Source: Plantactinospora endophytica (lineage in GTDB: Bacteria; Actinomycetota; Actinomycetes; Mycobacteriales; Micromonosporaceae). Taken from it: a stretch of DNA of 64,000 nt. Location: positions 248,001-312,000 of the forward strand of contig NZ_BONW01000039.1 of the NCBI RefSeq assembly GCF_016862915.1, in the 5' to 3' direction. Of the stretch, positions 1 through 64,000 are shown piece after piece. A program made the position numbers and the translations under genes. Position 1 is the first letter of the stretch. Every line of letters starts with the position of its first letter. A model generated the notes under the pieces. The model searched no databases. It was given only the letters and a program-made list of their open reading frames with translations, and was not told the DNA's origin.

Positions 1-230
1 TTGGTGACCCCCGGCCCCTGGTGCACCGAGAGCACCCCGACCGACCCCGACGTACGCGCGTAGCCGTCCGCCATGCTCGCCGCGCCGCCCTCGTGCGCGG
101 CGGCCACGAACCGGGCACCCGCCGCGACCAGGCTGTTCGTGACGTGGAAGTTGCCGCTGCCCACCACCCCGAATACGTGCCGCACTCCGAGCGCGGCGAG
201 TACCCGACCGACCACCTCGGCGACCCGCAT
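1..230 (-). CDS. Thiamine-diphosphate-dependent enzyme, N-terminal fragment
   Basis: Cut by the window edge: only the first ~76 residues are present. Read on the minus strand from an ATG at 230, they contain RVLAALGVRHVFGVVGSGN and AAHEGGAASMADGYAR, the N-terminal pyrimidine-binding fold of acetolactate synthase, benzoylformate decarboxylase and related ThDP enzymes. The Glu in the AHEGGAA segment is at the position of the catalytic Glu that activates ThDP. It follows the cyclase gene with a 47-base gap on the same strand, so the two are probably cotranscribed. The substrate cannot be told from this part; 2-keto acid decarboxylation or ligation is the family norm. The domain call is firm, the exact enzyme unknown. 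Confidence 0.8.
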   Translation of the reverse strand, partial: MRVAEVVGRVLAALGVRHVFGVVGSGNFHVTNSLVAAGARFVAAAHEGGAASMADGYARTSGSVGVLSVHQGPGVT

Positions 231-277
231 GCCGTCCCGCCCGTCCCGTCGCCCCTGTCCGCCCCGACTTCCCGCCG

Positions 278-1039
278 CTACCGCTCGACCAGGGCGAGTA
301 CCCGGCACGGGCTGCCCGAGCCGCCGACGATCGGCAGCGGCCCGGCGACCACCACCGCGCCGGTCGGCGGAAGCTGCGCCAGGTTGCGGAGCTGGGTGAG
401 GCCGTACTTGTCGGCGCCGAGCAGGAACGAGTGGCAGGGGAACGGCGGGTCGAACGAGTGCGCGCCGCCCGCGTCGGTGCCGACGGTCTCGACGCCGACC
501 CCCTGGACCGAGGACTCCTCGGCCAGCCACTTGGCGCAGGCGGGCGAGATCCCGGGGGTACGGCCCGCGTTGGCGTACCGCTGCGCGTCGTCCCCGTACG
601 CGTCCCAGCCGGTCCGGTAGAGCAGCCAGCCGCCGGCCGGCAACGGCCCGTGCTCGGCCTCCCAGGCCCGGACGTGTTCGACCTCCAGCAGGAAGTCGGG
701 GTCGGCGGCGGCCTCCGCGGTGTGGTCGAGTACCACCGCCGGGGCGACGAGCCGGCTCGCCGGCACCTGCGAGACGTCGTCGCCGTGCTGACCGCTGACC
801 CAGTGCACCGGCGCGTCGAAGTGCGTACCGGTGTGCTCGCCGGTGGTGAAGTTGTTCCAGTACCACGCCGGGCCGCGCTCGTCGTACCGGCTGATCTCGC
901 TCAGTCCGAACGGGACGGTCTGGCCGAACGGCTCGGGGAGGTTCAGGATCGGCGTCTGCGCCGAGAGCGGGGCGGTGAGGTCCACGACCTCGACCCGGCC
1001 GGTGGCGAGCGCGGCAACAAGATCTTGCAGCACGGTCAT
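278..1039 (-). CDS. Cyclase family protein (kynurenine formamidase-like metal-dependent hydrolase)
   Basis: 253 aa. The segment HTGTHFDAPVHW matches the HxGTHxDxPxH metal-binding signature of the cyclase family (PF04199), which includes bacterial kynurenine formamidase KynB and isatin hydrolase. These cytoplasmic enzymes use Zn or Mn to hydrolyse or cyclise amide and lactam bonds. The length is slightly above KynB (~210 aa). No tryptophan-degradation partner is visible, so the substrate is open; the ThDP enzyme downstream suggests a small catabolic pair acting on a keto acid or aromatic. The ATG at 1039 is preceded by TAGGTT six bases upstream, which suggests a leaderless transcript rather than a ribosome-binding site. 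Confidence 0.85.
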   Translation of the reverse strand: MTVLQDLVAALATGRVEVVDLTAPLSAQTPILNLPEPFGQTVPFGLSEISRYDERGPAWYWNNFTTGEHTGTHFDAPVHWVSGQHGDDVSQVPASRLVAPAVVLDHTAEAAADPDFLLEVEHVRAWEAEHGPLPAGGWLLYRTGWDAYGDDAQRYANAGRTPGISPACAKWLAEESSVQGVGVETVGTDAGGAHSFDPPFPCHSFLLGADKYGLTQLRNLAQLPPTGAVVVAGPLPIVGGSGSPCRVLALVER

Positions 1040-1045
1040 GGCGAG

Positions 1046-1051
1046 AACCTA
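1046..1051 (-). promoter_or_regulatory. -10 hexamer for a leaderless cyclase transcript
   Basis: On the minus strand TAGGTT fits TAnnnT and lies exactly six bases before the ATG at 1039. In actinobacteria this arrangement places the transcription start on or next to the start codon. No Shine-Dalgarno sequence is visible. No convincing -35 box was identified. Confidence 0.5.
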
Positions 1052-1286
1052 CCGGAGTTTGCGGTGAACCGGACCCGCGCGATCGGTCAGGAGATCGCCC
1101 CCGCCCGGCGGTCCACCGGGCAGGGCCGCGCGGAGTTGTTACCGGGACGCCGTACGGCCGCCCGGGGGAGTCGCGGACGGACCGGCGACCACCCCCGGAC
1201 GGGCCGTCACCGGTCGGTGGCCTCCGCCGTGCCGACCCGGACCCGTGCCTCGTCGACCCGGATCTGCGTCCTGGCGTCCCGGCCGG

Positions 1287-1802
1287 TCATTGCCACGACG
1301 ACGAGTAGACCCGCGGTACGCCGCAGTAGCCGATCGGCCGGCTCGACACCGCCGAGGCCCGGCAGACCTGCACGACCAGGGTGTCGACGCCGGTCGACGG
1401 CTGGCGGGGGCCGAGCCGGAAGGTGAACTTGACGATGTCGTTGTCCACCTTCTCCGCTGCCTGGGCGATCAGTGTGCCCCGGCCGTAGGCGTAGAAGGTG
1501 ACGATGCTGTGCAGCCCGTCGTCGACACAGATCGGGCCGGGGTCGCGCTCGTACGGTCGGTCGGCGAGGGTGCCGGTGACGTCGACCGAGCCGAGCCCGG
1601 GGGGTGCGGTGACCGGCAACCAGTCGAGGGTGCCTTCGGTGGCGCCGTACCGGCAGGTGTCGCCGCTGTCGGCGGCGAACGGTTGCGGGGCGAGGCGGGT
1701 GTCGCCGCCGGTCCCGGCCAGTGCGGGGGCGGAGAGGACGGTGCCGACCGCGAGCAGGGCGGTGGCGAGGACGACGGCCGAGCGGCGGATCGATCGGGGC
1801 AT
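1287..1802 (-). CDS. Small secreted protein of unknown function
   Basis: 171 aa if the ATG at 1802 is used. That start is preceded by AGGAG at good spacing and yields a clean signal peptide: basic MPRSIRR, a hydrophobic core VVLATALLAVGTVL, and an AxA-type cleavage near residue 27. An upstream ATG at 1892 would add 30 Arg/Pro-rich residues and hide the signal. The mature part is ~145 aa with four cysteines (two possible disulfides), Gly/Pro/Asp-rich, with no motif I recognise. It is probably exported to the cell wall or medium. It lies between unrelated genes; its 5' side faces the divergent MFS gene. Confidence 0.6.
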   Translation of the reverse strand: MPRSIRRSAVVLATALLAVGTVLSAPALAGTGGDTRLAPQPFAADSGDTCRYGATEGTLDWLPVTAPPGLGSVDVTGTLADRPYERDPGPICVDDGLHSIVTFYAYGRGTLIAQAAEKVDNDIVKFTFRLGPRQPSTGVDTLVVQVCRASAVSSRPIGYCGVPRVYSSSWQ

Positions 1803-2037
1803 GGCTGTCACTCCTGATCGGACGGACGGTGCTGGACGGTTGCGGTGGCGGTGGCCGGGCGGCGGGTCACGGTGCCGGGGTGAGCGGTCCACGGACCGGG
1901 CGGGTGGGCGCCAGGCGCGCGGACTCCGGCCGGACGTGCTCCCGCCCGGTCAGCCATCCGAAACACATTGTCACACGTCTATTTAATAACTTCGGCTGCC
2001 GCTCGGAACCCCAGTTGCCGGACGGAGTGCCGCGAGG

Positions 2038-2068
2038 TTGACCTCAACCAAGGTCGAGATCCGATCCT
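2038..2068 (+). promoter_or_regulatory. MerR-type promoter and operator for the MFS gene
   Basis: A -35 element TTGACC at 2038-2043 and a -10-like GATCCT at 2063-2068 are separated by 19 bases. This lengthened spacer is characteristic of promoters activated by MerR-family regulators. The spacer carries a near-perfect dyad, ACCTCAACC / GGTCGAGAT (7 of 9 positions). The -10 ends six bases before the ATG at 2075, so the transcript would be leaderless. No merR gene lies nearby, so the regulator is elsewhere in the genome. Confidence 0.55.
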
Positions 2069-2074
2069 GGTCAC

Positions 2075-3424
2075 ATGACCGCCACTCCGGAGCACACCGG
2101 AACCCCGCAGCACCGCCCCGGTCCGGGCCGCGCCACCACTCCAGGCCGCGCCGACCGACCGTCCGGCGACGGTACGCCGAAAGGCCCGCTCTGGGTACTC
2201 CTGCTCGCCTCCACCCTGACCGTGCTGGCCGGGGCGGTACTGGCGCCCGTGGTCGAACTGCTCCGGTCGGACCTGGGGATCAGCACGGGCGCGGCCGGAC
2301 TGGTGCTGACCGCGCACGGGCTGTCGCTGGCCCTCGTCGGTCCCCTGGTCGGCCGGGCGATCGACCGCTGGGGCGTACCCGGACCGCTCGCCGCCGGACT
2401 CGTCCTGTACGGCCTGGCCGGTGGCGCCGGCCTGCTGATCGACGACTACGTCCCACTGCTCGCCAGCCGACTGGTGTTCGGGATCGGCGCCGCCGCCGTC
2501 TTCGCCGGCACCACCCTCGGACTGCTCGACCTGGCCGAGGGGCCGGCCCGGGACCGGATGATGGGCTGGCGCACCACCGCGATCAGCCTCGGCGGGGTGC
2601 TCTGGCCGCTGCTCGGCGGTGCCCTGGGGGCGATCTCCTGGCAGGCGCCGTTCGCCGTCTACCTGCTCGGCGTTCCGCTCGGCCTGGTCACCCTCCGAGT
2701 ACTGTCCACATCGGAGCACGACCGGCGCCGACGGACCACCGGCCCGACCCGACCGGCTTCCCTCCCGCGCCCGGTGAACCCGCCTACCGCCCGGAAAGCG
2801 TCGGCCCCCTCCGTCCCCGGCCACGGTACGCCGGTCCGCCCCGAACCACCGTCGCTCTGGCGCTCCGGACTGCTCGGCAGCTACGGGCTCCAGGCGATGG
2901 CCACCGCGCTGCTCTACGGGGTACTGGTGTTCCTACCGCCGCGCCTGGCCGAGGTCGGCGTCCGGGACAGCTTCCGGGTCGCGCTCTTCGGCGCGCTGCT
3001 CTCCCTGGTGATGAGCCTGACCGGGCTCCGCTTCGCCTGGTTCCGCGCCCGGTTCGGCGGGTCGGGTCTGCTGCGCCTCGCCTTCGGCGCCTGGACGGTG
3101 GCGCTGCTGGTCTTCGCGCTCGGCACGTCGCCGATCGTGCTGCTGGTCGCCCCGGTCGTCTTCGGATTCGGCATGGGACTGACCCTGCCGGTCCTGACGG
3201 TGCTGGTCGCCGAACAGGCCCCGCCCGGTCGGCGCGGGCAGGCGACCGCACTGCTCGGCACCGCCACCTTCGCCAGCCAGTTCGCCTCGCCGCTGCTGTT
3301 CGGCCCGGTCGAGGCCGCCACCTCGGCGAGCGGGGTCTTCCTGGTCGCCTCCGCCCTCGCCGCGCTGAGCCTGCTGGCGGTGATCGCCGCCGGGCCACGC
3401 CTCGGTGCCCGCCGTCCTCGGTAG
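2075..3424 (+). CDS. MFS transporter, drug-efflux type
   Basis: 449 aa with a ~45-residue Pro/Thr-rich cytoplasmic N-terminus followed by ~12 hydrophobic helices. The inter-helix 2-3 loop contains GPLVGRAIDRWG, the MFS motif A (GxxxDRxGxR variant), and GxGxxAxxxG-type packing follows in the SRLVFGIGAAAVFAG helix. A charged, proline-rich loop of ~65 residues splits the two six-helix halves. It is an inner-membrane proton antiporter family; the substrate is unknown. A MerR-type promoter suggests induction by a toxic compound, which fits an efflux pump. It converges on the membrane-protein gene ending at 3457. Confidence 0.85.
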   Translation: MTATPEHTGTPQHRPGPGRATTPGRADRPSGDGTPKGPLWVLLLASTLTVLAGAVLAPVVELLRSDLGISTGAAGLVLTAHGLSLALVGPLVGRAIDRWGVPGPLAAGLVLYGLAGGAGLLIDDYVPLLASRLVFGIGAAAVFAGTTLGLLDLAEGPARDRMMGWRTTAISLGGVLWPLLGGALGAISWQAPFAVYLLGVPLGLVTLRVLSTSEHDRRRRTTGPTRPASLPRPVNPPTARKASAPSVPGHGTPVRPEPPSLWRSGLLGSYGLQAMATALLYGVLVFLPPRLAEVGVRDSFRVALFGALLSLVMSLTGLRFAWFRARFGGSGLLRLAFGAWTVALLVFALGTSPIVLLVAPVVFGFGMGLTLPVLTVLVAEQAPPGRRGQATALLGTATFASQFASPLLFGPVEAATSASGVFLVASALAALSLLAVIAAGPRLGARRPR

Positions 3425-3456
3425 CCCGGACGACGGCAGGTCGGCGTACCCGGCTC

Positions 3457-4044
3457 CTACCCCTGAATGGCGGGAATGACCAACTCCAGTGCACACCACC
3501 ACATCGCGGCGACCGTCACCACGATGAAGGCGACGATGTAGGTCTCGTACCACCGGTAGAAGTTGCCCAGCGTCGGTGGCGCCCGGAAGTCCGGGTGCAG
3601 GACGTCCGACAACAGTTGGCACTCTTCGTTGCGGTAGTCGAGCCAGGTCAGTACGCCGACGATCACCACCAGGACGGTGAAGGCGGCGACGACGGTCACC
3701 AGCCACAGCAGAGCGATGATGCCGGCCCGAGCGGTCGCCGGCGGCACACCCCAGTCCCGGTGGCCGACGAAGATCGCCAACGCCGCGCCGACCAGTGTGG
3801 TGGCGAGCGCCTGGTAGATCCCGAGAAAACGGTGCACGTTCTCGTTGGCGGCCTGGATCTGTTGCAGGATGTACCGGTACCGCTCCAGGTGGAACTCGAG
3901 CTGGACGGCGTCGTCCTGCGGCTCCCGGCCCTGGTACGCCTCCCGGGACCAGCGCTCGCCGGTCTGCCGGGCGCGACGTCGGAGGCCCCCGCCCCGCGAA
4001 TTCGGCAGCCGTCCCAAGTTGACCGACCGAGCTGACCGGTTCAT
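3457..4044 (-). CDS. Three-helix membrane protein coupled to the HD-HSP90 ATPase
   Basis: 195 aa from the ATG at 4044, which overlaps the stop of the upstream gene as ATGA, so translation is coupled. The first ~50 residues are basic (GGGLRRRARQ). A helical segment follows (residues ~50-75, LEFHLERYRYILQQIQAANE), then three hydrophobic segments: FLGIYQALATTLVGAALAIF, IIALLWLVTVVAAFTVLVVI, and a C-terminal YIVAFIVVTVAAMWWCALEL. The layout, a cytoplasmic helical stalk and a small membrane bundle, resembles small effector membrane proteins of bacterial conflict systems such as SLATT-type proteins, but I see no diagnostic motif. A role as membrane effector or anchor for the ATPase is inference from the coupling. 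Confidence 0.6.
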   Translation of the reverse strand: MNRSARSVNLGRLPNSRGGGLRRRARQTGERWSREAYQGREPQDDAVQLEFHLERYRYILQQIQAANENVHRFLGIYQALATTLVGAALAIFVGHRDWGVPPATARAGIIALLWLVTVVAAFTVLVVIVGVLTWLDYRNEECQLLSDVLHPDFRAPPTLGNFYRWYETYIVAFIVVTVAAMWWCALELVIPAIQG

Positions 4045-6800
4045 CCGCCGACCGCCGCTGTCACCTGCGCGGACCCGCGATCTGGACGCTGTAGCCGGAC
4101 CATCTCGATGCGCTCGGCACCGCCCCCGACCAGCGGTACGGGGCACCGGTCGTCGCCGTCCTCGTCCAGGTGCATCGGTTCCATCAGATCGAGCAGCTCA
4201 CCGAGATCGACGTTCCACATCTCCGCGATGGTGCGGACCACGATGCCGACTGAACCGAAATTGCCACTGTCCGACCACCAACCGCGAGCGTTCCACTTTG
4301 TGCCCTGCGGATCTGGGTCGGGGAAACGTTCGTCCTTCGGGCGCGGCAGAATCTCTTCCGGATACAGCCACTCCGAGTAGAGACTGACGACCAGGCAGTC
4401 CTGGGGGATCAGCAGTTCGCCACCGCCGTAGGAGACGAACCACGGGGTGTCGTCCGGCCGGTAGTGCACGTAGAACCCACCGCCAACCAGGAGGACACAG
4501 TCGCGGCCGGTCAGCCAGCCGCGCAGGCCCGCCTCGTCGAGCGCCGTGCCGTTCGACAGCGCACAGGGCAGTCGTGGCGCCACCGCCCCCAGCGCCCTGG
4601 CCAGGTTTCCGATCACCTGCCGCTGTGTCGATCCCATCCGTGAACTGCGGCTCACTCGTTCGGCCTGTGACTCGGCCCACCCGGTGAGCTGCTCGGGGTT
4701 GGCGTTCGGAAACGACCGCAGCCGGTCCGCGGTGAGAGGACTGCCGACGAAGACGCCCATCGTCTCCCGGAGAGTGTCGGACTGAAGGCCACCCACGTAG
4801 ATGTGCGACTCGCAGCCCACCCACCATCCCGCTCCTCCGGTCCCCTCCCACATCGAGGTCATCATCGCCCTGCCAATCACCTCCCCCCGCTCGTCACGGA
4901 TCTTCTCGGCCCGTTCGACGAACCGCTGACGGTAGACCTCAAGGCTGAGCCGGTGTCCGTAGCTGTCGTCGGGGCGTTGGTAGACGCGTTCGAACAGTTC
5001 CGAGTCCGAGATCGTCACCCAGTCGTCCGCGTTGACCAAGCGGACCGGCACCGGGTCGTCGGGACCCTGCACGTCGATGTGTACCCGGGCCAGCGCGCAC
5101 ATCGGCAACACCATCGCGTGCAGGCACTCGGTGTAGGTGAGTCGTTGGCTCGTGGTGCGGAACAGACCGTCGGCGGAGCGTGGGTCCGCTCGCAGACGGG
5201 CTCGTACCACGGTTCCGGGCTGGCGGAGCCATTCGGTGCGTTCGGCCGCCCGCAGCAGTGGTCGGACCGACACACCGTTGGCGAACTCCAGCACGTGGGT
5301 GTCGCGTGCGGCCTCCTCCAGCGCCAGACTACGGACGCTCACCTGGTCGGCGATCATAAAAGTGGAGAAGAAGCCGATACCGAAGCGACCGGTCGGCTGG
5401 AATCCGCTCAGTTCCGGATACTCGGTCAGCGAGTCGGCGGACCGCCACCGGGAGAATCCGAAGTCGGTCAGCGCCGATACCATGGTGTCCGGCAGCATCC
5501 CGATGCCTTGGTCGGCAACCGTCAGCCACCAGGAGCCGCCCTCCTCGGCGAGGATGACGGTGACGGTGCCGGGCGGTGTGCCTTCCCGGGCGGATCGAGC
5601 CAGCGTCGCATCGGAGGCGTTGGCGACCAACTCCCGCAGGGCCACGTCCGGCCGCTTTCCGTACAGCTTCTCGCCGCCGAGATTGCCCACGACCTTGTCG
5701 ACGTCGGTGACCCTGATCCGTGCGTCGATGGGGCGCCACCGATCGGTCTGCAGGTATCCGGCGAGGCGGTCGGGCGCGTCGGCACCAGCGACCGAACGGG
5801 CACGGAAGCGGTGGCGCTTGAGGTCGGCGCAGAGCGCGTCGACCCGGCGCAACTCGCCGTCGATCATCTGGATCGTCTCGTAGGCCAGCCACCAGGCGGG
5901 TGCCTCGGCACCGGCGAACCGTCGGGTCGAGGTGTACACGAGCCGGTCGTCGTCCAGTTGCGGACGGGTCAAACGTTCCTGGAAGACCCAGTGGTCCTCG
6001 GCCACCCCGCTGGGCCGCCGGAACGCGTGCACGTAGCTCGGCGCCCTACGGCTGTCGATGTGTGCGGCGTCGGCCAGACGCAGGATGCAGGCGATCTTCA
6101 GCCGGTCCACGGTCCACGCCGGTGGATGGTCGGGACGGGAGCCCTGCACCCGGTCCAGTTCGTGCAGTCGCCCGACGTCCCACCAGTGACTCTCGGCGAT
6201 TTCGCCGATCATACTGCCGTAGTCGAGTCGGAGACTGAGATCGGGCAGGAGGTAGTTGTCACTGCCGTCCGAGCCGATGAAGGGCGTTCTCAGTAGCTGC
6301 GGGGCTCGTTCGGCATGCCGCCGCCGCAGCAGTTCGACGAGCGCCTGCTTCTGGGCGACCGCAGCCACCTCCGCCGAATCCGCGGCCGGTTCCAGGTGCT
6401 GCAACCGCTCGGTCTCGATGGCAAGGAGACCGGGGTAGGCGGGATCGGCGATCACCTGTTCCACGCCGCCGGGATAGGCGCACAGCCCCATTCCGAGGTC
6501 GTGCATCAGGAAGGCGCCGCCGAGCACAAACGCCTCGGCGGGATTGAGCGGATAGTCGTCGCCACAGACTATCGACGCGGTGTCCCACAGGGCGTCGATG
6601 TGCGCGATGGAGTGGTCGGTGAACATCGGCATCGACAGCACGATCTCGTTGGCAAGCGGAGCCACCTGCGCTCGGAACTGTTGGTACGCGGCCCGCAGGG
6701 CCGCCCGCTGTGTCGCCCAGCAGTCCCCGGGGATCTCACCGAGCGTTCGACGCCACAACGGCGACTGCTCGTAGGACACCTGATCCGAGGCGTTGGTCAT
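4041..6800 (-). CDS. HD-domain / HSP90-type ATPase fusion protein
   Basis: 919 aa from the ATG at 6800, preceded by a GGGGAG site; an ATG eight codons upstream lacks one. Residues ~55-255 look like an HD phosphohydrolase: HSIAHID at 63-69, the HD doublet in LMHDLGMG at 100-101, RHAERAP near 161 and LADAAHID near 242-249. Residues ~360-490 are an HSP90-like GHKL ATPase: N-box LRELVANASDA (~387-397), ADQGIGM (~428-434), and GRFGIGFFSTFMIAD (~470-484), each close to HtpG. The remaining ~430 residues contain no HSP90 dimerisation domain I recognise. HSP90-like ATPases close on ATP and act as sensors or switches; HD domains cleave phosphate esters or nucleotides. It is coupled by ATGA to a small membrane protein. 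Its sequence is visibly less GC-rich than its neighbours, which suggests acquisition. Confidence 0.8.
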   Translation of the reverse strand: MTNASDQVSYEQSPLWRRTLGEIPGDCWATQRAALRAAYQQFRAQVAPLANEIVLSMPMFTDHSIAHIDALWDTASIVCGDDYPLNPAEAFVLGGAFLMHDLGMGLCAYPGGVEQVIADPAYPGLLAIETERLQHLEPAADSAEVAAVAQKQALVELLRRRHAERAPQLLRTPFIGSDGSDNYLLPDLSLRLDYGSMIGEIAESHWWDVGRLHELDRVQGSRPDHPPAWTVDRLKIACILRLADAAHIDSRRAPSYVHAFRRPSGVAEDHWVFQERLTRPQLDDDRLVYTSTRRFAGAEAPAWWLAYETIQMIDGELRRVDALCADLKRHRFRARSVAGADAPDRLAGYLQTDRWRPIDARIRVTDVDKVVGNLGGEKLYGKRPDVALRELVANASDATLARSAREGTPPGTVTVILAEEGGSWWLTVADQGIGMLPDTMVSALTDFGFSRWRSADSLTEYPELSGFQPTGRFGIGFFSTFMIADQVSVRSLALEEAARDTHVLEFANGVSVRPLLRAAERTEWLRQPGTVVRARLRADPRSADGLFRTTSQRLTYTECLHAMVLPMCALARVHIDVQGPDDPVPVRLVNADDWVTISDSELFERVYQRPDDSYGHRLSLEVYRQRFVERAEKIRDERGEVIGRAMMTSMWEGTGGAGWWVGCESHIYVGGLQSDTLRETMGVFVGSPLTADRLRSFPNANPEQLTGWAESQAERVSRSSRMGSTQRQVIGNLARALGAVAPRLPCALSNGTALDEAGLRGWLTGRDCVLLVGGGFYVHYRPDDTPWFVSYGGGELLIPQDCLVVSLYSEWLYPEEILPRPKDERFPDPDPQGTKWNARGWWSDSGNFGSVGIVVRTIAEMWNVDLGELLDLMEPMHLDEDGDDRCPVPLVGGGAERIEMVRLQRPDRGSAQVTAAVGG

Positions 6801-7077
6801 GAGGAAGTCTCCCCTGAACACCATGTGCGCTGACGGCTGCGGCCGATTCTCGAACGGCGCGTACCGAGGACAAGGGCAACCGGTTCGGCCTGCACCGGCT
6901 ACCGATCCGGCACCACCGACAGAACGATGCCTTTCCCGGGTTCCTCCTTCTGGCGCCACTGCCGTCGGGTGGCCAAGGCGTTCCGCAGGCCCGACCCGAG
7001 ACACCGGGCAGTCGGCGCGCTTGGACCACGGATCGTACTGACGGACATGATCTGGATCACGTTCGAGTCGGAAATCG
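6801..7077. other. Intergenic region upstream of the HD-HSP90 gene
   Basis: Non-coding as far as I can see. It must hold the promoter of the HD-HSP90 pair and the 3' end of the glgE-glgB transcript. No strong hairpin terminator or consensus promoter is evident. The glgB-side edge is a duplicated segment, listed separately. Confidence 0.4.
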
Positions 7078-7138
7078 GACGCCTCGCCCGCGCCGAGCCG
7101 GGTGTGACCGACTGACGCCTCGCCCGCGCTCAGCCGGG
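7078..7138. repeat. Duplicated 25-bp segment across the glgB stop codon
   Basis: Two copies of a 25-base unit beginning GACGCCTCGCCCGCGC lie at 7078-7102 and 7114-7138, period 36, differing at two positions. The second copy contains the glgB stop codon (complement of 7130-7132), so the end of the gene has been duplicated downstream. Confidence 0.8.
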
Positions 7139-9238
7139 GCGGAGCCAGAGTACGCCGAGCGGCGGCACCCGCAGCGCCACCGAGGCCGGCAACCCGTGCC
7201 ACGGCTGGTCCTCGGCGGTGACCGCGCCGAGGTTGCCGACCCCCGACCCGCCGTAGCAGTCCGCGTCGGTGTTCAGGATCTCGGACCAGCGGCCGGCCAG
7301 CGGCAGCCCGATCCGGTAGCCCTCGTGCGGCAGCGCGGCGAAGTTCGCCACGCAGGCCAGCGGGGACCCGTCGGCGGCGATCCGGAGAAAGGCGACGGTG
7401 TTGTTCGCCGAGTCGTCCGAGACGATCCACCGGAAGCCGGCCGGTACGGTGTCCTGGGACCAGAGCGCCGGATGCTCCCGGTAGCCACGGTTGAGGTCGC
7501 GGAGCAGCCGCTGCACGCCGGCCCGGCCGGGGTCGTCCAGCAGGTGCCAGTCCAGCCCCCGGGTCTCGCTCCACTCCCGGTCGTCGCCGAGTTCACAGCC
7601 CATGAAGAGCAGTTGCTTGCCCGGATGCGCCCACATGTACGCCAGCAGTGCCCGTACGCCGGCCAGTTTGCGCCACTGGTCGCCGGGCATCCTGCCGAGC
7701 AGCGAGCCCTTGCCGTGCACCACCTCGTCGTGGCTGATCGGCAGCACGTAGTTCTCGCTCCAGGCGTACACCAGGGAGAAGGTCAGCTCGTTGTGGTGGT
7801 GCTGCCGGTAGATCGGGTCCTTGCCGAGGTAGTTCAGGGTGTCGTGCATCCAGCCCATGTTCCACTTGAAGCCGAAGCCCAGCCCGCCGGAGTCGGTCGA
7901 CCGGGTCACCCCCGGCCAGGCGGTGGACTCCTCGGCCACCATCAGCACACCCGGATGCTTCCGGTAGACGGTCGCGTCGACCTCCTGGAGCAGGGCGATC
8001 GCCTCCAGGTTCTCCCGACCGCCGTGCTCGTTCGGCAGCCACTCGCCGTCGTTGCGGGAGTAGTCGAGATAGAGCATCGAGGCGACCGCGTCCACCCGCA
8101 GACCGTCCACATGGAACTCTTCGCACCAGTAGAGGGCGTTCGCCACCAGGAAGTTGCGGACCTCGGGACGACCGTAGTCGAAGACGTACGTGCCCCAGTC
8201 CGGGTGCTCGCCCCGGCGCGGGTCGGGATGCTCGTAGAGCGGCGTGCCGTCGAACCGGGCCAGCGCCCAGTCGTCCCGGGGGAAGTGTGCCGGCACCCAG
8301 TCCAGCAGCACCCCGATCCCGGCGGCGTGCAGCCGGTCGACCAGGTGGCGGAAGTCGTCCGGGTCGCCGAACCGGGACGTCGGGGCGTAGTAGCCGGTCA
8401 CCTGGTAGCCCCAGGAACCGCCGAACGGGTGCTCCATCACCGGCATGAACTCCACGTGTGTGAAACCCATGTCGAGGACGTACCCGGTGAGCTGCTCGGC
8501 CAGCTCCCGGTAGGACAGGCCCGGCCGCCACGAGCCGAGGTGCACCTCGTACACGCTGATCGGCTCCTGGTGCGGCTGCCGGCGGGCCCGCCGGGCCAGC
8601 CAGTCGGCGTCCGACCACTCGTAGCCGGACCCGTCCACCACCGAGGCGGTGGCGGGCGGCACCTCGGTACGCCGGGCCAGCGGATCCGCCTTGTCCCGCC
8701 ACTGCCCGTCCCGGGACAGGATCCGGAACTTGTACCGCTGCCCGACCGCCGCCTCCGGGACGAAGATCTCCCACACTCCGCTGCGCCCGAGCGAGCGCAT
8801 CGGCCAGCCCTCGTGCGCGCCCCAGCCGGTGAAGTCGCCGACCACCCGCACACCCCGGGCGTTCGGCGCCCAGACCGCGAACGCCACCCCGCCACCGTCG
8901 GCGGGCCGGGCGCCGAGCGCCGTCCAGAGCCGCTCGTGCCGGCCCTCGGCGATCAGGTGCAGGTCGAGTTCGCCGACGGTCGGCGGATACCGGTACGGGT
9001 CGTCGCGCGGCTCGCCGCCGTCCACCACCACCCGGTAGTCCAGCACCGTGCCGGGCACCGCCGCCGCGAAGACCCCCTCGTCGTGCACCCGTTGCATGGG
9101 CTGGCGTTCCCCGCCGACCAGCAGCTCCACCGTGCCGGCGCCCCGGCGCAGCGTACGGATCACCGTCCGCTCGCCGTCCGGATGCGCGCCGAGCAGCGCG
9201 TGCGGGTCGTGTGCCGTACCGGTGATCAGCTCGTCCAT
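7130..9238 (-). CDS. glgB: 1,4-alpha-glucan branching enzyme
   Basis: 702 aa. It cuts alpha-1,4 glucan chains and rejoins them as alpha-1,6 branches. An N-terminal CBM48/E-set region ([18 protein letters not shown], residues ~120-140) precedes a GH13 barrel. The barrel has [20 protein letters not shown], the nucleophile Asp in [17 protein letters not shown], the acid/base Glu in VLMVAEEST and the ISHDEV transition-state Asp. The length is typical of GlgB. The ATG at 9238 overlaps the end of glgE by 13 bases, so the two are translated from one message. In actinobacteria GlgE makes linear maltose polymers that GlgB branches, so the order fits the pathway. Confidence is high. Confidence 0.97.
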
Positions 9239-11313
9239 CCCTGGCCCTCCGGTCCGGCGACGTTGTCGGTGCGCGCGATCTCCATGTCGGCATCCGGCGA
9301 GTCGCCGTGCCGGTGCACCGTGAAGACGTGTGCGGGGGAGAGGAACGGGTCGAGCCGTACGGCGTTGTGCTGCCCCCAGTCGTAGCGGGCGCCGGTCAGC
9401 TCGTCGTGCACGGTGAACCGCTCGTGCCAGTCGAAGCCGAGCGCCGGCATGTCCAGCACCGTGTTGCCCCACTGCACCTGGCCGGGGTCGACCGAGCAGA
9501 CCACCAGCACCGTGTTGCCGGTCAGCTCGTCCCGTTTCGACCAGCAGAGCAGCGCCGGGTTGTCGATCTCGTGGAAGACCAGGTTGCGCAGCCAGTGCAG
9601 GGCCGGATTGTCCCGCCGGATGGTGTTGAGCCGGGCCAGGAACGGCGCCAGCGACCGTCCCTCCGCCTCGGCCGCCGCCCAGTCCCGGGGCCGCAGCTCG
9701 AACTTCTCGTTGTCGAGGTACTCCTCGGCGCCGGGCCGGGCCACGTGCTCGAACAGTTCGTAGCCGGCGTAGATGCCCCAGGACGGCGAGAGCAGGCTGG
9801 CCAGGACCGCGCGAATCTTGAACATCGGCGGCCCGCAGTGCTGGAGGTGCTCGGGCAGGATGTCCGGGGTGTTCGGCCAGAAGTTCGGCCGCATGTGGTC
9901 GGCCGCGCCCACCAGCTCGGTGCAGTATTCGCGCAGCTCCGCCGGACTGGTCCGCCAGGCGAAGTAGGTGTACGACTGGGTGAAGCCGATCTTGCCGAGC
10001 CCGTGCATCACCGCCGGTCGGGTGAACGCCTCGGCCAGGAACAGCACGTCCGGGTCGTGCCGCTTGACCTCCCAGATCAGCCAGTGCCAGAAGTCGAACG
10101 GCTTGGTGTGCGGGTTGTCCACCCGGAAGATCCTGACGCCCAGCCCCACCCAGTGCAGCACCACCCGGAGCACCTCGGCCCGGATCCCGTCCGGGTCGTT
10201 GTCGAAGTTGACCGGGTAGATGTCCTGGTATTTCTTCGGCGGGTTCTCCGCGTACGCGATCGACCCGTCCGCCCGGGTGGTGAACCACTCCGGGTGCGCG
10301 GTCACCCACGGATGGTCCGGGGCGGCCTGCAACGCCAGGTCCATCGCCACCTCCAGCCCGACCTCCCCGGCGGCGGCGACGAACGCCCGGAAGTCGTCGA
10401 CCGTACCCAGGTCGGGGTGGATCGTGTCGTGCCCGCCCTCGGCCGCGCCGATCGCCCACGGCGAGCCGACGTCGTCCGGGCCGGCGACCAGGGTGTTGTT
10501 CCGGCCCTTGCGGTTGACCCGGCCGATCGGGTGGATCGGCGGCAGGTAGAGCACGTCGAAGCCCATCGCGGCAACCCCGGGGAGCCGCCCGGCGGCGGTG
10601 CGGAACGTCCCGGACCGGGCCGGCTGCCCGTCGCCCGCCAGCACCGCCCCCTCGGAGCGCGGGAAGAACTCGTACCAGGCGGAGAAGAGCGCCCTCGGCC
10701 GGTCCACCCAGATCGGCTGCTCCGGCGCGCTGGTCAGCAGCGTCCGGACCGGGTACGCCCAGAGCAGGTCGGCCAGGTCGAGCGCGGGAGAGACCCGCTC
10801 CGCGAGCCGCCGGTCACCGTCGCGCAGCGCGGCAGCGGCCTCCCGGACCCGGTCGCGCTCCTTTTCGGGTACGCCGTTGGCGGCCCGGTCCAGCAGTTCC
10901 GCGCCCTCGGTCAGGTCGTTGGCCAGCTCGGTCGGCCCCTGCCCGGCGTCGACCTTCTTGACGACGGCGTCCCGCCAGCTCAGGTAGGGATCCTCGAACG
11001 CCTGCACGGTGAAGCTCCACTCGCCCACCGCGTCCGGCCGGATGCCGGCGTGCCACCGGTCGTCGAAGTACGGACCGGGCCGCATCCGGACCACCGGCCG
11101 GGGTACGCCGTCCGGGTCGCGCCAGGCGACCTGGCAGCCCATCGCCGCGTGCCCCTCCCGGTACGACCGCGCGCTCACCGGCACCAGCTCACCGACCACG
11201 GCCTTGGCCGGGTACCGACCGCCCGCCACGGACGGCGTCACGTCTTCGATCGGGATCCGTCCACTCACCCTGCCCAACCTACTGTGAATGATCGACCCCC
11301 GCCCGTCGGACAT
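9226..11313 (-). CDS. glgE: Alpha-1,4-glucan:maltose-1-phosphate maltosyltransferase
   Basis: 695 aa. It adds maltosyl units from maltose-1-phosphate to the non-reducing end of alpha-1,4-glucan (GH13_3). Visible: N-terminal [10 protein letters not shown]...[11 protein letters not shown] typical of Glg[20 protein letters not shown], the nucleophile Asp in [18 protein letters not shown], the acid/base Glu in [12 protein letters not shown] and LPEHLQ further on. The end overlaps glgB. The start is uncertain: ATG at 11313 adds [15 protein letters not shown] without a clear ribosome-binding site and lies at the edge of a tandem duplication; an in-frame GTG at 11268 gives a start closer to family members. 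The substrate is supplied by the adjacent GT4 synthase. Confidence 0.95.
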
Positions 11314-11422
11314 GTCACGGCCGCGCGGGTGTCGCCCCGTGATCCGGCAACTTCCGGCCGGGCTCGGACATGGCACGGCCGGGCACGGGTGTCGCCCCGT
11401 GATCCGGTGACTTCCGGCCGGG
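11307..11422. repeat. Imperfect tandem duplication between glgE and the GT4 gene
   Basis: Two ~57-base units at 11307-11362 and 11365-11422 share CGGACATG, GTCGCCCCGTGATCCGG and ACTTCCGGCCGGG, with a period of 58-60. The first unit contains the annotated glgE ATG, so the duplication covers the 5' end of glgE. It may hold the glgE leader or promoter, duplicated. Confidence 0.75.
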
Positions 11423-11465
11423 CCTGGCAGGCCGAACTCTTCCGGATCATGGGCGGGCGGCGGGG

Positions 11466-12698
11466 TCAGGCGGTGGTGAGGGTGGAGCGGTAGACGGCCA
11501 GGGTCTGGGCGGCGATGGTGTCCCAGGAGAAGTGTTCGACCGCCCGGCGCCGGCCGGCCCGCCCCAGTTCGACCGCGCGCCTCGGGTCGTCCAGCAGTTC
11601 GGTGATCGCGTCGGCCAGGTCGGCCACGAAACGCTCCGGGTCGAGCGGGGTACCGGTGCCGTCGCCGGCCTGGCTGATCGGCACCAGCAGCCCGGTCGAG
11701 CCGTCCGCGACCACCTCGGGGATGCCGCCGGTCGCGGTGGCGACGACCGCCGTCTCGCAGGCCATCGCCTCCAGGTTGACGATGCCCATCGGCTCGTAGA
11801 CGGACGGGCAGACGAAGACGGTGCTGTGGCTGAGGATCTGGATCACCTCGGGCTTGGGCAGCATCTCGGCCACCCAGACCACGCCCTCCCGACTGCCCCG
11901 CAGTTCGGTGACGAGTTCCTCCACCTCGGCGGCGATCTCCGCCGTGTCCGGGGCACCGGCCAGCAGCACGAGTTGGGCCTCGGGCGGCAGTCGGCGGGCG
12001 GCCCGGAGCAGGTACGGCAGCCCCTTCTGCCGGGTGATCCGGCCGACGTACGTCACGCTGGGCCGGGCGGGGTCGATGCCGAGCCGGTCCAGCACGTCGG
12101 TGCCGGAGTCGGGAGAATACTGGTGGGTGTCGATGCCGTTGTGCACCACCCGTACCCGCTCCGGCGAGACCGCCGGATAGGCGGCCAGCAGGTCCCGCAT
12201 CATCCCGGCGGAAACCGCGATCACCGCGTCGGCGGCCTCCAGCGCGGTCCGTTCGCACCAGGACGAGAGCGCGTAGCCGCCGCCGAGCTGCTCGGCCTTC
12301 CACGGCCGCAGCGGTTCCAGGCTGTGCACGGTCACCACGTGCGGCACCCCGTGCAGCAACTTGGCGACGTGACCGGCGAGGTTGGCGTACCAGGTGTGGC
12401 TGTGCACCACGTCCGTGCCGGCGGTACCGGCGGCCATCGCCAGATCCACCCCCATGGTGCGCAGCGCGGCGTTCGCGTGCGCCAGTTCCGCCGGTTCGGG
12501 GTACGCGGTGACGCCCGGCTCGGCGTACGGGGGCTGGCGGGGTGCGCCGAAGCAGTGCACCCGGGTGTCGGCGCGGGAACGCAGTTCGCGGGCGAGGTAT
12601 TCGACGTGCACCCCGGCGCCGCCGTACACCTCCGGCGGGTACTCCCGGGTCAGCAGGTCGACCCGGAGCCGCCGGTCGTCGGGCACGGATTCGCTCAC
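11466..12698 (-). CDS. glgM: GT4 glycogen synthase / alpha-maltose-1-phosphate synthase
   Basis: 410 aa. GT4 fold with VDLLTREYPPEVYGGAGVHVE at the N-terminus, VVHSHTWYANLAGH, VVHNGIDTHQYSP, VTYVGRITRQKGLPYLL and the C-terminal E-x7-E region in SVYEPMGIVNLEAMACETAV. This is the actinobacterial GlgA/GlgM family. The GlgM activity joins ADP-glucose and glucose-1-phosphate into maltose-1-phosphate, the donor for GlgE. Neighbouring glgE, glgB and glgC support that role over classical glycogen synthase. I place the start at GTG 12698 because TAGGGT lies seven bases upstream (leaderless). An ATG at 12725 adds nine residues without a ribosome-binding site. Confidence 0.9.
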   Translation of the reverse strand: MSESVPDDRRLRVDLLTREYPPEVYGGAGVHVEYLARELRSRADTRVHCFGAPRQPPYAEPGVTAYPEPAELAHANAALRTMGVDLAMAAGTAGTDVVHSHTWYANLAGHVAKLLHGVPHVVTVHSLEPLRPWKAEQLGGGYALSSWCERTALEAADAVIAVSAGMMRDLLAAYPAVSPERVRVVHNGIDTHQYSPDSGTDVLDRLGIDPARPSVTYVGRITRQKGLPYLLRAARRLPPEAQLVLLAGAPDTAEIAAEVEELVTELRGSREGVVWVAEMLPKPEVIQILSHSTVFVCPSVYEPMGIVNLEAMACETAVVATATGGIPEVVADGSTGLLVPISQAGDGTGTPLDPERFVADLADAITELLDDPRRAVELGRAGRRRAVEHFSWDTIAAQTLAVYRSTLTTA

Positions 12699-12768
12699 AG
12701 CCGGCACCCTAGTGCAGCCCGCCATGATCCGCGCGGAGACGCTGCCAGCCCGCTGCCCGAGCAGTCGG

Positions 12769-13446
12769 TCAGGTGTCCAGCACCAGGGCGACGCCGATGG
12801 TGATCATGGTGACCGCGATCAGGGCGTCGAGGACGCGCCAGGCGACCGGGCGGGCGAAGACGCGGCCGAGCAGCCGGGCGCCGTACCCGAGCGCGGTGAA
12901 CCAGACGAGGCTGGCGAGCGCCGCCCCGGCGCCGAACGACCAGCGGCCGGACTGGCCGTGCGTGTTGGCGATCGAGCCGAGCAGCAGGACGGTGTCCAGG
13001 TAGACGTGCGGGTTGAGCCAGGTCATCGCCAGCACGGTGAGTACGGCGGTGCGCAGTGTCGAGGCGCCGCCGCCGTTGCCGGCCCGCAGGCTCTGGGTGC
13101 CGAACGCCCGACGGGCGGCCAGCAGGCCGTAGCCGACGAGGAAGGCGGTGCCGGCCCAACGGACCACGGTGAGCGCGGCCGGGGCGCGTTCGACCACCGC
13201 CCCGATCCCGGAGATGCCGGCGAGGATCAGCACGGCGTCCGAGACGGCGCAGATCGCCACGATCGGCAGCACGTGCTCGGCGCGTACGCCCTGGCGGAGC
13301 ACGTACGCGTTCTGGGCGCCGATCGCCACGATCAGCGAGAGGCCGACACCGAACCCGGCGACGAGTACGGGCAGCAGGTCGGTGGCGGCAGTGGCCGAGG
13401 CGAGAGCCACGGAGTCGGTCGCAAGGGTGGTCGGGGCAGGAGTCAC
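12769..13446 (-). CDS. lysE: LysE/ArgO-type basic amino acid exporter
   Basis: 225 aa from GTG 13446. LysE superfamily membrane protein with about six hydrophobic segments; GVGLSLIVAIGAQNAYVLRQG contains the conserved IGAQNAxVLRQG of LysE/ArgO, and MTWLNPHVYLDTVLLLGSIA holds the second conserved NPHVYLDT motif. It exports lysine and/or arginine through the inner membrane. The divergent LysG-type regulator starts 72 bases away, the classical lysE-lysG pair. GTG 13446 is preferred over ATG 13491: TAGGGT lies seven bases upstream of it, and the ATG would leave only 27 bases for two promoters and would place the operator dyad partly inside the gene. Confidence 0.9.
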   Translation of the reverse strand: MTPAPTTLATDSVALASATAATDLLPVLVAGFGVGLSLIVAIGAQNAYVLRQGVRAEHVLPIVAICAVSDAVLILAGISGIGAVVERAPAALTVVRWAGTAFLVGYGLLAARRAFGTQSLRAGNGGGASTLRTAVLTVLAMTWLNPHVYLDTVLLLGSIANTHGQSGRWSFGAGAALASLVWFTALGYGARLLGRVFARPVAWRVLDALIAVTMITIGVALVLDT

Positions 13447-13453
13447 GGGCCCG

Positions 13454-13510
13454 ACCCTAGGCAACCGGGGCGGACCACTCCAGCTAATCATTCTTACGAT
13501 TCATTAGGCT
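13454..13510. promoter_or_regulatory. Divergent lysE/lysG promoter and regulator-binding dyad
   Basis: Minus-strand TAGGGT (13454-13459) is seven bases before the lysE GTG. Plus-strand TAGGCT (13505-13510) is eight bases before the lysG ATG. Between them lies CTAAT (13484-13488) N14 ATTAG (13503-13507), an AT-rich inverted repeat in otherwise GC-rich DNA. This is the position expected for a LysR-type activator binding upstream of the lysE -35 while covering its own -10. Confidence 0.6.
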
Positions 13511-13518
13511 TGCTTAAC

Positions 13519-14409
13519 ATGGACCTCCAGTTCGAGCAGCTTCGTACCTTCGTCGCCGTGGTCGACCACGGGTCGTTCGAGGCGGCGGCCCGGCGGCTGC
13601 ACGTCACCCCCTCGGCGATCAGCCAGCGGATGAAGGCGCTGGAGAGCACCGTCGGTCGGGTGCTGGTCGAGCGGGGCCGGCCCACCCGGCCCACCCCGTC
13701 CGGCCAGATCGTGTTGCGGCTGGCCAGACAGGTCGCACTGCTCGCCACCGACGCGCTACAGGAGCTGGGGCAGGACTCGGCCGAGCCGGCCGAGTTCAGC
13801 CGAATTCCGATCGTGGTCAACGGGGACTCGCTGAACACCTGGGTACTGCCGGCGCTGGCGGTGGCCGCCCGGGAGCGGATCTGTGTCGACGTGTACCGCG
13901 AGGACCAGGACCATTCCGTCGAACTGCTCCGCCGGGGTACGGCGATGGCGGCGGTCACCTCCGCGTCCCGGCCCGTCCAGGGCTGCGTGGTACGCCCGCT
14001 CGGCCGGATGCGCTACCGCCCGATGGCCAGTCCCGAGTTCCTCCGGACCTGGCTGCCGGACGGCCCGACGGTCGAGGCACTGTCCCGGGCGCCGATCGTG
14101 GTCTTCGACCGCCGGGACGACCTACAGGAGCGCTACCTCCGGCGACGGTCCCGCCGCGCCTGGAACCCGCCACGCAGTTACATCCCGTCCTCCGGCGACT
14201 TCCCGGAGGCGATCCGGCTCGGGCTGGGCTGGGGCATGATGCCGCCCCAGCAGATCGACCGGTACCCGGCCGGCAGCCTGGTGCCGATCGACCCGGCGGC
14301 GGTGGTCGAGGTGCCGCTCTACTGGCAGCAGTGGCGGCTCGACTCCCGGCTCCTCGGCGTACTCGCCGACGCCGTCGCCGTCGCCGCAGCCGAGGCACTC
14401 GACCAGTAG
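13519..14409 (+). CDS. lysG: LysR-family regulator of the lysE exporter (ArgP/LysG type)
   Basis: 296 aa. N-terminal winged helix-turn-helix MDLQFEQLRTFVAVVDHGSF with AARRLHVTPSAISQRMKALE as the recognition region, typical of ArgP (IciA)/LysG; the C-terminal ~200 residues form the two-lobed effector domain. In Corynebacterium LysG binds lysine, arginine or histidine and switches on lysE. Divergent placement beside lysE supports the same job. The last codons and stop lie inside a 36-base tandem duplication, so the C-terminal VAAAEALDQ may differ between strains. Confidence 0.9.
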   Translation: MDLQFEQLRTFVAVVDHGSFEAAARRLHVTPSAISQRMKALESTVGRVLVERGRPTRPTPSGQIVLRLARQVALLATDALQELGQDSAEPAEFSRIPIVVNGDSLNTWVLPALAVAARERICVDVYREDQDHSVELLRRGTAMAAVTSASRPVQGCVVRPLGRMRYRPMASPEFLRTWLPDGPTVEALSRAPIVVFDRRDDLQERYLRRRSRRAWNPPRSYIPSSGDFPEAIRLGLGWGMMPPQQIDRYPAGSLVPIDPAAVVEVPLYWQQWRLDSRLLGVLADAVAVAAAEALDQ

Positions 14410-14480
14410 CGGTCGGGCTCGCTGGCCGAGCCGCTCGACCAGTAGCGGTCAGCTCGGTGGCCGAGGCGCTCGACTCGTAG
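14389..14480. repeat. Threefold tandem duplication of the lysG 3' end
   Basis: Units begin at 14389, 14425 and 14460 (periods 36 and 35). Each starts GCCGAG(G/C)C(A/G)CTCGAC and the first two continue CAGTAGCGGTC. Unit 1 contains the lysG stop TAG at 14407-14409 and every later unit carries the corresponding TAG. The third unit is truncated. Probably a replication-slippage or expansion product. Confidence 0.8.
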
Positions 14481-14593
14481 CCCGCGGTCGGTGACCGCAG
14501 GTCGGCGTTGGTGGGAAGTCGGGCGAATCGGGCGGTTAAAGATCTTGGTGGGACGAAGCCGACGAGCCCCGTGCGGCGGACTGCGCACTCCGT

Positions 14594-14599
14594 TACCGT
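14594..14599 (+). promoter_or_regulatory. -10 hexamer for leaderless glgC
   Basis: TACCGT fits TAnnnT and ends six bases before the glgC ATG at 14606. There is no purine-rich ribosome-binding site before the ATG. The same hexamer at the same distance precedes the genes starting at 18280 (minus) and 48595 (plus). Confidence 0.5.
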
Positions 14600-14605
14600 C
14601 GGGAC

Positions 14606-15838
14606 ATGTCAGCCAAGGTCCTCGCGATTGTCCTGGCCGGAGGAGAGGGCAAGCGACTGATGCCCCTGACCGCCGACCGGGCCAAACCGGCCGTCCCGTT
14701 CGGCGGCATGTACCGCATGATCGATTTTGTGCTGTCCAACCTGGCCAATGGCGGGTTCCTGAAGATCGTGGTGCTGACCCAGTACAAGTCGCACTCGCTG
14801 GACCGGCACGTCACCAAGACCTGGCGGATGTCGAACCTGCTCGGCAACTACGTGACTCCGGTGCCGGCACAGCAGCGGCGCGGGCCGTGGTGGTTCGCCG
14901 GCTCGGCGGACGCGATCTACCAGAGCTTCAACCTGATCAACGACGAGCAGCCGGACTACGTCATCGTGTTCGGCGCCGACCACATCTACCGGATGGACCC
15001 CCGGCAGATGCTGGACGACCACATCGCCTCCGGCGCCGGGGTGACGGTCGCCGGCATCCGCCAGCCGCTGGCCGCCGCCGACCAGTTCGGGGTGATCGAG
15101 GTGGGCGGGGACGGCCGGCGGATCCGGGCCTTCCGGGAGAAGCCGACCGACGCGAAGGGGCTGCCGGACGCGCCGGACGAGATCTACGCGTCGATGGGCA
15201 ACTACGTCTTCAGCACCAAGGTGCTCTGCGAGGCGGTGGAGACCGACGCGGCCGACAAGGCCAGCAAGCACGACATGGGCGGCAGCATCATCCCGATGCT
15301 GGTCGAGCGGGGCGAGGCCAACGTCTACGACTTCCGGGACAACGAGGTGCCGGGCAGCACCGACCGGGACCGGGCGTACTGGCGGGACGTGGGGACGCTC
15401 GACTCGTTCTACGAGGCGCACATGGACCTGATCGCCGTACACCCGGTCTTCAACCTCTACAACTACGAGTGGCCGATCTACACCGACCATCCGCCGTGGC
15501 CGCCGGCCAAGTTCGTGCACGGGCTGGAGGAGCGGGTCGGCCGGGCGGTGGAGTCGATGATCTCCCCGGGCGTGGTGGTCTCGGGCGCCCTGGTGGAGAA
15601 CTCGGTCGTCTCGCCGAATGTCCGGGTGCACTCCTGGGCCCACGTGGAAGGCTCGGTGGTGATGGAGGGAGTGGAGATCGGCCGGCACGCCGTCGTCCGC
15701 AACGCCATCCTGGACAAGAACGTGGTGGTGCCGGAGGGCGCGGAGATCGGCGTCGACCTGGCCCGGGACCGCGAGCGGTACACGGTCTCCGACCGTGGCA
15801 TCGTGGTCGTGGGCAAGGGCCAGCGCATCGAGCCCTGA
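14606..15838 (+). CDS. glgC: Glucose-1-phosphate adenylyltransferase
   Basis: 410 aa. Makes ADP-glucose from glucose-1-phosphate and ATP, the committed donor for bacterial alpha-glucan. [18 protein letters not shown] is the nucleotide-binding loop with [10 protein letters not shown] next to it; [15 protein letters not shown] holds the metal-binding Asp, FREKP and [17 protein letters not shown] are conserved GlgC segments, and the C-terminal ~110 residues form the left-handed beta-helix regulatory domain ([20 protein letters not shown]). Length matches actinobacterial GlgC. It is followed by pgm after a 72-base gap, so both ends of the ADP-glucose supply route are together. Confidence 0.97.
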
Positions 15839-15910
15839 CCCGTCGGCGACCACCTCGGGATCCGGCCGCACCCGGGTCCCCTGCCCACACCCGTGCCAGA
15901 TGGAGGTCAC

Positions 15911-17557
<1,647 letters not shown>

Positions 17558-17588
17558 CCGGACCGCTCCGCTGGGCCGACACCGCCCC

Positions 17589-17676
17589 GCCTCGACTGCG
17601 GCGCCGCTTCGGCGGGCAGCGCTGCGCCTCGACTGCGGCGGTGCCTGGGCCGGAGCGCCGCGCCTCGACTGCGGCG
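17589..17676. repeat. Three tandem 36/37-bp units downstream of pgm
   Basis: The 15-mer GCCTCGACTGCGGCG starts at 17589, 17626 and 17662; the bases between the copies are partly conserved (GGTGCCT follows the last two). The array lies ~30 bases after the pgm stop in non-coding DNA. Confidence 0.8.
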
Positions 17677-17705
17677 GTGCCTCGGTCGGCAGCGCCGCCA
17701 GCGCC

Positions 17706-17761
17706 GGCATATGTCCGAGTACGGAAGATGCCACAGAGGCATAACTATGCCTGAGAGGCAT
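17706..17761. repeat. Palindromic element, copy 1
   Basis: GGCATATGTCC (17706-17716), an 11-base spacer, then ATGCCACAGAGGCAT (17728-17742), four bases and ATGCCTGAGAGGCAT (17747-17761). Each 15-mer has ATGCC...GGCAT arms. The same architecture occurs in inverted orientation at 48773-48827. It lies between the pgm 3' repeats and the convergent gene ending at 17813, where an extragenic palindrome could fold in RNA or be bound by protein. Confidence 0.75.
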
Positions 17762-17812
17762 GTCCCTCGGACGACATCTGTCCCGGGCCGGCGGCCAGGC
17801 CGAGCCCGGAGG

Positions 17813-18280
17813 TCAGGGTGGCCCGCCGGAGGGAGAAGCAGCCGGCTCCGGCCAGCGGTCACCGGCGTCGAGCCGCTTGCGCAGCAGAGCGGCCAGCGGG
17901 ATCGACTGGCCGTCCGGGCCGCCCTCGCCGACGACCAGCTTCGGCGGTTGCGGCGCGGGAGTCGCCCCGGTCAGCCGGGCGCGCAGGCTGGTCGGCACCG
18001 TCAGCAGGTAGAAGTTTCCGGCGGCGTCGACCGCGTGCACCCGGGCCAGGTCGAGGTACCAGCCGGTGAGCCGGGTGCGGTAGCGGCTACGGCCGTTGTA
18101 GGCGAGCGCCCTCAGCCGGGTCTGCCGCAGCCCCCGTTCTCGGGCCTGCGCGGTGAACGCCGCGACGAGTTCCCGCGCCTGCTCGTGCTCGGCCTCCCGG
18201 CGACGCTGCTCGGCCAGTGCCCGGGCCGCGATCGCCTGCCGCCGTTGCTCCGCCCAGTCCTCCGAGCCGTCCTGCCGCAT
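17813..18280 (-). CDS. Conserved-looking cytoplasmic protein of unknown function
   Basis: 155 aa. The first ~60 residues are strongly helical and charged (AEQRRQAIAARALAEQRRRE), likely a coiled coil. A middle region follows, with ARERGLRQTRLRALAYNGRS and a compact beta-like stretch (RTRLTGWYLDLARVHAVDAAGNFYLLTVP). The tail ends LAALLRKRLDAGDRWPE. No signal peptide or membrane segment and no motif I recognise. The ATG at 18280 is preceded by TACCGT six bases upstream, a leaderless arrangement. It follows the type VII-like cassette on the same strand after a 73-base gap but has its own promoter signal. Confidence 0.7.
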   Translation of the reverse strand: MRQDGSEDWAEQRRQAIAARALAEQRRREAEHEQARELVAAFTAQARERGLRQTRLRALAYNGRSRYRTRLTGWYLDLARVHAVDAAGNFYLLTVPTSLRARLTGATPAPQPPKLVVGEGGPDGQSIPLAALLRKRLDAGDRWPEPAASPSGGPP

Positions 18281-18286
18281 CCCAGG

Positions 18287-18292
18287 ACGGTA
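18287..18292 (-). promoter_or_regulatory. -10 hexamer for the leaderless gene at 18280
   Basis: Minus-strand TACCGT, six bases before the ATG at 18280, with no Shine-Dalgarno sequence between. Identical in sequence and distance to the signal before glgC. Confidence 0.45.
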
Positions 18293-18353
18293 CGCCCACC
18301 CCGGCTCCCGCTCCCGACCGAGCCCTGCCGGCGCCCGGTCGTCTGCCGCTCGG

Positions 18354-19757
18354 TCACCCGCCGGGCGGCGGCGTACCGGGATGTCTGGGCGGGTACGGGC
18401 GACCGGACGGGCCGTAGCCGGGCGACTGGCCTCCCGACGGATGCTCCGGCGGAGCGGGGTACGACGGATACGGCGGTGTCGCCGGTGCGCGGGGATATCC
18501 GGGCGGCGGGGGCGCCGGGTACCTCGCCGTCGGGGCGGGCGGGACCGGGGGTGGGATCGGCGACGGGCGCCCCGGACCGGGCGGGCCGCCGGTGTTCCGT
18601 CGACGCCGTCCGGCCCGTACCAGCAGCCAGCCGAGAATGCCGGACCCGGCCAGTACCAGCAGCAGGCAGAGCCCGCCGATGGCGTACGCGGCGGAGCTGA
18701 GTCGGAGTTCCGATCCGTCGTCCGACGGCGGGGCGGCCACCGCCGGTGACGTCCCGTCCGCCGGGGGAGTCGTGGCGGAGTCCGGACTGGCCTGCGCCCC
18801 GGCCGGTGCGACGTCGGCGGTCAGCGCCTCGACGAGGTCGAGTGCACCGTGCCCGTACTCGGGATCGCGGCCCTTGGCGCCCCGGTCGGTGGCGGTGGCG
18901 GTGAGCCGGTGCACCACCTCGGCGGCGGACAGGTCCGGGTACTTCGCCCGGACCAGCGCGACCGCCCCGGCCACGATCGCGGTGGAGTTGCTCGTCCCGT
19001 TGCTCAACTGGTAGGCCCCGGTCCGGCTGGTGGAGGCGATGTCCACCCCGGGTGCGACGAGCCCCACCGAGTCGCCGGTGACGCTGATCGGGGCGAGTTT
19101 CCCGTCCCGCCCGGTGGCGCCGACGGCGAGTACTCCCGGGTAGGCCGCCGGATAGCCGACGAAGCCGTCATCCGGCCGGTTGCCGGCTGCGGCGACCAGG
19201 ACGACGTCGGCGGCCAACGCCTCCTGGACCGCCTGCTTCAGGCTCTCGCCCGCACCGGCGGAGAGGGACAGCGACACCACTCCCGCCTTGCGCTGGACCG
19301 CCTCCCGGATGGCCCGTGGCAGGTCGGCGCCGGCACCGAACTTGGTCCGCACCGTGCGTACCGGAAGGACCTTGGCCCTGGGGGCGATTCCGAGCACGCC
19401 GTCGGCGTTGCCGGACCCGTGCCCGTGCCCGGCGATCAGCCCCGCCATCGCGGTGCCGTGGCCGTCGGTGTCCTGCCGGCCGTCGGTGTCCGCGCCGGTC
19501 ACGTCGACGCCGGTCAGGACGTTGCCGGTCAGGTCCTTGTGGTCGCGTACCCCGGTGTCGAGCACCGCCACCACGACCCCGGCGCCCTGGGTGATCTGGT
19601 GCGCCCGCGCGACGTCGAGGGCCCGCAGGTGCCACTGCCGGTTCCGGGTCGCGTCCGCCACGGCCGGCGGCGCGCCGACCAGCGCCACGAGCAGGCCGCA
19701 GACGGCTGCCGCGCACCAGCGCGGCAGCCGTGCGTGGACGTCGATGGCTCTCCTCAC
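18354..19757 (-). CDS. mycP: Mycosin-type subtilisin protease, membrane anchored
   Basis: 467 aa from GTG 19757, which overlaps the upstream stop as GTGA. A signal peptide (basic RRAIDVHARLPRW, then AAVCGLLVALVGAPPAVA) is followed by an S8 domain with the triad Asp in VVAVLDTGV, His in DTDGHGTAMAG and Ser in SNGTSNSTAIVAG (GTSMA of most subtilisins is GTSNS here, but the Ser and spacing are kept). A hydrophobic helix near residue 390 (IGGLCLLLVLAGSGILGWLLV) anchors it and a ~75-residue Pro/Gly/Tyr-rich tail follows. This is the layout of mycosins, the extracellular proteases of type VII secretion. Neighbouring WXG100/PPE-like genes support this. Confidence 0.88.
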   Translation of the reverse strand: MRRAIDVHARLPRWCAAAVCGLLVALVGAPPAVADATRNRQWHLRALDVARAHQITQGAGVVVAVLDTGVRDHKDLTGNVLTGVDVTGADTDGRQDTDGHGTAMAGLIAGHGHGSGNADGVLGIAPRAKVLPVRTVRTKFGAGADLPRAIREAVQRKAGVVSLSLSAGAGESLKQAVQEALAADVVLVAAAGNRPDDGFVGYPAAYPGVLAVGATGRDGKLAPISVTGDSVGLVAPGVDIASTSRTGAYQLSNGTSNSTAIVAGAVALVRAKYPDLSAAEVVHRLTATATDRGAKGRDPEYGHGALDLVEALTADVAPAGAQASPDSATTPPADGTSPAVAAPPSDDGSELRLSSAAYAIGGLCLLLVLAGSGILGWLLVRAGRRRRNTGGPPGPGRPSPIPPPVPPAPTARYPAPPPPGYPRAPATPPYPSYPAPPEHPSGGQSPGYGPSGRPYPPRHPGTPPPGG

Positions 19758-21247
19758 CGGTCCTTCCCGAGGACACCGCCACCTGGTTCGTGTCGCCCGG
19801 CTTCCCGGTTCGGCTCGATCTCCGGGGCCACGCCCTGCTCGACCTCCCACGGGTTGTCCGGGTCCCACTCCCGCCCGTCCGGCTCGTCGGCGTCGCGCCG
19901 GCCACGGGCGCTGCCGAGCGTGCCGGGCACGCCGGAACCGCTGGCCCCGCCGGCACCGGACCGACGGGTACCCGACCTGGCCCCGGCCGGGCCGGCCCCG
20001 ATCCCGCCGGCCGCGCCGGAGCGGGCGCCGCTCGCGCCGGGCGGCCCGATGACGCCGCCGACCGGGTTGATCCCCCGGGGTACGCCGCCCGCTCGGGGTG
20101 CGCCGACGCCGCCGGGCGGGACGGCGACGCCGCCGCCGGGTCGGGCACCGATCACGCCGCCCGGCGGTACACCGGTGGTCGCCGCCGGACCGAAGCCGGG
20201 GACCTTCCCCGGTGCGCCGGTGCTGCGCGGTACGCCGCCGAGCCCGGGGCCGGTGCCTGGTGGCCCACCGAGCGGGGGTGGGACACCGATGGTCGGCGGA
20301 ACCACCGGTGACACCGGCGGGGGCGCACCGACCGGCGGGCCGGGCGGCACCGGGGCCACCGGCGGGGGCGGCGCAGTGGTCGGCGGGGCGACACCGGTCA
20401 GAGTCGGACCGTCGTCCACCGGGTAGCGGGGCGGAGTGACCTGCTCCGGGGTCAGTTCGGTGTGCAGATCCGGCGGCGGGGTTCCCTCGATGAAACCGGG
20501 ACGGGACTCCTCCCTTTCGGCCTCGGCCCGGCGGCGGGGCGGCGGGTTGACCACGGGCGGCCGGACGGTCCCGTCCGAGTCGTCGTCGAACTGCCGTGCG
20601 TCGTCGCCCCTGGGCACCGGCGGGGGAAGGTACTCCGGTGGCGGTTGGATCCGGCCGCCACCGTCCCGAGCCGCGCCGTCCATCTCCACCTGCACCGCGC
20701 GGGCCCGGGCGACCAGCGCCGCCTGCTGGGCGTCGCTCACCGGCGGGTCGGTGAGCAGCGTCATCGCGCCCTCGCCGAGGAAGTCGCCGGCCTTCTGGCC
20801 CAGCGCGGTCAGGCCGAAGCGCGAACCAGCCGCCCCGCCGACCACTCCACCGACGTCGCCGGCCAGCTCCACCTGCCGCTGGTAGTCGGCCAGCTTCCGC
20901 TGGTTCTCCAGGTATTCGTTGTAGATCGGCTCCAGCTTGGTGCGGGCCTGCTCGATGGCGTCCGCGACGTGCCCGATGTGCGTGGCGTTGTTCTGGGCCG
21001 CGGTCGACGTCTGCCGACTCGCCTCGATCAGCCGGTCCAACTCGACCATGTACGCGGCCGAGGCCGCGTTCTGCTCCGGCGGCCACAGCCCGGCGAGCTG
21101 GTTGCGACAGTCCTGCAACCTGCTGGCGTGGCCGCCCAGCATGCTCGACGCCCGCTCCCAGGCCGCCACCTGGTCCCGGCTCGGCTGTAGCCGCTGCCGT
21201 GCCGCGTCGACCAGCCGCCACAGCCGGGGGATGTAGTCCTCAGCCAT
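19754..21247 (-). CDS. Type VII-associated helical protein with long Pro/Gly-rich tail
   Basis: 497 aa. Residues 1-~190 are predicted mostly helical (MAEDYIPRLWRLVDAARQRL..., WERASSMLGGHASRLQDCRN), as in WXG100/PPE-like substrates. Residues ~200-450 are low-complexity Pro/Gly/Ala with blocks such as PPTTAPPPPVAPVPPGPP and GGVGAPRAGGVPRG, and the end is acidic (DPDNPWEVEQ). No signal peptide. It overlaps the next upstream gene by 8 bases and the mycosin by GTGA, so the three are one translational unit. A substrate or chaperone of a type VII system is inferred from fold and neighbours. Alternatively it is a cell-wall spanning structural protein. Confidence 0.7.
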   Translation of the reverse strand: MAEDYIPRLWRLVDAARQRLQPSRDQVAAWERASSMLGGHASRLQDCRNQLAGLWPPEQNAASAAYMVELDRLIEASRQTSTAAQNNATHIGHVADAIEQARTKLEPIYNEYLENQRKLADYQRQVELAGDVGGVVGGAAGSRFGLTALGQKAGDFLGEGAMTLLTDPPVSDAQQAALVARARAVQVEMDGAARDGGGRIQPPPEYLPPPVPRGDDARQFDDDSDGTVRPPVVNPPPRRRAEAEREESRPGFIEGTPPPDLHTELTPEQVTPPRYPVDDGPTLTGVAPPTTAPPPPVAPVPPGPPVGAPPPVSPVVPPTIGVPPPLGGPPGTGPGLGGVPRSTGAPGKVPGFGPAATTGVPPGGVIGARPGGGVAVPPGGVGAPRAGGVPRGINPVGGVIGPPGASGARSGAAGGIGAGPAGARSGTRRSGAGGASGSGVPGTLGSARGRRDADEPDGREWDPDNPWEVEQGVAPEIEPNREAGRHEPGGGVLGKDR

Positions 21248-21719
21248 TGCCGGCGCCTCCCGTCGACCCGGTCGGGGCGGCAGGATCCGTGCCGGGCTGC
21301 GGCCTCGTCTGCTCGGTCGGCGGCAGGACCTCGTGCACGTCGCTCACCGTCGCGTGCGCGAACGCGTCGGAGCCGCGGTAGTTGGTCGCGATCTGGTCCG
21401 CCGCCCGGGCCACCGCCTGGGTGCCCTTGTCCAGGTTGACCAGCGCCTCCAGGCTCTTCTGGATGCACTCGTCGTAGCGTTCCTGTAGGTGCAGCCAGTC
21501 GTCGCCCTCGAGCCGGTCTCCGATGGTGGCGCCCTGCTGCATGGCGTCGTGCACCGGCGGCACCTGGGTGCGGTAACCCTCCTTGAGTTCCTCGCGCATC
21601 GCCGCCGCAGCACTCGACAGACCGTCGATCTCGACGTTGATCTGGCCGATCACTGCTGCGGCTGCCGCGCCGATCGCGGCGCCGGCCGCCGCGCCGACCG
21701 ATGGACCAACCGGGCTCAT
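21240..21719 (-). CDS. WXG100-like type VII substrate candidate
   Basis: 159 aa from ATG 21719, preceded by a strong GGGGAGGG site; a longer reading from 21800 lacks one. An Ala/Gly-rich stretch (GAAAGAAIGAAAAAVIG) precedes two long helices separated near GDDWLHLQE, resembling the WXG turn. YRGSD at 114-118 fits the YxxxD/E type VII secretion signal just after the second helix. First gene of the cassette with the Pro/Gly-rich protein and the mycosin. No ESX core genes (eccB, eccC, eccD, eccE) are in the window. Confidence 0.65.
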   Translation of the reverse strand: MSPVGPSVGAAAGAAIGAAAAAVIGQINVEIDGLSSAAAAMREELKEGYRTQVPPVHDAMQQGATIGDRLEGDDWLHLQERYDECIQKSLEALVNLDKGTQAVARAADQIATNYRGSDAFAHATVSDVHEVLPPTEQTRPQPGTDPAAPTGSTGGAGNG

Positions 21720-21764
21720 CGCAACCCTCCCCGTGGATGGCTGGGTCAGACGTGGTCGCGGCTC

Positions 21765-21800
21765 ATTGTAGCCGAGGCACAACAGGGAGTTGTTTGTCAA
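21765..21800 (-). promoter_or_regulatory. Promoter region and dyad of the type VII-like cassette
   Basis: On the minus strand TTGACA (21795-21800) and a perfect-looking TACAAT (21765-21770) flank an inverted repeat ACAAC-N5-GTTGT (21779-21793). The 24-base gap between hexamers is too long for a standard promoter, so either TTGACA is fortuitous or a bound regulator realigns it. The AT-richness is unusual for the window. Confidence 0.45.
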
Positions 21801-21904
21801 ATCGGGCGGTGTCGGGCGCCGAAGTGGACGATGTGCGCTCCGGTGTGCGGCGCCGGGCCGGCCGTACCGGTCCGGGAAGGGCTGAACAGGCCGGCATCCT
21901 CACC

Positions 21905-21970
21905 GGTTCGTCCGATCCGTCGTCGCCCGTCGACCCCGGTTCGTCCGATCCGTCGTCGCCCGTCGACCCC
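21905..21970. repeat. Perfect 33-bp tandem repeat
   Basis: Two identical 33-base units beginning GGTTCGTCCGATCCGTCG at 21905-21937 and 21938-21970, followed by GGTTC. The unit length is a multiple of three, but no gene reads through it. Confidence 0.85.
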
Positions 21971-22126
21971 GGTTCACGCCGATGTCGCCCGGCGCACGCC
22001 TGCCGGCCGCCGACTGTCGTGATGCTGTGCCCCGATCGCCGGGCCGGACCCGGCGCGACCTCGACCGCGCTGCGGAGGCCCGGCCGACCGGGATCCGAAG
22101 CACCACATTGGAACGGGTGATACCGA

Positions 22127-24181
22127 ATGTCCCGACGGCGCCAACTGATCGGCGCGCTGCTGGTGACGGCGGCCGTACTGGCGGGGATGCCGACCGGCGT
22201 CCAGGCCGGCGAGCGCCACCGGCCGGAGTCCCGGCACGGGTTCGACCTACAGGCCCACCGGGGCGGGCTCGGCCTGCGGGTGGAGAACAGCCTCGCCTCG
22301 TTCGGCAACGCGCTCCAACTCGGGGTCAGCACCCTCGAACTGGACGTGCAGGTCACCGAGGACCGGCAGCTCGTGGTCACCCACGACCGCCGGGTCACCG
22401 GTACGAAGTGCGTCGACACCGCCCCGGCCACCCCGGGCGACCCCGAGTTCCCGTACGTCGGAAAGTACGTCAACACGCTGACCCTGGCCCAGGTGCGTAC
22501 CCTCGACTGCGGTACGAAGACGCTGGCCGACAAGCCCGGTCAGCTCGCCGTACCCGGGTCGCGGATGCCGCTGCTGCGCGAGGTCTTCGCGCTCGTCAAG
22601 CGCTACCGGGCGGACGACGTGACGCTCAACGTGGAGACGAAGGTGGAGGCCGGCGCGCCGACCGAGACCGCTCCCCGGGAGCAGTTCGTGCAGCTCACCG
22701 CAGCCGAGGTCCGGGCCGCCGGGCTGTTGAAGCAGGTCACGATCCAGAGCTTCGACTGGGGCGCGCTGATGCGGATGCGCCAGGTCGAGCCGAGGCTGCC
22801 ACTGGTGGCGCTGACCAACTACGACTTCCTGCAGACCGGGCAGCCGGGTGCCTCGCCGTGGCTCGGCGGTCTCGACATCGACGACTTCGGCGGCGACCCG
22901 ATCAGGGCGGTCAGGTCCTTCGGCGCCAGCGCCTTCTCCCCGGTGCACGGCTTGCCGCAGAACGGCACGGTCGGCGACCCGACCTACCGGCCGTACGTGA
23001 CGAAGGAGATGGTGGCGCACGCGCACCGCAACGGGCTGAAGGTCGTGCCGTGGACGGTCGACGACGTGCCGACGATGGCGAAGCTGCTCGACGACGGGGT
23101 GGACGGCATCATCACCGACTACCCGGACCGGCTGCGTACCCTGCTGGCGCAGCGCCGGATCGCCGTGCCGAAGGGGTACGCCGCGCCGTTCGACGTCCAG
23201 GCGCACCGGGGCGGCCGGGCCACCCGGCCGGAGAACACCCTGCCGGCGTTCGCGAACGCGCTGGCCAACCCGGCGATCTCCACGCTGGAGCTGGACACCG
23301 GCGTGACCCGGGACGGCCACCTGGTGGTGCTGCACGACCGGACCGTCAACGGCAGCCACTGCGAGGACACCGCCCCGGCCCGGCCGGGTGACCGGGACTT
23401 CCCGTACGTCGGCAAGCGGGTGCACGACCTGACGCTGATGCAGCTCCGGACCCTCGACTGCGGCTCGAAGACCCTGCCGGAGCTGCCGGAGCAGGTCGCC
23501 GCGCCGGGTGCCCGGATCCCGACCCTGGACGAGGTCTTCGACCTGGTGCGCAACAGCGGCCGGCGGGACGTCCGGCTGAACGTCGAGACGAAGCTCAGCC
23601 CGCTGGTGGCGGACACCGAGCCGTACCGCAGCTTCACCGCGAAGCTGGTCCGGGCGGTCGAGCGGGCCGGTTTCACCGACCGGGTGACGATCCAGTCGTT
23701 CGACTGGCGGACCATCACCCACGCCCGGGAGCTGAACCGGCGGATCGAGACGGTCGCGCTGGTCTGGCAGTACGGCCCGGCCGAGTGCGCCAGCCTCGCC
23801 GACGAGTGCTCGCTGCGGGCGGACTACGACGACCCCTCGGTACGCAGCCCGTGGACCGCCGGGCTGGACTGGTGGCGGTACCGGGACCTGGGCAAGCTGG
23901 TCCGGGCGGCCGGTGCCGGTACGGTCTCGGCGAACTGGCAGGTGCACGATCCGGCCCAGGGTACGGTGCCGTCGGCCGACTGGTACCTGCGGCAGGATCC
24001 GGCGTACTTCCACGGTCCGACGGTCACCGAACTCCAGCGCCGGTACGGGCTGAAGGTGGTGCCGTACACGGTGGACGATCCGGCGGTGATGCAGCGGGTG
24101 ATCGACCTCGGGGTGGACGGCATCATCACCGACTACCCGGAGCGGCTGGTCACGGTGGCGATCCGCAACGGCCTGCGCTGA
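22127..24181 (+). CDS. Secreted tandem glycerophosphodiester phosphodiesterase
   Basis: 684 aa. A signal peptide (MSRRRQLIGALLVTAAVLAG, cleavage near VQAGE) precedes two complete GDPD domains of ~320 residues each. Domain 1 (~38-345) has DLQAHRGGLGLRVENSLASF, VSTLELDVQ, LVVTHDRRV and GIITDYPDRL; domain 2 (~358-680) repeats DVQAHRGGRATRPENTLPAF, ISTLELDTG, LVVLHDRTV and GIITDYPERL. Both keep the HR, E-x-D and H general acid/base and metal residues, so both look active. GDPDs hydrolyse deacylated phospholipid diesters or teichoic-acid-like glycerol phosphate to glycerol-3-phosphate plus alcohol. The internal similarity shows a duplication and fusion. It ends at a strong hairpin. Confidence 0.92.
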   Translation: MSRRRQLIGALLVTAAVLAGMPTGVQAGERHRPESRHGFDLQAHRGGLGLRVENSLASFGNALQLGVSTLELDVQVTEDRQLVVTHDRRVTGTKCVDTAPATPGDPEFPYVGKYVNTLTLAQVRTLDCGTKTLADKPGQLAVPGSRMPLLREVFALVKRYRADDVTLNVETKVEAGAPTETAPREQFVQLTAAEVRAAGLLKQVTIQSFDWGALMRMRQVEPRLPLVALTNYDFLQTGQPGASPWLGGLDIDDFGGDPIRAVRSFGASAFSPVHGLPQNGTVGDPTYRPYVTKEMVAHAHRNGLKVVPWTVDDVPTMAKLLDDGVDGIITDYPDRLRTLLAQRRIAVPKGYAAPFDVQAHRGGRATRPENTLPAFANALANPAISTLELDTGVTRDGHLVVLHDRTVNGSHCEDTAPARPGDRDFPYVGKRVHDLTLMQLRTLDCGSKTLPELPEQVAAPGARIPTLDEVFDLVRNSGRRDVRLNVETKLSPLVADTEPYRSFTAKLVRAVERAGFTDRVTIQSFDWRTITHARELNRRIETVALVWQYGPAECASLADECSLRADYDDPSVRSPWTAGLDWWRYRDLGKLVRAAGAGTVSANWQVHDPAQGTVPSADWYLRQDPAYFHGPTVTELQRRYGLKVVPYTVDDPAVMQRVIDLGVDGIITDYPERLVTVAIRNGLR

Positions 24182-24198
24182 GCCCGTCGGCAACATCG

Positions 24199-24233
24199 GA
24201 AAGGTGCCCTCCGGCGTCCGGAGGGCACCTTTC
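24199..24233. terminator. Bidirectional hairpin terminator
   Basis: A perfect 16-bp stem, GAAAGGTGCCCTCCGG at 24199-24214 and its complement at 24218-24233, with a 3-base loop. It lies between the GDPD stop at 24181 and the converging aminotransferase stop at 24266, so it probably ends both transcripts. There is no long U tract, as usual in GC-rich actinobacteria. Confidence 0.85.
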
Positions 24234-24265
24234 GCACACCCGCCCGACTCTCACCCGCCCCGTTC

Positions 24266-25390
24266 TCATACCCGTTCGAAGTAGCGGCGGACCTCGGCGA
24301 CGACCGTCTCCAACTGCTCGTCGGCGAGTTCCGGATAGATCGGCAGGGAGAGGCACTCCCGGGCCCACGCCTCGGTGATCGGCAGGTCGCCGGGCTTGTG
24401 CCCGAGCGAGGCGTACGCCGGTTGCAGGTGCAGCGGGATCGGGTAGTGCACCCCGGCGCCGATGCCGGCGTCGTGCAGGTGGGCCAGCAGCCGGTCCCGG
24501 TGCCCGGTCCGGACCACGAAGAGGTGGTGGACGCCGCGCCGGTTCGGCGGTTCGGCCGGCAACACCAGGTCACCCACGCCGTCGAGCCGGGACCGGTACG
24601 CGGTGGCCAGCTCCCGCCGCCGCTGGTTGCTCCGGGCCAGGGTGTCCAGCTTGACCGCGAGTACGGCCGCCTGCACCGTGTCCAGCCGGGCCGCGTAGCC
24701 GACGGTGAGGTGCTCGTACTTGCTGGTGCGGCCGTGGTCGGACAGCCGCCGGATCCGGTCGGCCAGCGCCGGGTCGGAGGTGGTGACGGCGCCCGCGTCG
24801 CCGAACGCGCCGAGGTTCTTCCCGGGATAGAACGAGAAGCAGCCGATCCGCCCGTACGCGCCGGCCCGGACCACGGTGCCGTCGTCGCGGACGTACTCGG
24901 CGCCGTGCGCCTGGGCGGCGTCCTCGATCAGCGGCACCCCGGCGGCCGAGGCCAGTGCGCCGATCGCGGCCAGGTCGACCGGCAGCCCGTAGAGGTGCAC
25001 CGGCAGCACCGCCCGGACCCGGTCGATCACCGACTTGAGCGCGTCCGGGTCCATTCCGCCGGTCTCGGCGTCCACCTCGACGAAGCGGGGCCGGGCGCCG
25101 AGCCAGCTCACCGGTTCGGCGGTGGCCACGAAGGTGTGCGCCGGCACCGCCACCTCGTCGCCGGGCCCGACCCCGAGGGCGGCCAGGCTGAGGTGGATCG
25201 CGGCGGTGCCGGAGGCGACCCCGACCGCGTGCGTGGTGCCGCAGAAGGCGGCGAAGGCCGACTCGAACTCGCCGACCTCCCGGCCGAGGATGAACCGGGT
25301 GTCCTCGACGACGGCGCGGATCGCCGCGTCGATCTCGTCCCGGTGCCGGTCGTACGAGGCGGCCAGGTCGACCAGGGGAATACGGGGCAT
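24266..25390 (-). CDS. DegT/DnrJ/EryC1 sugar aminotransferase (3-aminosugar type)
   Basis: 374 aa from ATG 25390, preceded by GAGGAG. PLP-dependent aspartate-aminotransferase fold: FILGREVGEFESAFAAFCGT, the SGTAAIHL phosphate-binding loop, PLIEDAAQAHGA with the cofactor-contacting Asp, and the Schiff-base Lys in CFSFYPGKNLGAFGDAG. The CFSFYPGKNLGA variant is common in 3-keto-sugar aminotransferases (FdtB, WbpE/WlbC, DesV type). It follows a Gfo/Idh oxidoreductase, the usual partner that makes the 3-keto sugar in WbpB/WlbA-type pathways. Product: a UDP- or dTDP-3-amino sugar for the surface glycan; which nucleotide is not determinable. Confidence 0.88.
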   Translation of the reverse strand: MPRIPLVDLAASYDRHRDEIDAAIRAVVEDTRFILGREVGEFESAFAAFCGTTHAVGVASGTAAIHLSLAALGVGPGDEVAVPAHTFVATAEPVSWLGARPRFVEVDAETGGMDPDALKSVIDRVRAVLPVHLYGLPVDLAAIGALASAAGVPLIEDAAQAHGAEYVRDDGTVVRAGAYGRIGCFSFYPGKNLGAFGDAGAVTTSDPALADRIRRLSDHGRTSKYEHLTVGYAARLDTVQAAVLAVKLDTLARSNQRRRELATAYRSRLDGVGDLVLPAEPPNRRGVHHLFVVRTGHRDRLLAHLHDAGIGAGVHYPIPLHLQPAYASLGHKPGDLPITEAWARECLSLPIYPELADEQLETVVAEVRRYFERV

Positions 25391-25420
25391 GGCAGGCTCC
25401 TCTGCGTCCGGTGCGCGGCG

Positions 25421-25499
25421 TTGGTGCATGGCGTCAGCGGCTGGCGTCGGTGTGTGGCGTCAGCGGGTGGATGTTGGTGCGCGGCGTCAGCGGGTGGCG
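25421..25499. repeat. Three tandem 26/27-bp units over the oxidoreductase stop
   Basis: Units start at 25421, 25447 and 25474 with the core T(T/C)GGTG...GGCGTCAGCGG. The third unit contains the stop codon of the Gfo/Idh gene (complement of 25487-25489), and the other units carry equivalent copies of it further downstream. Confidence 0.8.
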
Positions 25500-26587
25500 G
25501 GGGTCAGGTCGGGGTGCGGGCCGTCCGGGCGCGGGCGCCCGGCGTGCGGCGCTGCGGCGTCCACCGGGCCGGGTACCGGCGGCACCGGCACCGTCGCGCC
25601 GCCGGCCCGCAGCGAGGCGTCGGCGGCCTCCAGCACCGCCACCACCCGGGCGCCGTTCCAACCATCCGTCCGGGGCCGTGCCCCGGTCCGGACGCAGTCC
25701 ATGAAGTGCCGCAACTCCAGGCCGAGCGGTTCCGCCGGGGAGAGCACGGGTACGTGCACCGCGTCGTCGCGCAGCCGGTAGCGGCGTACGCCGTCACCGT
25801 CCGGCTCCAGCGGTTCCGCTCCCTTGTCGTGCACGGTGAGCCGGGCGTCGGTGTTCAGGTCGTCGTAGACCAGCATCCGCCGGGTACCGACCACCGTGGT
25901 ACGCCGGGTCTTCGCCGGATCGAGCCAGCTCACGTGCATGTGCGCCACCACGTCGCCGGGGTAGCCGACGGTGACGAACGTGACGTCCTCGACGCCGTCG
26001 TGCAGGTACCGGCCGCCCTGCGCGGCGACCCACTGCGGCTCGGCGTCGAGCAGGTAGTTGGCGATCGAGACGTCGTGCGGCCCGATCGACCAGAAGGTGT
26101 GCAGGTCGTTCTGGATCCGGCCCAGGTTGAGCCGCTGCGAGTGCAGGTAGAGCACGTCGCCGATCTCGCCGGACCGGATGTAGTCGCGCATCCGCTCGAC
26201 CGCCGGGACGTACTCGAAGGTGTGCCCGACCATCAGCACCAGGCCGGACCGGTCGGCCGTCTCGGCCAGCGCGACCGCGTCGGCGACCGACATCGCCAGC
26301 GGTTTCTCGACGAAGACGTGCTTGCCGGCGGCGAGTGCGCGCCGGGCCAGCGGCGCGTGGCTCGGCGCCGGGGTGGCGACCAGGACCGCCCGGACCTCGT
26401 CGTCGCCGAGCACCGCGTCCAGGTCGTCGGTGGCCAGCACCTGCGGGTACCGCTCGGTGGCCGCCTGCCGCCGTTCGGGGCTGGCGTCCACCAGGTAGCG
26501 CCACCGCTTCCCGGCCAGCTTGTCGAGGTTCCGGGCGAGGTTGGTGCCCCAGTAGCCGAAGCCGATCAGGCCGAACGTATCGGTCAC
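25487..26587 (-). CDS. Gfo/Idh/MocA-family sugar oxidoreductase
   Basis: 366 aa from GTG 26587, preceded by GGGAGA; a far upstream ATG adds an unlikely His/Arg-rich stretch. Rossmann loop FGLIGFGYWGTNLARNL, then VLVATPAPSHAPLA, the diagnostic GKHVFVEKPLAMS with catalytic Lys, MVGHTFEYVPAVERM and the DVSIANYLL region. The GFGYWGxNLARN / LNLGRIQND type is usually found in glycan clusters, oxidising C3 of a UDP-hexose(uronate) so that the adjacent DegT enzyme can aminate it. The last ~35 residues are Pro/Ala/Arg-rich and end within a minisatellite, so the C-terminus is probably extended or variable. Confidence 0.88.
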   Translation of the reverse strand: MTDTFGLIGFGYWGTNLARNLDKLAGKRWRYLVDASPERRQAATERYPQVLATDDLDAVLGDDEVRAVLVATPAPSHAPLARRALAAGKHVFVEKPLAMSVADAVALAETADRSGLVLMVGHTFEYVPAVERMRDYIRSGEIGDVLYLHSQRLNLGRIQNDLHTFWSIGPHDVSIANYLLDAEPQWVAAQGGRYLHDGVEDVTFVTVGYPGDVVAHMHVSWLDPAKTRRTTVVGTRRMLVYDDLNTDARLTVHDKGAEPLEPDGDGVRRYRLRDDAVHVPVLSPAEPLGLELRHFMDCVRTGARPRTDGWNGARVVAVLEAADASLRAGGATVPVPPVPGPVDAAAPHAGRPRPDGPHPDLTPATR

Positions 26588-26755
26588 GATGGTGTCTCCC
26601 GGAGATCGGTGACTGTGGAAATCGTCAGGAATCACGCGCGGACGAAATATGCGACGCGAATTCCGTTCGGCAGCGACACGAGTTATCGCAATTCACCGGG
26701 ATCCTGCAACGGCGGGCAGCGACCCGCCAGCCGGGTGTCCAATTCCCGACCGGCG

Positions 26756-28660
26756 TCACGTCGACCGGGATGACGACGGGCGAGCGTTTCGGGTATTCGG
26801 CACCAGCGCCACGGCCGGGGCGCCCTGGTCCGGCTGGCCGCAGAGCCAGGCGAGTTGTTCGATCACCTTCTCCGGTTCGTCGAACGGGTCCAGTCCGGTC
26901 ACCTCGGTCGGGTTCAGCGGCGGTACCGACACGTGCGAGATCAGCGGGTGCAGCGGCCGTACGTCGGGTTCGCCGTCGCCGAGCAGGTCCTCGTGCAGTT
27001 TCTCGCCGGGCCGCAGCCCGGTGTAGACGATCCGTGGCTGGCCCGGCGCCTGTGCCGCGAGTTGCCTGGCCAGGTCGTCGATCCGGACCGGGGCACCCAT
27101 GTCCAGTACCAGCGCCTCGCCGTCCCGGCCGATCGCCGCGGCGTGCAGGACGAGCTGCACCGCCTCGTGCACGCTCATCAGATAACGGGTGACGTCGGGG
27201 TGCGTGACGGTGATCGGGAGTCCGGCGTCGATCTGGGACCGGAACGCGGTGACCACGGATCCGCGACTGCTCAACACATTTCCGAACCGTACGCTGAGGA
27301 ATGTGCCGGTGCCGTTGGCGGCGGCGTACGCGGTCAGCCGTTCGGTGATCCGCTTGGAATAGCCGAGCACACTGATCGGGTTGGCCGCCTTGTCCGTCGA
27401 TATGTTGACGAACCTGGCGACGTCGCGAGCGGCATTCAGGACCGACAACGTACCCCAGATATTCGTCTTGATCGCCTCTCCGGGGTGCCGCTGCAACAGT
27501 GTGAGGTGTTTGAGCGCGGCGGCGTGGAAAATGACGTCGGGCCGACGTTCCCGAATGATCCGCGCGATTCCCTCGCCGTCGCGCAGGTCGGCCAGGATCA
27601 GCTCCGGCCCGTCCAGCAGCGCCCGGCCGGTGGCCGACAACTGGAGGCTGTGCAGCGCCGACTCGTCCCGGTCCAGCATCATCAGCTCGGCCGGGTCGGC
27701 CCGGAGGATCTGCCGGCACAGTTCGGCGCCGATCGAGCCGCCGGCGCCGGTCACCAGCACCCGCTGCCCGGTCAGCGCCGAGTCGGCGGTGACCAGGGCG
27801 GCGGCCACCTGGCGGCGCCCCAGCAGATCGTCGATCTCCACGTCCCGTACGTCGGCGACGCTGATCCGGTGGTCGACCAGTTCGGAGACCGGCGGCAGCA
27901 CCTTGAAGTCGGCTCCGGCCTGGAGGGTGGCGGCCCGGATCTCGCGGATCAGGTCGGCGTCGGCGTTCGCCACCGAGAAGATCACCGTGGTGGCGCCGGT
28001 CTGGGCGACCGCCTCCCGGATCTCCCGTCGACCGCCCAGCACCCGTACGCCGTCGATGCGCAGGTTGTGCTTGTCCAGGTCGTCGTCGAGCAGCCCGACC
28101 GGCAGGTACCTGCCCTGCGGATCGGTGACCAGGGCGTGCAGCAGGCCCTGGCCGGCCGAGCCGAGGCCGAACAGCAGCACCGGGGTCGCCGACCGGGTGT
28201 CCGGGCGCAGCCAGCGGTCCCGCCGGTGTCGGTAGGCGACCCGGACGCAGACCATCAGCAGCAGCGCCACCGCCGAGCCGACCAGCGGGGTGCTCGCCGG
28301 GACCGGCCGGTCCGGCTGGGCGATGTCGGCCAGGAAGACCAGGATCGCGGTGCAGGCCACCGTGACCGAGAGGGCACGCAGGTCCGGCAGGCTGCCGAGC
28401 GGATGCCGGCCGAGATAGCGGCGGCCGAGCGAGGCGATGGCGGCGTGCAGCGCGGCGGCGAGCGCCCCGACGGCGAGCGCCCGGACGAGTTGGCCGGTGG
28501 TCAGGTCGAACTCGTACCTCGTCCAGGCGCCCGACCCGAAGCCGATCGTCCAGGCCGCACTGTCGGTGAGCAGGAGAGCGGCCCGGCCCAGTCCGGGCTG
28601 CTTCCGCCGAGGGGCGGCCGGCGGGGTCTCGGTCGTCGGTGCGGCGGCGCTGGGCGGCAT
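26756..28660 (-). CDS. pglF: Membrane-bound UDP-GlcNAc 4,6-dehydratase (PglF/CapD/WbpM type)
   Basis: 634 aa from ATG 28660, preceded by AGGAGG. Four hydrophobic segments in the first ~150 residues are followed by a CoA-binding-like Rossmann (TPVLLFGLGSAGQGLLHAL) and an SDR domain starting RVLVTGAGGSIGAELCRQIL. It keeps DVIFHAAALKHLTLLQRHPG, NISTDKAANPISVLGYSK (catalytic region) and RFGNVLSSRGSVV. These enzymes convert UDP-GlcNAc to UDP-2-acetamido-2,6-dideoxy-4-hexulose, the first step to diacetyl-bacillosamine or QuiNAc. PglE-, PglD- and PglC-like genes at 38.5-41.1 kb make the bacillosamine route likely. It is cotranscribed with the oxidoreductase and aminotransferase downstream. Confidence 0.9.
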   Translation of the reverse strand: MPPSAAAPTTETPPAAPRRKQPGLGRAALLLTDSAAWTIGFGSGAWTRYEFDLTTGQLVRALAVGALAAALHAAIASLGRRYLGRHPLGSLPDLRALSVTVACTAILVFLADIAQPDRPVPASTPLVGSAVALLLMVCVRVAYRHRRDRWLRPDTRSATPVLLFGLGSAGQGLLHALVTDPQGRYLPVGLLDDDLDKHNLRIDGVRVLGGRREIREAVAQTGATTVIFSVANADADLIREIRAATLQAGADFKVLPPVSELVDHRISVADVRDVEIDDLLGRRQVAAALVTADSALTGQRVLVTGAGGSIGAELCRQILRADPAELMMLDRDESALHSLQLSATGRALLDGPELILADLRDGEGIARIIRERRPDVIFHAAALKHLTLLQRHPGEAIKTNIWGTLSVLNAARDVARFVNISTDKAANPISVLGYSKRITERLTAYAAANGTGTFLSVRFGNVLSSRGSVVTAFRSQIDAGLPITVTHPDVTRYLMSVHEAVQLVLHAAAIGRDGEALVLDMGAPVRIDDLARQLAAQAPGQPRIVYTGLRPGEKLHEDLLGDGEPDVRPLHPLISHVSVPPLNPTEVTGLDPFDEPEKVIEQLAWLCGQPDQGAPAVALVPNTRNARPSSSRST

Positions 28661-28735
28661 GGAGCCTCCTGGTGTGGCGGTGTGGGCGGTATTCGGGCAG
28701 CTCAGTGGGAACTCCCGGCGGGTAAACCACACTTA

Positions 28736-28753
28736 AGTCCTTTGGTGAGGACT
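28736..28753. promoter_or_regulatory. AT-rich dyad upstream of pglF
   Basis: AGTCCT (28736-28741) and AGGACT (28748-28753) form a perfect 6-bp dyad with a 6-base centre, inside an AT-rich stretch (28720-28780) between pglF and the polymerase gene. It may be an operator for the pglF transcript or a weak terminator of the polymerase transcript; I cannot tell which. Confidence 0.4.
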
Positions 28754-28874
28754 AAGGGGCCACTTTCACGTTTTTAGTGCCTTGGATGGCTTCACCCGCG
28801 ATGTCCGCGCCCTGGCTCGGCCGCAGCGCGGCGCGGCCCCGGCCCGGAGCAGGCGCGACTCCGGGCCGGACCGG

Positions 28875-30266
28875 TCAACGGCCGGGCACCCGCACGGGTG
28901 CCCGGGGTGCCGGGACGAGCAGCAGCAGGCCGATCAGCAGCCAGGTGATCGTGCCGACCCGGTTGGCGGTCAGCATCGGCAGCCCGAGAGATCCGCCGAG
29001 CACGACGACGACCAGGCCGCTGGCGAAGCGTACGGTCGCCGGGTCCGTCCCAGGTCGACGGAGGAACCAGGCGGCGACCAGGCAGCCGAGGATCCCGGTG
29101 TACAGGAGTACGCCGACGATGCCGGCGACCGCGAGCGCCTCGATCCAGCCGTTGTCGTACGCGGCGGCCAGCCCACCGGCACCGAGGCCGAACCACGGCG
29201 ACGAGCCGAGTACCGCGTCCGAGACGTACTGGAGGGTGGGGGTGTCGCCGAGCCGGCCGGCGGTGTAGAAGCCGACCAGGTCGGTGCCGTCCCCCGGTGG
29301 CCGGAGCAGTCGGGTGAGATAGTCGGCACCGGCCCACGGCGGCAGCAGCCCGTACTGCGCGGCCAGCATCGTGCACAGCACGGCCGAGGTGAGCGCCCAG
29401 ACCCGGGGCCGGGCGATCCCGAACGACCGGACCACCTGCCACAGCCCGAGCGGAAGCCCGATCAACAGGAAGATCTTCGAGACGGTCAGCACGCCGCCGA
29501 TCGTCAGCAGTGCCGTGGCGACGACGAACGGGACGGTCCGGTCGCGGTACCGGTGGACGGCGGCCAGCAGGGCGAGCGAGTAGAGCGCCCCGGCCTCGGC
29601 CGGCTGGTTGAAGATCCCGCTGAGCCGGCCCAGCTGCGCCGCCCGGACCGCGACGCTCTCCTGACCGGAGTGGTTCTCCCAGAACGCCCCGAGCAGCGGC
29701 GTGATGTCGTAGCGGATCGAGACGCAGGAGAGCACCGTGTTGAGGCACATCGCGACGACGAGCACGGTGCAGACGATCCGGAGCAGCCGGCGCGGGTCGG
29801 CGCCCGAACTCGCCATCAACAGGGTCAGCGTCAACACGGCGATCGGCATCAGCAGGCTGTCGATTCCGGCGAGCAGGCTGCCCGACTCGACCGCGACGGG
29901 GGCACCGGTCGGTGCCGAACCGCCGACGACGGCGACCAGGAACTCGGTGACCAGGAGCAGCAGTACCAGCGCGGCGACGGCGGTGAGCTGGATCCGGCCG
30001 GCGAGCAGGGCGACCAGCAGCAGCGCGTAGACGGCGACCTGTTCGGTCCGTACCCCGACCTGCGCCGTGTACGGGCCGAACACCGCAGCGGTGACCAGGG
30101 CGGCGACGGCGTACCAGACCGCCGGTCGGACGGTGCGGCGCCGGTCCGCGCCCGGACCGTTCCGCGGCGGGGTGAGGGGGTACCGGATGCCCGGGGAGGA
30201 CGCGGGTCCGGTGCGGATCCGGGGCGGGCCGGACAGGGTGCCGGTGGGTCGTAGTGCCTCGCGCAT
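28875..30266 (-). CDS. Wzy/O-antigen ligase-like membrane protein
   Basis: 463 aa from ATG 30266 with AAGGTG upstream. About 10-11 hydrophobic segments after a ~50-residue Pro/Arg-rich cytoplasmic N-terminus. A large outer loop follows IRYDITPLLGAFWENHSGQE, with SGIFNQPAEAGALYSLALLA and SSPWFGLGAGGLAAAYDNGW, the latter resembling the GxGxxxxxxxxHN/YDNxxL segment of O-antigen ligase/polymerase (Wzy_C) proteins. It likely polymerises or ligates lipid-linked repeat units on the outer face. It lies upstream of pglF on the same strand and is divergent from a second polymerase-like gene. Confidence 0.75.
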   Translation of the reverse strand: MREALRPTGTLSGPPRIRTGPASSPGIRYPLTPPRNGPGADRRRTVRPAVWYAVAALVTAAVFGPYTAQVGVRTEQVAVYALLLVALLAGRIQLTAVAALVLLLLVTEFLVAVVGGSAPTGAPVAVESGSLLAGIDSLLMPIAVLTLTLLMASSGADPRRLLRIVCTVLVVAMCLNTVLSCVSIRYDITPLLGAFWENHSGQESVAVRAAQLGRLSGIFNQPAEAGALYSLALLAAVHRYRDRTVPFVVATALLTIGGVLTVSKIFLLIGLPLGLWQVVRSFGIARPRVWALTSAVLCTMLAAQYGLLPPWAGADYLTRLLRPPGDGTDLVGFYTAGRLGDTPTLQYVSDAVLGSSPWFGLGAGGLAAAYDNGWIEALAVAGIVGVLLYTGILGCLVAAWFLRRPGTDPATVRFASGLVVVVLGGSLGLPMLTANRVGTITWLLIGLLLLVPAPRAPVRVPGR

Positions 30267-30548
30267 CGCTGGAATCACCTTCGACTCTGTGCTGCCCAGC
30301 GCTGTGCCGCGAGGCGGTGTGTCCCTATTTGTAACGCTATCTGGGCAAACGGAGCAGGGTTGGTCGAGGTGACGGGAAGCGCCCCGGCCGCCGGAGGGCG
30401 GCAACGTGCTCGCCGGCCGGCTCCCGAACCGGTCGATCCTCGGCGGGCCCGACCCGGCGTGACGGTTCCGGGCCGGCCTCGTTGACCCTGGTGGCCGACC
30501 GGGGTGTCGAGCACGGTGGCCGGCCGGGACAGGGAGGGGATCCGGACC

Positions 30549-31904
30549 TTGACGGACGCCCAGACGCGCCCGCTCCGGGCGGCCGGTCGGCAACGCCGCA
30601 TCGGACCGCCGACCGCTCCGAAGACCGCCGGTCCGGTCGCCCCGGTGCCGAGGCGTATCCGGCTGGTCCGGGTACTCCAGCGCTATCCGGTCAGCGTCCT
30701 GCTGCTGGCGCCGTACCTGATCCTGGTGCTGCCGATGGCGATCCTGCACCGGAACCCCGACCTCGGGTTCGTACTCCGGCTGCTCGGCCTGGCCCTGGCC
30801 GCCACGGTGCTGGTCGAGACGCTGCTGCTCTCCTCGGGCGGATCGGCGCGGCGCCGGACCTCCGGCGGTACCCCCGAACGAACCTTCGCGGAGGCGAACG
30901 CGGGATATCCGAGGATCTTCCTCGTCGCCCGGCTGGTGGCGGTGGTCAGCATCGTCGCCGAGATCGTCGGCGGGATCGCCGGCCGGGGCAGCATCGTCGC
31001 CCAGATCGCCGGCGCGCAGGCCGCCTCGCCGCTGGTGAACCTGGTGGCCCTGGTCTCCGGCTGGAAGTACCTCGCCTTCGCCCTCCTGATCGCCAGCTTC
31101 CACGCTGGACACGCCCGGCTGGCCAGCGTCTACCGGTGGACGGCGGCGCTGCTGGGCGTCCAGGTACTGCTGGTCTTCCTGACCGCCATCTCCGTCTCGC
31201 TCGTCGGCTACCTCACCTTCGTGGCGGCGGCGGGGTCGATCTGCGGCGTCATCCGGGCCCGCTACGTGCTGGTGGCCGCCGTGGTGCTCTTCCTGGCCTG
31301 GCCGAGCGTGTTCGCGATCCGCAACGCGATCCGGAAGGACAGCGGGGTCAGGGTCTCCAGCGAGGTGACCGCCGCCGACCGGCTCCGGTTCGACCAGCAG
31401 ATCGGCCGGGCCAGCATGTACGACGTACCGGTCGACGTGGGTCAGCCCGGCCCCACCGCCTACCTCCGGTACGGCTTCGTGCCGCGCATCCTCGACCCGG
31501 GCCGGCCACCGCTGGCCACCGGTACGGCGATCAACCGGTTCCTCGGCGGAAGCGACAGGTCCTCGTTCAACTTCCTCACCCTCGGCACCGTCTACTTCGT
31601 GGACGGCCGGGCCGGCGTGGTCGTCTTCTACGGGGGCTGGGCACTGGTCGCCGGACTGCTGCTGCGGCTGCGTGGCGCACCCGGGCCGACCCGGCTGAGC
31701 CTGTTCTGTTTCGTGGTGGCCGGGCCGCTGGTCTGGTCGAACGGCTATCCCGAGTCGGTGATCGCGGCGACCCAGAACACCGTGGCGGCGACACCGGTCC
31801 TGCTGGTGCTCCTGCTGACCAGGCGTGATCCGGGCGACCGGCCGACGCCGGCACCGCCGCTCGGCCGGGTACCGGTGCCCCGGGCCGGCCGGCCGCGACG
31901 GTGA
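30549..31904 (+). CDS. Polytopic membrane protein, repeat-unit polymerase-like
   Basis: 451 aa if the TTG at 30549 is used; it has AGGGAGGGG at ideal spacing. A GTG at 30504 would add 15 residues without such a site. About ten hydrophobic helices, a central charged loop (RNAIRKDSGVRVSSEVTAADR) and FLGGSDRSSFNFLTLGTVYFVDGRAGVVVF, which resembles the conserved outer-loop/last-helix region of oligosaccharide repeat-unit polymerases. Its end overlaps the flippase start as GTGA, so the pair is cotranslated. A Wzy-type polymerase is the best guess; no catalytic motif confirms it. Confidence 0.65.
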   Translation: MTDAQTRPLRAAGRQRRIGPPTAPKTAGPVAPVPRRIRLVRVLQRYPVSVLLLAPYLILVLPMAILHRNPDLGFVLRLLGLALAATVLVETLLLSSGGSARRRTSGGTPERTFAEANAGYPRIFLVARLVAVVSIVAEIVGGIAGRGSIVAQIAGAQAASPLVNLVALVSGWKYLAFALLIASFHAGHARLASVYRWTAALLGVQVLLVFLTAISVSLVGYLTFVAAAGSICGVIRARYVLVAAVVLFLAWPSVFAIRNAIRKDSGVRVSSEVTAADRLRFDQQIGRASMYDVPVDVGQPGPTAYLRYGFVPRILDPGRPPLATGTAINRFLGGSDRSSFNFLTLGTVYFVDGRAGVVVFYGGWALVAGLLLRLRGAPGPTRLSLFCFVVAGPLVWSNGYPESVIAATQNTVAATPVLLVLLLTRRDPGDRPTPAPPLGRVPVPRAGRPRR

Positions 31905-33166
31905 CCGCCGGGTCGGGCTGGCGGGCCACCCTCCGGACCCTGCGCCGGCAGGTTCTCTCCGGCGGACGTGCCCCGGTCGCGGTGGCCGTCACCGCGACCT
32001 CCAGCCTCGGCAACCTGCTGCTCTCGGTCACCGTGGCGCACGGCGGCTCCCTGAGCGAGTTGGGCCGGTACGCGCTGGCGTTCTCGCTGTACGTCCTGGT
32101 CTCCGGCCTGGCCCGGGCCATGGTCACCGAGTCGGTGCTGGCCGAGACGGACCGGCGGGACCCGACTCCGTTCCGCCGGTCCGCCCGGCGGGTCTGCCTG
32201 CTCGGTGCCGGTGCCGGCGCCCTCGTCGGCACGGTCGGGCTGCTCGCCGGAAACCACTACCTGACGGTCGTCGGCCCGGCCCTGCCCGGGCTGGTGCTCT
32301 ACGACTACCTGAAGGCGTACGGCCTCGGTGTGGCCGATCCGCGTCGGATCCTCCGGTACGAACTGGTCTGGACGGTGGCCAGCGCGGTCGCCGCCGGACT
32401 GGGGCTGGCCGGCCGGATCAGCGCGCTGACCGTCTTCGTGGTCTGGGCCGGCGCGGGTGCGGCGGTCGGCTGGGTCGGGGCGGCCCGGCGGCGCTGCGCC
32501 CTGCTGCCCGGCTGGCCGGTCGGACGCACCGAGACCAGGAACGCGCTCGCCTTCGGCCTGCACTTCCTGGTCGGCTCGGGAACCGCCCAGCTCGCCACCG
32601 CCGCCCTGGCCACGGTCGCCGGTACGGCCGTGGTCGGTGCGCTCGGCGGGGCGAAGACCGCGCTCGGTCCGATCACCCTGCTGCTCGGGGCCACCTCCGC
32701 GCTGCTGATCCCGTACCTCGCCCGGAGCAGGGACGCCGGGCCACGGGTCAGGCTGCGGTCGGCCGCCCGGATCACCGGGGCGATCGGCCTGCTGGTCGGG
32801 CCGCTCGCGCTGCTCCTGCCCGCCCTGCCGGATCCCGTCGGCCGGGCGCTGCTCGGCGCCAACTGGGCGCACGCCCGACCCCTGCTGCCGGCACTGGCCG
32901 TCGAGAGTGTCTTCATGGTGGCCGCCATGGTCGCCTTCGCCGGGCACCGGATCGAGCGGGCCGGCGCCCGTACCCTGCTGCTCGGCGCGGTGCTGGGGCC
33001 GGTCCGGGTCGGCGCGATCGTCGGCGCCGGCCACCTCTTCGGCGCGGCCGGCGCGGCCTGGGCGATGGCCGGGGTCGCCTGCTGCGCCGCCACCGGCTGG
33101 TGGTGGAGCTACCGCTCGCTGCTCCGGACCCGCGACCGGGCGGAACCGGTGCTGGAACCGGTCTGA
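31901..33166 (+). CDS. Wzx-like polysaccharide flippase
   Basis: 421 aa with ~12 hydrophobic segments and no large loop, as in the MATE/MVF-type oligosaccharide flippases. The first helix region ATSSLGNLLLSVTVAHGGSL and LGRYALAFSLYVLVSGLARA are typical of Wzx N-termini, where early residues line the cation and substrate cavity. It should move undecaprenyl-diphosphate-linked repeat units across the membrane for polymerisation. GTG start overlapping the stop of the polymerase-like gene. It converges on the aminotransferase ending at 33222. Confidence 0.75.
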   Translation: MTAGSGWRATLRTLRRQVLSGGRAPVAVAVTATSSLGNLLLSVTVAHGGSLSELGRYALAFSLYVLVSGLARAMVTESVLAETDRRDPTPFRRSARRVCLLGAGAGALVGTVGLLAGNHYLTVVGPALPGLVLYDYLKAYGLGVADPRRILRYELVWTVASAVAAGLGLAGRISALTVFVVWAGAGAAVGWVGAARRRCALLPGWPVGRTETRNALAFGLHFLVGSGTAQLATAALATVAGTAVVGALGGAKTALGPITLLLGATSALLIPYLARSRDAGPRVRLRSAARITGAIGLLVGPLALLLPALPDPVGRALLGANWAHARPLLPALAVESVFMVAAMVAFAGHRIERAGARTLLLGAVLGPVRVGAIVGAGHLFGAAGAAWAMAGVACCAATGWWWSYRSLLRTRDRAEPVLEPV

Positions 33167-33221
33167 GCCGGCCCGCCGCTCCAGACCGGCTGTCGGACGG
33201 AACTGTCGGTGTCGGTAGCGG

Positions 33222-34364
33222 TCAGGCCGGGGCGGCGGCCGACAGCCGGGCGAGCGCGGTACGGACCCGGTCGGCGATGTCCAGCACCTCGGGATCGGTG
33301 AGGTCGGCGTAGGTCGGCAGGTTGATGCCCCGCCGGCTCAGGTCGGTGGTGACCGGGAAGCCGTCGTCCCGGGCCGCCGCCCGGTACGGCGGAAGTTCCG
33401 GAATCGGCACGAAGAACGGCCGGGTCTCGACCCCGAGCCGATCCAGTTCGACCGCCAGCCGGTCCCGGAGCCGACCGTCGCCGGCCGGACCGACCAGGAA
33501 GGACGCCATCCACGGAGCACGTTCCACCCCGACCGCCACCGGCTGCGGCGTCAGCGCGCCGAGATCCGCGAACGCCTTCTCGTACGTCGCCACGATCTGC
33601 TGCCGGCGCTGCACCATCGCCGTACCGCGTTCGAGTTGGGCGCAGAGCAGCGCGGCGGCCAGGTTGGTGAGCCGGTAGTTGTAGCCGACCACCGGGAAGT
33701 AGTAGCGCCGCTGCGGATCCATTCCCTGGTTGCGCAGCAGCCGCATCCGCTCCGCCAGCGCCGGGTCGAAGGTGGTGACGCAGCCGCCCTCGCCACTGGT
33801 CAGGATCTTGTTGCCGAAGAACGAGAAGGTGCTGGCGTCGGCGAGCCCACCGGTCCCGGTGCCGCCGAGTCGGGCACCGAAGGACTCGGCGGCGTCGGCG
33901 ACCAGCAGGATGTCGCGGCCGGCACAGATCTCCCGGAGTCGGGGATAGTCCGCCGGATGCCCGTACAGGTCGACGGCGACGACCGCCCTGGTCCGGGCGG
34001 TGACCGCCGCGCCGACCCGGTCGACGTCGACGCACCAGGTGGCCGGGTCGACGTCGACGAAGACCGGCCGGGCGCCGCAGTAGGTGACCGCGTTGGCGGT
34101 GGCCACGTAGGTCAGCGCCGGGACGATCACCTCGTCGCCGGGACCGATCCCGGCGGCGGCCAGCACCAGGTGCAGGGCGAGCGTGCCGTTGCCGGTCGCC
34201 ACCGCCGTCGGGGTGCCGCAGCGGGCCGCGAACTCCGCCTCGAAGCGCCGCAGGTACGGCCCCTGCGACGAGATCCAGCCGCTGCGCAGCGCGTCGAGGA
34301 CGTACGCCTCCTCCAGCTCGGTCAGTGACGGTCGGGCGACCGGGTAGCGCAGGGCAGGGTTCAT
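33222..34364 (-). CDS. per: GDP-perosamine synthase-like DegT aminotransferase
   Basis: 380 aa from ATG 34364 (ATGA overlap with the upstream transferase). SLTELEEAYVLDALRSGWIS with SSQGPYLRRFEAEFA, then GNGTLALHLVLAAAGIGPGD, ALTYVATANAVTYCGARPVF and VDLYGHPADYPRL closely follow RfbE/PerA, which aminates GDP-4-keto-6-deoxy-D-mannose at C4 using PLP and glutamate. The Schiff-base Lys is in FSFFGNKILTSGEGG. The gmd gene two genes upstream supplies exactly this keto sugar and no GDP-fucose or GDP-rhamnose reductase is visible, which supports perosamine. The remaining doubt is another 4-aminosugar. Confidence 0.85.
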   Translation of the reverse strand: MNPALRYPVARPSLTELEEAYVLDALRSGWISSQGPYLRRFEAEFAARCGTPTAVATGNGTLALHLVLAAAGIGPGDEVIVPALTYVATANAVTYCGARPVFVDVDPATWCVDVDRVGAAVTARTRAVVAVDLYGHPADYPRLREICAGRDILLVADAAESFGARLGGTGTGGLADASTFSFFGNKILTSGEGGCVTTFDPALAERMRLLRNQGMDPQRRYYFPVVGYNYRLTNLAAALLCAQLERGTAMVQRRQQIVATYEKAFADLGALTPQPVAVGVERAPWMASFLVGPAGDGRLRDRLAVELDRLGVETRPFFVPIPELPPYRAAARDDGFPVTTDLSRRGINLPTYADLTDPEVLDIADRVRTALARLSAAAPA

Positions 34365-35572
34365 GACGTGCTCCCTCCGACGACGTCCGGGGTCAGGAAC
34401 GGCGACTGGGGTACCGGACCGGGGCGGCCACCGGCGACCCAGTCCAGTACCGCCGTGTAGTCCCGGGCGGTCTGCGCCCAGGTGCGGGTGGCCAGCCGGT
34501 CGGCGGCGCGTCGCGCGGCGGCGGCGTACCGGGGACGGTCGGCGAGCAGTCGTCGGACGGCGGTGGCGATCGACTCCGGGTCGTGCGGGTCGAAGTAGCT
34601 GACCTCGGCGCCCGCGAACTCCACCTGGGCGCGCAGCGGCTCCACGTCGGCACAGGCCACCGGCAGGCCCCAACTGAACGCCTCGAAGATGGCGCCGCTG
34701 GCCGCCTCCCAGAGCGACGGCACGACGACGGCGGTCGCCCGGGCGTAGAGCTGCTCCAGCGCCGGCACCGGCACGAAACCCGGAAAGACCACCCGGGTAC
34801 GCAGATCCGGCGCCGCCGCCCGCGCGGTGAGCTGCCCGGCCTGCGGCTCCACCAGTGGCCCGGGGCAGACCAGCCGGTACTCCGGCAGCAGGGCGAGCGC
34901 CTCCAGCAGGTTGCGGTGGTTCTTGTGCGCGGCGGTCGAGGACGGGTACAGCAGCAGTTGCGGGTCGGGTTCCGTCGCCGTACCGGCCGGGCGGGCGTGG
35001 AACACCGGCAGCGGGATCAGCGCCGTCTTCGCCGCCACCTCGGGAAAGGTCCGCAGGAGCTGCTGGTACGGATGCGGCCAGGAGGCGACCAGGGCGTCCG
35101 CGCTGGCGATGTTCCGGGCGAAGATCTCGGTGATCGGCGCGGAGTCGTACCGCAGGTGGAACCGGCGCATGTCGTGCACCACCACCACCGACCGGCGGGC
35201 CCGGGCCGGTACGCCGCCGAACGGGTACAGGGTGACCCGGTCGTCGTCGGGCGGTACCGGATTGGCCCGGTTGCGCAGCAGCGTGACCATCCGGTGTGCC
35301 AGCGGTGCGGACCGGAGCTGGCCGGGGAGGATCCGGCGCAGCCCGCCGCCGAGCCGGGCGTCGGCGCGCAGCGGCTGCCGGACCTCGGTCCAGCGCACCC
35401 GCTCGTCGTCGGGGACCTGGCGCCGCCAACTCTCCCGGGTGCCCCGGGCGATCGTCACCTCGAGCCGGTGCGTGTCGTCTTCGGCGAGTCCCCGGAGCAG
35501 GCCGTAGGTGAACGCCTCCACCCCGGCCGAGTGTCCGGGCAGGATCGCGGTGCCATCGAGCTTGATCTGCAA
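34361..35572 (-). CDS. GT4-family glycosyltransferase
   Basis: 403 aa from TTG 35572: LQIKLDGTAILPGHSAGVEAF, with GGAAGGG-like GGAAGGG at eight bases upstream. No ATG or GTG lies nearby in frame. GT-B fold: N-terminal VVVVHDMRRFHLRYDSAPI, a middle ASADALVASWPHPYQQLLRT, and C-terminal FPGFVPVPALEQLYARATAV and VPSLWEAASGAIFEAFSWGL, the retaining-enzyme E-x7-E donor site. It is a cytoplasmic or membrane-associated transferase of the repeat unit. Coupled by ATGA to the perosamine synthase, so it may transfer perosamine or its N-acyl form, but the donor cannot be read from sequence. Confidence 0.85.
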   Translation of the reverse strand: MQIKLDGTAILPGHSAGVEAFTYGLLRGLAEDDTHRLEVTIARGTRESWRRQVPDDERVRWTEVRQPLRADARLGGGLRRILPGQLRSAPLAHRMVTLLRNRANPVPPDDDRVTLYPFGGVPARARRSVVVVHDMRRFHLRYDSAPITEIFARNIASADALVASWPHPYQQLLRTFPEVAAKTALIPLPVFHARPAGTATEPDPQLLLYPSSTAAHKNHRNLLEALALLPEYRLVCPGPLVEPQAGQLTARAAAPDLRTRVVFPGFVPVPALEQLYARATAVVVPSLWEAASGAIFEAFSWGLPVACADVEPLRAQVEFAGAEVSYFDPHDPESIATAVRRLLADRPRYAAAARRAADRLATRTWAQTARDYTAVLDWVAGGRPGPVPQSPFLTPDVVGGSTS

Positions 35573-35604
35573 CTGGTCGTCCCTTCCGAGCGCGGGTGGA
35601 GTGG

Positions 35605-36618
35605 TTACCGGTCCACCCGGACCAGCCGGCCGGAGCGCTCGTCCGCCAGCAGTTGCCGGTCGGCGTCGACCATGATCCGGACGAGGTCGGCGAAGAGCGT
35701 CTTCGGCGCCCAGCCGAGCTTGCGGCGGGCCTTCGCGGCGTCCCCGATCAGCGCGTCCACCTCGGACGGCCGGTAGTACGCGGGGTCGATCGCCACGTAC
35801 CGCTCCCAGTCGAGGCCGGCGTAGGAGAAGGCGGCGGTCACGAACTCCCGTACGGTGTGCCCGGTGCCGGTGGCCACCACGTAGTCGTCCGGCTCGTCCT
35901 GCTGGAGCGCCAGCCACATCGCCTCGACGTACTCCGGGGCGTAGCCCCAGTCCCGTACCGCGTCGAGGTTGCCGAGGTAGAGCTTGTCCTGCATGCCCGC
36001 CTCGATCCGGGCGATCGCCCGGGTGATCTTCCGGGTGACGAAGTTCTCGCCGCGCCGGGGACTCTCGTGGTTGAACAGGATGCCGTTGGTGGCGTACATC
36101 CCCCAGGCCTCGCGGTAGTTCACCGCCGCCCAGTAGGCGAAGACCTTGGCACAGCCGTACGGGCTGCGCGGGTGGAACGGGGTGTTCTCCCGCTGCGGCG
36201 GCGGGGTGGCCCCGAACATCTCCGACGACGACGCCTGGTAGTACCGGCAGTCGAGCCGGGCGGTCCGGATCGCGTCGAGCATCCGGACTGCACCGAGCCC
36301 GGTGATGTCGGCGGTGTAGTTGGGGATCTCGAAGGAGACCCGGACGTGGCTCTGCGCGCCGAGGTTGTAGACCTCGTCGGGGCGGATGTCCCGGAGCAGC
36401 CCGGCCAGCGCCGCCGCGTCGGACAACTCGCCGTAGTGCAGGAACAGGTGTGCGTCCGGGTCCCTCGGATGCAGGTCGATCCGGTCGATCCGTTCGGTGT
36501 TGAAACTCGACGACCGCCGTTTCAACCCGTGTACGACGTACCCCTTGCCGAGCAGGAACTCGGCGAGATAGCTCCCGTCCTGCCCGGTGATCCCGGTTAT
36601 CAGCGCGACTCTCGGCAC
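35605..36618 (-). CDS. gmd: GDP-mannose 4,6-dehydratase
   Basis: 337 aa, the usual Gmd length, from GTG 36618 with GAGAGGG upstream. Makes GDP-4-keto-6-deoxy-D-mannose. [20 protein letters not shown] is the NADP-binding loop; [26 protein letters not shown] (catalytic Ser/Glu region), [12 protein letters not shown] (YxxxK) and [17 protein letters not shown] are all Gmd signatures. The product feeds the perosamine synthase downstream. Non-overlapping gaps on both sides (79 and 32 bases) contrast with the coupled genes around it. Confidence 0.96.
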
Positions 36619-36697
36619 TGTCTGCCCTCTCCTGTTGCCATCCGTGACCGGGCCGGACCGCGCCCGGCCCCGGATCGTCGAGCGATCTGTCGGAAAC

Positions 36698-37333
36698 TCA
36701 GTGGTCTCGCCGATCCATCGGCCGGGCCGGTACCCCGACCACGACGGCACCGTCCGGCACGTCCCGGACCACGGCCGCGCCGGCCCCGACCATCGCGCCG
36801 GCCCCGACGGTGATCCCGTCGATCACCGTGGCGCCGGCCCCGACCGTCGCGCCCGCCCCGATCCGGGTCGACCCGGCCACGGTGCAGCCGGGCAGCAGCG
36901 TGACGTGGTCGGCGAGGACGGCGTCGTGCCCGACGCTGACGTTCGTGCCCACGTGCACGTGCCGGCCGGTGGCGATGTCGGCGGTGAGTACGGCGCCCGG
37001 CCAGAGCACGGTCCCGGGGCCGAGTTCCACGGCCGGGCCGACCACCGCCGCCGGGTGCACCAGCCGGGCCGGTGTCCGCCGGTACGGGTCGAGTTGCCGG
37101 TCGAGCCGGGCCCGGACCGCGCCCGAGCCGACGCCGAGCACGTACCGGACGCCGTCGTCGGCGTCCCGCAGCCAGTCGTCCGGGCCGAGCCAGTCCACCG
37201 GCAGCCGGGCGAGGTCCGCCTCGCGGCGCGGGCCGAGGCAGCCCAGCAGCTTGTAGCCGCCGGCCGCCTCGGCGACGGCGAGGATCTCGCGGGCGTGCCC
37301 GGAGGTGCCCAGCACGACCAGGCCGGCACTCAT
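36698..37333 (-). CDS. NeuD/PglD-type sugar O/N-acyltransferase (left-handed beta-helix)
   Basis: 211 aa. An N-terminal nucleotide-sugar-binding Rossmann half ([20 protein letters not shown]) is followed by hexapeptide repeats from ~residue 95 ([40 protein letters not shown]) ending [16 protein letters not shown]. This is the PglD/NeuD/PerB layout, acetyl-CoA-dependent N-acylation of a 4-aminosugar. The His in [10 protein letters not shown] is the catalytic base position. Placed between gmd and a glycosyltransferase, it is the likely PerB-type enzyme for GDP-N-acetyl-perosamine. A second paralogue at 38562 could do the bacillosamine step; the assignment between them is inference. Confidence 0.85.
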
Positions 37334-38565
37334 CCGCCACTCCCACGACCCGCGTCCGCGCCACGTCCGCGACCTGTGTCCGGACCGGTCCCGCGATGCG
37401 CGTCCGCGCCGATTCCGCGACCCGCGTCCGGGCCGGTCCGGCGATCCGCGTCCGCGCCGGTCCCGCGACCCGCGTCGGGGCCGAGGAGCCAGTCGAAGTA
37501 GCCGGACCGGTCGAACGGGCCGGGATCGGGGACGATCGGCTCCCGGATCCGGCTCACCGCCGCCGCCAGGCTCTCCGGATCCTCCGGGTCGTACCCCAGC
37601 AGCGCCCGGCCGGCGATCTCCCGGGCCTGCGGGGTGTCCGGCGCGATGATCGGGATTCCGCTGGCCCGGGCCTCCGCCAGCGGATAGCCGAACGACTCCA
37701 GCGAGGACGGGTAGTAGACGGCGGTGGCCCGGCGCCAGAACGAGAGGAGTTGGTCGTGCGGTACCACGCCGATGGCCCGGAGCGCCGGATGGGCGGTGAC
37801 GTCCGGCGGCAGGTCGCCGGGGCGGGCGGTGACCCGGACCTCGATCCCGCCGGCCGCCGCCCCGCCGCCCCGTCCGACCGTGTCGAGCAGCATCCGCAGT
37901 TGCGGCACCAGGTTCTTGTAGCCGGCCACCACCACCGGGACGAGCAGGCAACCGCGCTGGTCCGGGGCCCACGCGTCGACCGGGGTGACCGGATGCGGGC
38001 GTACCACGATCCGGTCGCGTACCGACGGGACGTGTCGGGCGACCCGGTCGGCCATCGCGGTGCACGGGACGACGGCGAGGTCGGCCCGGCGCAGCAGCAG
38101 CCGGATCAGCGGAATCTGCGCCCGGAACGACCGGGGGAGTGTGCCGAGCAGGTGCTCCTCGTCCGGGTACAGGAAATGCAGGGCGTTGCGGAGCAGGACC
38201 CGGCGCTCGCGGCCGGCGTACCCGAAGGAGACGTTGTTCGGCGCGACCAGCAGCCGGGCGCCGCGCACCAGCCGCTCCCGGCGCAGCAGCCAACCGGGGG
38301 TGATCCGCTGGTCCCGGCCGATCACCCGGGGGTGCACCGGCACGCCGGCCAGGTATGCGTCCAGTTCGCCCCGCCACCGGGCGGCTCCGCCCCGGTCCCC
38401 GCCGGCCGCGTCCAGCACCACGTCGCCGAGGTCTTCCGGGGATGCCGGGCGTGGCGGCGGCTGTTCGGCCGGACGGCTGCCCGTGCCGTCCCGGCCGGTC
38501 GGGGAGATCGGGGCGCCCGTGCCGTCCCGGTTGCCGGGGGCGGCGCTGCCGGTGGTCGCGGTCAC
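37330..38565 (-). CDS. GT4-family glycosyltransferase with repetitive C-terminal tail
   Basis: 411 aa from GTG 38565 (GTGA overlap). GT-B fold: LLVAPNNVSFGYAGRERRVL, PLIRLLLRRADLAVVPCTAM, GVVPHDQLLSFWRRATAVYY and SLESFGYPLAEARASGIPII, the donor-binding E-x7-E segment. The enzyme domain appears complete by residue ~360 (YFDWLLG). The last ~48 residues are six degenerate octapeptides (GxDAxRGT/GADA type, Asp/Gly/Arg-rich) encoded by a 24-base minisatellite. The tail is probably dispensable and may vary in length between strains. Donor and acceptor sugars are unknown. Confidence 0.85.
   Translation of the reverse strand: MTATTGSAAPGNRDGTGAPISPTGRDGTGSRPAEQPPPRPASPEDLGDVVLDAAGGDRGGAARWRGELDAYLAGVPVHPRVIGRDQRITPGWLLRRERLVRGARLLVAPNNVSFGYAGRERRVLLRNALHFLYPDEEHLLGTLPRSFRAQIPLIRLLLRRADLAVVPCTAMADRVARHVPSVRDRIVVRPHPVTPVDAWAPDQRGCLLVPVVVAGYKNLVPQLRMLLDTVGRGGGAAAGGIEVRVTARPGDLPPDVTAHPALRAIGVVPHDQLLSFWRRATAVYYPSSLESFGYPLAEARASGIPIIAPDTPQAREIAGRALLGYDPEDPESLAAAVSRIREPIVPDPGPFDRSGYFDWLLGPDAGRGTGADADRRTGPDAGRGIGADAHRGTGPDTGRGRGADAGRGSGG
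37348..37491. repeat. 24-bp minisatellite inside a glycosyltransferase gene
   Basis: Six units of 24 bases starting at 37348, 37372, 37396, 37420, 37444 and 37468, core (A)CCCGCGTCCGCGCC on the plus strand. From the second unit on, units 3 and 5 (AT-start) alternate with the others, giving a 48-base higher-order period. In frame, it encodes the octapeptide tail of the gene ending at 37330. Confidence 0.85.
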
Positions 38566-39206
38566 CGCGCCGGCACCCCCTTGACCACCGCGCCGGCCGG
38601 CACGTCCCGGACCACGCAGGCGCCCGCGCCGACGGTCGCGTCCCGGCCCACCCGCAACCCCTGGAGTACGGCCGCGGTCGTCCCGACCAGCACCCCGGTC
38701 TCCAGTACGCAGGCGCCGGAGATCGCCGCCAGCGGGTTCACCGACACGCAGTCGGCGAGCACACTGTCGTGGCCGACGGTGCAGTTCTGGTTGAGGTGCA
38801 CGTGCCGGCCGAGCCGTACGTTGGTGGTGACCCGGGCACCGGCGAAGACCACCAGCCCGTCCCCGGCCACGGTGTCCGGGCCGACGGTCGCGTCCGGATG
38901 CACCAGCACCGGAGCCGGCAGCCCGTACGCGTCGACCCGGGCGGCGACCGCGCGGCGTACCCGGGGGTCGCCGATGCCGAGCGCCACCGCCGTGCCGGGC
39001 GGCGCCTGCCGCAGCTCCTCGACCGGGCCGAGGTACGGCAGGTCGAGCGCGTGCACCAGTTTGAGGTTCGGCTCGGCGGGAGCGTCGTCCACGAAGCCGA
39101 GTACCCGGAACCCCGGGCCGTGGCCGGCGGCGGTGATGGCCCGGACGATGCCGAGCACCTCCCGCCCGTGCCCGCCGCAGCCGACGACGACCAGATCGGT
39201 GGTCAC
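38562..39206 (-). CDS. pglD: PglD/NeuD-type aminosugar acetyltransferase
   Basis: 214 aa from GTG 39206 (GTGA overlap, GGGGAG upstream). DLVVVGCGGHGREVLGIVRA is the PglD/NeuD N-terminal nucleotide-sugar-binding loop; a hexapeptide beta-helix follows (GPDTVAGDGLVVFAGARVTT) with NCTVGHDSVLADCVSVNP carrying the catalytic His, ending RDVPAGAVVKGVPAR. PglD acetylates UDP-4-amino-4,6-dideoxy-GlcNAc to UDP-diacetyl-bacillosamine. Immediate neighbours are a PglC-like phosphosugar transferase and a PglE-like aminotransferase, all translationally coupled in the order pglE-pglC-pglD, which supports this role. Confidence 0.85.
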   Translation of the reverse strand: MTTDLVVVGCGGHGREVLGIVRAITAAGHGPGFRVLGFVDDAPAEPNLKLVHALDLPYLGPVEELRQAPPGTAVALGIGDPRVRRAVAARVDAYGLPAPVLVHPDATVGPDTVAGDGLVVFAGARVTTNVRLGRHVHLNQNCTVGHDSVLADCVSVNPLAAISGACVLETGVLVGTTAAVLQGLRVGRDATVGAGACVVRDVPAGAVVKGVPAR

Positions 39207-39955
39207 GAGTCCGCTCCCCGGCCCGGCCCCGGCTCGGCGCCGACCAGTCGACTGCCGGTGCCGGCGAACTCCGGCATGGTCGGGCTGCCCGGTGCGCTGA
39301 TCCCCTGCCGGCGCAGCACCCGGAGCACGGTCGCCAGCAGGATCCGCAGGTCGAGTGCGAGGCACCGGTCCTCGACGTACCGGACGTCGTGCCGGAACTT
39401 CTCCTCCCAGCTCAGCTCGTTGCGACCGCGTACCTGTGCCAGACCGGTGATGCCGGGCCGCACCTCGTGCCGGCGGGCCTGCTCCGGGGTGTACCGGTCG
39501 AGATAGCTCACCAGCAGCGGGCGCGGCCCGACCAGGCTCATCTCGCCGCGCAGTACGTTCCACAGCGTCGGCAACTCGTCCAGGCTGGTGGCCCGCAGCC
39601 AGCCGCCGAACCGGGTCAGCCGGTCGGCGTCGCTGGTCCGGCCCGGTGCGGCCGGCCGCATGGTGCGGAACTTGCGCAGCTCGAAGAGCTGGCCGTGCCG
39701 GCCGGGCCGGGTCTGCCGGAACAGCACCGGCCGGCCCAGCGCCACGGCCACCGCGCCGGCACAGCCGAGCAGCACGGGGGAGAGCAGCACCAGCAGTGCC
39801 GCCGCGACCAGCAGGTCCAGTACGCGTTTGAGCCGGTCGTACCGCCGGTGCCGCCCGCCGCCGGTCGGCGGTGCCGCTGCGACGTGCACGGCCGTTTCGA
39901 GGTGTTCGGCCGGCCCGACGTGCTCGGTCGCTTCGAGGTACTCGCGGGGGGTCAC
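39203..39955 (-). CDS. pglC: PglC-like polyprenyl-phosphate phosphosugar transferase (glycan initiation)
   Basis: 250 aa from GTG 39955 (GTGA overlap). A ~35-residue leader, then YDRLKRVLDLLVAAALLVLL as the single re-entrant membrane helix. Small monotopic PGT domain: RPVLFRQTRPGRHGQLFELR, KFRTMRP, RATSLDELPTLWNVLRGEMS (the catalytic Asp-Glu pair), LVGPRPLL and EVRPGITGLAQVRGRNELSW. The last stretch, with VLRVLRRQGISAPGSPTM, matches the tail of Campylobacter PglC closely. It would transfer phospho-diNAcBac (or a related sugar phosphate) from UDP to undecaprenyl phosphate, starting the repeat unit. The donor is inferred from pglD, pglE and pglF. Confidence 0.9.
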   Translation of the reverse strand: MTPREYLEATEHVGPAEHLETAVHVAAAPPTGGGRHRRYDRLKRVLDLLVAAALLVLLSPVLLGCAGAVAVALGRPVLFRQTRPGRHGQLFELRKFRTMRPAAPGRTSDADRLTRFGGWLRATSLDELPTLWNVLRGEMSLVGPRPLLVSYLDRYTPEQARRHEVRPGITGLAQVRGRNELSWEEKFRHDVRYVEDRCLALDLRILLATVLRVLRRQGISAPGSPTMPEFAGTGSRLVGAEPGPGRGADS

Positions 39956-41142
39956 GCTCGGGCCGCCAGGAAGCTCGCGACGGCGTCCAGCACCCGGCCG
40001 GCCTGTGCCTCGGTCAGTCCGGAGCCGCTGGGCAGGGTCAGGCCGTCGGCGAAGAGCCGTTCGGCCGCGCCGGTGATCGCGCCCGGCGTACCGGCGAAGG
40101 CGGGTTGCAGGTGCATCGGCTTCCACACCGGACGGGTTTCGATCCGCGCCGTACCCAGGTGTGCGGCGAGGTCGGCGGCCTGCCAGCCGGCGGTCGCCGG
40201 GTCGACGACGATCGTGGTCAGCCAGCAGTTGGCGCCCGGATCGCTCTCGGCGAGCAGTCGCACTCCGGGGGCGGTGGCGAAGAGTTTCGCGTACCGCTCC
40301 CGCAGCTCGCGGCGGCGGGCCAGCATCCGGTCCAGCCGGCGGAGTTGGGCCCGGCCGACGGCCGCCAGCAGGTTGCTGAGCCGGTAGTTGTAGCCGACCT
40401 CGGTGTGCTCGTAGTGCGGCACCGGCTGCCGCGCCTGGGTGGACAGGTAGCGGCACCGGTCGGCGAGGTCGCCGTCGTCGGTGACCAGCATCCCGCCGCC
40501 GGAGGTGGTAATGATCTTGTTTCCGTTGAACGAGAAGACGCCGGCCCGGCCGAACGAGCCGGCCGGCCGGCCGTCGTGGGTCGCCCCGAGCGCCTCGGCG
40601 GCGTCCTCCAGCACCGGCACCCCGGCGCCCGCGCAGACCGGCGCCAGCCGGGTGTAGTCGACGCAGGCGCCGAACATGTCCACCGGAACCACCGCCGCGA
40701 CGTCGCGGCCGGCGGCGCGCAACTCGTCCAGCAGCGCGGCCAGCAGCGGCACGTCGACGTTCCCGGTGCCCGGCTCACAGTCGACGAAGACCGGCTCGGC
40801 CCCGGTGTAGACGACCGCGTTCACCGTGGCCACGAAGGTCAGCGTGGGTACCACCACCGTCCGGCCGGGACCGGCGCCCAGGCCGAGCAGCCCGAGGTGC
40901 AGCGCGGCGGTCCCCGAACTCAGCGCCACCGCGTGCGCGGTGCCGGCCCGGGTGGCGACCTCGCGTTCGAAGGCGTCGACCTCCGGCCCGAGCGGCGCGA
41001 CCCAGCCCGAGCGCAGGGCCCGGATCAGGTACGACTCCTCCAGCGGCCCGACGTCCGGCGGGGAGAGCAGCACGGGCTCCGGGCGGGACGGCGCGGACGG
41101 GTTCGCGGATCCCGGCGACGGCACGCGTTCAGAAAGATCCAC
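39952..41142 (-). CDS. pglE: PglE-like UDP-4-keto-sugar aminotransferase
   Basis: 396 aa from GTG 41142, preceded by GGAGG; an ATG at 41172 has no ribosome-binding site. LLSPPDVGPLEESYLIRALR then SGWVAPLGPEVDAFEREVA is the PglE-type N-terminus (WIAPLGPxVDxFE). The PLP site has SSGTAALHLGLLGLG, PVLEDAAEALGA and the Lys in VFSFNGNKIITTSGGGML. It aminates UDP-2-acetamido-2,6-dideoxy-4-hexulose at C4 using glutamate. First gene of the leftward glycan operon, coupled to pglC. Confidence 0.87.
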   Translation of the reverse strand: MDLSERVPSPGSANPSAPSRPEPVLLSPPDVGPLEESYLIRALRSGWVAPLGPEVDAFEREVATRAGTAHAVALSSGTAALHLGLLGLGAGPGRTVVVPTLTFVATVNAVVYTGAEPVFVDCEPGTGNVDVPLLAALLDELRAAGRDVAAVVPVDMFGACVDYTRLAPVCAGAGVPVLEDAAEALGATHDGRPAGSFGRAGVFSFNGNKIITTSGGGMLVTDDGDLADRCRYLSTQARQPVPHYEHTEVGYNYRLSNLLAAVGRAQLRRLDRMLARRRELRERYAKLFATAPGVRLLAESDPGANCWLTTIVVDPATAGWQAADLAAHLGTARIETRPVWKPMHLQPAFAGTPGAITGAAERLFADGLTLPSGSGLTEAQAGRVLDAVASFLAARA

Positions 41143-41418
41143 AGGTGGGGGCCTCCAGAGCCGGAACAGCAAGCTGACCGGAAGTGTTCTATCAGACTGA
41201 TAGGACAGAAGTGCCCATCAACTGATATATGAATAAAAATTCAGCGATAGCGTAACCAGAGAACCCTTGTACTTCATGCGTGACTTGCCGGCCATCCTGT
41301 CGTTGACGCAGGTGGCACACCAGACAGAACGGTCCGGACCGGCGGAAGGGCACGGTCGACCAGCGGATCTCGGCGAGGCGCCGGGCCGGCCGAGCCGCAT
41401 GCGCGAACGGGAGTACGA
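41143..41418. promoter_or_regulatory. Divergent regulatory region between pglE and capE operons
   Basis: 276 bases separating the two glycan operons. The 41180-41265 part is AT-rich and contains a perfect palindrome CTATCAG-A-CTGATAG at 41189-41203, with a further CTGATA at 41222-41227 and TCAGCGATAG at 41241-41250. These repeated half-sites suggest a dimeric regulator controlling one or both operons. A TTGACG at 41303-41308 may be a -35 for capE. Confidence 0.5.
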
Positions 41419-42459
41419 GTGTCTTCTCTGCCTGCTGGCCGCCGGGTACTCATCACCGGCGGCACGGGTTCCTTCGGCCAGACGATGGTGCGCCGGCTGC
41501 TCGACCAGGACGTCGGCGAGGTGCGGGTACTCAGCCGTGACGAGGCCAAACAGGACCTGATGCGGCACCGGCTCGGCGACGACCGGGTCCGCTACCACGT
41601 CGGCGACGTGCGGGACTTCGACAGCATGTTGCGGGCCACCCGGGGCGTCGACTTCGTCTTCCACGCCGCCGCCCTCAAACAGGTGCCGTCCTGCGAGTTC
41701 TTCCCGCTGGAGGCGGTCCGCACCAACGTGCTGGGCAGCGCCAACGTCGTCGAGACGGCCGAACGCAACGGCGTGGCCTCGGTGGTGGTGCTCAGCACCG
41801 ACAAGGCGGTCTACCCGGTCAACGCGATGGGCATGAGCAAGGCGTTGATGGAGAAGGTCGTCCAGTCGCACGCCCGGCACAACCCGGGCAGCCGGACCAC
41901 GGTCTCCTGCGTCCGCTACGGCAACGTGATGTACTCCCGGGGCTCGGTCATCCCGCTCTTCGTCGAGCAGATCAGGGCCGGCCGGGCGCCGACGGTGACC
42001 AACCCGGTGATGACCCGGTTCCTGATGTCGCTTGCCGAGTCGGTCGAGCTGGTCGAGCACGCGTTCGTGCACGCCCGGGCCGGGGACGTCTTCGTGCGCA
42101 AGGCCAGCGCCTGCACCATCGGCGACCTGGCGATCGCGCTCTGCCAGCTCTTCGACGTACCGGCCAAACTCGACCTGATCGGGGTCCGGCACGGCGAGAA
42201 GCTGGACGAGACGCTGGCCACCCGGGAGGAGGTGGCCCAGGCCGAGGACTTCGGCGAGTTCTTCCGGGTACCGCTCGACGCCCGTGACCTGAACTACGCG
42301 CTCTACGTCTCCGAGGGCGACCCGACCGGCGCCGACGGCCAGGACTTCAACTCGGCCAACGCGCCCCGGCTAGGCGTACCCGAGATCGTGGAGATGTTGC
42401 GGGAGCTGCCGGAGATCCGGGCCGAGTTGGCCGCCCGAGACCTGGTGACGGCACCGTGA
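41419..42459 (+). CDS. capE: UDP-GlcNAc 4,6-dehydratase/5-epimerase for L-FucNAc
   Basis: 346 aa from GTG 41419, GGGAG upstream. RRVLITGGTGSFGQTMVRRL is the NADP loop; VLSRDEAKQDLMRHRL, DFVFHAAALKQVPSCEFFPL, STDKAVYPVNAMGMSKALME (catalytic Met-Lys region) and RYGNVMYSRGSVIPLF match CapE/FnlA/WbjB almost segment for segment. It converts UDP-GlcNAc to the 4-keto-L-talo/galacto precursors of UDP-N-acetyl-L-fucosamine. The next genes are capF, a WbuB-like transferase and capG, so the pathway is complete. Overlaps capF by GTGA. Confidence 0.93.
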   Translation: MSSLPAGRRVLITGGTGSFGQTMVRRLLDQDVGEVRVLSRDEAKQDLMRHRLGDDRVRYHVGDVRDFDSMLRATRGVDFVFHAAALKQVPSCEFFPLEAVRTNVLGSANVVETAERNGVASVVVLSTDKAVYPVNAMGMSKALMEKVVQSHARHNPGSRTTVSCVRYGNVMYSRGSVIPLFVEQIRAGRAPTVTNPVMTRFLMSLAESVELVEHAFVHARAGDVFVRKASACTIGDLAIALCQLFDVPAKLDLIGVRHGEKLDETLATREEVAQAEDFGEFFRVPLDARDLNYALYVSEGDPTGADGQDFNSANAPRLGVPEIVEMLRELPEIRAELAARDLVTAP

Positions 42460-43604
42460 GACTGGTCCTGACCGGTGCCGACGGATTCCTCGGCTGGCAC
42501 GTACGGGTGCTGGCCCGGGCTCTCGGCTGGCCCGACCCGGCCGGGCTGACCCGGGCCGACCTGGCCGATCCGGTCCGCGTCGCGGCCGTCGTCGGCGGGG
42601 CCGACCGGCTGCTGCACCTGGCCGGCGTCAACCGGGGCGACCCGGCCGACGTGGCGGCCGGCAACGTCGAGGTCGCCGCCGCACTGGCTCGGGGACTCCG
42701 ACAGTGCCCGGTCCCGCCCGCGACGGTCGTCTTCGCCAACTCTACCCAGGCCGGCAACGGCACCCCGTACGGGGACTCGAAGCGGGCCGCCGCCGCCACC
42801 CTGGCCGGCGCGGTGCACGGCCGGTGCCGTTTCGAGGACGTACTCCTGCCGAACCTGTACGGCGAGCACGGCCGCCCGCACTACAACTCGGTGGTCGCCA
42901 CCTTCTGCCGCCAGTTGGCCGACGGCGACCCACCCGGGGTACGCGACGACCGCGAACTGACCCTGGTGCACGCGCTCGACGCCGCCGCCGGGCTGCTCGG
43001 CCTCCCCGCCGATCCGGGTGCACCGTGGGACGCCGCGATGCCGGCACTGCAGATCGGGGTGCACGCCCTGGCCGACCGGCTGACCGGGTTCGCCCGCACC
43101 TACCGCGACGGGGAGTTTCCGGCGCTGGCCGACCGGCACGACGTACGGCTGTTCAACACGTACCGGTCGCACCGCTTCCCGGCCGACCAGCCCCGTCCGC
43201 TGGTCCGGCACGCCGACCGGCGGGGCGCACTGGTCGAGGTGGTCAAGGCGCACGGCGGTGCCGGCCAGACGTTCGCCTCGACCAGCGCGCCGGGCGTCAC
43301 CCGGGGCGAGCACTTCCACCTGGCCAAGATCGAGCGGTTCGCGGTGCTGCGCGGCACCGCCGAGATCGCGTTGCGCCGGATCGGCCACCGCGAGGTGCTG
43401 CGGTTCCGGGTCGACGGCGACGAGCCGGTGGTGGTCGACATGCCGACGATGTGGGCGCACCGGATCACCAACCTCGGCGACGGCGAGCTGCTCACCCTCT
43501 TCTGGGCGAACGAACTCTTCGACCCGGACCGCCCGGACACCTATCCGGAGCCGGTCGGGGAGCCGGCCGTCGAGCCTGCGGCGTCGGCGGCGGTGGCCGG
43601 GTGA
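42456..43604 (+). CDS. capF: CapF bifunctional SDR-cupin enzyme of UDP-L-FucNAc synthesis
   Basis: 382 aa. N-terminal SDR (RLVLTGADGFLGWHVRVLAR, LLHLAGVNRGDP, GNGTPYGDSKRAAAATLAGA with the Tyr-Lys pair) fused to a C-terminal cupin from ~residue 255 (ARRGALVEVVKAHGGAGQTF-like region, then GVTRGEHFHLAKIERFAVLR and MWAHRITNLGDGELLTLFWA with metal-binding His/Glu). This two-domain layout is specific to CapF/FnlB/WbjC, in which the cupin epimerises C3 and the SDR reduces C4 with NADPH. Both edges overlap neighbours as GTGA. Confidence 0.93.
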   Translation: MRLVLTGADGFLGWHVRVLARALGWPDPAGLTRADLADPVRVAAVVGGADRLLHLAGVNRGDPADVAAGNVEVAAALARGLRQCPVPPATVVFANSTQAGNGTPYGDSKRAAAATLAGAVHGRCRFEDVLLPNLYGEHGRPHYNSVVATFCRQLADGDPPGVRDDRELTLVHALDAAAGLLGLPADPGAPWDAAMPALQIGVHALADRLTGFARTYRDGEFPALADRHDVRLFNTYRSHRFPADQPRPLVRHADRRGALVEVVKAHGGAGQTFASTSAPGVTRGEHFHLAKIERFAVLRGTAEIALRRIGHREVLRFRVDGDEPVVVDMPTMWAHRITNLGDGELLTLFWANELFDPDRPDTYPEPVGEPAVEPAASAAVAG

Positions 43605-44857
43605 GGATCGGCCTGGTCACCCAGTGGTACCCGCCGGAGCCGGTCTTCGTCGCCGGCGAACTCGCCCGGGAGCTGGGCCAGCGCGGGCACCAGGTGCGGG
43701 TGCTGACCGGCTATCCGAACTATCCCGAGGGCCGGATCCATCCCGGTTACCGGCAGCGCTGGCGGTCGTCGGCCAGCGGCACCGACGCGGGCGTCCCGAA
43801 CGTCACCGTACGCCGGGTGCCGGTCTATCCGAGCCACGACGCCTCCGCGCTCGGCCGGATCGCCAACTTCCTCAGCTTCGCCGCGACCAGCGCGCTGGCC
43901 GCCCCCGGCTACCTCGCCGGCGTCGACGCCCTGTACGTCTACCACCCACCGGCGACCGCGTTCACGGCGGCGGCGGTGGCCCGGCTGGCCGGACGGGTTC
44001 CGATCGTGCTGCACGTCCAGGACATGTGGCCGGAGTCGGTCACCGCGTCCTCGATGACGCCGACCGGCGGCGTCGGACGGCTGATCGAGCGCACCCTGGC
44101 CGGCACGATGCGCCGGCTCTACCGCTCCGCCACCGCGATCGCGGTCATCTCGCCGTCCATGGCCGAGCTGGTCGTCGCGCGGGGCGCCGATCCGGGCAAG
44201 GTCCGGGTGGTGCTGAACTGGACCGACGAGGAGCTGTTCCGGCCAGTGCCGGCGACCGCGGCGGCCCGGGCCACACTCGGGCACCGGGGCCGCTGCACCG
44301 TCATGTTCGCCGGCAACATGGGTCCGTTCCAGCGGATCGAGACCGCGATCCGGGCGGCGCACCTGGCGGCGGACCGGGTCGACCTGGTCCTGGTCGGCTC
44401 GGGTACGGGAGCGGAGAGTGCCCGCCGGCTCGCCGCCGACCTGGGTGCCACCAACGTACGCTTCCTCGGCCGGCGCCGGCCGGAGGAGATGACCGACCTC
44501 TACGCGGCGGCCGACTACCAGCTCGTCTGCCTGCGGGACCTGCCCGGGCTGCGCGGCACCGTGCCGTCCAAGCTCCAGGCCGCACTCGCCTGCGGTGCTC
44601 CGGTGATCGTCTCCGCCGCCGGGGACGCGGCCCGGCTGGTGGAGTCGACCGGGGTGGGCCTGGTCTGCCCGCCCGAGGACCCGACCGCGCTGGCCGTCCG
44701 GTTCGCCGAGGCGGCGACGCTGTCTCCGGCGACCCGTACCGCGCTGGGCCGGCGGGCCCGGGAGGTCTACCAGGAGCGGATGTCGCTGCGGGTCGGCGCC
44801 GACCAGATCGAGGACCTGTTGACCAAGACCGCCGCCGGGCCGGGGACACCCGGATGA
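43601..44857 (+). CDS. wbuB: WbuB-like GT4 glycosyltransferase (candidate L-FucNAc transferase)
   Basis: 418 aa. RIGLVTQWYPPEPVFVAGEL, GHQVRVLTGYPNYPEGRIHP and YHPPATAFTAAAVARL are typical of WbuB/WcaI-type N-domains; VVLNWTDEELFRP, VMFAGNMGPFQRIETAIRAA and LRGTVPSKLQAALACGAPVI form the donor domain (the E of the usual E-x7-E is within the PSKLQAAL type used by this subfamily). In E. coli O26 and Staphylococcus cap5 loci such a gene accompanies the FucNAc trio and transfers L-FucNAc; the same is inferred here from its place between capF and capG. Confidence 0.87.
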   Translation: MRIGLVTQWYPPEPVFVAGELARELGQRGHQVRVLTGYPNYPEGRIHPGYRQRWRSSASGTDAGVPNVTVRRVPVYPSHDASALGRIANFLSFAATSALAAPGYLAGVDALYVYHPPATAFTAAAVARLAGRVPIVLHVQDMWPESVTASSMTPTGGVGRLIERTLAGTMRRLYRSATAIAVISPSMAELVVARGADPGKVRVVLNWTDEELFRPVPATAAARATLGHRGRCTVMFAGNMGPFQRIETAIRAAHLAADRVDLVLVGSGTGAESARRLAADLGATNVRFLGRRRPEEMTDLYAAADYQLVCLRDLPGLRGTVPSKLQAALACGAPVIVSAAGDAARLVESTGVGLVCPPEDPTALAVRFAEAATLSPATRTALGRRAREVYQERMSLRVGADQIEDLLTKTAAGPGTPG

Positions 44858-44891
44858 GGCGGTACGGCGGACGACGAGGAGTGCTGCCGCG

Positions 44892-46016
44892 ATGACCCGG
44901 GTGATGACGGTGGTGGGTACCCGGCCGGAGATCATCCGGCTGTCCCGGGTGCTGGACCGGCTGGACCGTACGGTGGAGCACCTGCTGGTGCACACCGGAC
45001 AGAACTGGGACCGGAACCTCTCCGAGGTCTTCTTCACCGAGCTGCGGCTGCGCGAACCGGACCGCTTCCTGCGGGTGGACACCAGCTCGCTGGGCCGGGT
45101 GCTCGGCGGAGTGCTGACCGGCGTCGAGCAGGCGATCACCGAACTCCGCCCGGACGCGCTGCTGGTGCTCGGCGACACCAACAGTTGCATCGCCGCGCTG
45201 ATGGCCCGACGGATGCGGGTGCCGGTCTACCACATGGAGGCCGGCAACCGGTGCTTCGACCTCAACGTGCCGGAGGAGACCAACCGGCGGCTGGTCGACC
45301 ACGTGGCCGACTTCAACCTCGTCTACACCGAGCACGCCCGGCGCAACCTGCTGGCCGAGGGACTGCACCCACGCCGCATCCTGCACACCGGCTCACCCAT
45401 GCGGGAGGTACTGGAGCACTACCGGCCGGACGTCGCCGCCTCGACGATCCTGCGCCAGCTCGAACTGGAACCGGGCGGCTACTTCGTGGTCAGCGCGCAC
45501 CGCGAGGAGAACGTCGACGACCCCGCCCGGCTGGGCCGGCTGCTCGACTGCCTGCGTACCGTCCGGGACACCTGGCGGCTGCCGGTGCTGGTCTCCACCC
45601 ACCCGCGTACCCGCAAGCGGCTGGAGGCGCTCGCCGTCGACGCGTCCACACTGGACGGGATCGCCTTCCACGAGCCGTTCGGGCTCTTCGACTACGTACG
45701 CCTCCAGTCGCAGGCCCGGTGCACGCTCTCGGACAGCGGGACGATCAGCGAGGAGGCGGCGATCCTCGGCTTCCCGGCGGTGACGTTGCGGGAGTCGATC
45801 GAGCGGCCCGAGGCGCTGGACGCGGGCGGAATCGTGATGACCGGGCTCGACCCGGCCGGGGTACGGGAGGCGGTCGCGGTCACCGTCGACCAGGTCGGCA
45901 CCGCTGGCGTACCCTGCCCGGCCGACTACCAGGTCACCGACACCTCGCGCCGGGTGGTCGACTTCATCCTCTCCACCGTCCGCCGGCACCACGACTGGGC
46001 CGGTATCCGCCGGTAG
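44892..46016 (+). CDS. capG: UDP-GlcNAc-type 2-epimerase completing UDP-L-FucNAc
   Basis: 374 aa from ATG 44892 with GAGGAG upstream. WecB/CapG fold: MTVVGTRPEIIRLSRVLDRL, HTGQNWDRNLSEVFF, LVLGDTNSCIAALMARR, VYHMEAGNRCFDLNVPEETN (substrate-binding), SAHREENVDD, and LSDSGTISEEAAILGFPAVT. Epimerises C2 of UDP-N-acetyl-6-deoxy-L-talosamine to UDP-L-FucNAc (FnlC/CapG role). HTGQNWDRNLSEVFF and EAGNRCFDLNVPEE are closer to FnlC/CapG than to WecB, where HTGQHxxMLDQVL is usual. Last gene of the capE operon. Confidence 0.9.
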   Translation: MTRVMTVVGTRPEIIRLSRVLDRLDRTVEHLLVHTGQNWDRNLSEVFFTELRLREPDRFLRVDTSSLGRVLGGVLTGVEQAITELRPDALLVLGDTNSCIAALMARRMRVPVYHMEAGNRCFDLNVPEETNRRLVDHVADFNLVYTEHARRNLLAEGLHPRRILHTGSPMREVLEHYRPDVAASTILRQLELEPGGYFVVSAHREENVDDPARLGRLLDCLRTVRDTWRLPVLVSTHPRTRKRLEALAVDASTLDGIAFHEPFGLFDYVRLQSQARCTLSDSGTISEEAAILGFPAVTLRESIERPEALDAGGIVMTGLDPAGVREAVAVTVDQVGTAGVPCPADYQVTDTSRRVVDFILSTVRRHHDWAGIRR

Positions 46017-46046
46017 CCGCACCGTCCGCAGCCCGCCCGACGGCCG

Positions 46047-47699
46047 CTAGCGTTCCGGCTGGTCGGGCCGGACCGGCAGGGTGATGGTGAAGGTGGTGCC
46101 GACCCGCAGTTCGCTGGCGACCCGGATGCTGCCGCCGTGGTCGGTGAGGATCTGCCGGACGATGGCCAGACCCAGCCCGCTGCCGCCGGTCTCCCGGCCG
46201 CGCGCCGAGTCGGAGCGCCAGAACCGGTCGAAGACGTACGGCAGCGCGTCGGCCGCGATCCCCGAACCGGTGTCGGCGACCCGGACCACGGCCGAGTCGC
46301 CCTCCCGGCGGAGCGTGATCGTCACCTGGCCGCCCTGCCCGGTGGCCCGGAGCGCGTTGGTGATCAGGTTGCCGACCACCTGGCGCAGCCGGTCCGGGTC
46401 GGCGTACACCGGGACCGGTTCGGCGCTGACCGTCAGCGCCACCCCGGCCGCGTCGGCGCTGGCCCGGTGCGCGGTACGGCAGGTCTCCAGCAGTTCGGCC
46501 AGGTCCACGGTGGCCCGGTGGTACGCCAGGCTGCCGGCCTCGGCCAGCGCGAGGTCCTGGAGGTCGTCGACGATCCGCTGTTGCAGTACCGCCTCCTCGT
46601 GCAGCGAGGCGAACAGTTCCGGGTCGGGCTCGATCACGCCGTCGGAGAGCGCCTCCAGATAGCCGCGCAGGTTCGCCAGCGGCGTACGCAGCTCGTGCGC
46701 CACGTCGGCGACCAACCGGCGCTGCCGTTCCTCGCCGCGCTGCAACGAGTCGGCCATCCGGTTGAACGACCGGGCCAGTACGGCGATCTCGTCGTTGCCC
46801 CTCACCGGCACCCGGCTGGTCAGGTCGCCCCGGCCGAGCCGCTGGGAGGCGGCGGTCAGGATGCCGATCGGGCGGAGCACCCGGTGGCTGAGCAGCGCGG
46901 TCGCGATGAACGCCACCGCCGCCACCCCGGCCGCGGCGGCCAGCAACGGGCCGATCACCAGAGACCGGCCGCCCGGCTCACCGACGCCCAGGACCACCCG
47001 GGCCGGCTGGGGCGCCACCTCGTCGATCCGGGCGCTGAACGCCGCCGCGAGGCACTGGTTGCTCGGCTCGCCGGGGCCGGTCTGGGCGCAGGCGGTGGAG
47101 ATGTCGTCCAGGTCGGCCCGGGTCGCCTGCTCGGACTCGCGCGCCTGGTCTGTGCAGTTCCGGACCACCATCGGTGCCCGCGGCACGGCCGGCGCCTCGT
47201 ACTCCGGCACGCCGTACTGGCCCGGCTTCAGGATCGGCTCGATGCCGTGGCGGGTCAGGCAGGCGGCGAGCCGGACACCGGCGCGGTAGCCGTACAGCTC
47301 CTTAGCCGTGATGCCCGCCAGGTCGTCGCCGCCCCTGGGGAGGTCGAGCACGGGGCGGGGGTTGATGTAGCCATACACCGTGCCGAGTTCGCGTACCGCC
47401 TGGGCCGGGTCGTGCTCGCGGTCGGTGTCGACGAGTACCCAGCCGGACTCGGCGACGAGGTGGATGCGTTGACCGGTCTGCGCGTTGAGCCGCATCACCA
47501 GGTCGCGTACCCCCTCCCAGGTGCCGTGCCGGTGACCGTAGTCGGTGAGCGCGGTGGTGACCTGGTCGAGCGAGGCGGCGGCGGCGTCGGACTCGTCGAT
47601 CTGTCGGGACGCCTGCCGGAACACCAGCCAGAGGGTCGCGGCGGTCGCGCTGACCGCGACGAGCATCACCAGGGCGAGTACCCGGAACCGGAAGCTCAC
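46047..47699 (-). CDS. Sensor histidine kinase (HAMP, HisKA, HATPase)
   Basis: 550 aa from GTG 47699 (GTGA overlap with the regulator). TM1 (residues 4-26) and TM2 (PLLAAAAGVAAVAFIATALL, near 250-275) enclose a ~225-residue extracellular sensor with four cysteines (ACLTRH, RNCTDQ, STACAQ, NQCLAA), possibly two disulfides. HAMP linker, then H-box LVADVAHELRTPLANLRGYL, N-box NLITNALRATGQG, G1 RVADTGSGI and G2 GGSGLGLAIV. BaeS-like architecture. The signal is unknown. It sits just past the glycan locus, converging on capG with a 30-base gap. Confidence 0.93.
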   Translation of the reverse strand: MSFRFRVLALVMLVAVSATAATLWLVFRQASRQIDESDAAAASLDQVTTALTDYGHRHGTWEGVRDLVMRLNAQTGQRIHLVAESGWVLVDTDREHDPAQAVRELGTVYGYINPRPVLDLPRGGDDLAGITAKELYGYRAGVRLAACLTRHGIEPILKPGQYGVPEYEAPAVPRAPMVVRNCTDQARESEQATRADLDDISTACAQTGPGEPSNQCLAAAFSARIDEVAPQPARVVLGVGEPGGRSLVIGPLLAAAAGVAAVAFIATALLSHRVLRPIGILTAASQRLGRGDLTSRVPVRGNDEIAVLARSFNRMADSLQRGEERQRRLVADVAHELRTPLANLRGYLEALSDGVIEPDPELFASLHEEAVLQQRIVDDLQDLALAEAGSLAYHRATVDLAELLETCRTAHRASADAAGVALTVSAEPVPVYADPDRLRQVVGNLITNALRATGQGGQVTITLRREGDSAVVRVADTGSGIAADALPYVFDRFWRSDSARGRETGGSGLGLAIVRQILTDHGGSIRVASELRVGTTFTITLPVRPDQPER

Positions 47700-48436
47700 G
47701 CCGACGGGTCCACGCCTGCGGCGGCCTCCTCCGGCGCCCGCCCGGCACCGGACGGCTCGGCCAGCCGGTAGCCCCGGCCGAAGACGGTCTGCACGTAGCG
47801 CGGCTCGGCCGGATCGGTTTCGATCTTGCGACGCAGGTTCATCACGTGTGCGTCCACGGTGCGTTCCAGCACGTAGTGGTCGAAGCCGAAGGCCCGGTCG
47901 ATGATCTGGGCCCGGGTGAACGCCCGGCCCGGTTCGGCGGCCAGCACCTCCAGGATGCCGAACTCCTTGGCGGTGAGGGTGACCAGCCGCCCGCCGATCC
48001 GCACCTCGAACCGCCCCGGGTCGACCTCCAGATCACCGACCCGGAGCACCGCCTGGTTGCCCGCGCTGAGCACCCCGGAGCGGCGCAGCAGGGCGCGCAC
48101 CCGCGCAACCAGCTCCCGTGGGCTGTACGGCTTGGTGAGGTAGTCGTCGGCGCCGATGTCCAGCCCGAGCAGTACGTCGTCCTCGGTGGTCCGGGCGGTC
48201 AGCAGCAGGATCGGCAGGTTGGACTCGGCCCGCAGGATCCGGCACACGTCGAGCCCGTCCACCACCGGCATCATCACGTCCAGCACCACCAGGTCGGGGC
48301 GGCGGGCCCGGACCTGGTCGAGCGCGGCCCGCCCGTCGCCGACGACCAGCACGCTGTGGCCCTCCCGTTCGAGGTAGACCCGGACCAGGTTGGCCTGCTT
48401 CGGGTCGTCCTCGGCGACCAGTATCCGCGCGCTCAT
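47696..48436 (-). CDS. OmpR/PhoB-family response regulator
   Basis: 246 aa. Receiver domain with acidic pocket ILVAEDDPKQ, phospho-acceptor Asp in PDLVVLDVMMPVVDG, TARTTEDD and the Lys in DDYLTKPYSP; C-terminal winged helix LTAKEFGILEVLAAEPGRAF with RTVDAHVMNLRRKIETDP and YVQTVFGRGYRL. A ~25-residue Ala/Gly/Glu tail follows. Partner of the kinase at 46047 by GTGA overlap. ATG 48436 has GGGGAAA upstream. Targets are unknown; the adjacent glycan operons and the promoter at 48556 are candidates. Confidence 0.95.
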   Translation of the reverse strand: MSARILVAEDDPKQANLVRVYLEREGHSVLVVGDGRAALDQVRARRPDLVVLDVMMPVVDGLDVCRILRAESNLPILLLTARTTEDDVLLGLDIGADDYLTKPYSPRELVARVRALLRRSGVLSAGNQAVLRVGDLEVDPGRFEVRIGGRLVTLTAKEFGILEVLAAEPGRAFTRAQIIDRAFGFDHYVLERTVDAHVMNLRRKIETDPAEPRYVQTVFGRGYRLAEPSGAGRAPEEAAAGVDPSA

Positions 48437-48555
48437 GTTTCCCCATTCTGCCTGCTCCCGGCGGGATCGATTAGAGCGCCGGAGCGGTGAAGAAATGATG
48501 AAGCCGGGGTGCGGAAACGGTCAGACGGCGGTCCGCACCCGGTCGGCACACGTTC

Positions 48556-48588
48556 TTGACAGCTTCCGCACATCCACGCTCCTACCGT
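48556..48588 (+). promoter_or_regulatory. Promoter for the small gene at 48595
   Basis: TTGACA (48556-48561), then TACCGT (48583-48588) ending six bases before ATG 48595. The 21-base spacer is longer than standard. The -10 and its distance to the ATG are the same as for glgC, suggesting a leaderless message. Confidence 0.45.
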
Positions 48589-48594
48589 GCGGGC

Positions 48595-48789
48595 ATGTCC
48601 AGACAGAGCACACTCCGGCGGTCGGCGGTCCGGCGCCGGATTCGGGAGACCCTGGCGCTGCGCCGGGCCGACGCGGCGGCCGGCCTGCGAACGGCGCGGT
48701 CGTCGTCCACGGGCGAGGAGATCCGTCCCGGAGCAGCCGCGCTCCCGGACCGGCACTGTCGGTTTGGTGGTGATGCCACAGCGGCATGA
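48595..48789 (+). CDS. Possible small Arg-rich protein
   Basis: 64 aa: MSRQSTLRRSAVRRRIRETL opens a strongly basic helix, followed by a Ser/Thr/Gly stretch and a Cys-containing end (RHCRFGGDATAA). No ribosome-binding site, but TACCGT lies six bases before the ATG and TTGACA further upstream, the leaderless arrangement of several solid genes here. Codon third positions are GC-rich as in real genes. The stop lies inside the palindromic element copy 2. It is divergent from the response regulator. No family recognised; it could be spurious. Confidence 0.35.
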   Translation: MSRQSTLRRSAVRRRIRETLALRRADAAAGLRTARSSSTGEEIRPGAAALPDRHCRFGGDATAA

Positions 48790-48827
48790 ACATGCCTCTG
48801 TGGCATCACGGCGGCCGGACATATGGC
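48773..48827. repeat. Palindromic element, copy 2
   Basis: ATGCCACAGCGGCAT (48773-48787), four bases, ATGCCTCTGTGGCAT (48792-48806), ten bases, GGACATATGGC (48817-48827). The two 15-mers are reverse complements with one mismatch, so a 15-bp hairpin with a 4-base loop can form. Copy 1 at 17706-17761 has the same parts in inverted orientation and a weaker hairpin. Confidence 0.75.
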
Positions 48828-48857
48828 AGCGAACGTCCGGATCGCCCGGCTCAGCGC

Positions 48858-48980
48858 GCCAGACCGAATCGACTGCCCGGCTCGGCTCGGCGTGCCAGAC
48901 CGAATCGACTGCCCGGCCCCGCCCGGCGTACCGGACCGGATTGACCGGCCCGGCGCACCAGACCGGGTCGACCGGTCCGG
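48858..48980. repeat. Degenerate ~36-bp tandem repeat upstream of the DUF389 gene
   Basis: Four units: the first two (starting 48858 and 48894) share GCCAGACCGAATCGACTGCC; the third and fourth (from ~48928 and ~48955) are diverged and shorter, with ACCGGACCGGATTGACC and CCAGACCGGGTCGACC. In one frame they would encode PDRIDCP-type repeats fused to DUF389, but the ribosome-binding site lies downstream of them. Confidence 0.75.
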
Positions 48981-49044
48981 CGCACTAGAGTCGTCGCCGA
49001 CCGGCGCCCACTCGGGCCCGAAGCCGGAGTGGAGGATGACTGGT

Positions 49045-50112
49045 GTGCTGCACCTGAGGATCATCGTGCCGACCGACCGGTCCGCCGCCGTACTCGACCT
49101 GCTCTCCGCCGATCCCGCCGTGACGCACGTCATCGTGTTGCCCGGCGCCGCCCGGATGCCGGCCGGCGACGTGGTGCTCTGCGACGTCGTCCGGGAGGGC
49201 GCCGACGAGGTGCTGGACGCGTTGCGGACGCTCGGGGTGCACCGGTCCGGCGGCGTGGTCGGGGACGGGGTCGACGTCACCCTCTCCGCCGCCGCCGACC
49301 GGGCCGCCCGGGCGGCGCCGGGGCTGGGTACCGACGCGGTGGTCTGGGACGAGATCGCTCAGAAGACCGGCGAGGAGACCCGGCTCTCGGTGACGTACCT
49401 GCTGCTGATCACGCTGGCCACCGTGATCGCCGGCATAGCGGTGCTGCTCGACCAGCCGATCCTGATCATCGGGGCGATGGTGGTCGGCCCGGAGTTCGGG
49501 CCGCTGGCGGCGTTGAGCGTGGCGCTGCTGCGCTGGCGGGCTGCGGTGATCCGGCGTTCGCTGCTGGCACTGGGCGTCGGCTTCCTCACCGCGATGGCGG
49601 TGACCGTACTCAGCACCTGGGCGTTGACCGCCGCCGGCCTGATCGACCGGTCGATGCTGCTCGCCGAGCGGCCGATGACCGACTTCATCTGGCGGCCGGA
49701 CGCGCTCTCCTGGGTGGTCGGCTTCCTGGCCGGGGCGGCCGGAATGCTCTCGGTCACCTCGAACCGGTCCGGCTCGCTGGTCGGGGTGCTGATCTCGGTC
49801 ACCACGGTGCCGGCGGCGGCGAACGTCGCGGTCGCGCTCGGCTACGGCGTCGCCGACGAGGCGCTCGGCTCGCTCGTCCAGTTGCTGATCAACCTCTGCG
49901 CGATCGTCGTGGCCGGGGTGCTGACCCTGCTGGTCCAGCGGCTCTGGTGGCAGCGGGTGACGTCCCGCCGTCCCGCCGTATCGTCCCGTCGGCTGCCGGC
50001 CGTACTCGCGCCGGCTCCCCGGAGCGCCCGGCCCGGCCCGGTCTCGGCCGGGCCGCCGACGGAGACGCCCCGGGGTGAGCCGACGGGAACGGCGCGACCC
50101 GCCGACGAGTAG
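49045..50112 (+). CDS. DUF389 membrane protein
   Basis: 355 aa from GTG 49045, nine bases after GGAGG (49031-49035); an ATG at 49036 touches that site directly and is less likely. Cytoplasmic N-terminal ~120 residues with an ACT-like beta fold (LHLRIIVPTDRSAAVLDLLS), then YLLLITLATVIAGIAVLLDQ and PILIIGAMVVGPEFGPLAAL, the conserved first helices of DUF389 (TIGR00341/YdiF-like). Five or six hydrophobic segments follow, and a basic/Pro-rich tail. The family has no established function; inner-membrane localisation is clear. A poorly conserved repeat region lies just upstream. Confidence 0.88.
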   Translation: MLHLRIIVPTDRSAAVLDLLSADPAVTHVIVLPGAARMPAGDVVLCDVVREGADEVLDALRTLGVHRSGGVVGDGVDVTLSAAADRAARAAPGLGTDAVVWDEIAQKTGEETRLSVTYLLLITLATVIAGIAVLLDQPILIIGAMVVGPEFGPLAALSVALLRWRAAVIRRSLLALGVGFLTAMAVTVLSTWALTAAGLIDRSMLLAERPMTDFIWRPDALSWVVGFLAGAAGMLSVTSNRSGSLVGVLISVTTVPAAANVAVALGYGVADEALGSLVQLLINLCAIVVAGVLTLLVQRLWWQRVTSRRPAVSSRRLPAVLAPAPRSARPGPVSAGPPTETPRGEPTGTARPADE

Positions 50113-50486
50113 CACGCTGGAGATCGGGCAGATTCCGGAGTACGTCGAGATCGTCGTCCGATTCGCCCCGGCGTTTCTGCTCGGGTCGAAAGCATCCGCT
50201 GCGCCTCCCGGCCTTCATCGCCGAGTCCGATCCTGGCGCCACCGCCAGTCGTTGCGTCGACGCTCAGGCATGCGGCCGTTCCGCCCGCGTCGACGCAGCC
50301 AGGCGCAGAACCGGATCACCATCATGGGCCGACCCGCCCGTCGCGAGGACTCGGCGCGGATGTCACCGGCGGAATCCCGAAAGGCCGGCGGCTGCGGCAG
50401 TCCGGACAGTCGAGTCGGGCGCCGCATGACCGGCACCACCGGGATTTGACCTTGAAAGAGAAGAGACCGGCGGCGAAGGCGACATA
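50113..50486. other. Degenerate region, possible remnant of a regulator gene
   Basis: No intact gene. At 50129-50161 one plus-strand frame reads QIPEYVEIVVR, which resembles the QTPEYxRxxxR segment of DUF5753 regulators. An intact copy would lie ~300 bases upstream of the DUF5753 C-terminus at 50487, but here it is in another frame with stops between. The helix-turn-helix part is absent. The similarity is short and could be chance. Confidence 0.3.
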
Positions 50487-50855
50487 ATGAACGAGGCGGT
50501 GTTGCGCCGGCCGGTGGGTAGCATTTCGATCATGGCCGAGCAGCTTCGCCAGATCATCAAGGCAATGGAACTACCGAACGTAACCATCCAGCTGCTGCCT
50601 TTTTCTGCCGGGCTGCACGCCGGGGCGATGGCGGGTGACTTCTCGATCCTGGATTTCGATCAGGAGGGGAGAGGGAAGGAGGTCGAACCACCGGTGACCT
50701 ACCTGGAGTCCGCCACCGGAGCCATCTATCTGGACAAGGCATACGAGACCAGCGCCTACAACACCATCTGGGCCGACCTCAGCAAGCGTGCCCGCACCGA
50801 ACCCCAGTCGAAGACGATGATCGAAGAGATCGCAGAGGAGTACTCCCGTGCCTAG
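50487..50855 (+). pseudogene. Truncated DUF5753-type regulator (helix-turn-helix lost)
   Basis: 122 aa remain. NEAVLRRPVGSISIMAEQLR, LPNVTIQLLPFSAGLHAGAM, VTYLESATGAIYLDKAYETS and a C-terminal SKTMIEEIAEEYSRA are the second half of DUF5753. Intact actinobacterial proteins are ~270-290 aa with an XRE helix-turn-helix in the first 70 residues. Here nothing upstream in frame provides it (a TGA lies at 50427-50429) and only a faint remnant is visible near 50129. No ribosome-binding site precedes the ATG. The 3' end still overlaps the DUF397 gene by eight bases, as in intact pairs. Non-functional as a DNA-binding regulator unless expressed as a modulator. Confidence 0.75.
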
Positions 50856-51051
50856 CCTGGCTGGCGCCACCTGGCGTAAGTCCACTCGCAGCAACAACGG
50901 CGGCGACTGTGTCGAGGTCGCCGACAACCTGGCAGGCCTCGTCGGGCTGCGTGACAGCAAGGACCCGAGCGGCCCGGTGCTGATCTTCGAGTCCTGTGAC
51001 TGGTCCGCCTTCGTCGCCACCGTCAAGCGGGGCGTCCGTCCCGGCGCCTGA
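50848..51051 (+). CDS. DUF397 protein
   Basis: 67 aa from GTG 50848. SLAGATWRKSTRSNNGGDCVEVA then VGLRDSKDPSGPVLIF and CDWSAFVATVKRG are the complete DUF397 domain (W-RKS-S-NGG-CVEVA ... VRDSKDP-GPVL-F). These small proteins are paired with XRE-DUF5753 regulators in streptomycetes and relatives (BldB/WhiJ/Scr-type systems) and modulate their partner. Its own partner here is truncated, so it may be orphaned or act with a paralogue elsewhere. Confidence 0.9.
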   Translation: MPSLAGATWRKSTRSNNGGDCVEVADNLAGLVGLRDSKDPSGPVLIFESCDWSAFVATVKRGVRPGA

Positions 51052-51095
51052 ACAGCGGCGCTTGAACAGCGATCACGCTGGCGGGCTCGCGCCCT

Positions 51096-51542
51096 TCACG
51101 CCGTGGATCGGTTGACGGCTTCGACGAAGTGCGGGAGCAGACTGCTCCAGCCGGCCATGTTCGCGTCGCGCCAGTCGGGTCCGGCGGCGCCGAGGCGTTC
51201 CCAACCGCGATGCTCGATGTCGACCCTGGTCCTGCCATCGTCGTCGTGGAAGGTGATCTCCACGTCCGTGGCGTCGGCGCGGTCGCGGCGCAGGTGCCAC
51301 CGGTAGCCGAGGCGGTGCGGCGGCTCCCAGCGGGTGATCTCGCCCCACTCGTGGGTCGTCCCGGTCGGGGTCTGTTCGTAGATCCGGCCGCCCAGGTGCG
51401 GTTCGAGGACGACCTCGACGTCCCTGTCGCCGGTGACCGTGTGGCTCTTTGGCCACCACTGGGAGAAGTTGGCTGTCCAGACCCGGAAGACATGCTCGGC
51501 GGGCCGGTCGACCACGAAGCTGGTACGGAGCGGTTCGATCAT
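51096..51542 (-). CDS. SRPBCC/AHSA1-type protein
   Basis: 148 aa. START/SRPBCC fold: IEPLRTSFVVDRPAEHVFRV, WWPKSHTV, LEPHLGGRIYEQTPTGTTHE, WGEITRWEPPHRLGYRWHLR, and a long C-terminal helix. Ligand-binding or Aha1-like domain without a known substrate. ATG 51542 overlaps the ArsR stop as ATGA. SRPBCC genes coupled to an ArsR repressor are a common actinobacterial pair in which the repressor controls the operon. Confidence 0.85.
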   Translation of the reverse strand: MIEPLRTSFVVDRPAEHVFRVWTANFSQWWPKSHTVTGDRDVEVVLEPHLGGRIYEQTPTGTTHEWGEITRWEPPHRLGYRWHLRRDRADATDVEITFHDDDGRTRVDIEHRGWERLGAAGPDWRDANMAGWSSLLPHFVEAVNRSTA

Positions 51543-51949
51543 CCGGCACTGTCCCCGGCGGGCTCGTCCGTCGTGCCCTGGCGCGGGATCGACGCGTCCT
51601 GCTCCGTCGCACCAGTCGTCTCCGCGCTCTTCCCGGTGTCGTCCGAGGTGTTCTCCGCGAAGAGGCGCAGCCGGGCGGCCACGTCACCCCAGACCTGCTC
51701 CAGGTACGCCTGCACGGCCGCCACGCCGTCGTCGTGCAGCCGGTAGATGCGCTGCGTACCGCGAGGCTCCTCGATGACGAGGCCGGCCTCCTTCAACAGG
51801 CGCAGGTGGCGCGAGACGGCCGGGCGACTGATCGGGAGGGCGTCGGCGATGTCCTGGACCGCCTGCTCGCCGTTGCCGAGCAACTCGACGATCCGCCGTC
51901 GGTGCGGGTCGCCGAGCGCGTTGAACGGGTCGCCGTGCGGTGCGGTCAC
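51539..51949 (-). CDS. ArsR-family transcriptional repressor
   Basis: 136 aa from GTG 51949 (GTGA overlap). Winged helix: FNALGDPHRRRIVELLGNGE, QDIADALPISRPAVSRHLRL as the helix-turn-helix, LIEEPRGTQRIYRLHDDGVA as the wing. No CxC or CxxD metal-binding set, so probably not a metal sensor; it belongs to the SRPBCC-coupled group. A ~45-residue Thr/Asp/Glu-rich tail follows. The dyad at 52388-52421 just before the operon is its likely operator. Confidence 0.9.
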   Translation of the reverse strand: MTAPHGDPFNALGDPHRRRIVELLGNGEQAVQDIADALPISRPAVSRHLRLLKEAGLVIEEPRGTQRIYRLHDDGVAAVQAYLEQVWGDVAARLRLFAENTSDDTGKSAETTGATEQDASIPRQGTTDEPAGDSAG

Positions 51950-52374
51950 GAGGCCCGTTCCTCGGCGCGGTGCTTGAGACCGTCGGCGAAGGTACGGAAC
52001 GACGGGTTCAGGTCGGGGACCGACTTGAAGATCAGACCGGCCAGCGGACCGGTGTACTCCTCCCGCATGTCGAAGCGGACCGTGCCGTCGGACTGTGGCG
52101 TGAGCTTGTAGCTGCGGGTACCGGTGAACAGGCCCAGCGGCATGCCGCCGCGCCAGGTCATCTCCCTGGCCGGCTGGAAGTCGACGACCTTGACCGGGAA
52201 GCCCCGGTTGGGGTTCACCTCGGGATAGACGGTGACCTTCCGCCCGGGTGCGATGGTGCCCTCGAAGCGGGCCACGGCGGAGTCCCAGGTCGGCCAGGCG
52301 GCGCCGTCGGTCAGCACCGACCAGATGGTGTCCGGGTCGGCCTTGATCAGGGTTGATGCTTCGAAGCCACGCAC
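51946..52374 (-). CDS. SRPBCC-family protein (polyketide cyclase-like fold)
   Basis: 142 aa from GTG 52374, preceded by AAGGAGG at ideal spacing. RGFEASTLIKADPDTIWSVL, WPTWDSAVARFEGTIAPGRK, REMTWRGGMPLGLFTGTRSY and FDMREEYTGPLAGLIF form a SRPBCC cavity fold. First gene of the SRPBCC-ArsR-SRPBCC operon. Ligand unknown; proteins of this type bind or remodel small hydrophobic molecules. Confidence 0.87.
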   Translation of the reverse strand: MRGFEASTLIKADPDTIWSVLTDGAAWPTWDSAVARFEGTIAPGRKVTVYPEVNPNRGFPVKVVDFQPAREMTWRGGMPLGLFTGTRSYKLTPQSDGTVRFDMREEYTGPLAGLIFKSVPDLNPSFRTFADGLKHRAEERAS

Positions 52375-52387
52375 GGGATGCCTCCTT

Positions 52388-52421
52388 GGTAACAGGAGTT
52401 TTACCGTAACGGAAAGGTTAC
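52388..52421. promoter_or_regulatory. Putative ArsR operator
   Basis: Inverted repeat GTAAC (52406-52410) N6 GTTAC (52417-52421), with a further GGTAAC at 52388-52393 and TTACC at 52401-52405. It lies immediately upstream of the ribosome-binding site of the first gene in an AT-richer patch. The position fits autorepression by the ArsR protein. Confidence 0.5.
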
Positions 52422-52522
52422 CGATGAGCAAGGACGTTTTCCCTGCTCCGGGCGTTGCCGAGCCGGAGAAACGACCCGGGTGCCGCCGGATCCGGCGGCA
52501 CCCGTCAACCTCTCCGTGGTGA

Positions 52523-54934
52523 TCAGGCGAGGCCGGCCCGACGCAGGGCGTCGGCCATCGCACCGCTCGCGGCCGAGCCGCCGGACCCACCCGAGCCGCC
52601 CCGGCCGCCCGATCGGGACTGCTGCTGGCCACCACGTCCCTGCCGTTGCTGCCCGCCGCCGCGTGGCGCACCCCGGTCGGGCCCGCCCCGGTCCGACCCG
52701 CCGGCACCGGGCGCCGGCCGTGACCCGGCGCCGACCTCGTCCTCCAGGCGCAGGGTGAGCGAGATCCGCTTCCGGGGTACGTCCACGTCCAGCACCTTCA
52801 CCCGGACCACGTCACCGGACTTGACCACGTCGCGCGGGTCCTTGACGAAGGTCCGGGACATCGCCGAGACGTGTACCAGACCGTCCTGGTGCACCCCGAC
52901 GTCCACGAACGCGCCGAACGCGGCCACGTTGGTCACCACGCCCTCCAGCAGCATCCCCGGGGTCAGGTCGCTGATCTTCTCCACCCCGTCGGCGAAGGTC
53001 GCGGTCCGGAACGCCGGCCGGGGGTCGCGCCCCGGCTTCTCCAACTCCTTGAGGATGTCGGTGACGGTCGGCAGCCCGAACGTGTCGTCGACGTACTCGG
53101 CGGGCCGCAGCTTGTGCAGCACGGCGGTCTTGCCGATCAGCGTGGAGAGGTCGCCGCCGGTGCTGGCCAGGATCCGCCGGACCACCGGGTACGCCTCCGG
53201 GTGCACGCTGGAGGCGTCCAGCGGGTCGTCGCCGCCGGGGATGCGCAGGAAGCCGGCGCACTGCTCGAACGCCTTCGGGCCGAGCCGGGCCACCTGCTTG
53301 AGCGCCTGCCGGGTCCGGAACGGCCCGTTGGCGTCCCGGTGCAGCACGATGTTCTCGGCCAGCCCGGCACCGATCCCGGAGACCCGGGTCAGCAGCGGCG
53401 CGGAGGCGGTGTTGACGTCGACGCCGACACCGTTCACGCAGTCCTCCACCACCGCGTCCAGCGAGCGGGAGAGCTTCACCTCGGAGAGGTCGTGCTGGTA
53501 CTGCCCGACGCCGATCGACCGTGGATCGATCTTAACCAGCTCGGCCAGCGGGTCCTGGAGGCGGCGGGCGATCGACACCGCGCCGCGCAGCGAGACGTCC
53601 ATCCCGGGCAGTTCCTGGGAGGCGTACTCGGAGGCGGAGTAGACCGAGGCGCCGGCCTCGGAGACGACGATCTTGGTCAGGTTCAGGTCGGCGTACCGCT
53701 TGATCAGGTCACCGGCCAGCTTGTCGGTCTCCCGGGAGGCGGTGCCGTTGCCGATCGCCACCAGCTCGACCCCATGCACCCGGGCCAGCTTCGCCAGCGT
53801 CTCGATCGAGGCGTCCCACTGCCGGCGCGGCTCGTGCGGATAGATCGTGTCGGTCGCCACCACCTTGCCGGTCGCGTCCACCACCGCCACCTTGACCCCG
53901 GTACGCAGCCCCGGGTCCAGCCCCATCGTCGGGCGGGTACCGGCCGGCGCGGCCAGCAGCAGGTCGCGCAGGTTGGTGGCGAAGACCCGGACCGCCTCGT
54001 CCTCGGCCGCCTGCCAGAGCCGCATCCGCAGGTCGGCCCCGAGGTGGATGAGGATCCGGGTACGCCACGCCCAGCGCACCGTGTCGACCAGCCAGCGGTC
54101 CGCCGGGCGCCCCCGGTCGGCGACGTCGAACCGGGCGGCGATCTCCTGCTCGTAGCGGCTCGGCCCGACCGGGGCGTCGTCGGGGGCGGGCGCCTCCTCC
54201 GGGTCCATGGTCAGGTCGAGCATGCCCTCCTTCTCGCCCCGGAACATCGCCAGGATCCGGTGCGAGGGCAGCCGGGTGTACGGCTCGGCGAAGTCGAAGT
54301 AGTCGGCGAACTTGCTGCCGGCCTCCTGCTGCCCGTCGCGTACCCGGGAAACCAGCCGGCCCCGCGACCACATCCGCTCGCGCAGCCCACCGATCAGGTC
54401 GGCGTCCTCGGCGAACCGCTCCACCAGGATCGCCCGGGCGCCGTCCAGTGCGCCGGTCGGGTCGGCCACCCCGGCGTCCGGGTTGACGAAGCCGGTCGCC
54501 ACCGTGCGCGGGTCCTGGGTCGGGTCGGCCAGCAGCGTGTCGGCCAGCGGCTCCAGCCCGGCCTCGCGGGCGATCTGCGCCTTGGTCCGCCGCTTCGGCT
54601 TGTACGGCAGGTAGATGTCCTCCAGCCGGGCCTTCGAGTCGGCGGCCAGGATCTGCGCCTCCAGCGCGTCGTCCAGCTTGCCCTGGCTCCGGATCGACTC
54701 CAGTACCGCGGCCCGGCGCTCCTCCAGCTCCCGCAGGTAGCGCAGCCGTTCCTCCAGGGTGCGGAGCTGGGTGTCGTCGAGCGACTCGGTGGCCTCCTTG
54801 CGGTAGCGGGCGATGAACGGCACGGTCGACCCGCCGTCGAGCAGGTCCACCGCGGCCCGTACCTGCCGCTCGTGTACGCCGAGCTCCTCGGCGATCCGCT
54901 GGTGCACAGAGCGCGGCTGCGCAGAGGTTGTCAC
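52523..54934 (-). CDS. tex: Tex-family RNA-binding transcription accessory protein
   Basis: 803 aa from GTG 54934. N-terminal helical region (SVHQRIAEELGVHERQVRAA, TVPFIARYRKEATESLDDTQ), YqgF/RNase H-like domain (MGLDPGLRTGVKVAVVDATG), helix-hairpin-helix (VDVNTASAPLLTRVSGIGAG) and a C-terminal S1 domain (LLEGVVTNVAAFGAFVDVGV). Typical Tex; it binds nucleic acid and affects transcription in other bacteria. A ~75-residue Gly/Arg/Gln/Ser-rich tail follows the S1 domain, an actinobacterial extension. It is monocistronic and divergent from the amine oxidase. Confidence 0.96.
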   Translation of the reverse strand: MTTSAQPRSVHQRIAEELGVHERQVRAAVDLLDGGSTVPFIARYRKEATESLDDTQLRTLEERLRYLRELEERRAAVLESIRSQGKLDDALEAQILAADSKARLEDIYLPYKPKRRTKAQIAREAGLEPLADTLLADPTQDPRTVATGFVNPDAGVADPTGALDGARAILVERFAEDADLIGGLRERMWSRGRLVSRVRDGQQEAGSKFADYFDFAEPYTRLPSHRILAMFRGEKEGMLDLTMDPEEAPAPDDAPVGPSRYEQEIAARFDVADRGRPADRWLVDTVRWAWRTRILIHLGADLRMRLWQAAEDEAVRVFATNLRDLLLAAPAGTRPTMGLDPGLRTGVKVAVVDATGKVVATDTIYPHEPRRQWDASIETLAKLARVHGVELVAIGNGTASRETDKLAGDLIKRYADLNLTKIVVSEAGASVYSASEYASQELPGMDVSLRGAVSIARRLQDPLAELVKIDPRSIGVGQYQHDLSEVKLSRSLDAVVEDCVNGVGVDVNTASAPLLTRVSGIGAGLAENIVLHRDANGPFRTRQALKQVARLGPKAFEQCAGFLRIPGGDDPLDASSVHPEAYPVVRRILASTGGDLSTLIGKTAVLHKLRPAEYVDDTFGLPTVTDILKELEKPGRDPRPAFRTATFADGVEKISDLTPGMLLEGVVTNVAAFGAFVDVGVHQDGLVHVSAMSRTFVKDPRDVVKSGDVVRVKVLDVDVPRKRISLTLRLEDEVGAGSRPAPGAGGSDRGGPDRGAPRGGGQQRQGRGGQQQSRSGGRGGSGGSGGSAASGAMADALRRAGLA

Positions 54935-55160
54935 GTCCTGTTCCGCCTTTTCCACTCGGTTCCGCCGGTGCGCCGCCGCCGGGCTCGGCGACGGGCACAC
55001 CGGGTGCCGGAAAGCATTGTGCCGCACCCGACGGCGGCCCTCATCCGGGCGGCGCCGGTGCCGCGACCGCCCGAACACTCACACGCCGTCGGCTATGGAC
55101 AACCGAGAGTGATTCGGGTTAGGTCGGCTCGGAATGATCCGCGAATCGACGGGGGACGTT

Positions 55161-57140
55161 ATGACTCTTCTGGCCGACGACCGGCCCGCCGGCTCCGGCG
55201 CGGGCGACACCGACGGACATCCACTCGCCCGGCTCACCGCCGACGAGATCCGGGCGGCCCGGGCCCTGCTCGACCGGCACGGGCTGCTCGGCCCGACCGT
55301 CCGGTTCGCACTGCTGGCCCTGGAGGAGCCGGCCAAGGACGTGGTGCTGGCGTACGCGCCGGGCGACCCGGTGGACCGCCGGGTCCGGGCGGTACTGCTC
55401 GACGTGGCCACCGGGGTCGCCCGGACCGTACTGGCCTCGCTGACCGCCGGCACCGTCGACCCGGTACGCGAGCACCACGCCGCCCGGGACGGCCAGCCGC
55501 CGATCATGCTGGAGGAGTTCGTCGCGGTCGACGAGATCGTCAAGGCCGACCCGGGCTGGCGGGCGGCGATGGCCCGCCGGGGCGTCACCGACTTCGACCT
55601 GGTCCGGTCCTGCCCGCTGTCGGCCGGCGACTTCGACCTGCCGGGGGAGCGGGGCCGGCGACTGCTCCGGGTGCTCTCCTTCCTGGCCCACCGGCCGGAG
55701 GACCACTGCTGGGCGCACCCGATCGACGGCGTGGTGGCGTACGTCGACCTGATCGAGCGCCGGGTCACCGAGCTGATCGACCACGAGCTGCTGCCGGTAC
55801 CGGTCGAGGAGGGCAACTTCGACGACCCGGCGTACACCGGCCCGGCCCGGACCAGCCTGAAGCCGATCGAGATCACCCAGCCGGAGGGACCGAGCTTCTC
55901 GGTCGACGGTGACGTGGTGCGCTGGGAGAACTGGAGTTTCCGGGTCGGCTTCGATCCCCGGGAGGGGCTGGTACTGCACCAGCTCGGCATCACCGACGGC
56001 GACCGGGAACGGCCCGTGCTCCACCGCGCCTCGGTCGCCGAGATGGTGGTCCCGTACGCCGACCCGGGCCCGGTGCGGTTCTGGCAGAACTACTTCGACG
56101 CCGGGGAATACCTGCTCGGCCAGCAGGTGAACTCGCTGGTGCTGGGCTGCGACTGCCTCGGCGAGATCTACTACTTCGACGTGGTACTCGCCGACGGGGC
56201 GGGCGAGCCGCGCGAGGTGCCCAACGCGATCTGCCTGCACGAGGAGGACCACGGGGTGCTGTGGAAGCACTCCGACCTGTTCACCGACTCCGCCGAGACG
56301 CGCCGGCAGCGCCGCCTGGTCATCTCCTACTTCGCCACGGTCGGCAACTACGACTACGGCTTCTACTGGTACCTCTACCTCGACGGCACCGTCCAGTTGG
56401 AGGTGAAGGCGACCGGTGTGCTGTTCACCTCCGCCTACCAGGACGGCAGCGCGTACGCGACCGAGGTGGCGCCGGGGCTCGGTGCGCCGTACCACCAGCA
56501 CCTGTTCAGCGCCCGGCTGGACATGACGGTGGACGGGGTTCGCAACGCCGTCGACGAGGTCGACGTACGGGCCCTGCCGGTCGGCCCGGACAACCCGTAC
56601 GGCAACGCGTTCACCCGGGTCGCGACCCGGCTGTCGACGGAGTCGGACGGCGCCCGCAACGCCGACGCCTCGGTCGGCCGGACCTGGCGGATCTCCAACC
56701 CGGAGCGGCTGGGCCGGCTCGGTCGCCCGGTCGGCTACCAGCTCCGCCCGGAGGGGCAGACGGTGTTGCTGGCCGCGCCCACCTCCTCGGTAGCCCGCCG
56801 GGCCGCCTTCGCCACCCGGTCGCTCTGGGTCACCCGGTACGACCCGGAGCAGCGCTATCCCGCCGGTGAACTGGTCAACCAGCACCCGGGTCACGCCGGC
56901 CTGCCGGAGTACGTCGCGGCCGGCCGGCCGATCGACGGCGAGGACATCGTGCTCTGGCACACCTTCGGCACCACCCACTTCCCCCGCACCGAGGAGTGGC
57001 CGGTGATGCCGGTGGACCGGTGCGGCTTCACGCTGCGGCCGGACGGCTTCTTCGACCGCAACCCGACCCTGGACGTTCCGGCGAGCACGTCGACGCACTG
57101 CGCCGCACCCGCCGCCGACGGCCCCGCCGCCTGCCACTGA
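55161..57140 (+). CDS. Copper-containing primary amine oxidase
   Basis: 659 aa from ATG 55161, preceded by GGGGGAC; an ATG at 55134 lacks a site. Oxidises primary amines to aldehydes with release of ammonia and peroxide. Catalytic base Asp in RFWQNYFDAGEYLLG (~residue 313), the topaquinone-forming Tyr in VGNYDYGFYW (NYDY, ~397), and copper ligands from HQHLFSARLD with another His near WHTFGTTHFPR. N-terminal N2/N3-type domains precede the catalytic beta-sandwich. No signal peptide, so cytoplasmic. The nearby amino-acid permease could import its substrate. Confidence 0.94.
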   Translation: MTLLADDRPAGSGAGDTDGHPLARLTADEIRAARALLDRHGLLGPTVRFALLALEEPAKDVVLAYAPGDPVDRRVRAVLLDVATGVARTVLASLTAGTVDPVREHHAARDGQPPIMLEEFVAVDEIVKADPGWRAAMARRGVTDFDLVRSCPLSAGDFDLPGERGRRLLRVLSFLAHRPEDHCWAHPIDGVVAYVDLIERRVTELIDHELLPVPVEEGNFDDPAYTGPARTSLKPIEITQPEGPSFSVDGDVVRWENWSFRVGFDPREGLVLHQLGITDGDRERPVLHRASVAEMVVPYADPGPVRFWQNYFDAGEYLLGQQVNSLVLGCDCLGEIYYFDVVLADGAGEPREVPNAICLHEEDHGVLWKHSDLFTDSAETRRQRRLVISYFATVGNYDYGFYWYLYLDGTVQLEVKATGVLFTSAYQDGSAYATEVAPGLGAPYHQHLFSARLDMTVDGVRNAVDEVDVRALPVGPDNPYGNAFTRVATRLSTESDGARNADASVGRTWRISNPERLGRLGRPVGYQLRPEGQTVLLAAPTSSVARRAAFATRSLWVTRYDPEQRYPAGELVNQHPGHAGLPEYVAAGRPIDGEDIVLWHTFGTTHFPRTEEWPVMPVDRCGFTLRPDGFFDRNPTLDVPASTSTHCAAPAADGPAACH

Positions 57141-57339
57141 ACCGACCGGCCGGCCGCCACAGCTCCGGACCTGACGGGCGGCGGGTGCTGCCGGTGGACC
57201 GGTCGGGCGACGGGCCACCGATCCGACCTGACACCGGGTGGCGCCGGCTGGGTCGGCGAATTGACCGCAGGCTCCCGGAACAGGGGCCACCGATCCGACC
57301 TGACACCGGGGCGCCGGCCGCACCGGACGGACGGAGGAT
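57141..57339. other. Intergenic stretch between the amine oxidase and GPP34 genes
   Basis: Convergent gene ends. It holds the 27-base direct repeat at 57212-57310 and otherwise nothing recognisable; no clear terminator hairpin. Confidence 0.4.
57212..57310. repeat. 27-bp direct repeat, period 72
   Basis: GGGCCACCGATCCGACCTGA followed by CACCGGG occurs at 57212-57238 and 57284-57310, each followed by a GCGCCGGC-like sequence. It lies wholly in non-coding DNA at the ends of two converging genes. Confidence 0.8.
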
Positions 57340-57999
57340 TCAGCGACGCACGGTGAGCGCGGTGGCGGCGACCGTGGCGTCGACCGCGTTGAGCAGGTCG
57401 CCCAGTTCGGTCGGGAGCAGCCGTCGGCCGGCGGCTATCCGGTCCGCCACGATCGTCCGGTTGCTCGGGATCAACGCCCGGACCAGGCCGCCGGCCCGGA
57501 CCAGCCCGGCCAGGGTCGCGGTCCGGGCGTCGAGCGGCTGGTCGGAGCGCTCCAGGATGGCGTTGAGCCGGACCCGGGGCCGGGCCACCCGGTTCGGGTC
57601 CAGCCCGGGAAACCGGACGGTCGTGCGCAGGTTCAGCCCCCGGGCGGTCATCCGGCGTACCGCGCCCGCGCTGACCAGCCGGTCGCCGACGTGGTCCCGG
57701 ACCCGGGGAGCGAGGAACTCCAGCCAGGACCGGGCCGGATGGCCGTCGCCGCGCCGCACCATCTCGGCGAGTACCCGATCGGTGACCGGCTCGCGCCAGG
57801 CCCGGTCGTCGGCGACGTACACGGCGGACCGGATCAGGGTGATCCGCCCGTCGAAGAGCAGTTCGGCCAGGAGCGCTCCGCCGAGGGCGGCATCGACCAG
57901 GATCGCGGCGGCGAGGGCCTTGCCGCTGTAGTCGTCGTGCGCGATGAGGAACAGCTCGTCGGCCAGCCGCTCGGTGGGTGGGTCCGGGTAATTGGTCAT
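57340..57999 (-). CDS. GPP34-family phosphoprotein
   Basis: 219 aa. LADELFLIAHDDYSGKALAA, LVDAALGGALLAELLFDGRI, an Arg-rich middle and ERSDQPLDARTATLAGLVRA with RTIVADRIAAGRRLLP are typical of the bacterial GPP34 (Golgi phosphoprotein 3-like) domain, mainly helical. In eukaryotes GOLPH3 binds phosphoinositides; the bacterial role is unknown. These genes are abundant in actinobacteria. ATG 57999 with GAGGAT upstream. It faces away from the permease gene. Confidence 0.88.
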   Translation of the reverse strand: MTNYPDPPTERLADELFLIAHDDYSGKALAAAILVDAALGGALLAELLFDGRITLIRSAVYVADDRAWREPVTDRVLAEMVRRGDGHPARSWLEFLAPRVRDHVGDRLVSAGAVRRMTARGLNLRTTVRFPGLDPNRVARPRVRLNAILERSDQPLDARTATLAGLVRAGGLVRALIPSNRTIVADRIAAGRRLLPTELGDLLNAVDATVAATALTVRR

Positions 58000-58221
58000 C
58001 GGTCATCCTCGGCCGGCCGAACTGGCGTGTCGGGTCGGTCACTCTCCAATGTCGATGGAGGACGGTACGGCATGTGCACTGTCCGTTCAACCCGCCCTGG
58101 CCCTGCGTGTTCGATAATGTGACGTGTCGATCTCTTGTCGCAGCGCGTGATCACCCATACCCTCTCCGGTGTCGTTCGAGAGCCCCTTTCTCGTCACCCC
58201 CACACCGAGAGAGACCGACAT

Positions 58222-59709
58222 ATGTCATCCAGTTCCGCCCTGGAGACCGGCCTGCGCCGGGGACGTCTGGGCACCGTGCATCTCGTCTTCTTCACCGTCG
58301 CCGCATCCGCCCCGCTGACGGTGGTCGGCGGCGGCATCACCACGATGTACGCCGTCAGCGGCAACGTCGGCGCCGCACTGTCCTATGTGGTGCTCGCCGC
58401 GATCCTGGCGGTGTTCGCCGTCGGCTACGCCGCAATGAGCCGGTTCGTCAGCAACGCAGGTGCCTTCTATTCCTACATCGCGAACGGGCTGGGCCGGGCC
58501 GGCGGCGTTTCTGGCTCATTTCTGGCACTGGCCTCCTACAACGCCATCCAGATCGGACTGTACGGCCTGTTCGGCGCCATTTTCGGCGAGTTCATGGCGA
58601 CGAAGTTCGGCGTCGACCAGCAGTGGTGGGTCTGGGCACTTGTCGGCCTGGCGGTGGTCGGGTTGCTCGGCGTGCTCCAGGTCGACCTCAACGCCACCGT
58701 CCTCGCGGTGCTGCTGATCCTCGAATGTCTCGCCGTGGTCGTCTTCGACGTCGTCTCGGTCGGCAACCCGGCCGGCGGCAGCGTCAGTTTCGCCGGGCTC
58801 GATCCCGGCAACCTGTTCGCGGCGGGTCTCGGTGCGGTACTCGCGCTGGGCATCGCGAGCTTCACCGGATTCGAGTCCGGGGCGATCTACAGCGAGGAGG
58901 TCCGGGACCCACGCCGGACCGTGGCCCGGGCGACCTACGTCGCGGTGGCCTTCACCGGCGCCTTCTACGCGTTCTCCGCCTGGGCGCTGACCGTGGTCAC
59001 CGGACCGGAGAACGCCCAGGCCGCCGCGATCGAGGCCGGCCCGGGAGTCGTCTTCGGCACGCTCGCCGAATACTCCGGCAGCACGGTGGCGGACCTCGCG
59101 AACGTACTCTTCATCACCTCGGTGCTGGCCGCCCTGCTGTCGTTCCACAACGGTGTCGCCCGGTACCTCTTCGCGTTGGGCCGGGAGCGGGTCCTGCCCG
59201 CCTTCCTCAGCCAGACCGGGGTCCGGACCGGGGCGCCGGTCGCCGGCTCGCTGGCCCAGACGGTGCTGGCCCTCGGCGTGGTACTCGCCTTCGTGCTGGC
59301 CGACCGGCATCCGGTGCTCGACCTGTTCACCTGGCTCAGCGGTGTCTCGGCGGTCGGGGTGGTGCTGCTGATGACCCTCACCTCCGCCTCGGTGGTGGGA
59401 TTCTTCCGCCGCAGCCCGGCGGCCGAGGTGAGCACCTGGCAGCGGCTGGTCGCCCCGGCGCTGGCCACCGTGCTGCTCTCCGCCGTGCTGGTGGTGCTGC
59501 TGGTCAACTTCGACGCGCTGCTCGCGCCGGGCAATCCGAGCTACCTGGCCTGGCTGCTGCCCTCGGTCACCCTGGTCGCCGCGCTGCTGGGACTCGGCTG
59601 GGGGCTGCTGCTCCGGGCCAACCGGCCGGCCGTCTACGAGGCCGTCGGCCGGGGCGCGGCCGATCCGGAGCCGGCGGTCGAGGACACCGAACTCACCCTG
59701 ACCCGCTGA
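58222..59709 (+). CDS. APC-family amino acid/amine permease
   Basis: 495 aa from ATG 58222; an ATG at 58135 would add 29 polar residues. Twelve or more hydrophobic helices; GRLGTVHLVFFTVAASAPLT and VGGGITTMYAVSGNVGAALS are the APC TM1 unwound-helix region, and IASFTGFESGAIYSEEVRDP is the TM6 signature (FxGFExxxxxxEE). An inner-membrane symporter or antiporter for amino acids or polyamines. The nearby copper amine oxidase suggests amine catabolism, although a GPP34 gene lies between. The stop codon is inside an 8-base tandem repeat. Confidence 0.9.
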   Translation: MSSSSALETGLRRGRLGTVHLVFFTVAASAPLTVVGGGITTMYAVSGNVGAALSYVVLAAILAVFAVGYAAMSRFVSNAGAFYSYIANGLGRAGGVSGSFLALASYNAIQIGLYGLFGAIFGEFMATKFGVDQQWWVWALVGLAVVGLLGVLQVDLNATVLAVLLILECLAVVVFDVVSVGNPAGGSVSFAGLDPGNLFAAGLGAVLALGIASFTGFESGAIYSEEVRDPRRTVARATYVAVAFTGAFYAFSAWALTVVTGPENAQAAAIEAGPGVVFGTLAEYSGSTVADLANVLFITSVLAALLSFHNGVARYLFALGRERVLPAFLSQTGVRTGAPVAGSLAQTVLALGVVLAFVLADRHPVLDLFTWLSGVSAVGVVLLMTLTSASVVGFFRRSPAAEVSTWQRLVAPALATVLLSAVLVVLLVNFDALLAPGNPSYLAWLLPSVTLVAALLGLGWGLLLRANRPAVYEAVGRGAADPEPAVEDTELTLTR

Positions 59710-59773
59710 CCCGCTGACCCGCTGACCCGCTGACCCGCTGACCCGCTGACCCGTTCGACCCGCTGACCCGTGA
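59701..59773. repeat. 8-bp simple tandem repeat over the permease stop
   Basis: ACCCGCTG is repeated six times at 59701-59748, followed by ACCCGTTCG, ACCCGCTG and ACCCGTG. The permease stop TGA (59707-59709) lies within the first copies. The unit is not a multiple of three, so slippage of the first copy could change the C-terminus. Confidence 0.85.
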
Positions 59774-59811
59774 ACCTTCGGACCGTTGCCGGTCCGGGTG
59801 CGTCGGGGCGA

Positions 59812-60957
59812 TCAGCCGAGGGAGCGCCACCAACCGTCCACCGGGAGCGGGTGGTCGACGACCACCCGCTCGCCGGGGCGCGGCACCGCCAGGCGTACGC
59901 CCCGGCGGTCGGCCTCGCGGCAGAGCCGGTCCACCGGTTCGGCCCAGGCGTGCGGGGCGAGGTTGAACGTCCCCCAGTGCACCGGGACGAACAGCCCGCC
60001 CCGCAGGTCCAGGTGTGCGGTGACCGCCTCCTCCGGGTACATGTGGATGTTCGGCCAGGCGCTGGCGTACGCACCGATCTGGATGAGGGTGACGTCGAAC
60101 GGGCCGTACTCGGCACCGATCTCGGCGTAGCCCTCGAAGTAGCCGGAGTCGCCGGAACAGAAGACCCGGCGGCTCCGGCCGGCGATCACCCAGGAGCCCC
60201 AGAGGGTCTGGTCCCGGGCGAGCCCGCGCCCGGAGAAGTGCCGGGCCGGGGTGGCGACGACGTCGAGCCCGGCGACCGTCGTCCGCTCGCCCCAGTCCAA
60301 CTCCACGATCCGCTCCGGCGGCACGCCCCAGCGCTCCAGGTGGGCGCCGACCCCGAGCGGTACGAGGAACGGCGCGGACTGGGTGTCCCGCAGGGCGCGT
60401 ACGGTCGGCATGTCCAGGTGGTCGTAGTGGTCGTGCGAGATGAGCACGGCGTCCAGCCGGGGCAACCGGTCCAACGGCACCGGCACCGGATGCAGCCGGC
60501 GTGGGCCGAGCCGGGCCGACGGGGAGCAGCGGTCGCTCCAGACCGGATCGAGCAACACCCGGCGACCCTCGATCTCGATCAGCGCCGACGCGTGGCCGTA
60601 CCAGAGCACGTTCAGTTCACCGGGTGGGGCCGAGGCTGGCTCGACGGTCTCCGGTGCCAGTACCGGTACCGGGCCGGACGGGCGTCGGGGCTGGTTGCCG
60701 AAGAGGAGTTCGCGGAGGATGCCCCGGCCGGTGCCGGGTAACGCGATCCGGGTAGTGACCGGGTTGCGGAACGCCCCGGCCCGGAACTGCGGGGAGCGGT
60801 GTACCCGGTCGGCGCGGGCGCCGTCGGGCAGCCGGCCGAGTGCCGCCGGCACGTCCCGGACCGCCCAGGCGGCTGCCCCGATCGCGGCCACCGCCAGCGA
60901 CCACCGGAGCCGGCGTCGACGAGCCGCGACCAGGTCCCGTGCTGCTCTTCCCCGCAT
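59812..60957 (-). CDS. Metallo-beta-lactamase-fold hydrolase (UlaG/NAPE-PLD-like), membrane anchored
   Basis: 381 aa from ATG 60957 with GAGGGGG upstream. An Arg-rich start then LRWSLAVAAIGAAAWAV forms a single N-terminal membrane helix or uncleaved signal. MBL motifs: WYGHASALIEIEGRRVLLDP, AVLISHDHYDHLDMPTVRAL (HxHxDH), FSGRGLARDQ region, FCSGDSGYFEG and PVHWGTFNLAPHAWAEP. The LWYGHAS and PARHFSGRG variants are typical of the N-acyl-phosphatidylethanolamine phospholipase D-like/UlaG group, so a phospholipid or lactone substrate is possible but unproven. Confidence 0.88.
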   Translation of the reverse strand: MRGRAARDLVAARRRRLRWSLAVAAIGAAAWAVRDVPAALGRLPDGARADRVHRSPQFRAGAFRNPVTTRIALPGTGRGILRELLFGNQPRRPSGPVPVLAPETVEPASAPPGELNVLWYGHASALIEIEGRRVLLDPVWSDRCSPSARLGPRRLHPVPVPLDRLPRLDAVLISHDHYDHLDMPTVRALRDTQSAPFLVPLGVGAHLERWGVPPERIVELDWGERTTVAGLDVVATPARHFSGRGLARDQTLWGSWVIAGRSRRVFCSGDSGYFEGYAEIGAEYGPFDVTLIQIGAYASAWPNIHMYPEEAVTAHLDLRGGLFVPVHWGTFNLAPHAWAEPVDRLCREADRRGVRLAVPRPGERVVVDHPLPVDGWWRSLG

Positions 60958-61058
60958 CTGCCGGTGCCCCCTCGTCCCCACGAGCGAGGGTACGCCGACG
61001 CCCCGGCCACCCCGGGGCCGCCCGGAAAACCGGGGACCGGGCGGCCGGGGCGGGCGGG

Positions 61059-62075
61059 TCAGCCGCCGTTGGTCGGCTGGTACATCCTCGGCCGGCGGGC
61101 CGGCACGGAGAGGTTGCTCAGGCCGCTGACCGCGCTGAGGAACGCCGGGCCCATCGCCGCCCGGGCCTGCACGGCCGGGTGCGTCGAGCCGAAGTTGTCC
61201 GCCCCGGCCTGACCGTCGGCGAACAGCGCGTACGTCAGCACCGGCGTACCGGCCGGATCGAAGATCAGACCCGCCTCGTGCCGGGCGTCGGCGAACCAGC
61301 CCGCCTTGGTGGCGATCCGGGCCCGGTCGGTCGACGACATGGTGCGGCGGATCCCGTCGGTGAACGCGATCGGCGAGCGGAGCTGGTTGAGCAGGAAGGT
61401 GGTCGAGTTGGCGGAGAGCAGCGTGCCCCGGACCAGCGCCTGGAGCAGGTCGTGGGTCTCCCGGGGGGTGCTGGTGCCGAGGAAGAACCGGTTCGGGTTG
61501 GCGACCGGCTCGACCTGGGTCTTCGGGAAGCCCTTGGCGACCAGGATCTGGTTCAGCTCGGCGGCGGGGCAGACCAGGCCGCAGAGCCGGACGGCGGTGT
61601 CGTCTGAGACGGTCAGCAGCGCGGCGAGTACGTGCCCGAGGGTCACCGAGCTGGGGTAGGCGCCGTCCAGGCTGAAGATGCCGTCGCCGCCCGGGACCAC
61701 GATCGCCGAGGTGACGTCGACCCGCTGGTCCAGGGTGAGCAGTCCCCGGTCGACCTTGTCCAGCACGGCGGTGGCCACCGCGATCTTGTTGACGCTGTAC
61801 GCCTCGACCACGGTGTCCGGGTTCTCGCGTACCGCCACGAGCGGGGTCGGGCCGGTCCCGCCGGCCACGCTCAGGTACGCGTACCAGTTGCCGCCGGCCT
61901 TCGTCTTCTCCCGTCGGTAGATCGCGGCGACCTGGTCCGCCTGTGTCCGGTCGGGGCTCTGGATCCCCTGGCCGCTGTTGGGCGCGGCCATTGCCGGAGT
62001 GGCGGTGCCGAGCACGACCCCGGCGGTGGCCGCCGTGCCCATGCCCAGCGCGGTCCTGCGATTCACCTTGCTCAC
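61059..62075 (-). CDS. Exported class A beta-lactamase-like serine hydrolase
   Basis: 338 aa from GTG 62075 (another GTG immediately before it). VNRRTALGMGTAATAGVVLG is a signal with a twin-arginine-like RR, cleaving near AMAAP. Penicillin-recognising fold: SxxK as YSVNKIAVA, SDD in LTVSDDTAVRLCG (class A beta-lactamases have SDN) and KAG in RIATKAGWFADARHEAGL (for KTG). All three motif positions are present with the altered third residues. It lacks the clear class A Glu166 loop that I could point to. Beta-lactamase, DD-peptidase or unrelated esterase activity are all open. Confidence 0.8.
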   Translation of the reverse strand: MSKVNRRTALGMGTAATAGVVLGTATPAMAAPNSGQGIQSPDRTQADQVAAIYRREKTKAGGNWYAYLSVAGGTGPTPLVAVRENPDTVVEAYSVNKIAVATAVLDKVDRGLLTLDQRVDVTSAIVVPGGDGIFSLDGAYPSSVTLGHVLAALLTVSDDTAVRLCGLVCPAAELNQILVAKGFPKTQVEPVANPNRFFLGTSTPRETHDLLQALVRGTLLSANSTTFLLNQLRSPIAFTDGIRRTMSSTDRARIATKAGWFADARHEAGLIFDPAGTPVLTYALFADGQAGADNFGSTHPAVQARAAMGPAFLSAVSGLSNLSVPARRPRMYQPTNGG

Positions 62076-62260
62076 CACGTGGTCTCCCGTTCCGGAGGCG
62101 TCGATGTCGTCTACCGGCGGCAGCCCGCTGCCGGCTGGCCGCAGGGCGACTGCCGGATTTGCGGCTTGCCGCCCGGTAACAATAGGCGACTCCGGTCCGC
62201 ACCGCCCAGCCGCACGAGCGGTGCGGGCTGCGGTGTATCGGCGGTGTATGTGCGTCGGGT

Positions 62261-63018
62261 TCAGGTGGCCGGGGCGCCGTCCCGGTCGCGGGTGGCCTTC
62301 AGGTAGTCGCGGTTCAGTCGGCCGATGCTGGTCAGCGGGATCCCCTTGGGACAGACGGCGGTGCACTCGCCGATGTTGGTGCAGCCGCCGAACCCCTCGG
62401 CGTCGTGCGCGTCGATCATCCCGACGACCCGGGTGGAGCGTTCCGGCTGGCCCTGCGGGAGCAGGCTCAGGTGGCTCACCTTGGCGGCGGTGAACAGCAT
62501 CGCCGAGCCGTTCGGGCAGGCCGCGACGCAGGCGCCGCAGCCGATGCAGGCGGCCGACTCGAAGGCGGCATCGGCGTCGGACTTGCGGACCAGTTGGGCG
62601 TGCGCCTCCGGGGCGGCGCCGGTCGGCGCGGTGATGTACCCGCCGGCCGCGACGATCCGGTCGAACGCGCTCCGGTCCACCACCAGGTCCTTGATCACCG
62701 GGAACGCCTTGGCCCGCCACGGTTCGATGTCGATGGTCTGGCCGTCCCGGAAGTGTCGCATGTGGAGCTGGCAGGCGGTGGTGGCCCGCTCCGGCCCGTG
62801 CGCCACACCGTTGATCACCATGCCGCAGGCGCCGCAGATGCCCTCCCGGCAGTCGTGGTCGAAGGCGACGGGTGCCTCGCCGTCGAGGGTCAGCCGGTCG
62901 TTGAGCACGTCCAGCATCTCCAGGAACGACATGTCGGGGGAGACGTCCGGGACCTGGTAGCTGACCATCCGTCCGGGGTCGTCCGGTCCGGTCTGGCGCC
63001 AGATCCGCAGGGTCAGGT

Positions 63019-63022
<4 letters not shown>
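62261..63022 (-). CDS. sdhB: Succinate dehydrogenase/fumarate reductase iron-sulfur subunit
   Basis: 253 aa from GTG 63022 (GTGA overlap with sdhA). Plant-type [2Fe-2S] ligands in [20 protein letters not shown] with TTACQLH; [4Fe-4S] in [18 protein letters not shown] and [3Fe-4S] in [19 protein letters not shown]. Passes electrons from the flavoprotein to menaquinone. The order is sdhA then sdhB; no membrane subunit follows within the window, the next gene being the serine hydrolase. Confidence 0.96.

Positions 63023-64000
<978 letters not shown>

Follow-up and report, generated by a model that had tools for sequence, protein, structure and literature searches.

A predicted immune effector, the HD-CE domain, offers the closest known comparison for the locus described here. 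Nicastro, Burroughs, Iyer and Aravind (NAR 2023) reportedly predicted that HD-CE targets or degrades nucleotides and is coupled to HSP90- or HSP70-related modules, and the HD-CE/HSP90 domain names are said to go back to Nicastro et al. 2023. The Pfam families PF24391 (HD-CE), PF24401 (iHD-CE) and PF24410 (wHTH-Hsp90_Na associated) we take to be the HD-CE/HSP90 class of Nicastro et al. To our knowledge, the HD-CE-HSP90 class has so far been only a prediction. In phage lambda, rexAB is placed behind the repressor CI, and the RIIA proteins of phages, which are of the GHKL/HSP90 type, protect phages against Rex exclusion. Plant and animal NLRs provide an example of a partnership between chaperone and sensor.

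Two further systems share single parts with the locus. Clover consists of the HD dNTPase CloA and the nucleotidyltransferase CloB; Nicastro et al. 2023 reported this dNTPase-nucleotidyltransferase system, whose anti-phage activity was demonstrated later (PMC12265719). Shedu VcSduA is an anti-phage protein whose GHKL ATPase is proposed to control the fused effector (PMC12137116).

The locus lies in a stretch of 64,000 nucleotides from Plantactinospora endophytica (the window). We interpreted it as probably a conflict system of two genes that spreads horizontally and is most likely directed against phages, in which an HSP90-type sensor would switch an HD-CE effector. The HD-CE/HSP90 half is not new, as the class was already predicted to be defensive. 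The novelty appears to lie in a membrane family that goes with two HD-CE-HSP90 lineages, and in a rex-like prophage position. Among the papers listed by searches of an open-licence library, none described the gene pair.

Domains of the large protein

The large gene (P0001; 4041..6800, minus strand, ATG at 6800, stop ending at 4041) encodes a protein of 919 aa, ordered as an HD-CE domain (residues 58-319), a linker, an HSP90-type ATPase (approximately residues 367-578) and a C-terminal part to residue 919. The preliminary description had proposed an HD phosphohydrolase-like N-terminus fused to an HSP90-type GHKL ATPase, and profile searches bore out both halves. It did not know of HD-CE as a family named in Pfam.

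The Pfam HD-CE model matched residues 58-319 (5844..6629, minus strand) with E 2.8e-54 and 185 bits, against a cut-off of 27. The invariant residues assigned to the domain are H63, H67, H100-D101, R159, H162, H205, R241, D244 and R252. Of these, H63, H67, H100-D101, H162, H205 and D244 were invariant in 21/21 distinct aligned sequences, with the window's own protein counted in. The preliminary description depended on conservation of the HD metal residues, and this was what the alignment gave.

The ATPase region (residues 367-578; 5067..5702, minus strand) was recognized by a profile-profile match to seven HSP90-family proteins (probability 99.7 %, E 1.7e-25) and by the motifs RELVANASDA (E390, N394, D397), DQGIGM (D430, G432, G434, M435) and GRFGIG (G474, G476), whose key residues were likewise invariant in all 21 aligned sequences. 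HATPase_c_3 matched residues 385-496 (E 6.5e-7). The structural model of the large protein had an HSP90-like fold (best Foldseek E 5.4e-10). The profile match ended at residue 578, and the Foldseek alignments to HSP90 chains spanned about 380-500 columns; in the model, the C-terminal part to residue 919 is perhaps HSP90 middle-domain-like.

A plain duplicate of HtpG was considered and rejected, because the scores were far under the equivalog cut-offs (HtpG, 55.4 bits against 371; PRK14083, 62.6 bits against a cut-off of 455) and the host genome has two further HSP90-type matches elsewhere. With PADLOC-DB 2.0.0, the large protein gave only weak matches, to REase_II (3.4e-4) and TmtA (1.8e-3), both on the ATPase region.

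The gene pair and its membrane partner

The partner gene (P0002; 3457..4044, minus strand, ATG at 4044, stop ending at 3457) encodes a three-helix membrane protein of 195 aa. Its start overlaps the stop of the large gene in an ATGA (4041..4044, minus strand), and the same overlap was found in the Nonomuraea homologue (L021, 12754-12757). The G+C content of the pair was 67.4 %, compared with 72.6 % for the rest of the window, and was below that of every one of 607 overlapping segments of the same length. The lengths, coordinates and ATGA coupling given in the preliminary description were thus exact, and the pair was less GC-rich than its neighbours, as it had said.

The gene overlap in these two genomes, and the joint damage of both genes in G717 and G915:C70, would fit a toxin-antitoxin-like selfish pair, with the membrane protein restraining or neutralizing an HD-CE-HSP90 toxin. 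However, the large gene often occurs on its own, and we regard this reading as very unlikely.

Three hydrophobic segments were found in the partner, centred near residues 83, 119 and 180. These agreed with the AlphaFold model, which consists of three long helices (42-94, 102-148 and 167-194), so that the three hydrophobic helices noticed earlier were confirmed. The conserved motifs are ERYxxxLQQxxxxNEN before TM1 and WxDYRxEEC...FRxxP between TM2 and TM3. They presumably lie outside the membrane on the cytosolic side; the TM2-TM3 loop of the window's partner is acidic, a poor fit to the positive-inside rule.

The partner family matches no named family, and the membrane family appears to be a new part of the system. 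SLATT and other named effectors were rejected as its identity. P0002 reached E 0.41 and 10.5 bits with SLATT_4 (cut-off 55), and SLATT models matched none of 13 partner-family members at E 0.1. PADLOC-DB 2.0.0 had no component match for P0002. DUF2157 (PF09925) gave 17.2 bits with P0002, under the cut-off of 32.4, and was matched at E<=0.1 by 10 of the 13 members (best 1.1e-5); a distant link between the two families is possible. The 13-member alignment had 0 matches to PDB profiles at E<=0.1, and Foldseek with the partner gave none at E<=0.001.

Linkage, distribution and phage context

Searches with the partner alone led to an HD-CE-HSP90-family neighbour at 12/12 loci. In genus g104 (probably Streptomyces), 10 partner loci were found in 9/295 genomes, and all ten adjoined such a gene, reduced in one of them (L045) to the HD part and a short C-terminal remnant. 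The two genes were also linked in L011, L019, L020, L021 and the viral contig L046. The partner was placed downstream, upstream, convergent or divergent relative to the large gene, and its family accompanied two deeply separated HD-CE-HSP90 lineages.

A chance neighbourhood of the two genes was rejected, because the pair recurs side by side in other genomes. This adjacency, together with purifying selection on both genes in related g104 pairs (dN/dS 0.16-0.28, three g104 genomes), indicated that the pair is more than chance. For the window's large gene and that of L018, synonymous changes were saturated. Distances of large proteins and partners across nine pairs correlated with r 0.94, reached by 1/5000 permutations, a value also expected from species relatedness alone.

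L018 (67 % identical), L012 and L022 showed no partner next to the large gene, and neither did the g104 genomes G991 and G847, which have a large protein of the 1030-aa type, nor G894, where the large-gene match was only a C-terminal piece. The large protein of L012 is only 624 aa long. At least four changes in partner presence were needed on the tree. The partner is therefore not essential to the large protein, and the contribution of each part is directly testable with the copies that lack it.

The large gene was patchily distributed. It was present in 1/61 relatives searched, namely the host genome itself, and in 2/298 genomes of the order; a search with the large gene did not find it in 6/6 genomes of the same genus. 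In one congener (G001), glgB and the MFS gene, which flank the large gene in the window, end about 80 bp apart, leaving a near-empty site. As the whole-genome searches scored the best few candidates per genome (e.g. 3, 8 or 11), these absences hold at that depth. Taken with the atypical G+C and the occurrence on viral contigs, the absences and the near-empty site speak for mobility. A DNA-level search of E. coli genomes gave no match. Plasmid carriage of the large gene was seen; among the best 40 of 208 plasmid matches to P0001, only those of Nonomuraea, Zymomonas and a Rhizobium fragment (residues 10-138) reached the HD part.

The survey of neighbours for defence genes proposed in the preliminary description yielded few, as 6 to 8 of 115 scanned genes matched defence models. 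In 14 loci, 127 neighbour genes were called, of which 12 outer ones (L039, L042, L043 and L045) were left out of the scan; 20 of the 115 were inspected one by one. PADLOC families PDC-S07 and SspH were among the matches. As to whether homologues sit in housekeeping contexts and lack the partner, patchy presence, the near-empty site, viral and plasmid carriage and the 12/12 linkage spoke against it, and the interpretation of the preliminary description was on the whole supported; some homologues without the partner (L018 among them), the metabolic neighbours in the window and the scarcity of defence neighbours spoke for it.

An alternative is a stress-response or protein-quality module, in which a variant HSP90 carrying the HD domain would serve a cellular client at the membrane and be transferred yet non-defensive. 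The ATPase is truly of the HSP90 type, the window's locus is chromosomal among metabolic genes, and several g104 pairs adjoin metG and TerF-like genes. The patchiness, the near-empty site, the carriage on viral contigs and plasmids and the two other HSP90-type matches in the genome argue against this module, which we consider improbable.

The large gene was found on nine viral contigs, about seven of them distinct. These loci are uninformative on its chromosomal frequency, because that search returns viral contigs only. On most of the nine it stands behind a CI-type phage repressor: the repressor was upstream on 4/4 contigs where it was scanned, and the spacing was 33-76 bp at 5/9 loci, the scan covering three of those five repressors. 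In L047 it was 923 bp away, with another ORF between. The repressors of L049 and L053 fell outside the scan; the two appear to be near-copies of L048 and L052. In the window itself, no prophage repressor directly precedes the large gene.

A distant partner copy occurred on one viral contig (L046), and no partner of the window's family was found at the other 8/9 viral loci. Of two viral scans with the partner, one gave nothing and the other only this contig, as did a scan with the L046 large protein. Phage records searched with P0002 gave no match, and the best 20 of 23 matches to P0001 all covered the ATPase region only.

The position behind CI, the place of rexAB in lambda, raised a Rex-like reading, in which the HSP90/HD protein would serve as sensor and modulate a signal, and the actual killing effector would be the three-helix protein, which permeabilizes the membrane and is gated by a signal that the HD domain makes or destroys. 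Association of the partner with two deeply separated lineages, as is seen for swappable effectors, fits this as well. On the other hand, the partner was not found at 8/9 viral loci, so that the large protein has to function alone there, and the partner resembled no solved protein by profile or fold at the thresholds given above. We hold this reading to be rather unlikely, if the least so of the alternatives. Its extension to prophage-borne immunity, in which an HSP90 sensor sits behind CI, the three-helix protein acts on the membrane and RIIA proteins of phages are HSP90-like decoys directed at the class as a whole, seems the least probable of all. RIIA-named proteins made up nine of the 50 best viral fold matches listed for the large protein; topoisomerases and other GHKL proteins were also among them, so that the RIIA match may reflect the common ATPase fold only.

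For the favoured two-gene conflict system, a conflict or defence role, which the preliminary description had offered as a candidate, is well supported at the sequence level by the conserved residues, patchy presence, recurrent linkage and viral-contig carriage. The phage trigger, the nucleotide substrate, the topology and role of the partner and the order of events we infer as follows. The HSP90-type ATPase would be an ATP-driven sensor switch, a role taken elsewhere by STAND ATPases. On recognition of an invader, it would switch on the fused HD-CE domain, which may hydrolyse nucleotides or a related phosphoester, and infection or growth would stop. The partner would use its conserved extramembrane motifs to bind the large protein, and would either anchor this protein at the membrane or be a second, membrane-acting effector.

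Comparison with known systems

HtpG and other HSP90 chaperones share with the large protein the N-terminal ATPase and the HSP90-like model, but have no HD-CE in front, and the large protein scores far under their cut-offs. The locus resembles lambda RexAB in combining a putative sensor with a small membrane protein, and perhaps in the repressor-proximal position of the large gene in viral-contig relatives; it differs in that the partner is rare on viral contigs. The profile results for P0001 and P0002 included no RexA or RexB match, although models of these proteins may be absent from the libraries.

Like Clover, the locus has two genes with an HD-fold nucleotidase as (putative) anti-phage effector, whereas the second Clover protein is a nucleotidyltransferase, and the portion of the source used describes no HSP90 module or membrane protein (PMC12265719). 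Shedu VcSduA likewise fuses a GHKL-family ATPase to an effector, but this is a PD-(D/E)xK nuclease, with no membrane partner described in the corresponding excerpt (PMC12137116).

The closest likeness is to the HD-CE effectors of the Nicastro class, which likewise combine HD-CE with an HSP90-type module in a single protein. To these the window's pair appears to add the linked three-helix membrane family and relatives behind phage repressors. The locus is a compact two-gene version of the HD-CE-HSP90 architecture, with a partner found on actinomycete chromosomes and again on a viral contig. If the proposed mechanism is true, a single bacterial polypeptide would unite an HSP90 immune sensor with its effector, as a counterpart of the partnership between chaperone and sensor in NLRs.

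The gene pair and its products

The large gene was found to run on the minus strand from an ATG at 6800 to 4041, a frame of 919 codons, and the partner gene on the same strand from an ATG at 4044, within an ATGA overlap, to 3457, a frame of 195 codons, exactly as claimed in the preliminary description. Upstream of the pair lies glgB (7130-9328), also on the minus strand and ending at 7130. On the other side an MFS transporter gene (2075-3424), convergent to the pair, ends at 3424. The G+C content of the pair was 67.4% against 72.6% in the rest of the window, and was undercut in 0 of 607 overlapping windows of equal length, so the lower G+C noticed earlier was real.

Residues 58-319 of the large protein, P0001, matched Pfam HD-CE (E 2.8e-54), as expected from the HD domain claimed at the N-terminus, and residues 385-496 matched HATPase_c_3 (E 6.5e-7). 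The match to NCBIfam PRK14083 (HSP90 family protein; E 2.5e-17) was far under the cut-off. In a profile-profile comparison, the profile of 12 homologues aligned with that of seven HSP90-family proteins over residues 367-578 at a probability of 99.7%, which agreed with the claimed HSP90-type ATPase. An AlphaFold model of P0001 (10 sequences, mean pLDDT 77.6, pTM 0.61) was compared with the PDB, and the top chains were HtpG, HSP90 and TRAP1 (best E 5.4e-10), in alignments of about 380-500 columns with an rmsd of about 6-18. The model suggested that a part resembling the HSP90 middle domain may follow the ATPase region; the sequence profile stops short of it.

Conservation was examined in three alignments of 9, 12 and 10 rows, with 21 distinct sequences including that of the window. 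The HD-CE residues H63, H67, H100-D101, R159, H162, H205, R241, D244 and R252, and the ATPase residues E390, N394, D397, D430, G432, G434, M435, G474 and G476, were invariant in every row, even in proteins only about 20% identical to P0001. This indicated that the HD and ATP sites are strongly constrained. The presumed metal residues of the HD domain, whose conservation had been left to be checked, were kept in 21 of 21 sequences (H63, H67, H100-D101, H162, H205 and D244). The metal-binding histidines are presumably those of the general H...HD...D pattern.

The partner, P0002, contains three hydrophobic segments, in agreement with the earlier reading. Its model (mean pLDDT 77, with a poor stretch over the first 40 residues) showed three helices, the first two reaching past the membrane. 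Across 13 aligned family members, an ERYxxxLQQxxxxNEN motif precedes TM1 and a WxDYRxEEC...FRxxP...RWxE motif precedes TM3. We infer the membrane side of these parts; P0002 is basic in its N-terminal region yet acidic in the loop between TM2 and TM3. DUF2157 was weakly matched by 10 of the 13 (best E 1.1e-5), P0002 scoring 17.2 bits against a cut-off of 32.4. No accepted family was found for P0002, and no PDB relative, either by profile or by fold at E<=0.001. A SLATT membrane effector was also considered and was rejected by the SLATT test.

Linkage of the two genes

Partner-only searches gave 12 loci, counting those of the window and of Nonomuraea, all 12 with a neighbour of the HD-CE-HSP90 family; within g104 (one genus, probably Streptomyces) the count was 10/10. 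The arrangements differed. The partner lay 9 bp upstream of the large gene at L036, L038, L039, L040, L042 and L043, 50 bp upstream of a large-gene remnant at L045, and tail to tail with the large gene at L044. At L037 and L041 the large protein belongs to another HD-CE-HSP90 lineage and has 1020-1060 aa; there the partner stood upstream at about 0.1 kb, an arrangement repeated at 60 bp in Streptomyces NRRL S-646 (L020). The partner was downstream, like that of the window, in Nonomuraea (L021, with the ATGA overlap of the window), at a distance of 44 bp in genome G318 (L011) and of 364 bp in a Pseudonocardiales MAG (L019).

At L020, L037 and L041 the partners were 57-63% identical to P0002, and the large proteins about 20-25% identical to P0001; Pfam gave HD-CE plus HATPase for those of L020 and L041. 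Among nine pairs, the distance matrices of the two proteins correlated with r 0.94; a single permutation out of 5000 reached this value, which shared descent alone would also yield. The dN/dS ratios among L040, L042 and L043 were 0.16-0.20 for the large gene and 0.16-0.28 for the small one.

In the 295 g104 genomes, all eight 900-aa-type copies with an N-terminal part (in G734, G975, G833, G806, G810 and G980, and damaged in G915:C70 and G717) have an adjoining partner. A ninth match, in G894, was a C-terminal piece of the large gene, and no partner was found among the best few candidates scored in that genome. In G915:C70 (L036) and G717 (L045) the damage extends to both genes of the pair, one locus having an internal stop in the partner and a split large gene, the other truncated genes.

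The partner profile gave no match with E below 4 at L012, L018, L022 and L047-L054. Possession of a partner changed at least four times on a tree of 25 rows, which argues for repeated joining or parting of the two genes. Close kin of partnered copies in the 1030-aa lineage (L079 in G991, L080 in G847) also lack it.

Distribution, mobility and surroundings

The large protein is rare. With the best few candidates scored per genome for both proteins, a search at E<=1e-30 found P0001 in 1 of 61 relatives, namely in the window's own genome, and one at 1e-25 found it in 2 of the 298 genomes from the order. HD-CE at 1e-15 was present in 6/396 genomes of the phylum and 0/14 control genomes. The partner profile matched 1/396 phylum genomes (the window's own) and 9/295 of g104.

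At 1e-30 the large gene was matched in none of the six same-genus genomes. The ends of the MFS gene and glgB are about 80 bp apart in G001; in G003 glgB comes 64 bp after the gene that stands beyond the MFS gene in the window; and other sequence fills the junction in G004 (about 1 kb) and G005 (about 0.3 kb). The junction thus differs within the genus (about 80 bp, about 1 kb, no MFS gene found), and may be a small variable site.

Nine viral-contig loci, about seven of them distinct (L048/L049 and L052/L053 look like near-copies), encode the large protein, which is 33-38% identical over the best segment. Scans of L047, L048, L050 and L052 each confirmed a CI-type repressor (PHROG phrog_4). Such a repressor lies directly upstream of the large gene, by 33-76 bp, at L048, L049, L050, L052 and L053, and 923 bp upstream at L047 with another ORF between. 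L046 encodes a divergent 161-aa three-helix protein 333 bp from the large gene, which matched the partner family with 22-32% identity and E values of 6e-10 to 1.5e-15. At L051 an integrase lies 3.2 kb from the large gene. Convergent to this partnerless gene, about 0.4 kb behind it, lies the gene of another protein (7564-8307, minus strand), which has 247 aa and three hydrophobic segments; it did not match the partner profile and is possibly an alternative partner.

Plasmid pZMOB03 of Zymomonas mobilis (L022) carries a copy without partner, and elsewhere a RelB/YafQ-type pair. A TIR-domain gene lies about 1 kb downstream of this copy (11645-14164 and 15205-17919), its product having by eye a STAND-like middle and a repeat end. 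On a plasmid of Rhizobium sp. WYJ-E13 (L023, 7965-9594), an HD-CE-type start corresponding to residues 10-138 of P0001 runs directly into a frame that resembles a transposase by eye, and this copy appears interrupted.

Around 14 loci 127 genes were called and 115 scanned with PADLOC (E<=1e-8). Matches were obtained to 22 families, each by one gene, six to eight genes in all. Those placed were, at L021, the N-terminus of a SAVED/HNH-type effector adjoining the Nonomuraea pair; at L036, HNH and PDC-S27 genes; at L045, a LeoA-like dynamin; at L044, a GajA-like ATPase; and at L038, a HEAT-repeat protein. Because the matches are so few and several of the models are broad, the surroundings were judged mildly, not strikingly, defensive; the defence neighbourhood raised in the preliminary description was found only to that extent. 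The pairs of L039, L040, L042, L043 and L045 have metG (methionyl-tRNA synthetase) and TerF-like vWA genes as neighbours, suggesting that they occupy one common genomic region.

Possible action and known systems

In the mechanism we propose, a putative HSP90-like dimer would close, driven by ATP, on a trigger; closing would turn on the HD-CE domain, which would destroy what may be a nucleotide. The partner would bind through its conserved motifs, and would either anchor the complex at the membrane or be a second effector. Of this picture the genes, their domains, the constraint, the linkage, the patchy presence and the carriage on viral contigs were observed, whereas the dimer, the trigger, the substrate and the role at the membrane are inferred. 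Because many copies lack the partner, the large protein must work alone, and the HD domain is therefore likelier than the membrane protein to be the main effector. A 1649-aa protein of G669 (L013, 6100-11049, minus strand) is a related protein with a peptidase-like effector: it has a caspase-like domain, an iHD-CE/HD-CE match and a wHTH-Hsp90_Na-associated domain at the C-terminus, and it matches P0001 in the HSP90 part.

Lambda rexAB stands behind CI, and the large genes that follow a CI-type repressor on viral contigs resemble it in that place. RIIA is a phage protein that blocks Rex exclusion. In a viral fold search with the large protein, nine RIIA-named proteins were among the best 50 matches listed (ranks 7, 9, 10, 12, 14, 23, 27, 31 and 43). 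That RIIA-type proteins might be HSP90-like decoys against HSP90-type sensors we consider very improbable, since the query-normalised TM-scores were only about 0.2 and topoisomerases matched too. If they were, an old puzzle would gain a test.

The Pfam names matched in P0001 or its relatives (HD-CE, iHD-CE and wHTH-Hsp90_Na-associated) reportedly come from Nicastro, Burroughs, Iyer and Aravind, in NAR in 2023. That work is said to have named Calcineurin-CE, HD-CE and PRTase-CE, and to have treated HSP90- and HSP70-related modules as STAND-domain analogues. Neither the membrane family linked to the large protein nor its place behind phage repressors was found in print among the papers listed in searches of an open-licence library. 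Clover, a dNTPase-nucleotidyltransferase system already reported in the 2023 work, has since proved to be anti-phage (PMC12265719), and VcSduA, for which GHKL control of a fused effector was proposed, was shown to be anti-phage (PMC12137116). The large protein is a member of a predicted kind.
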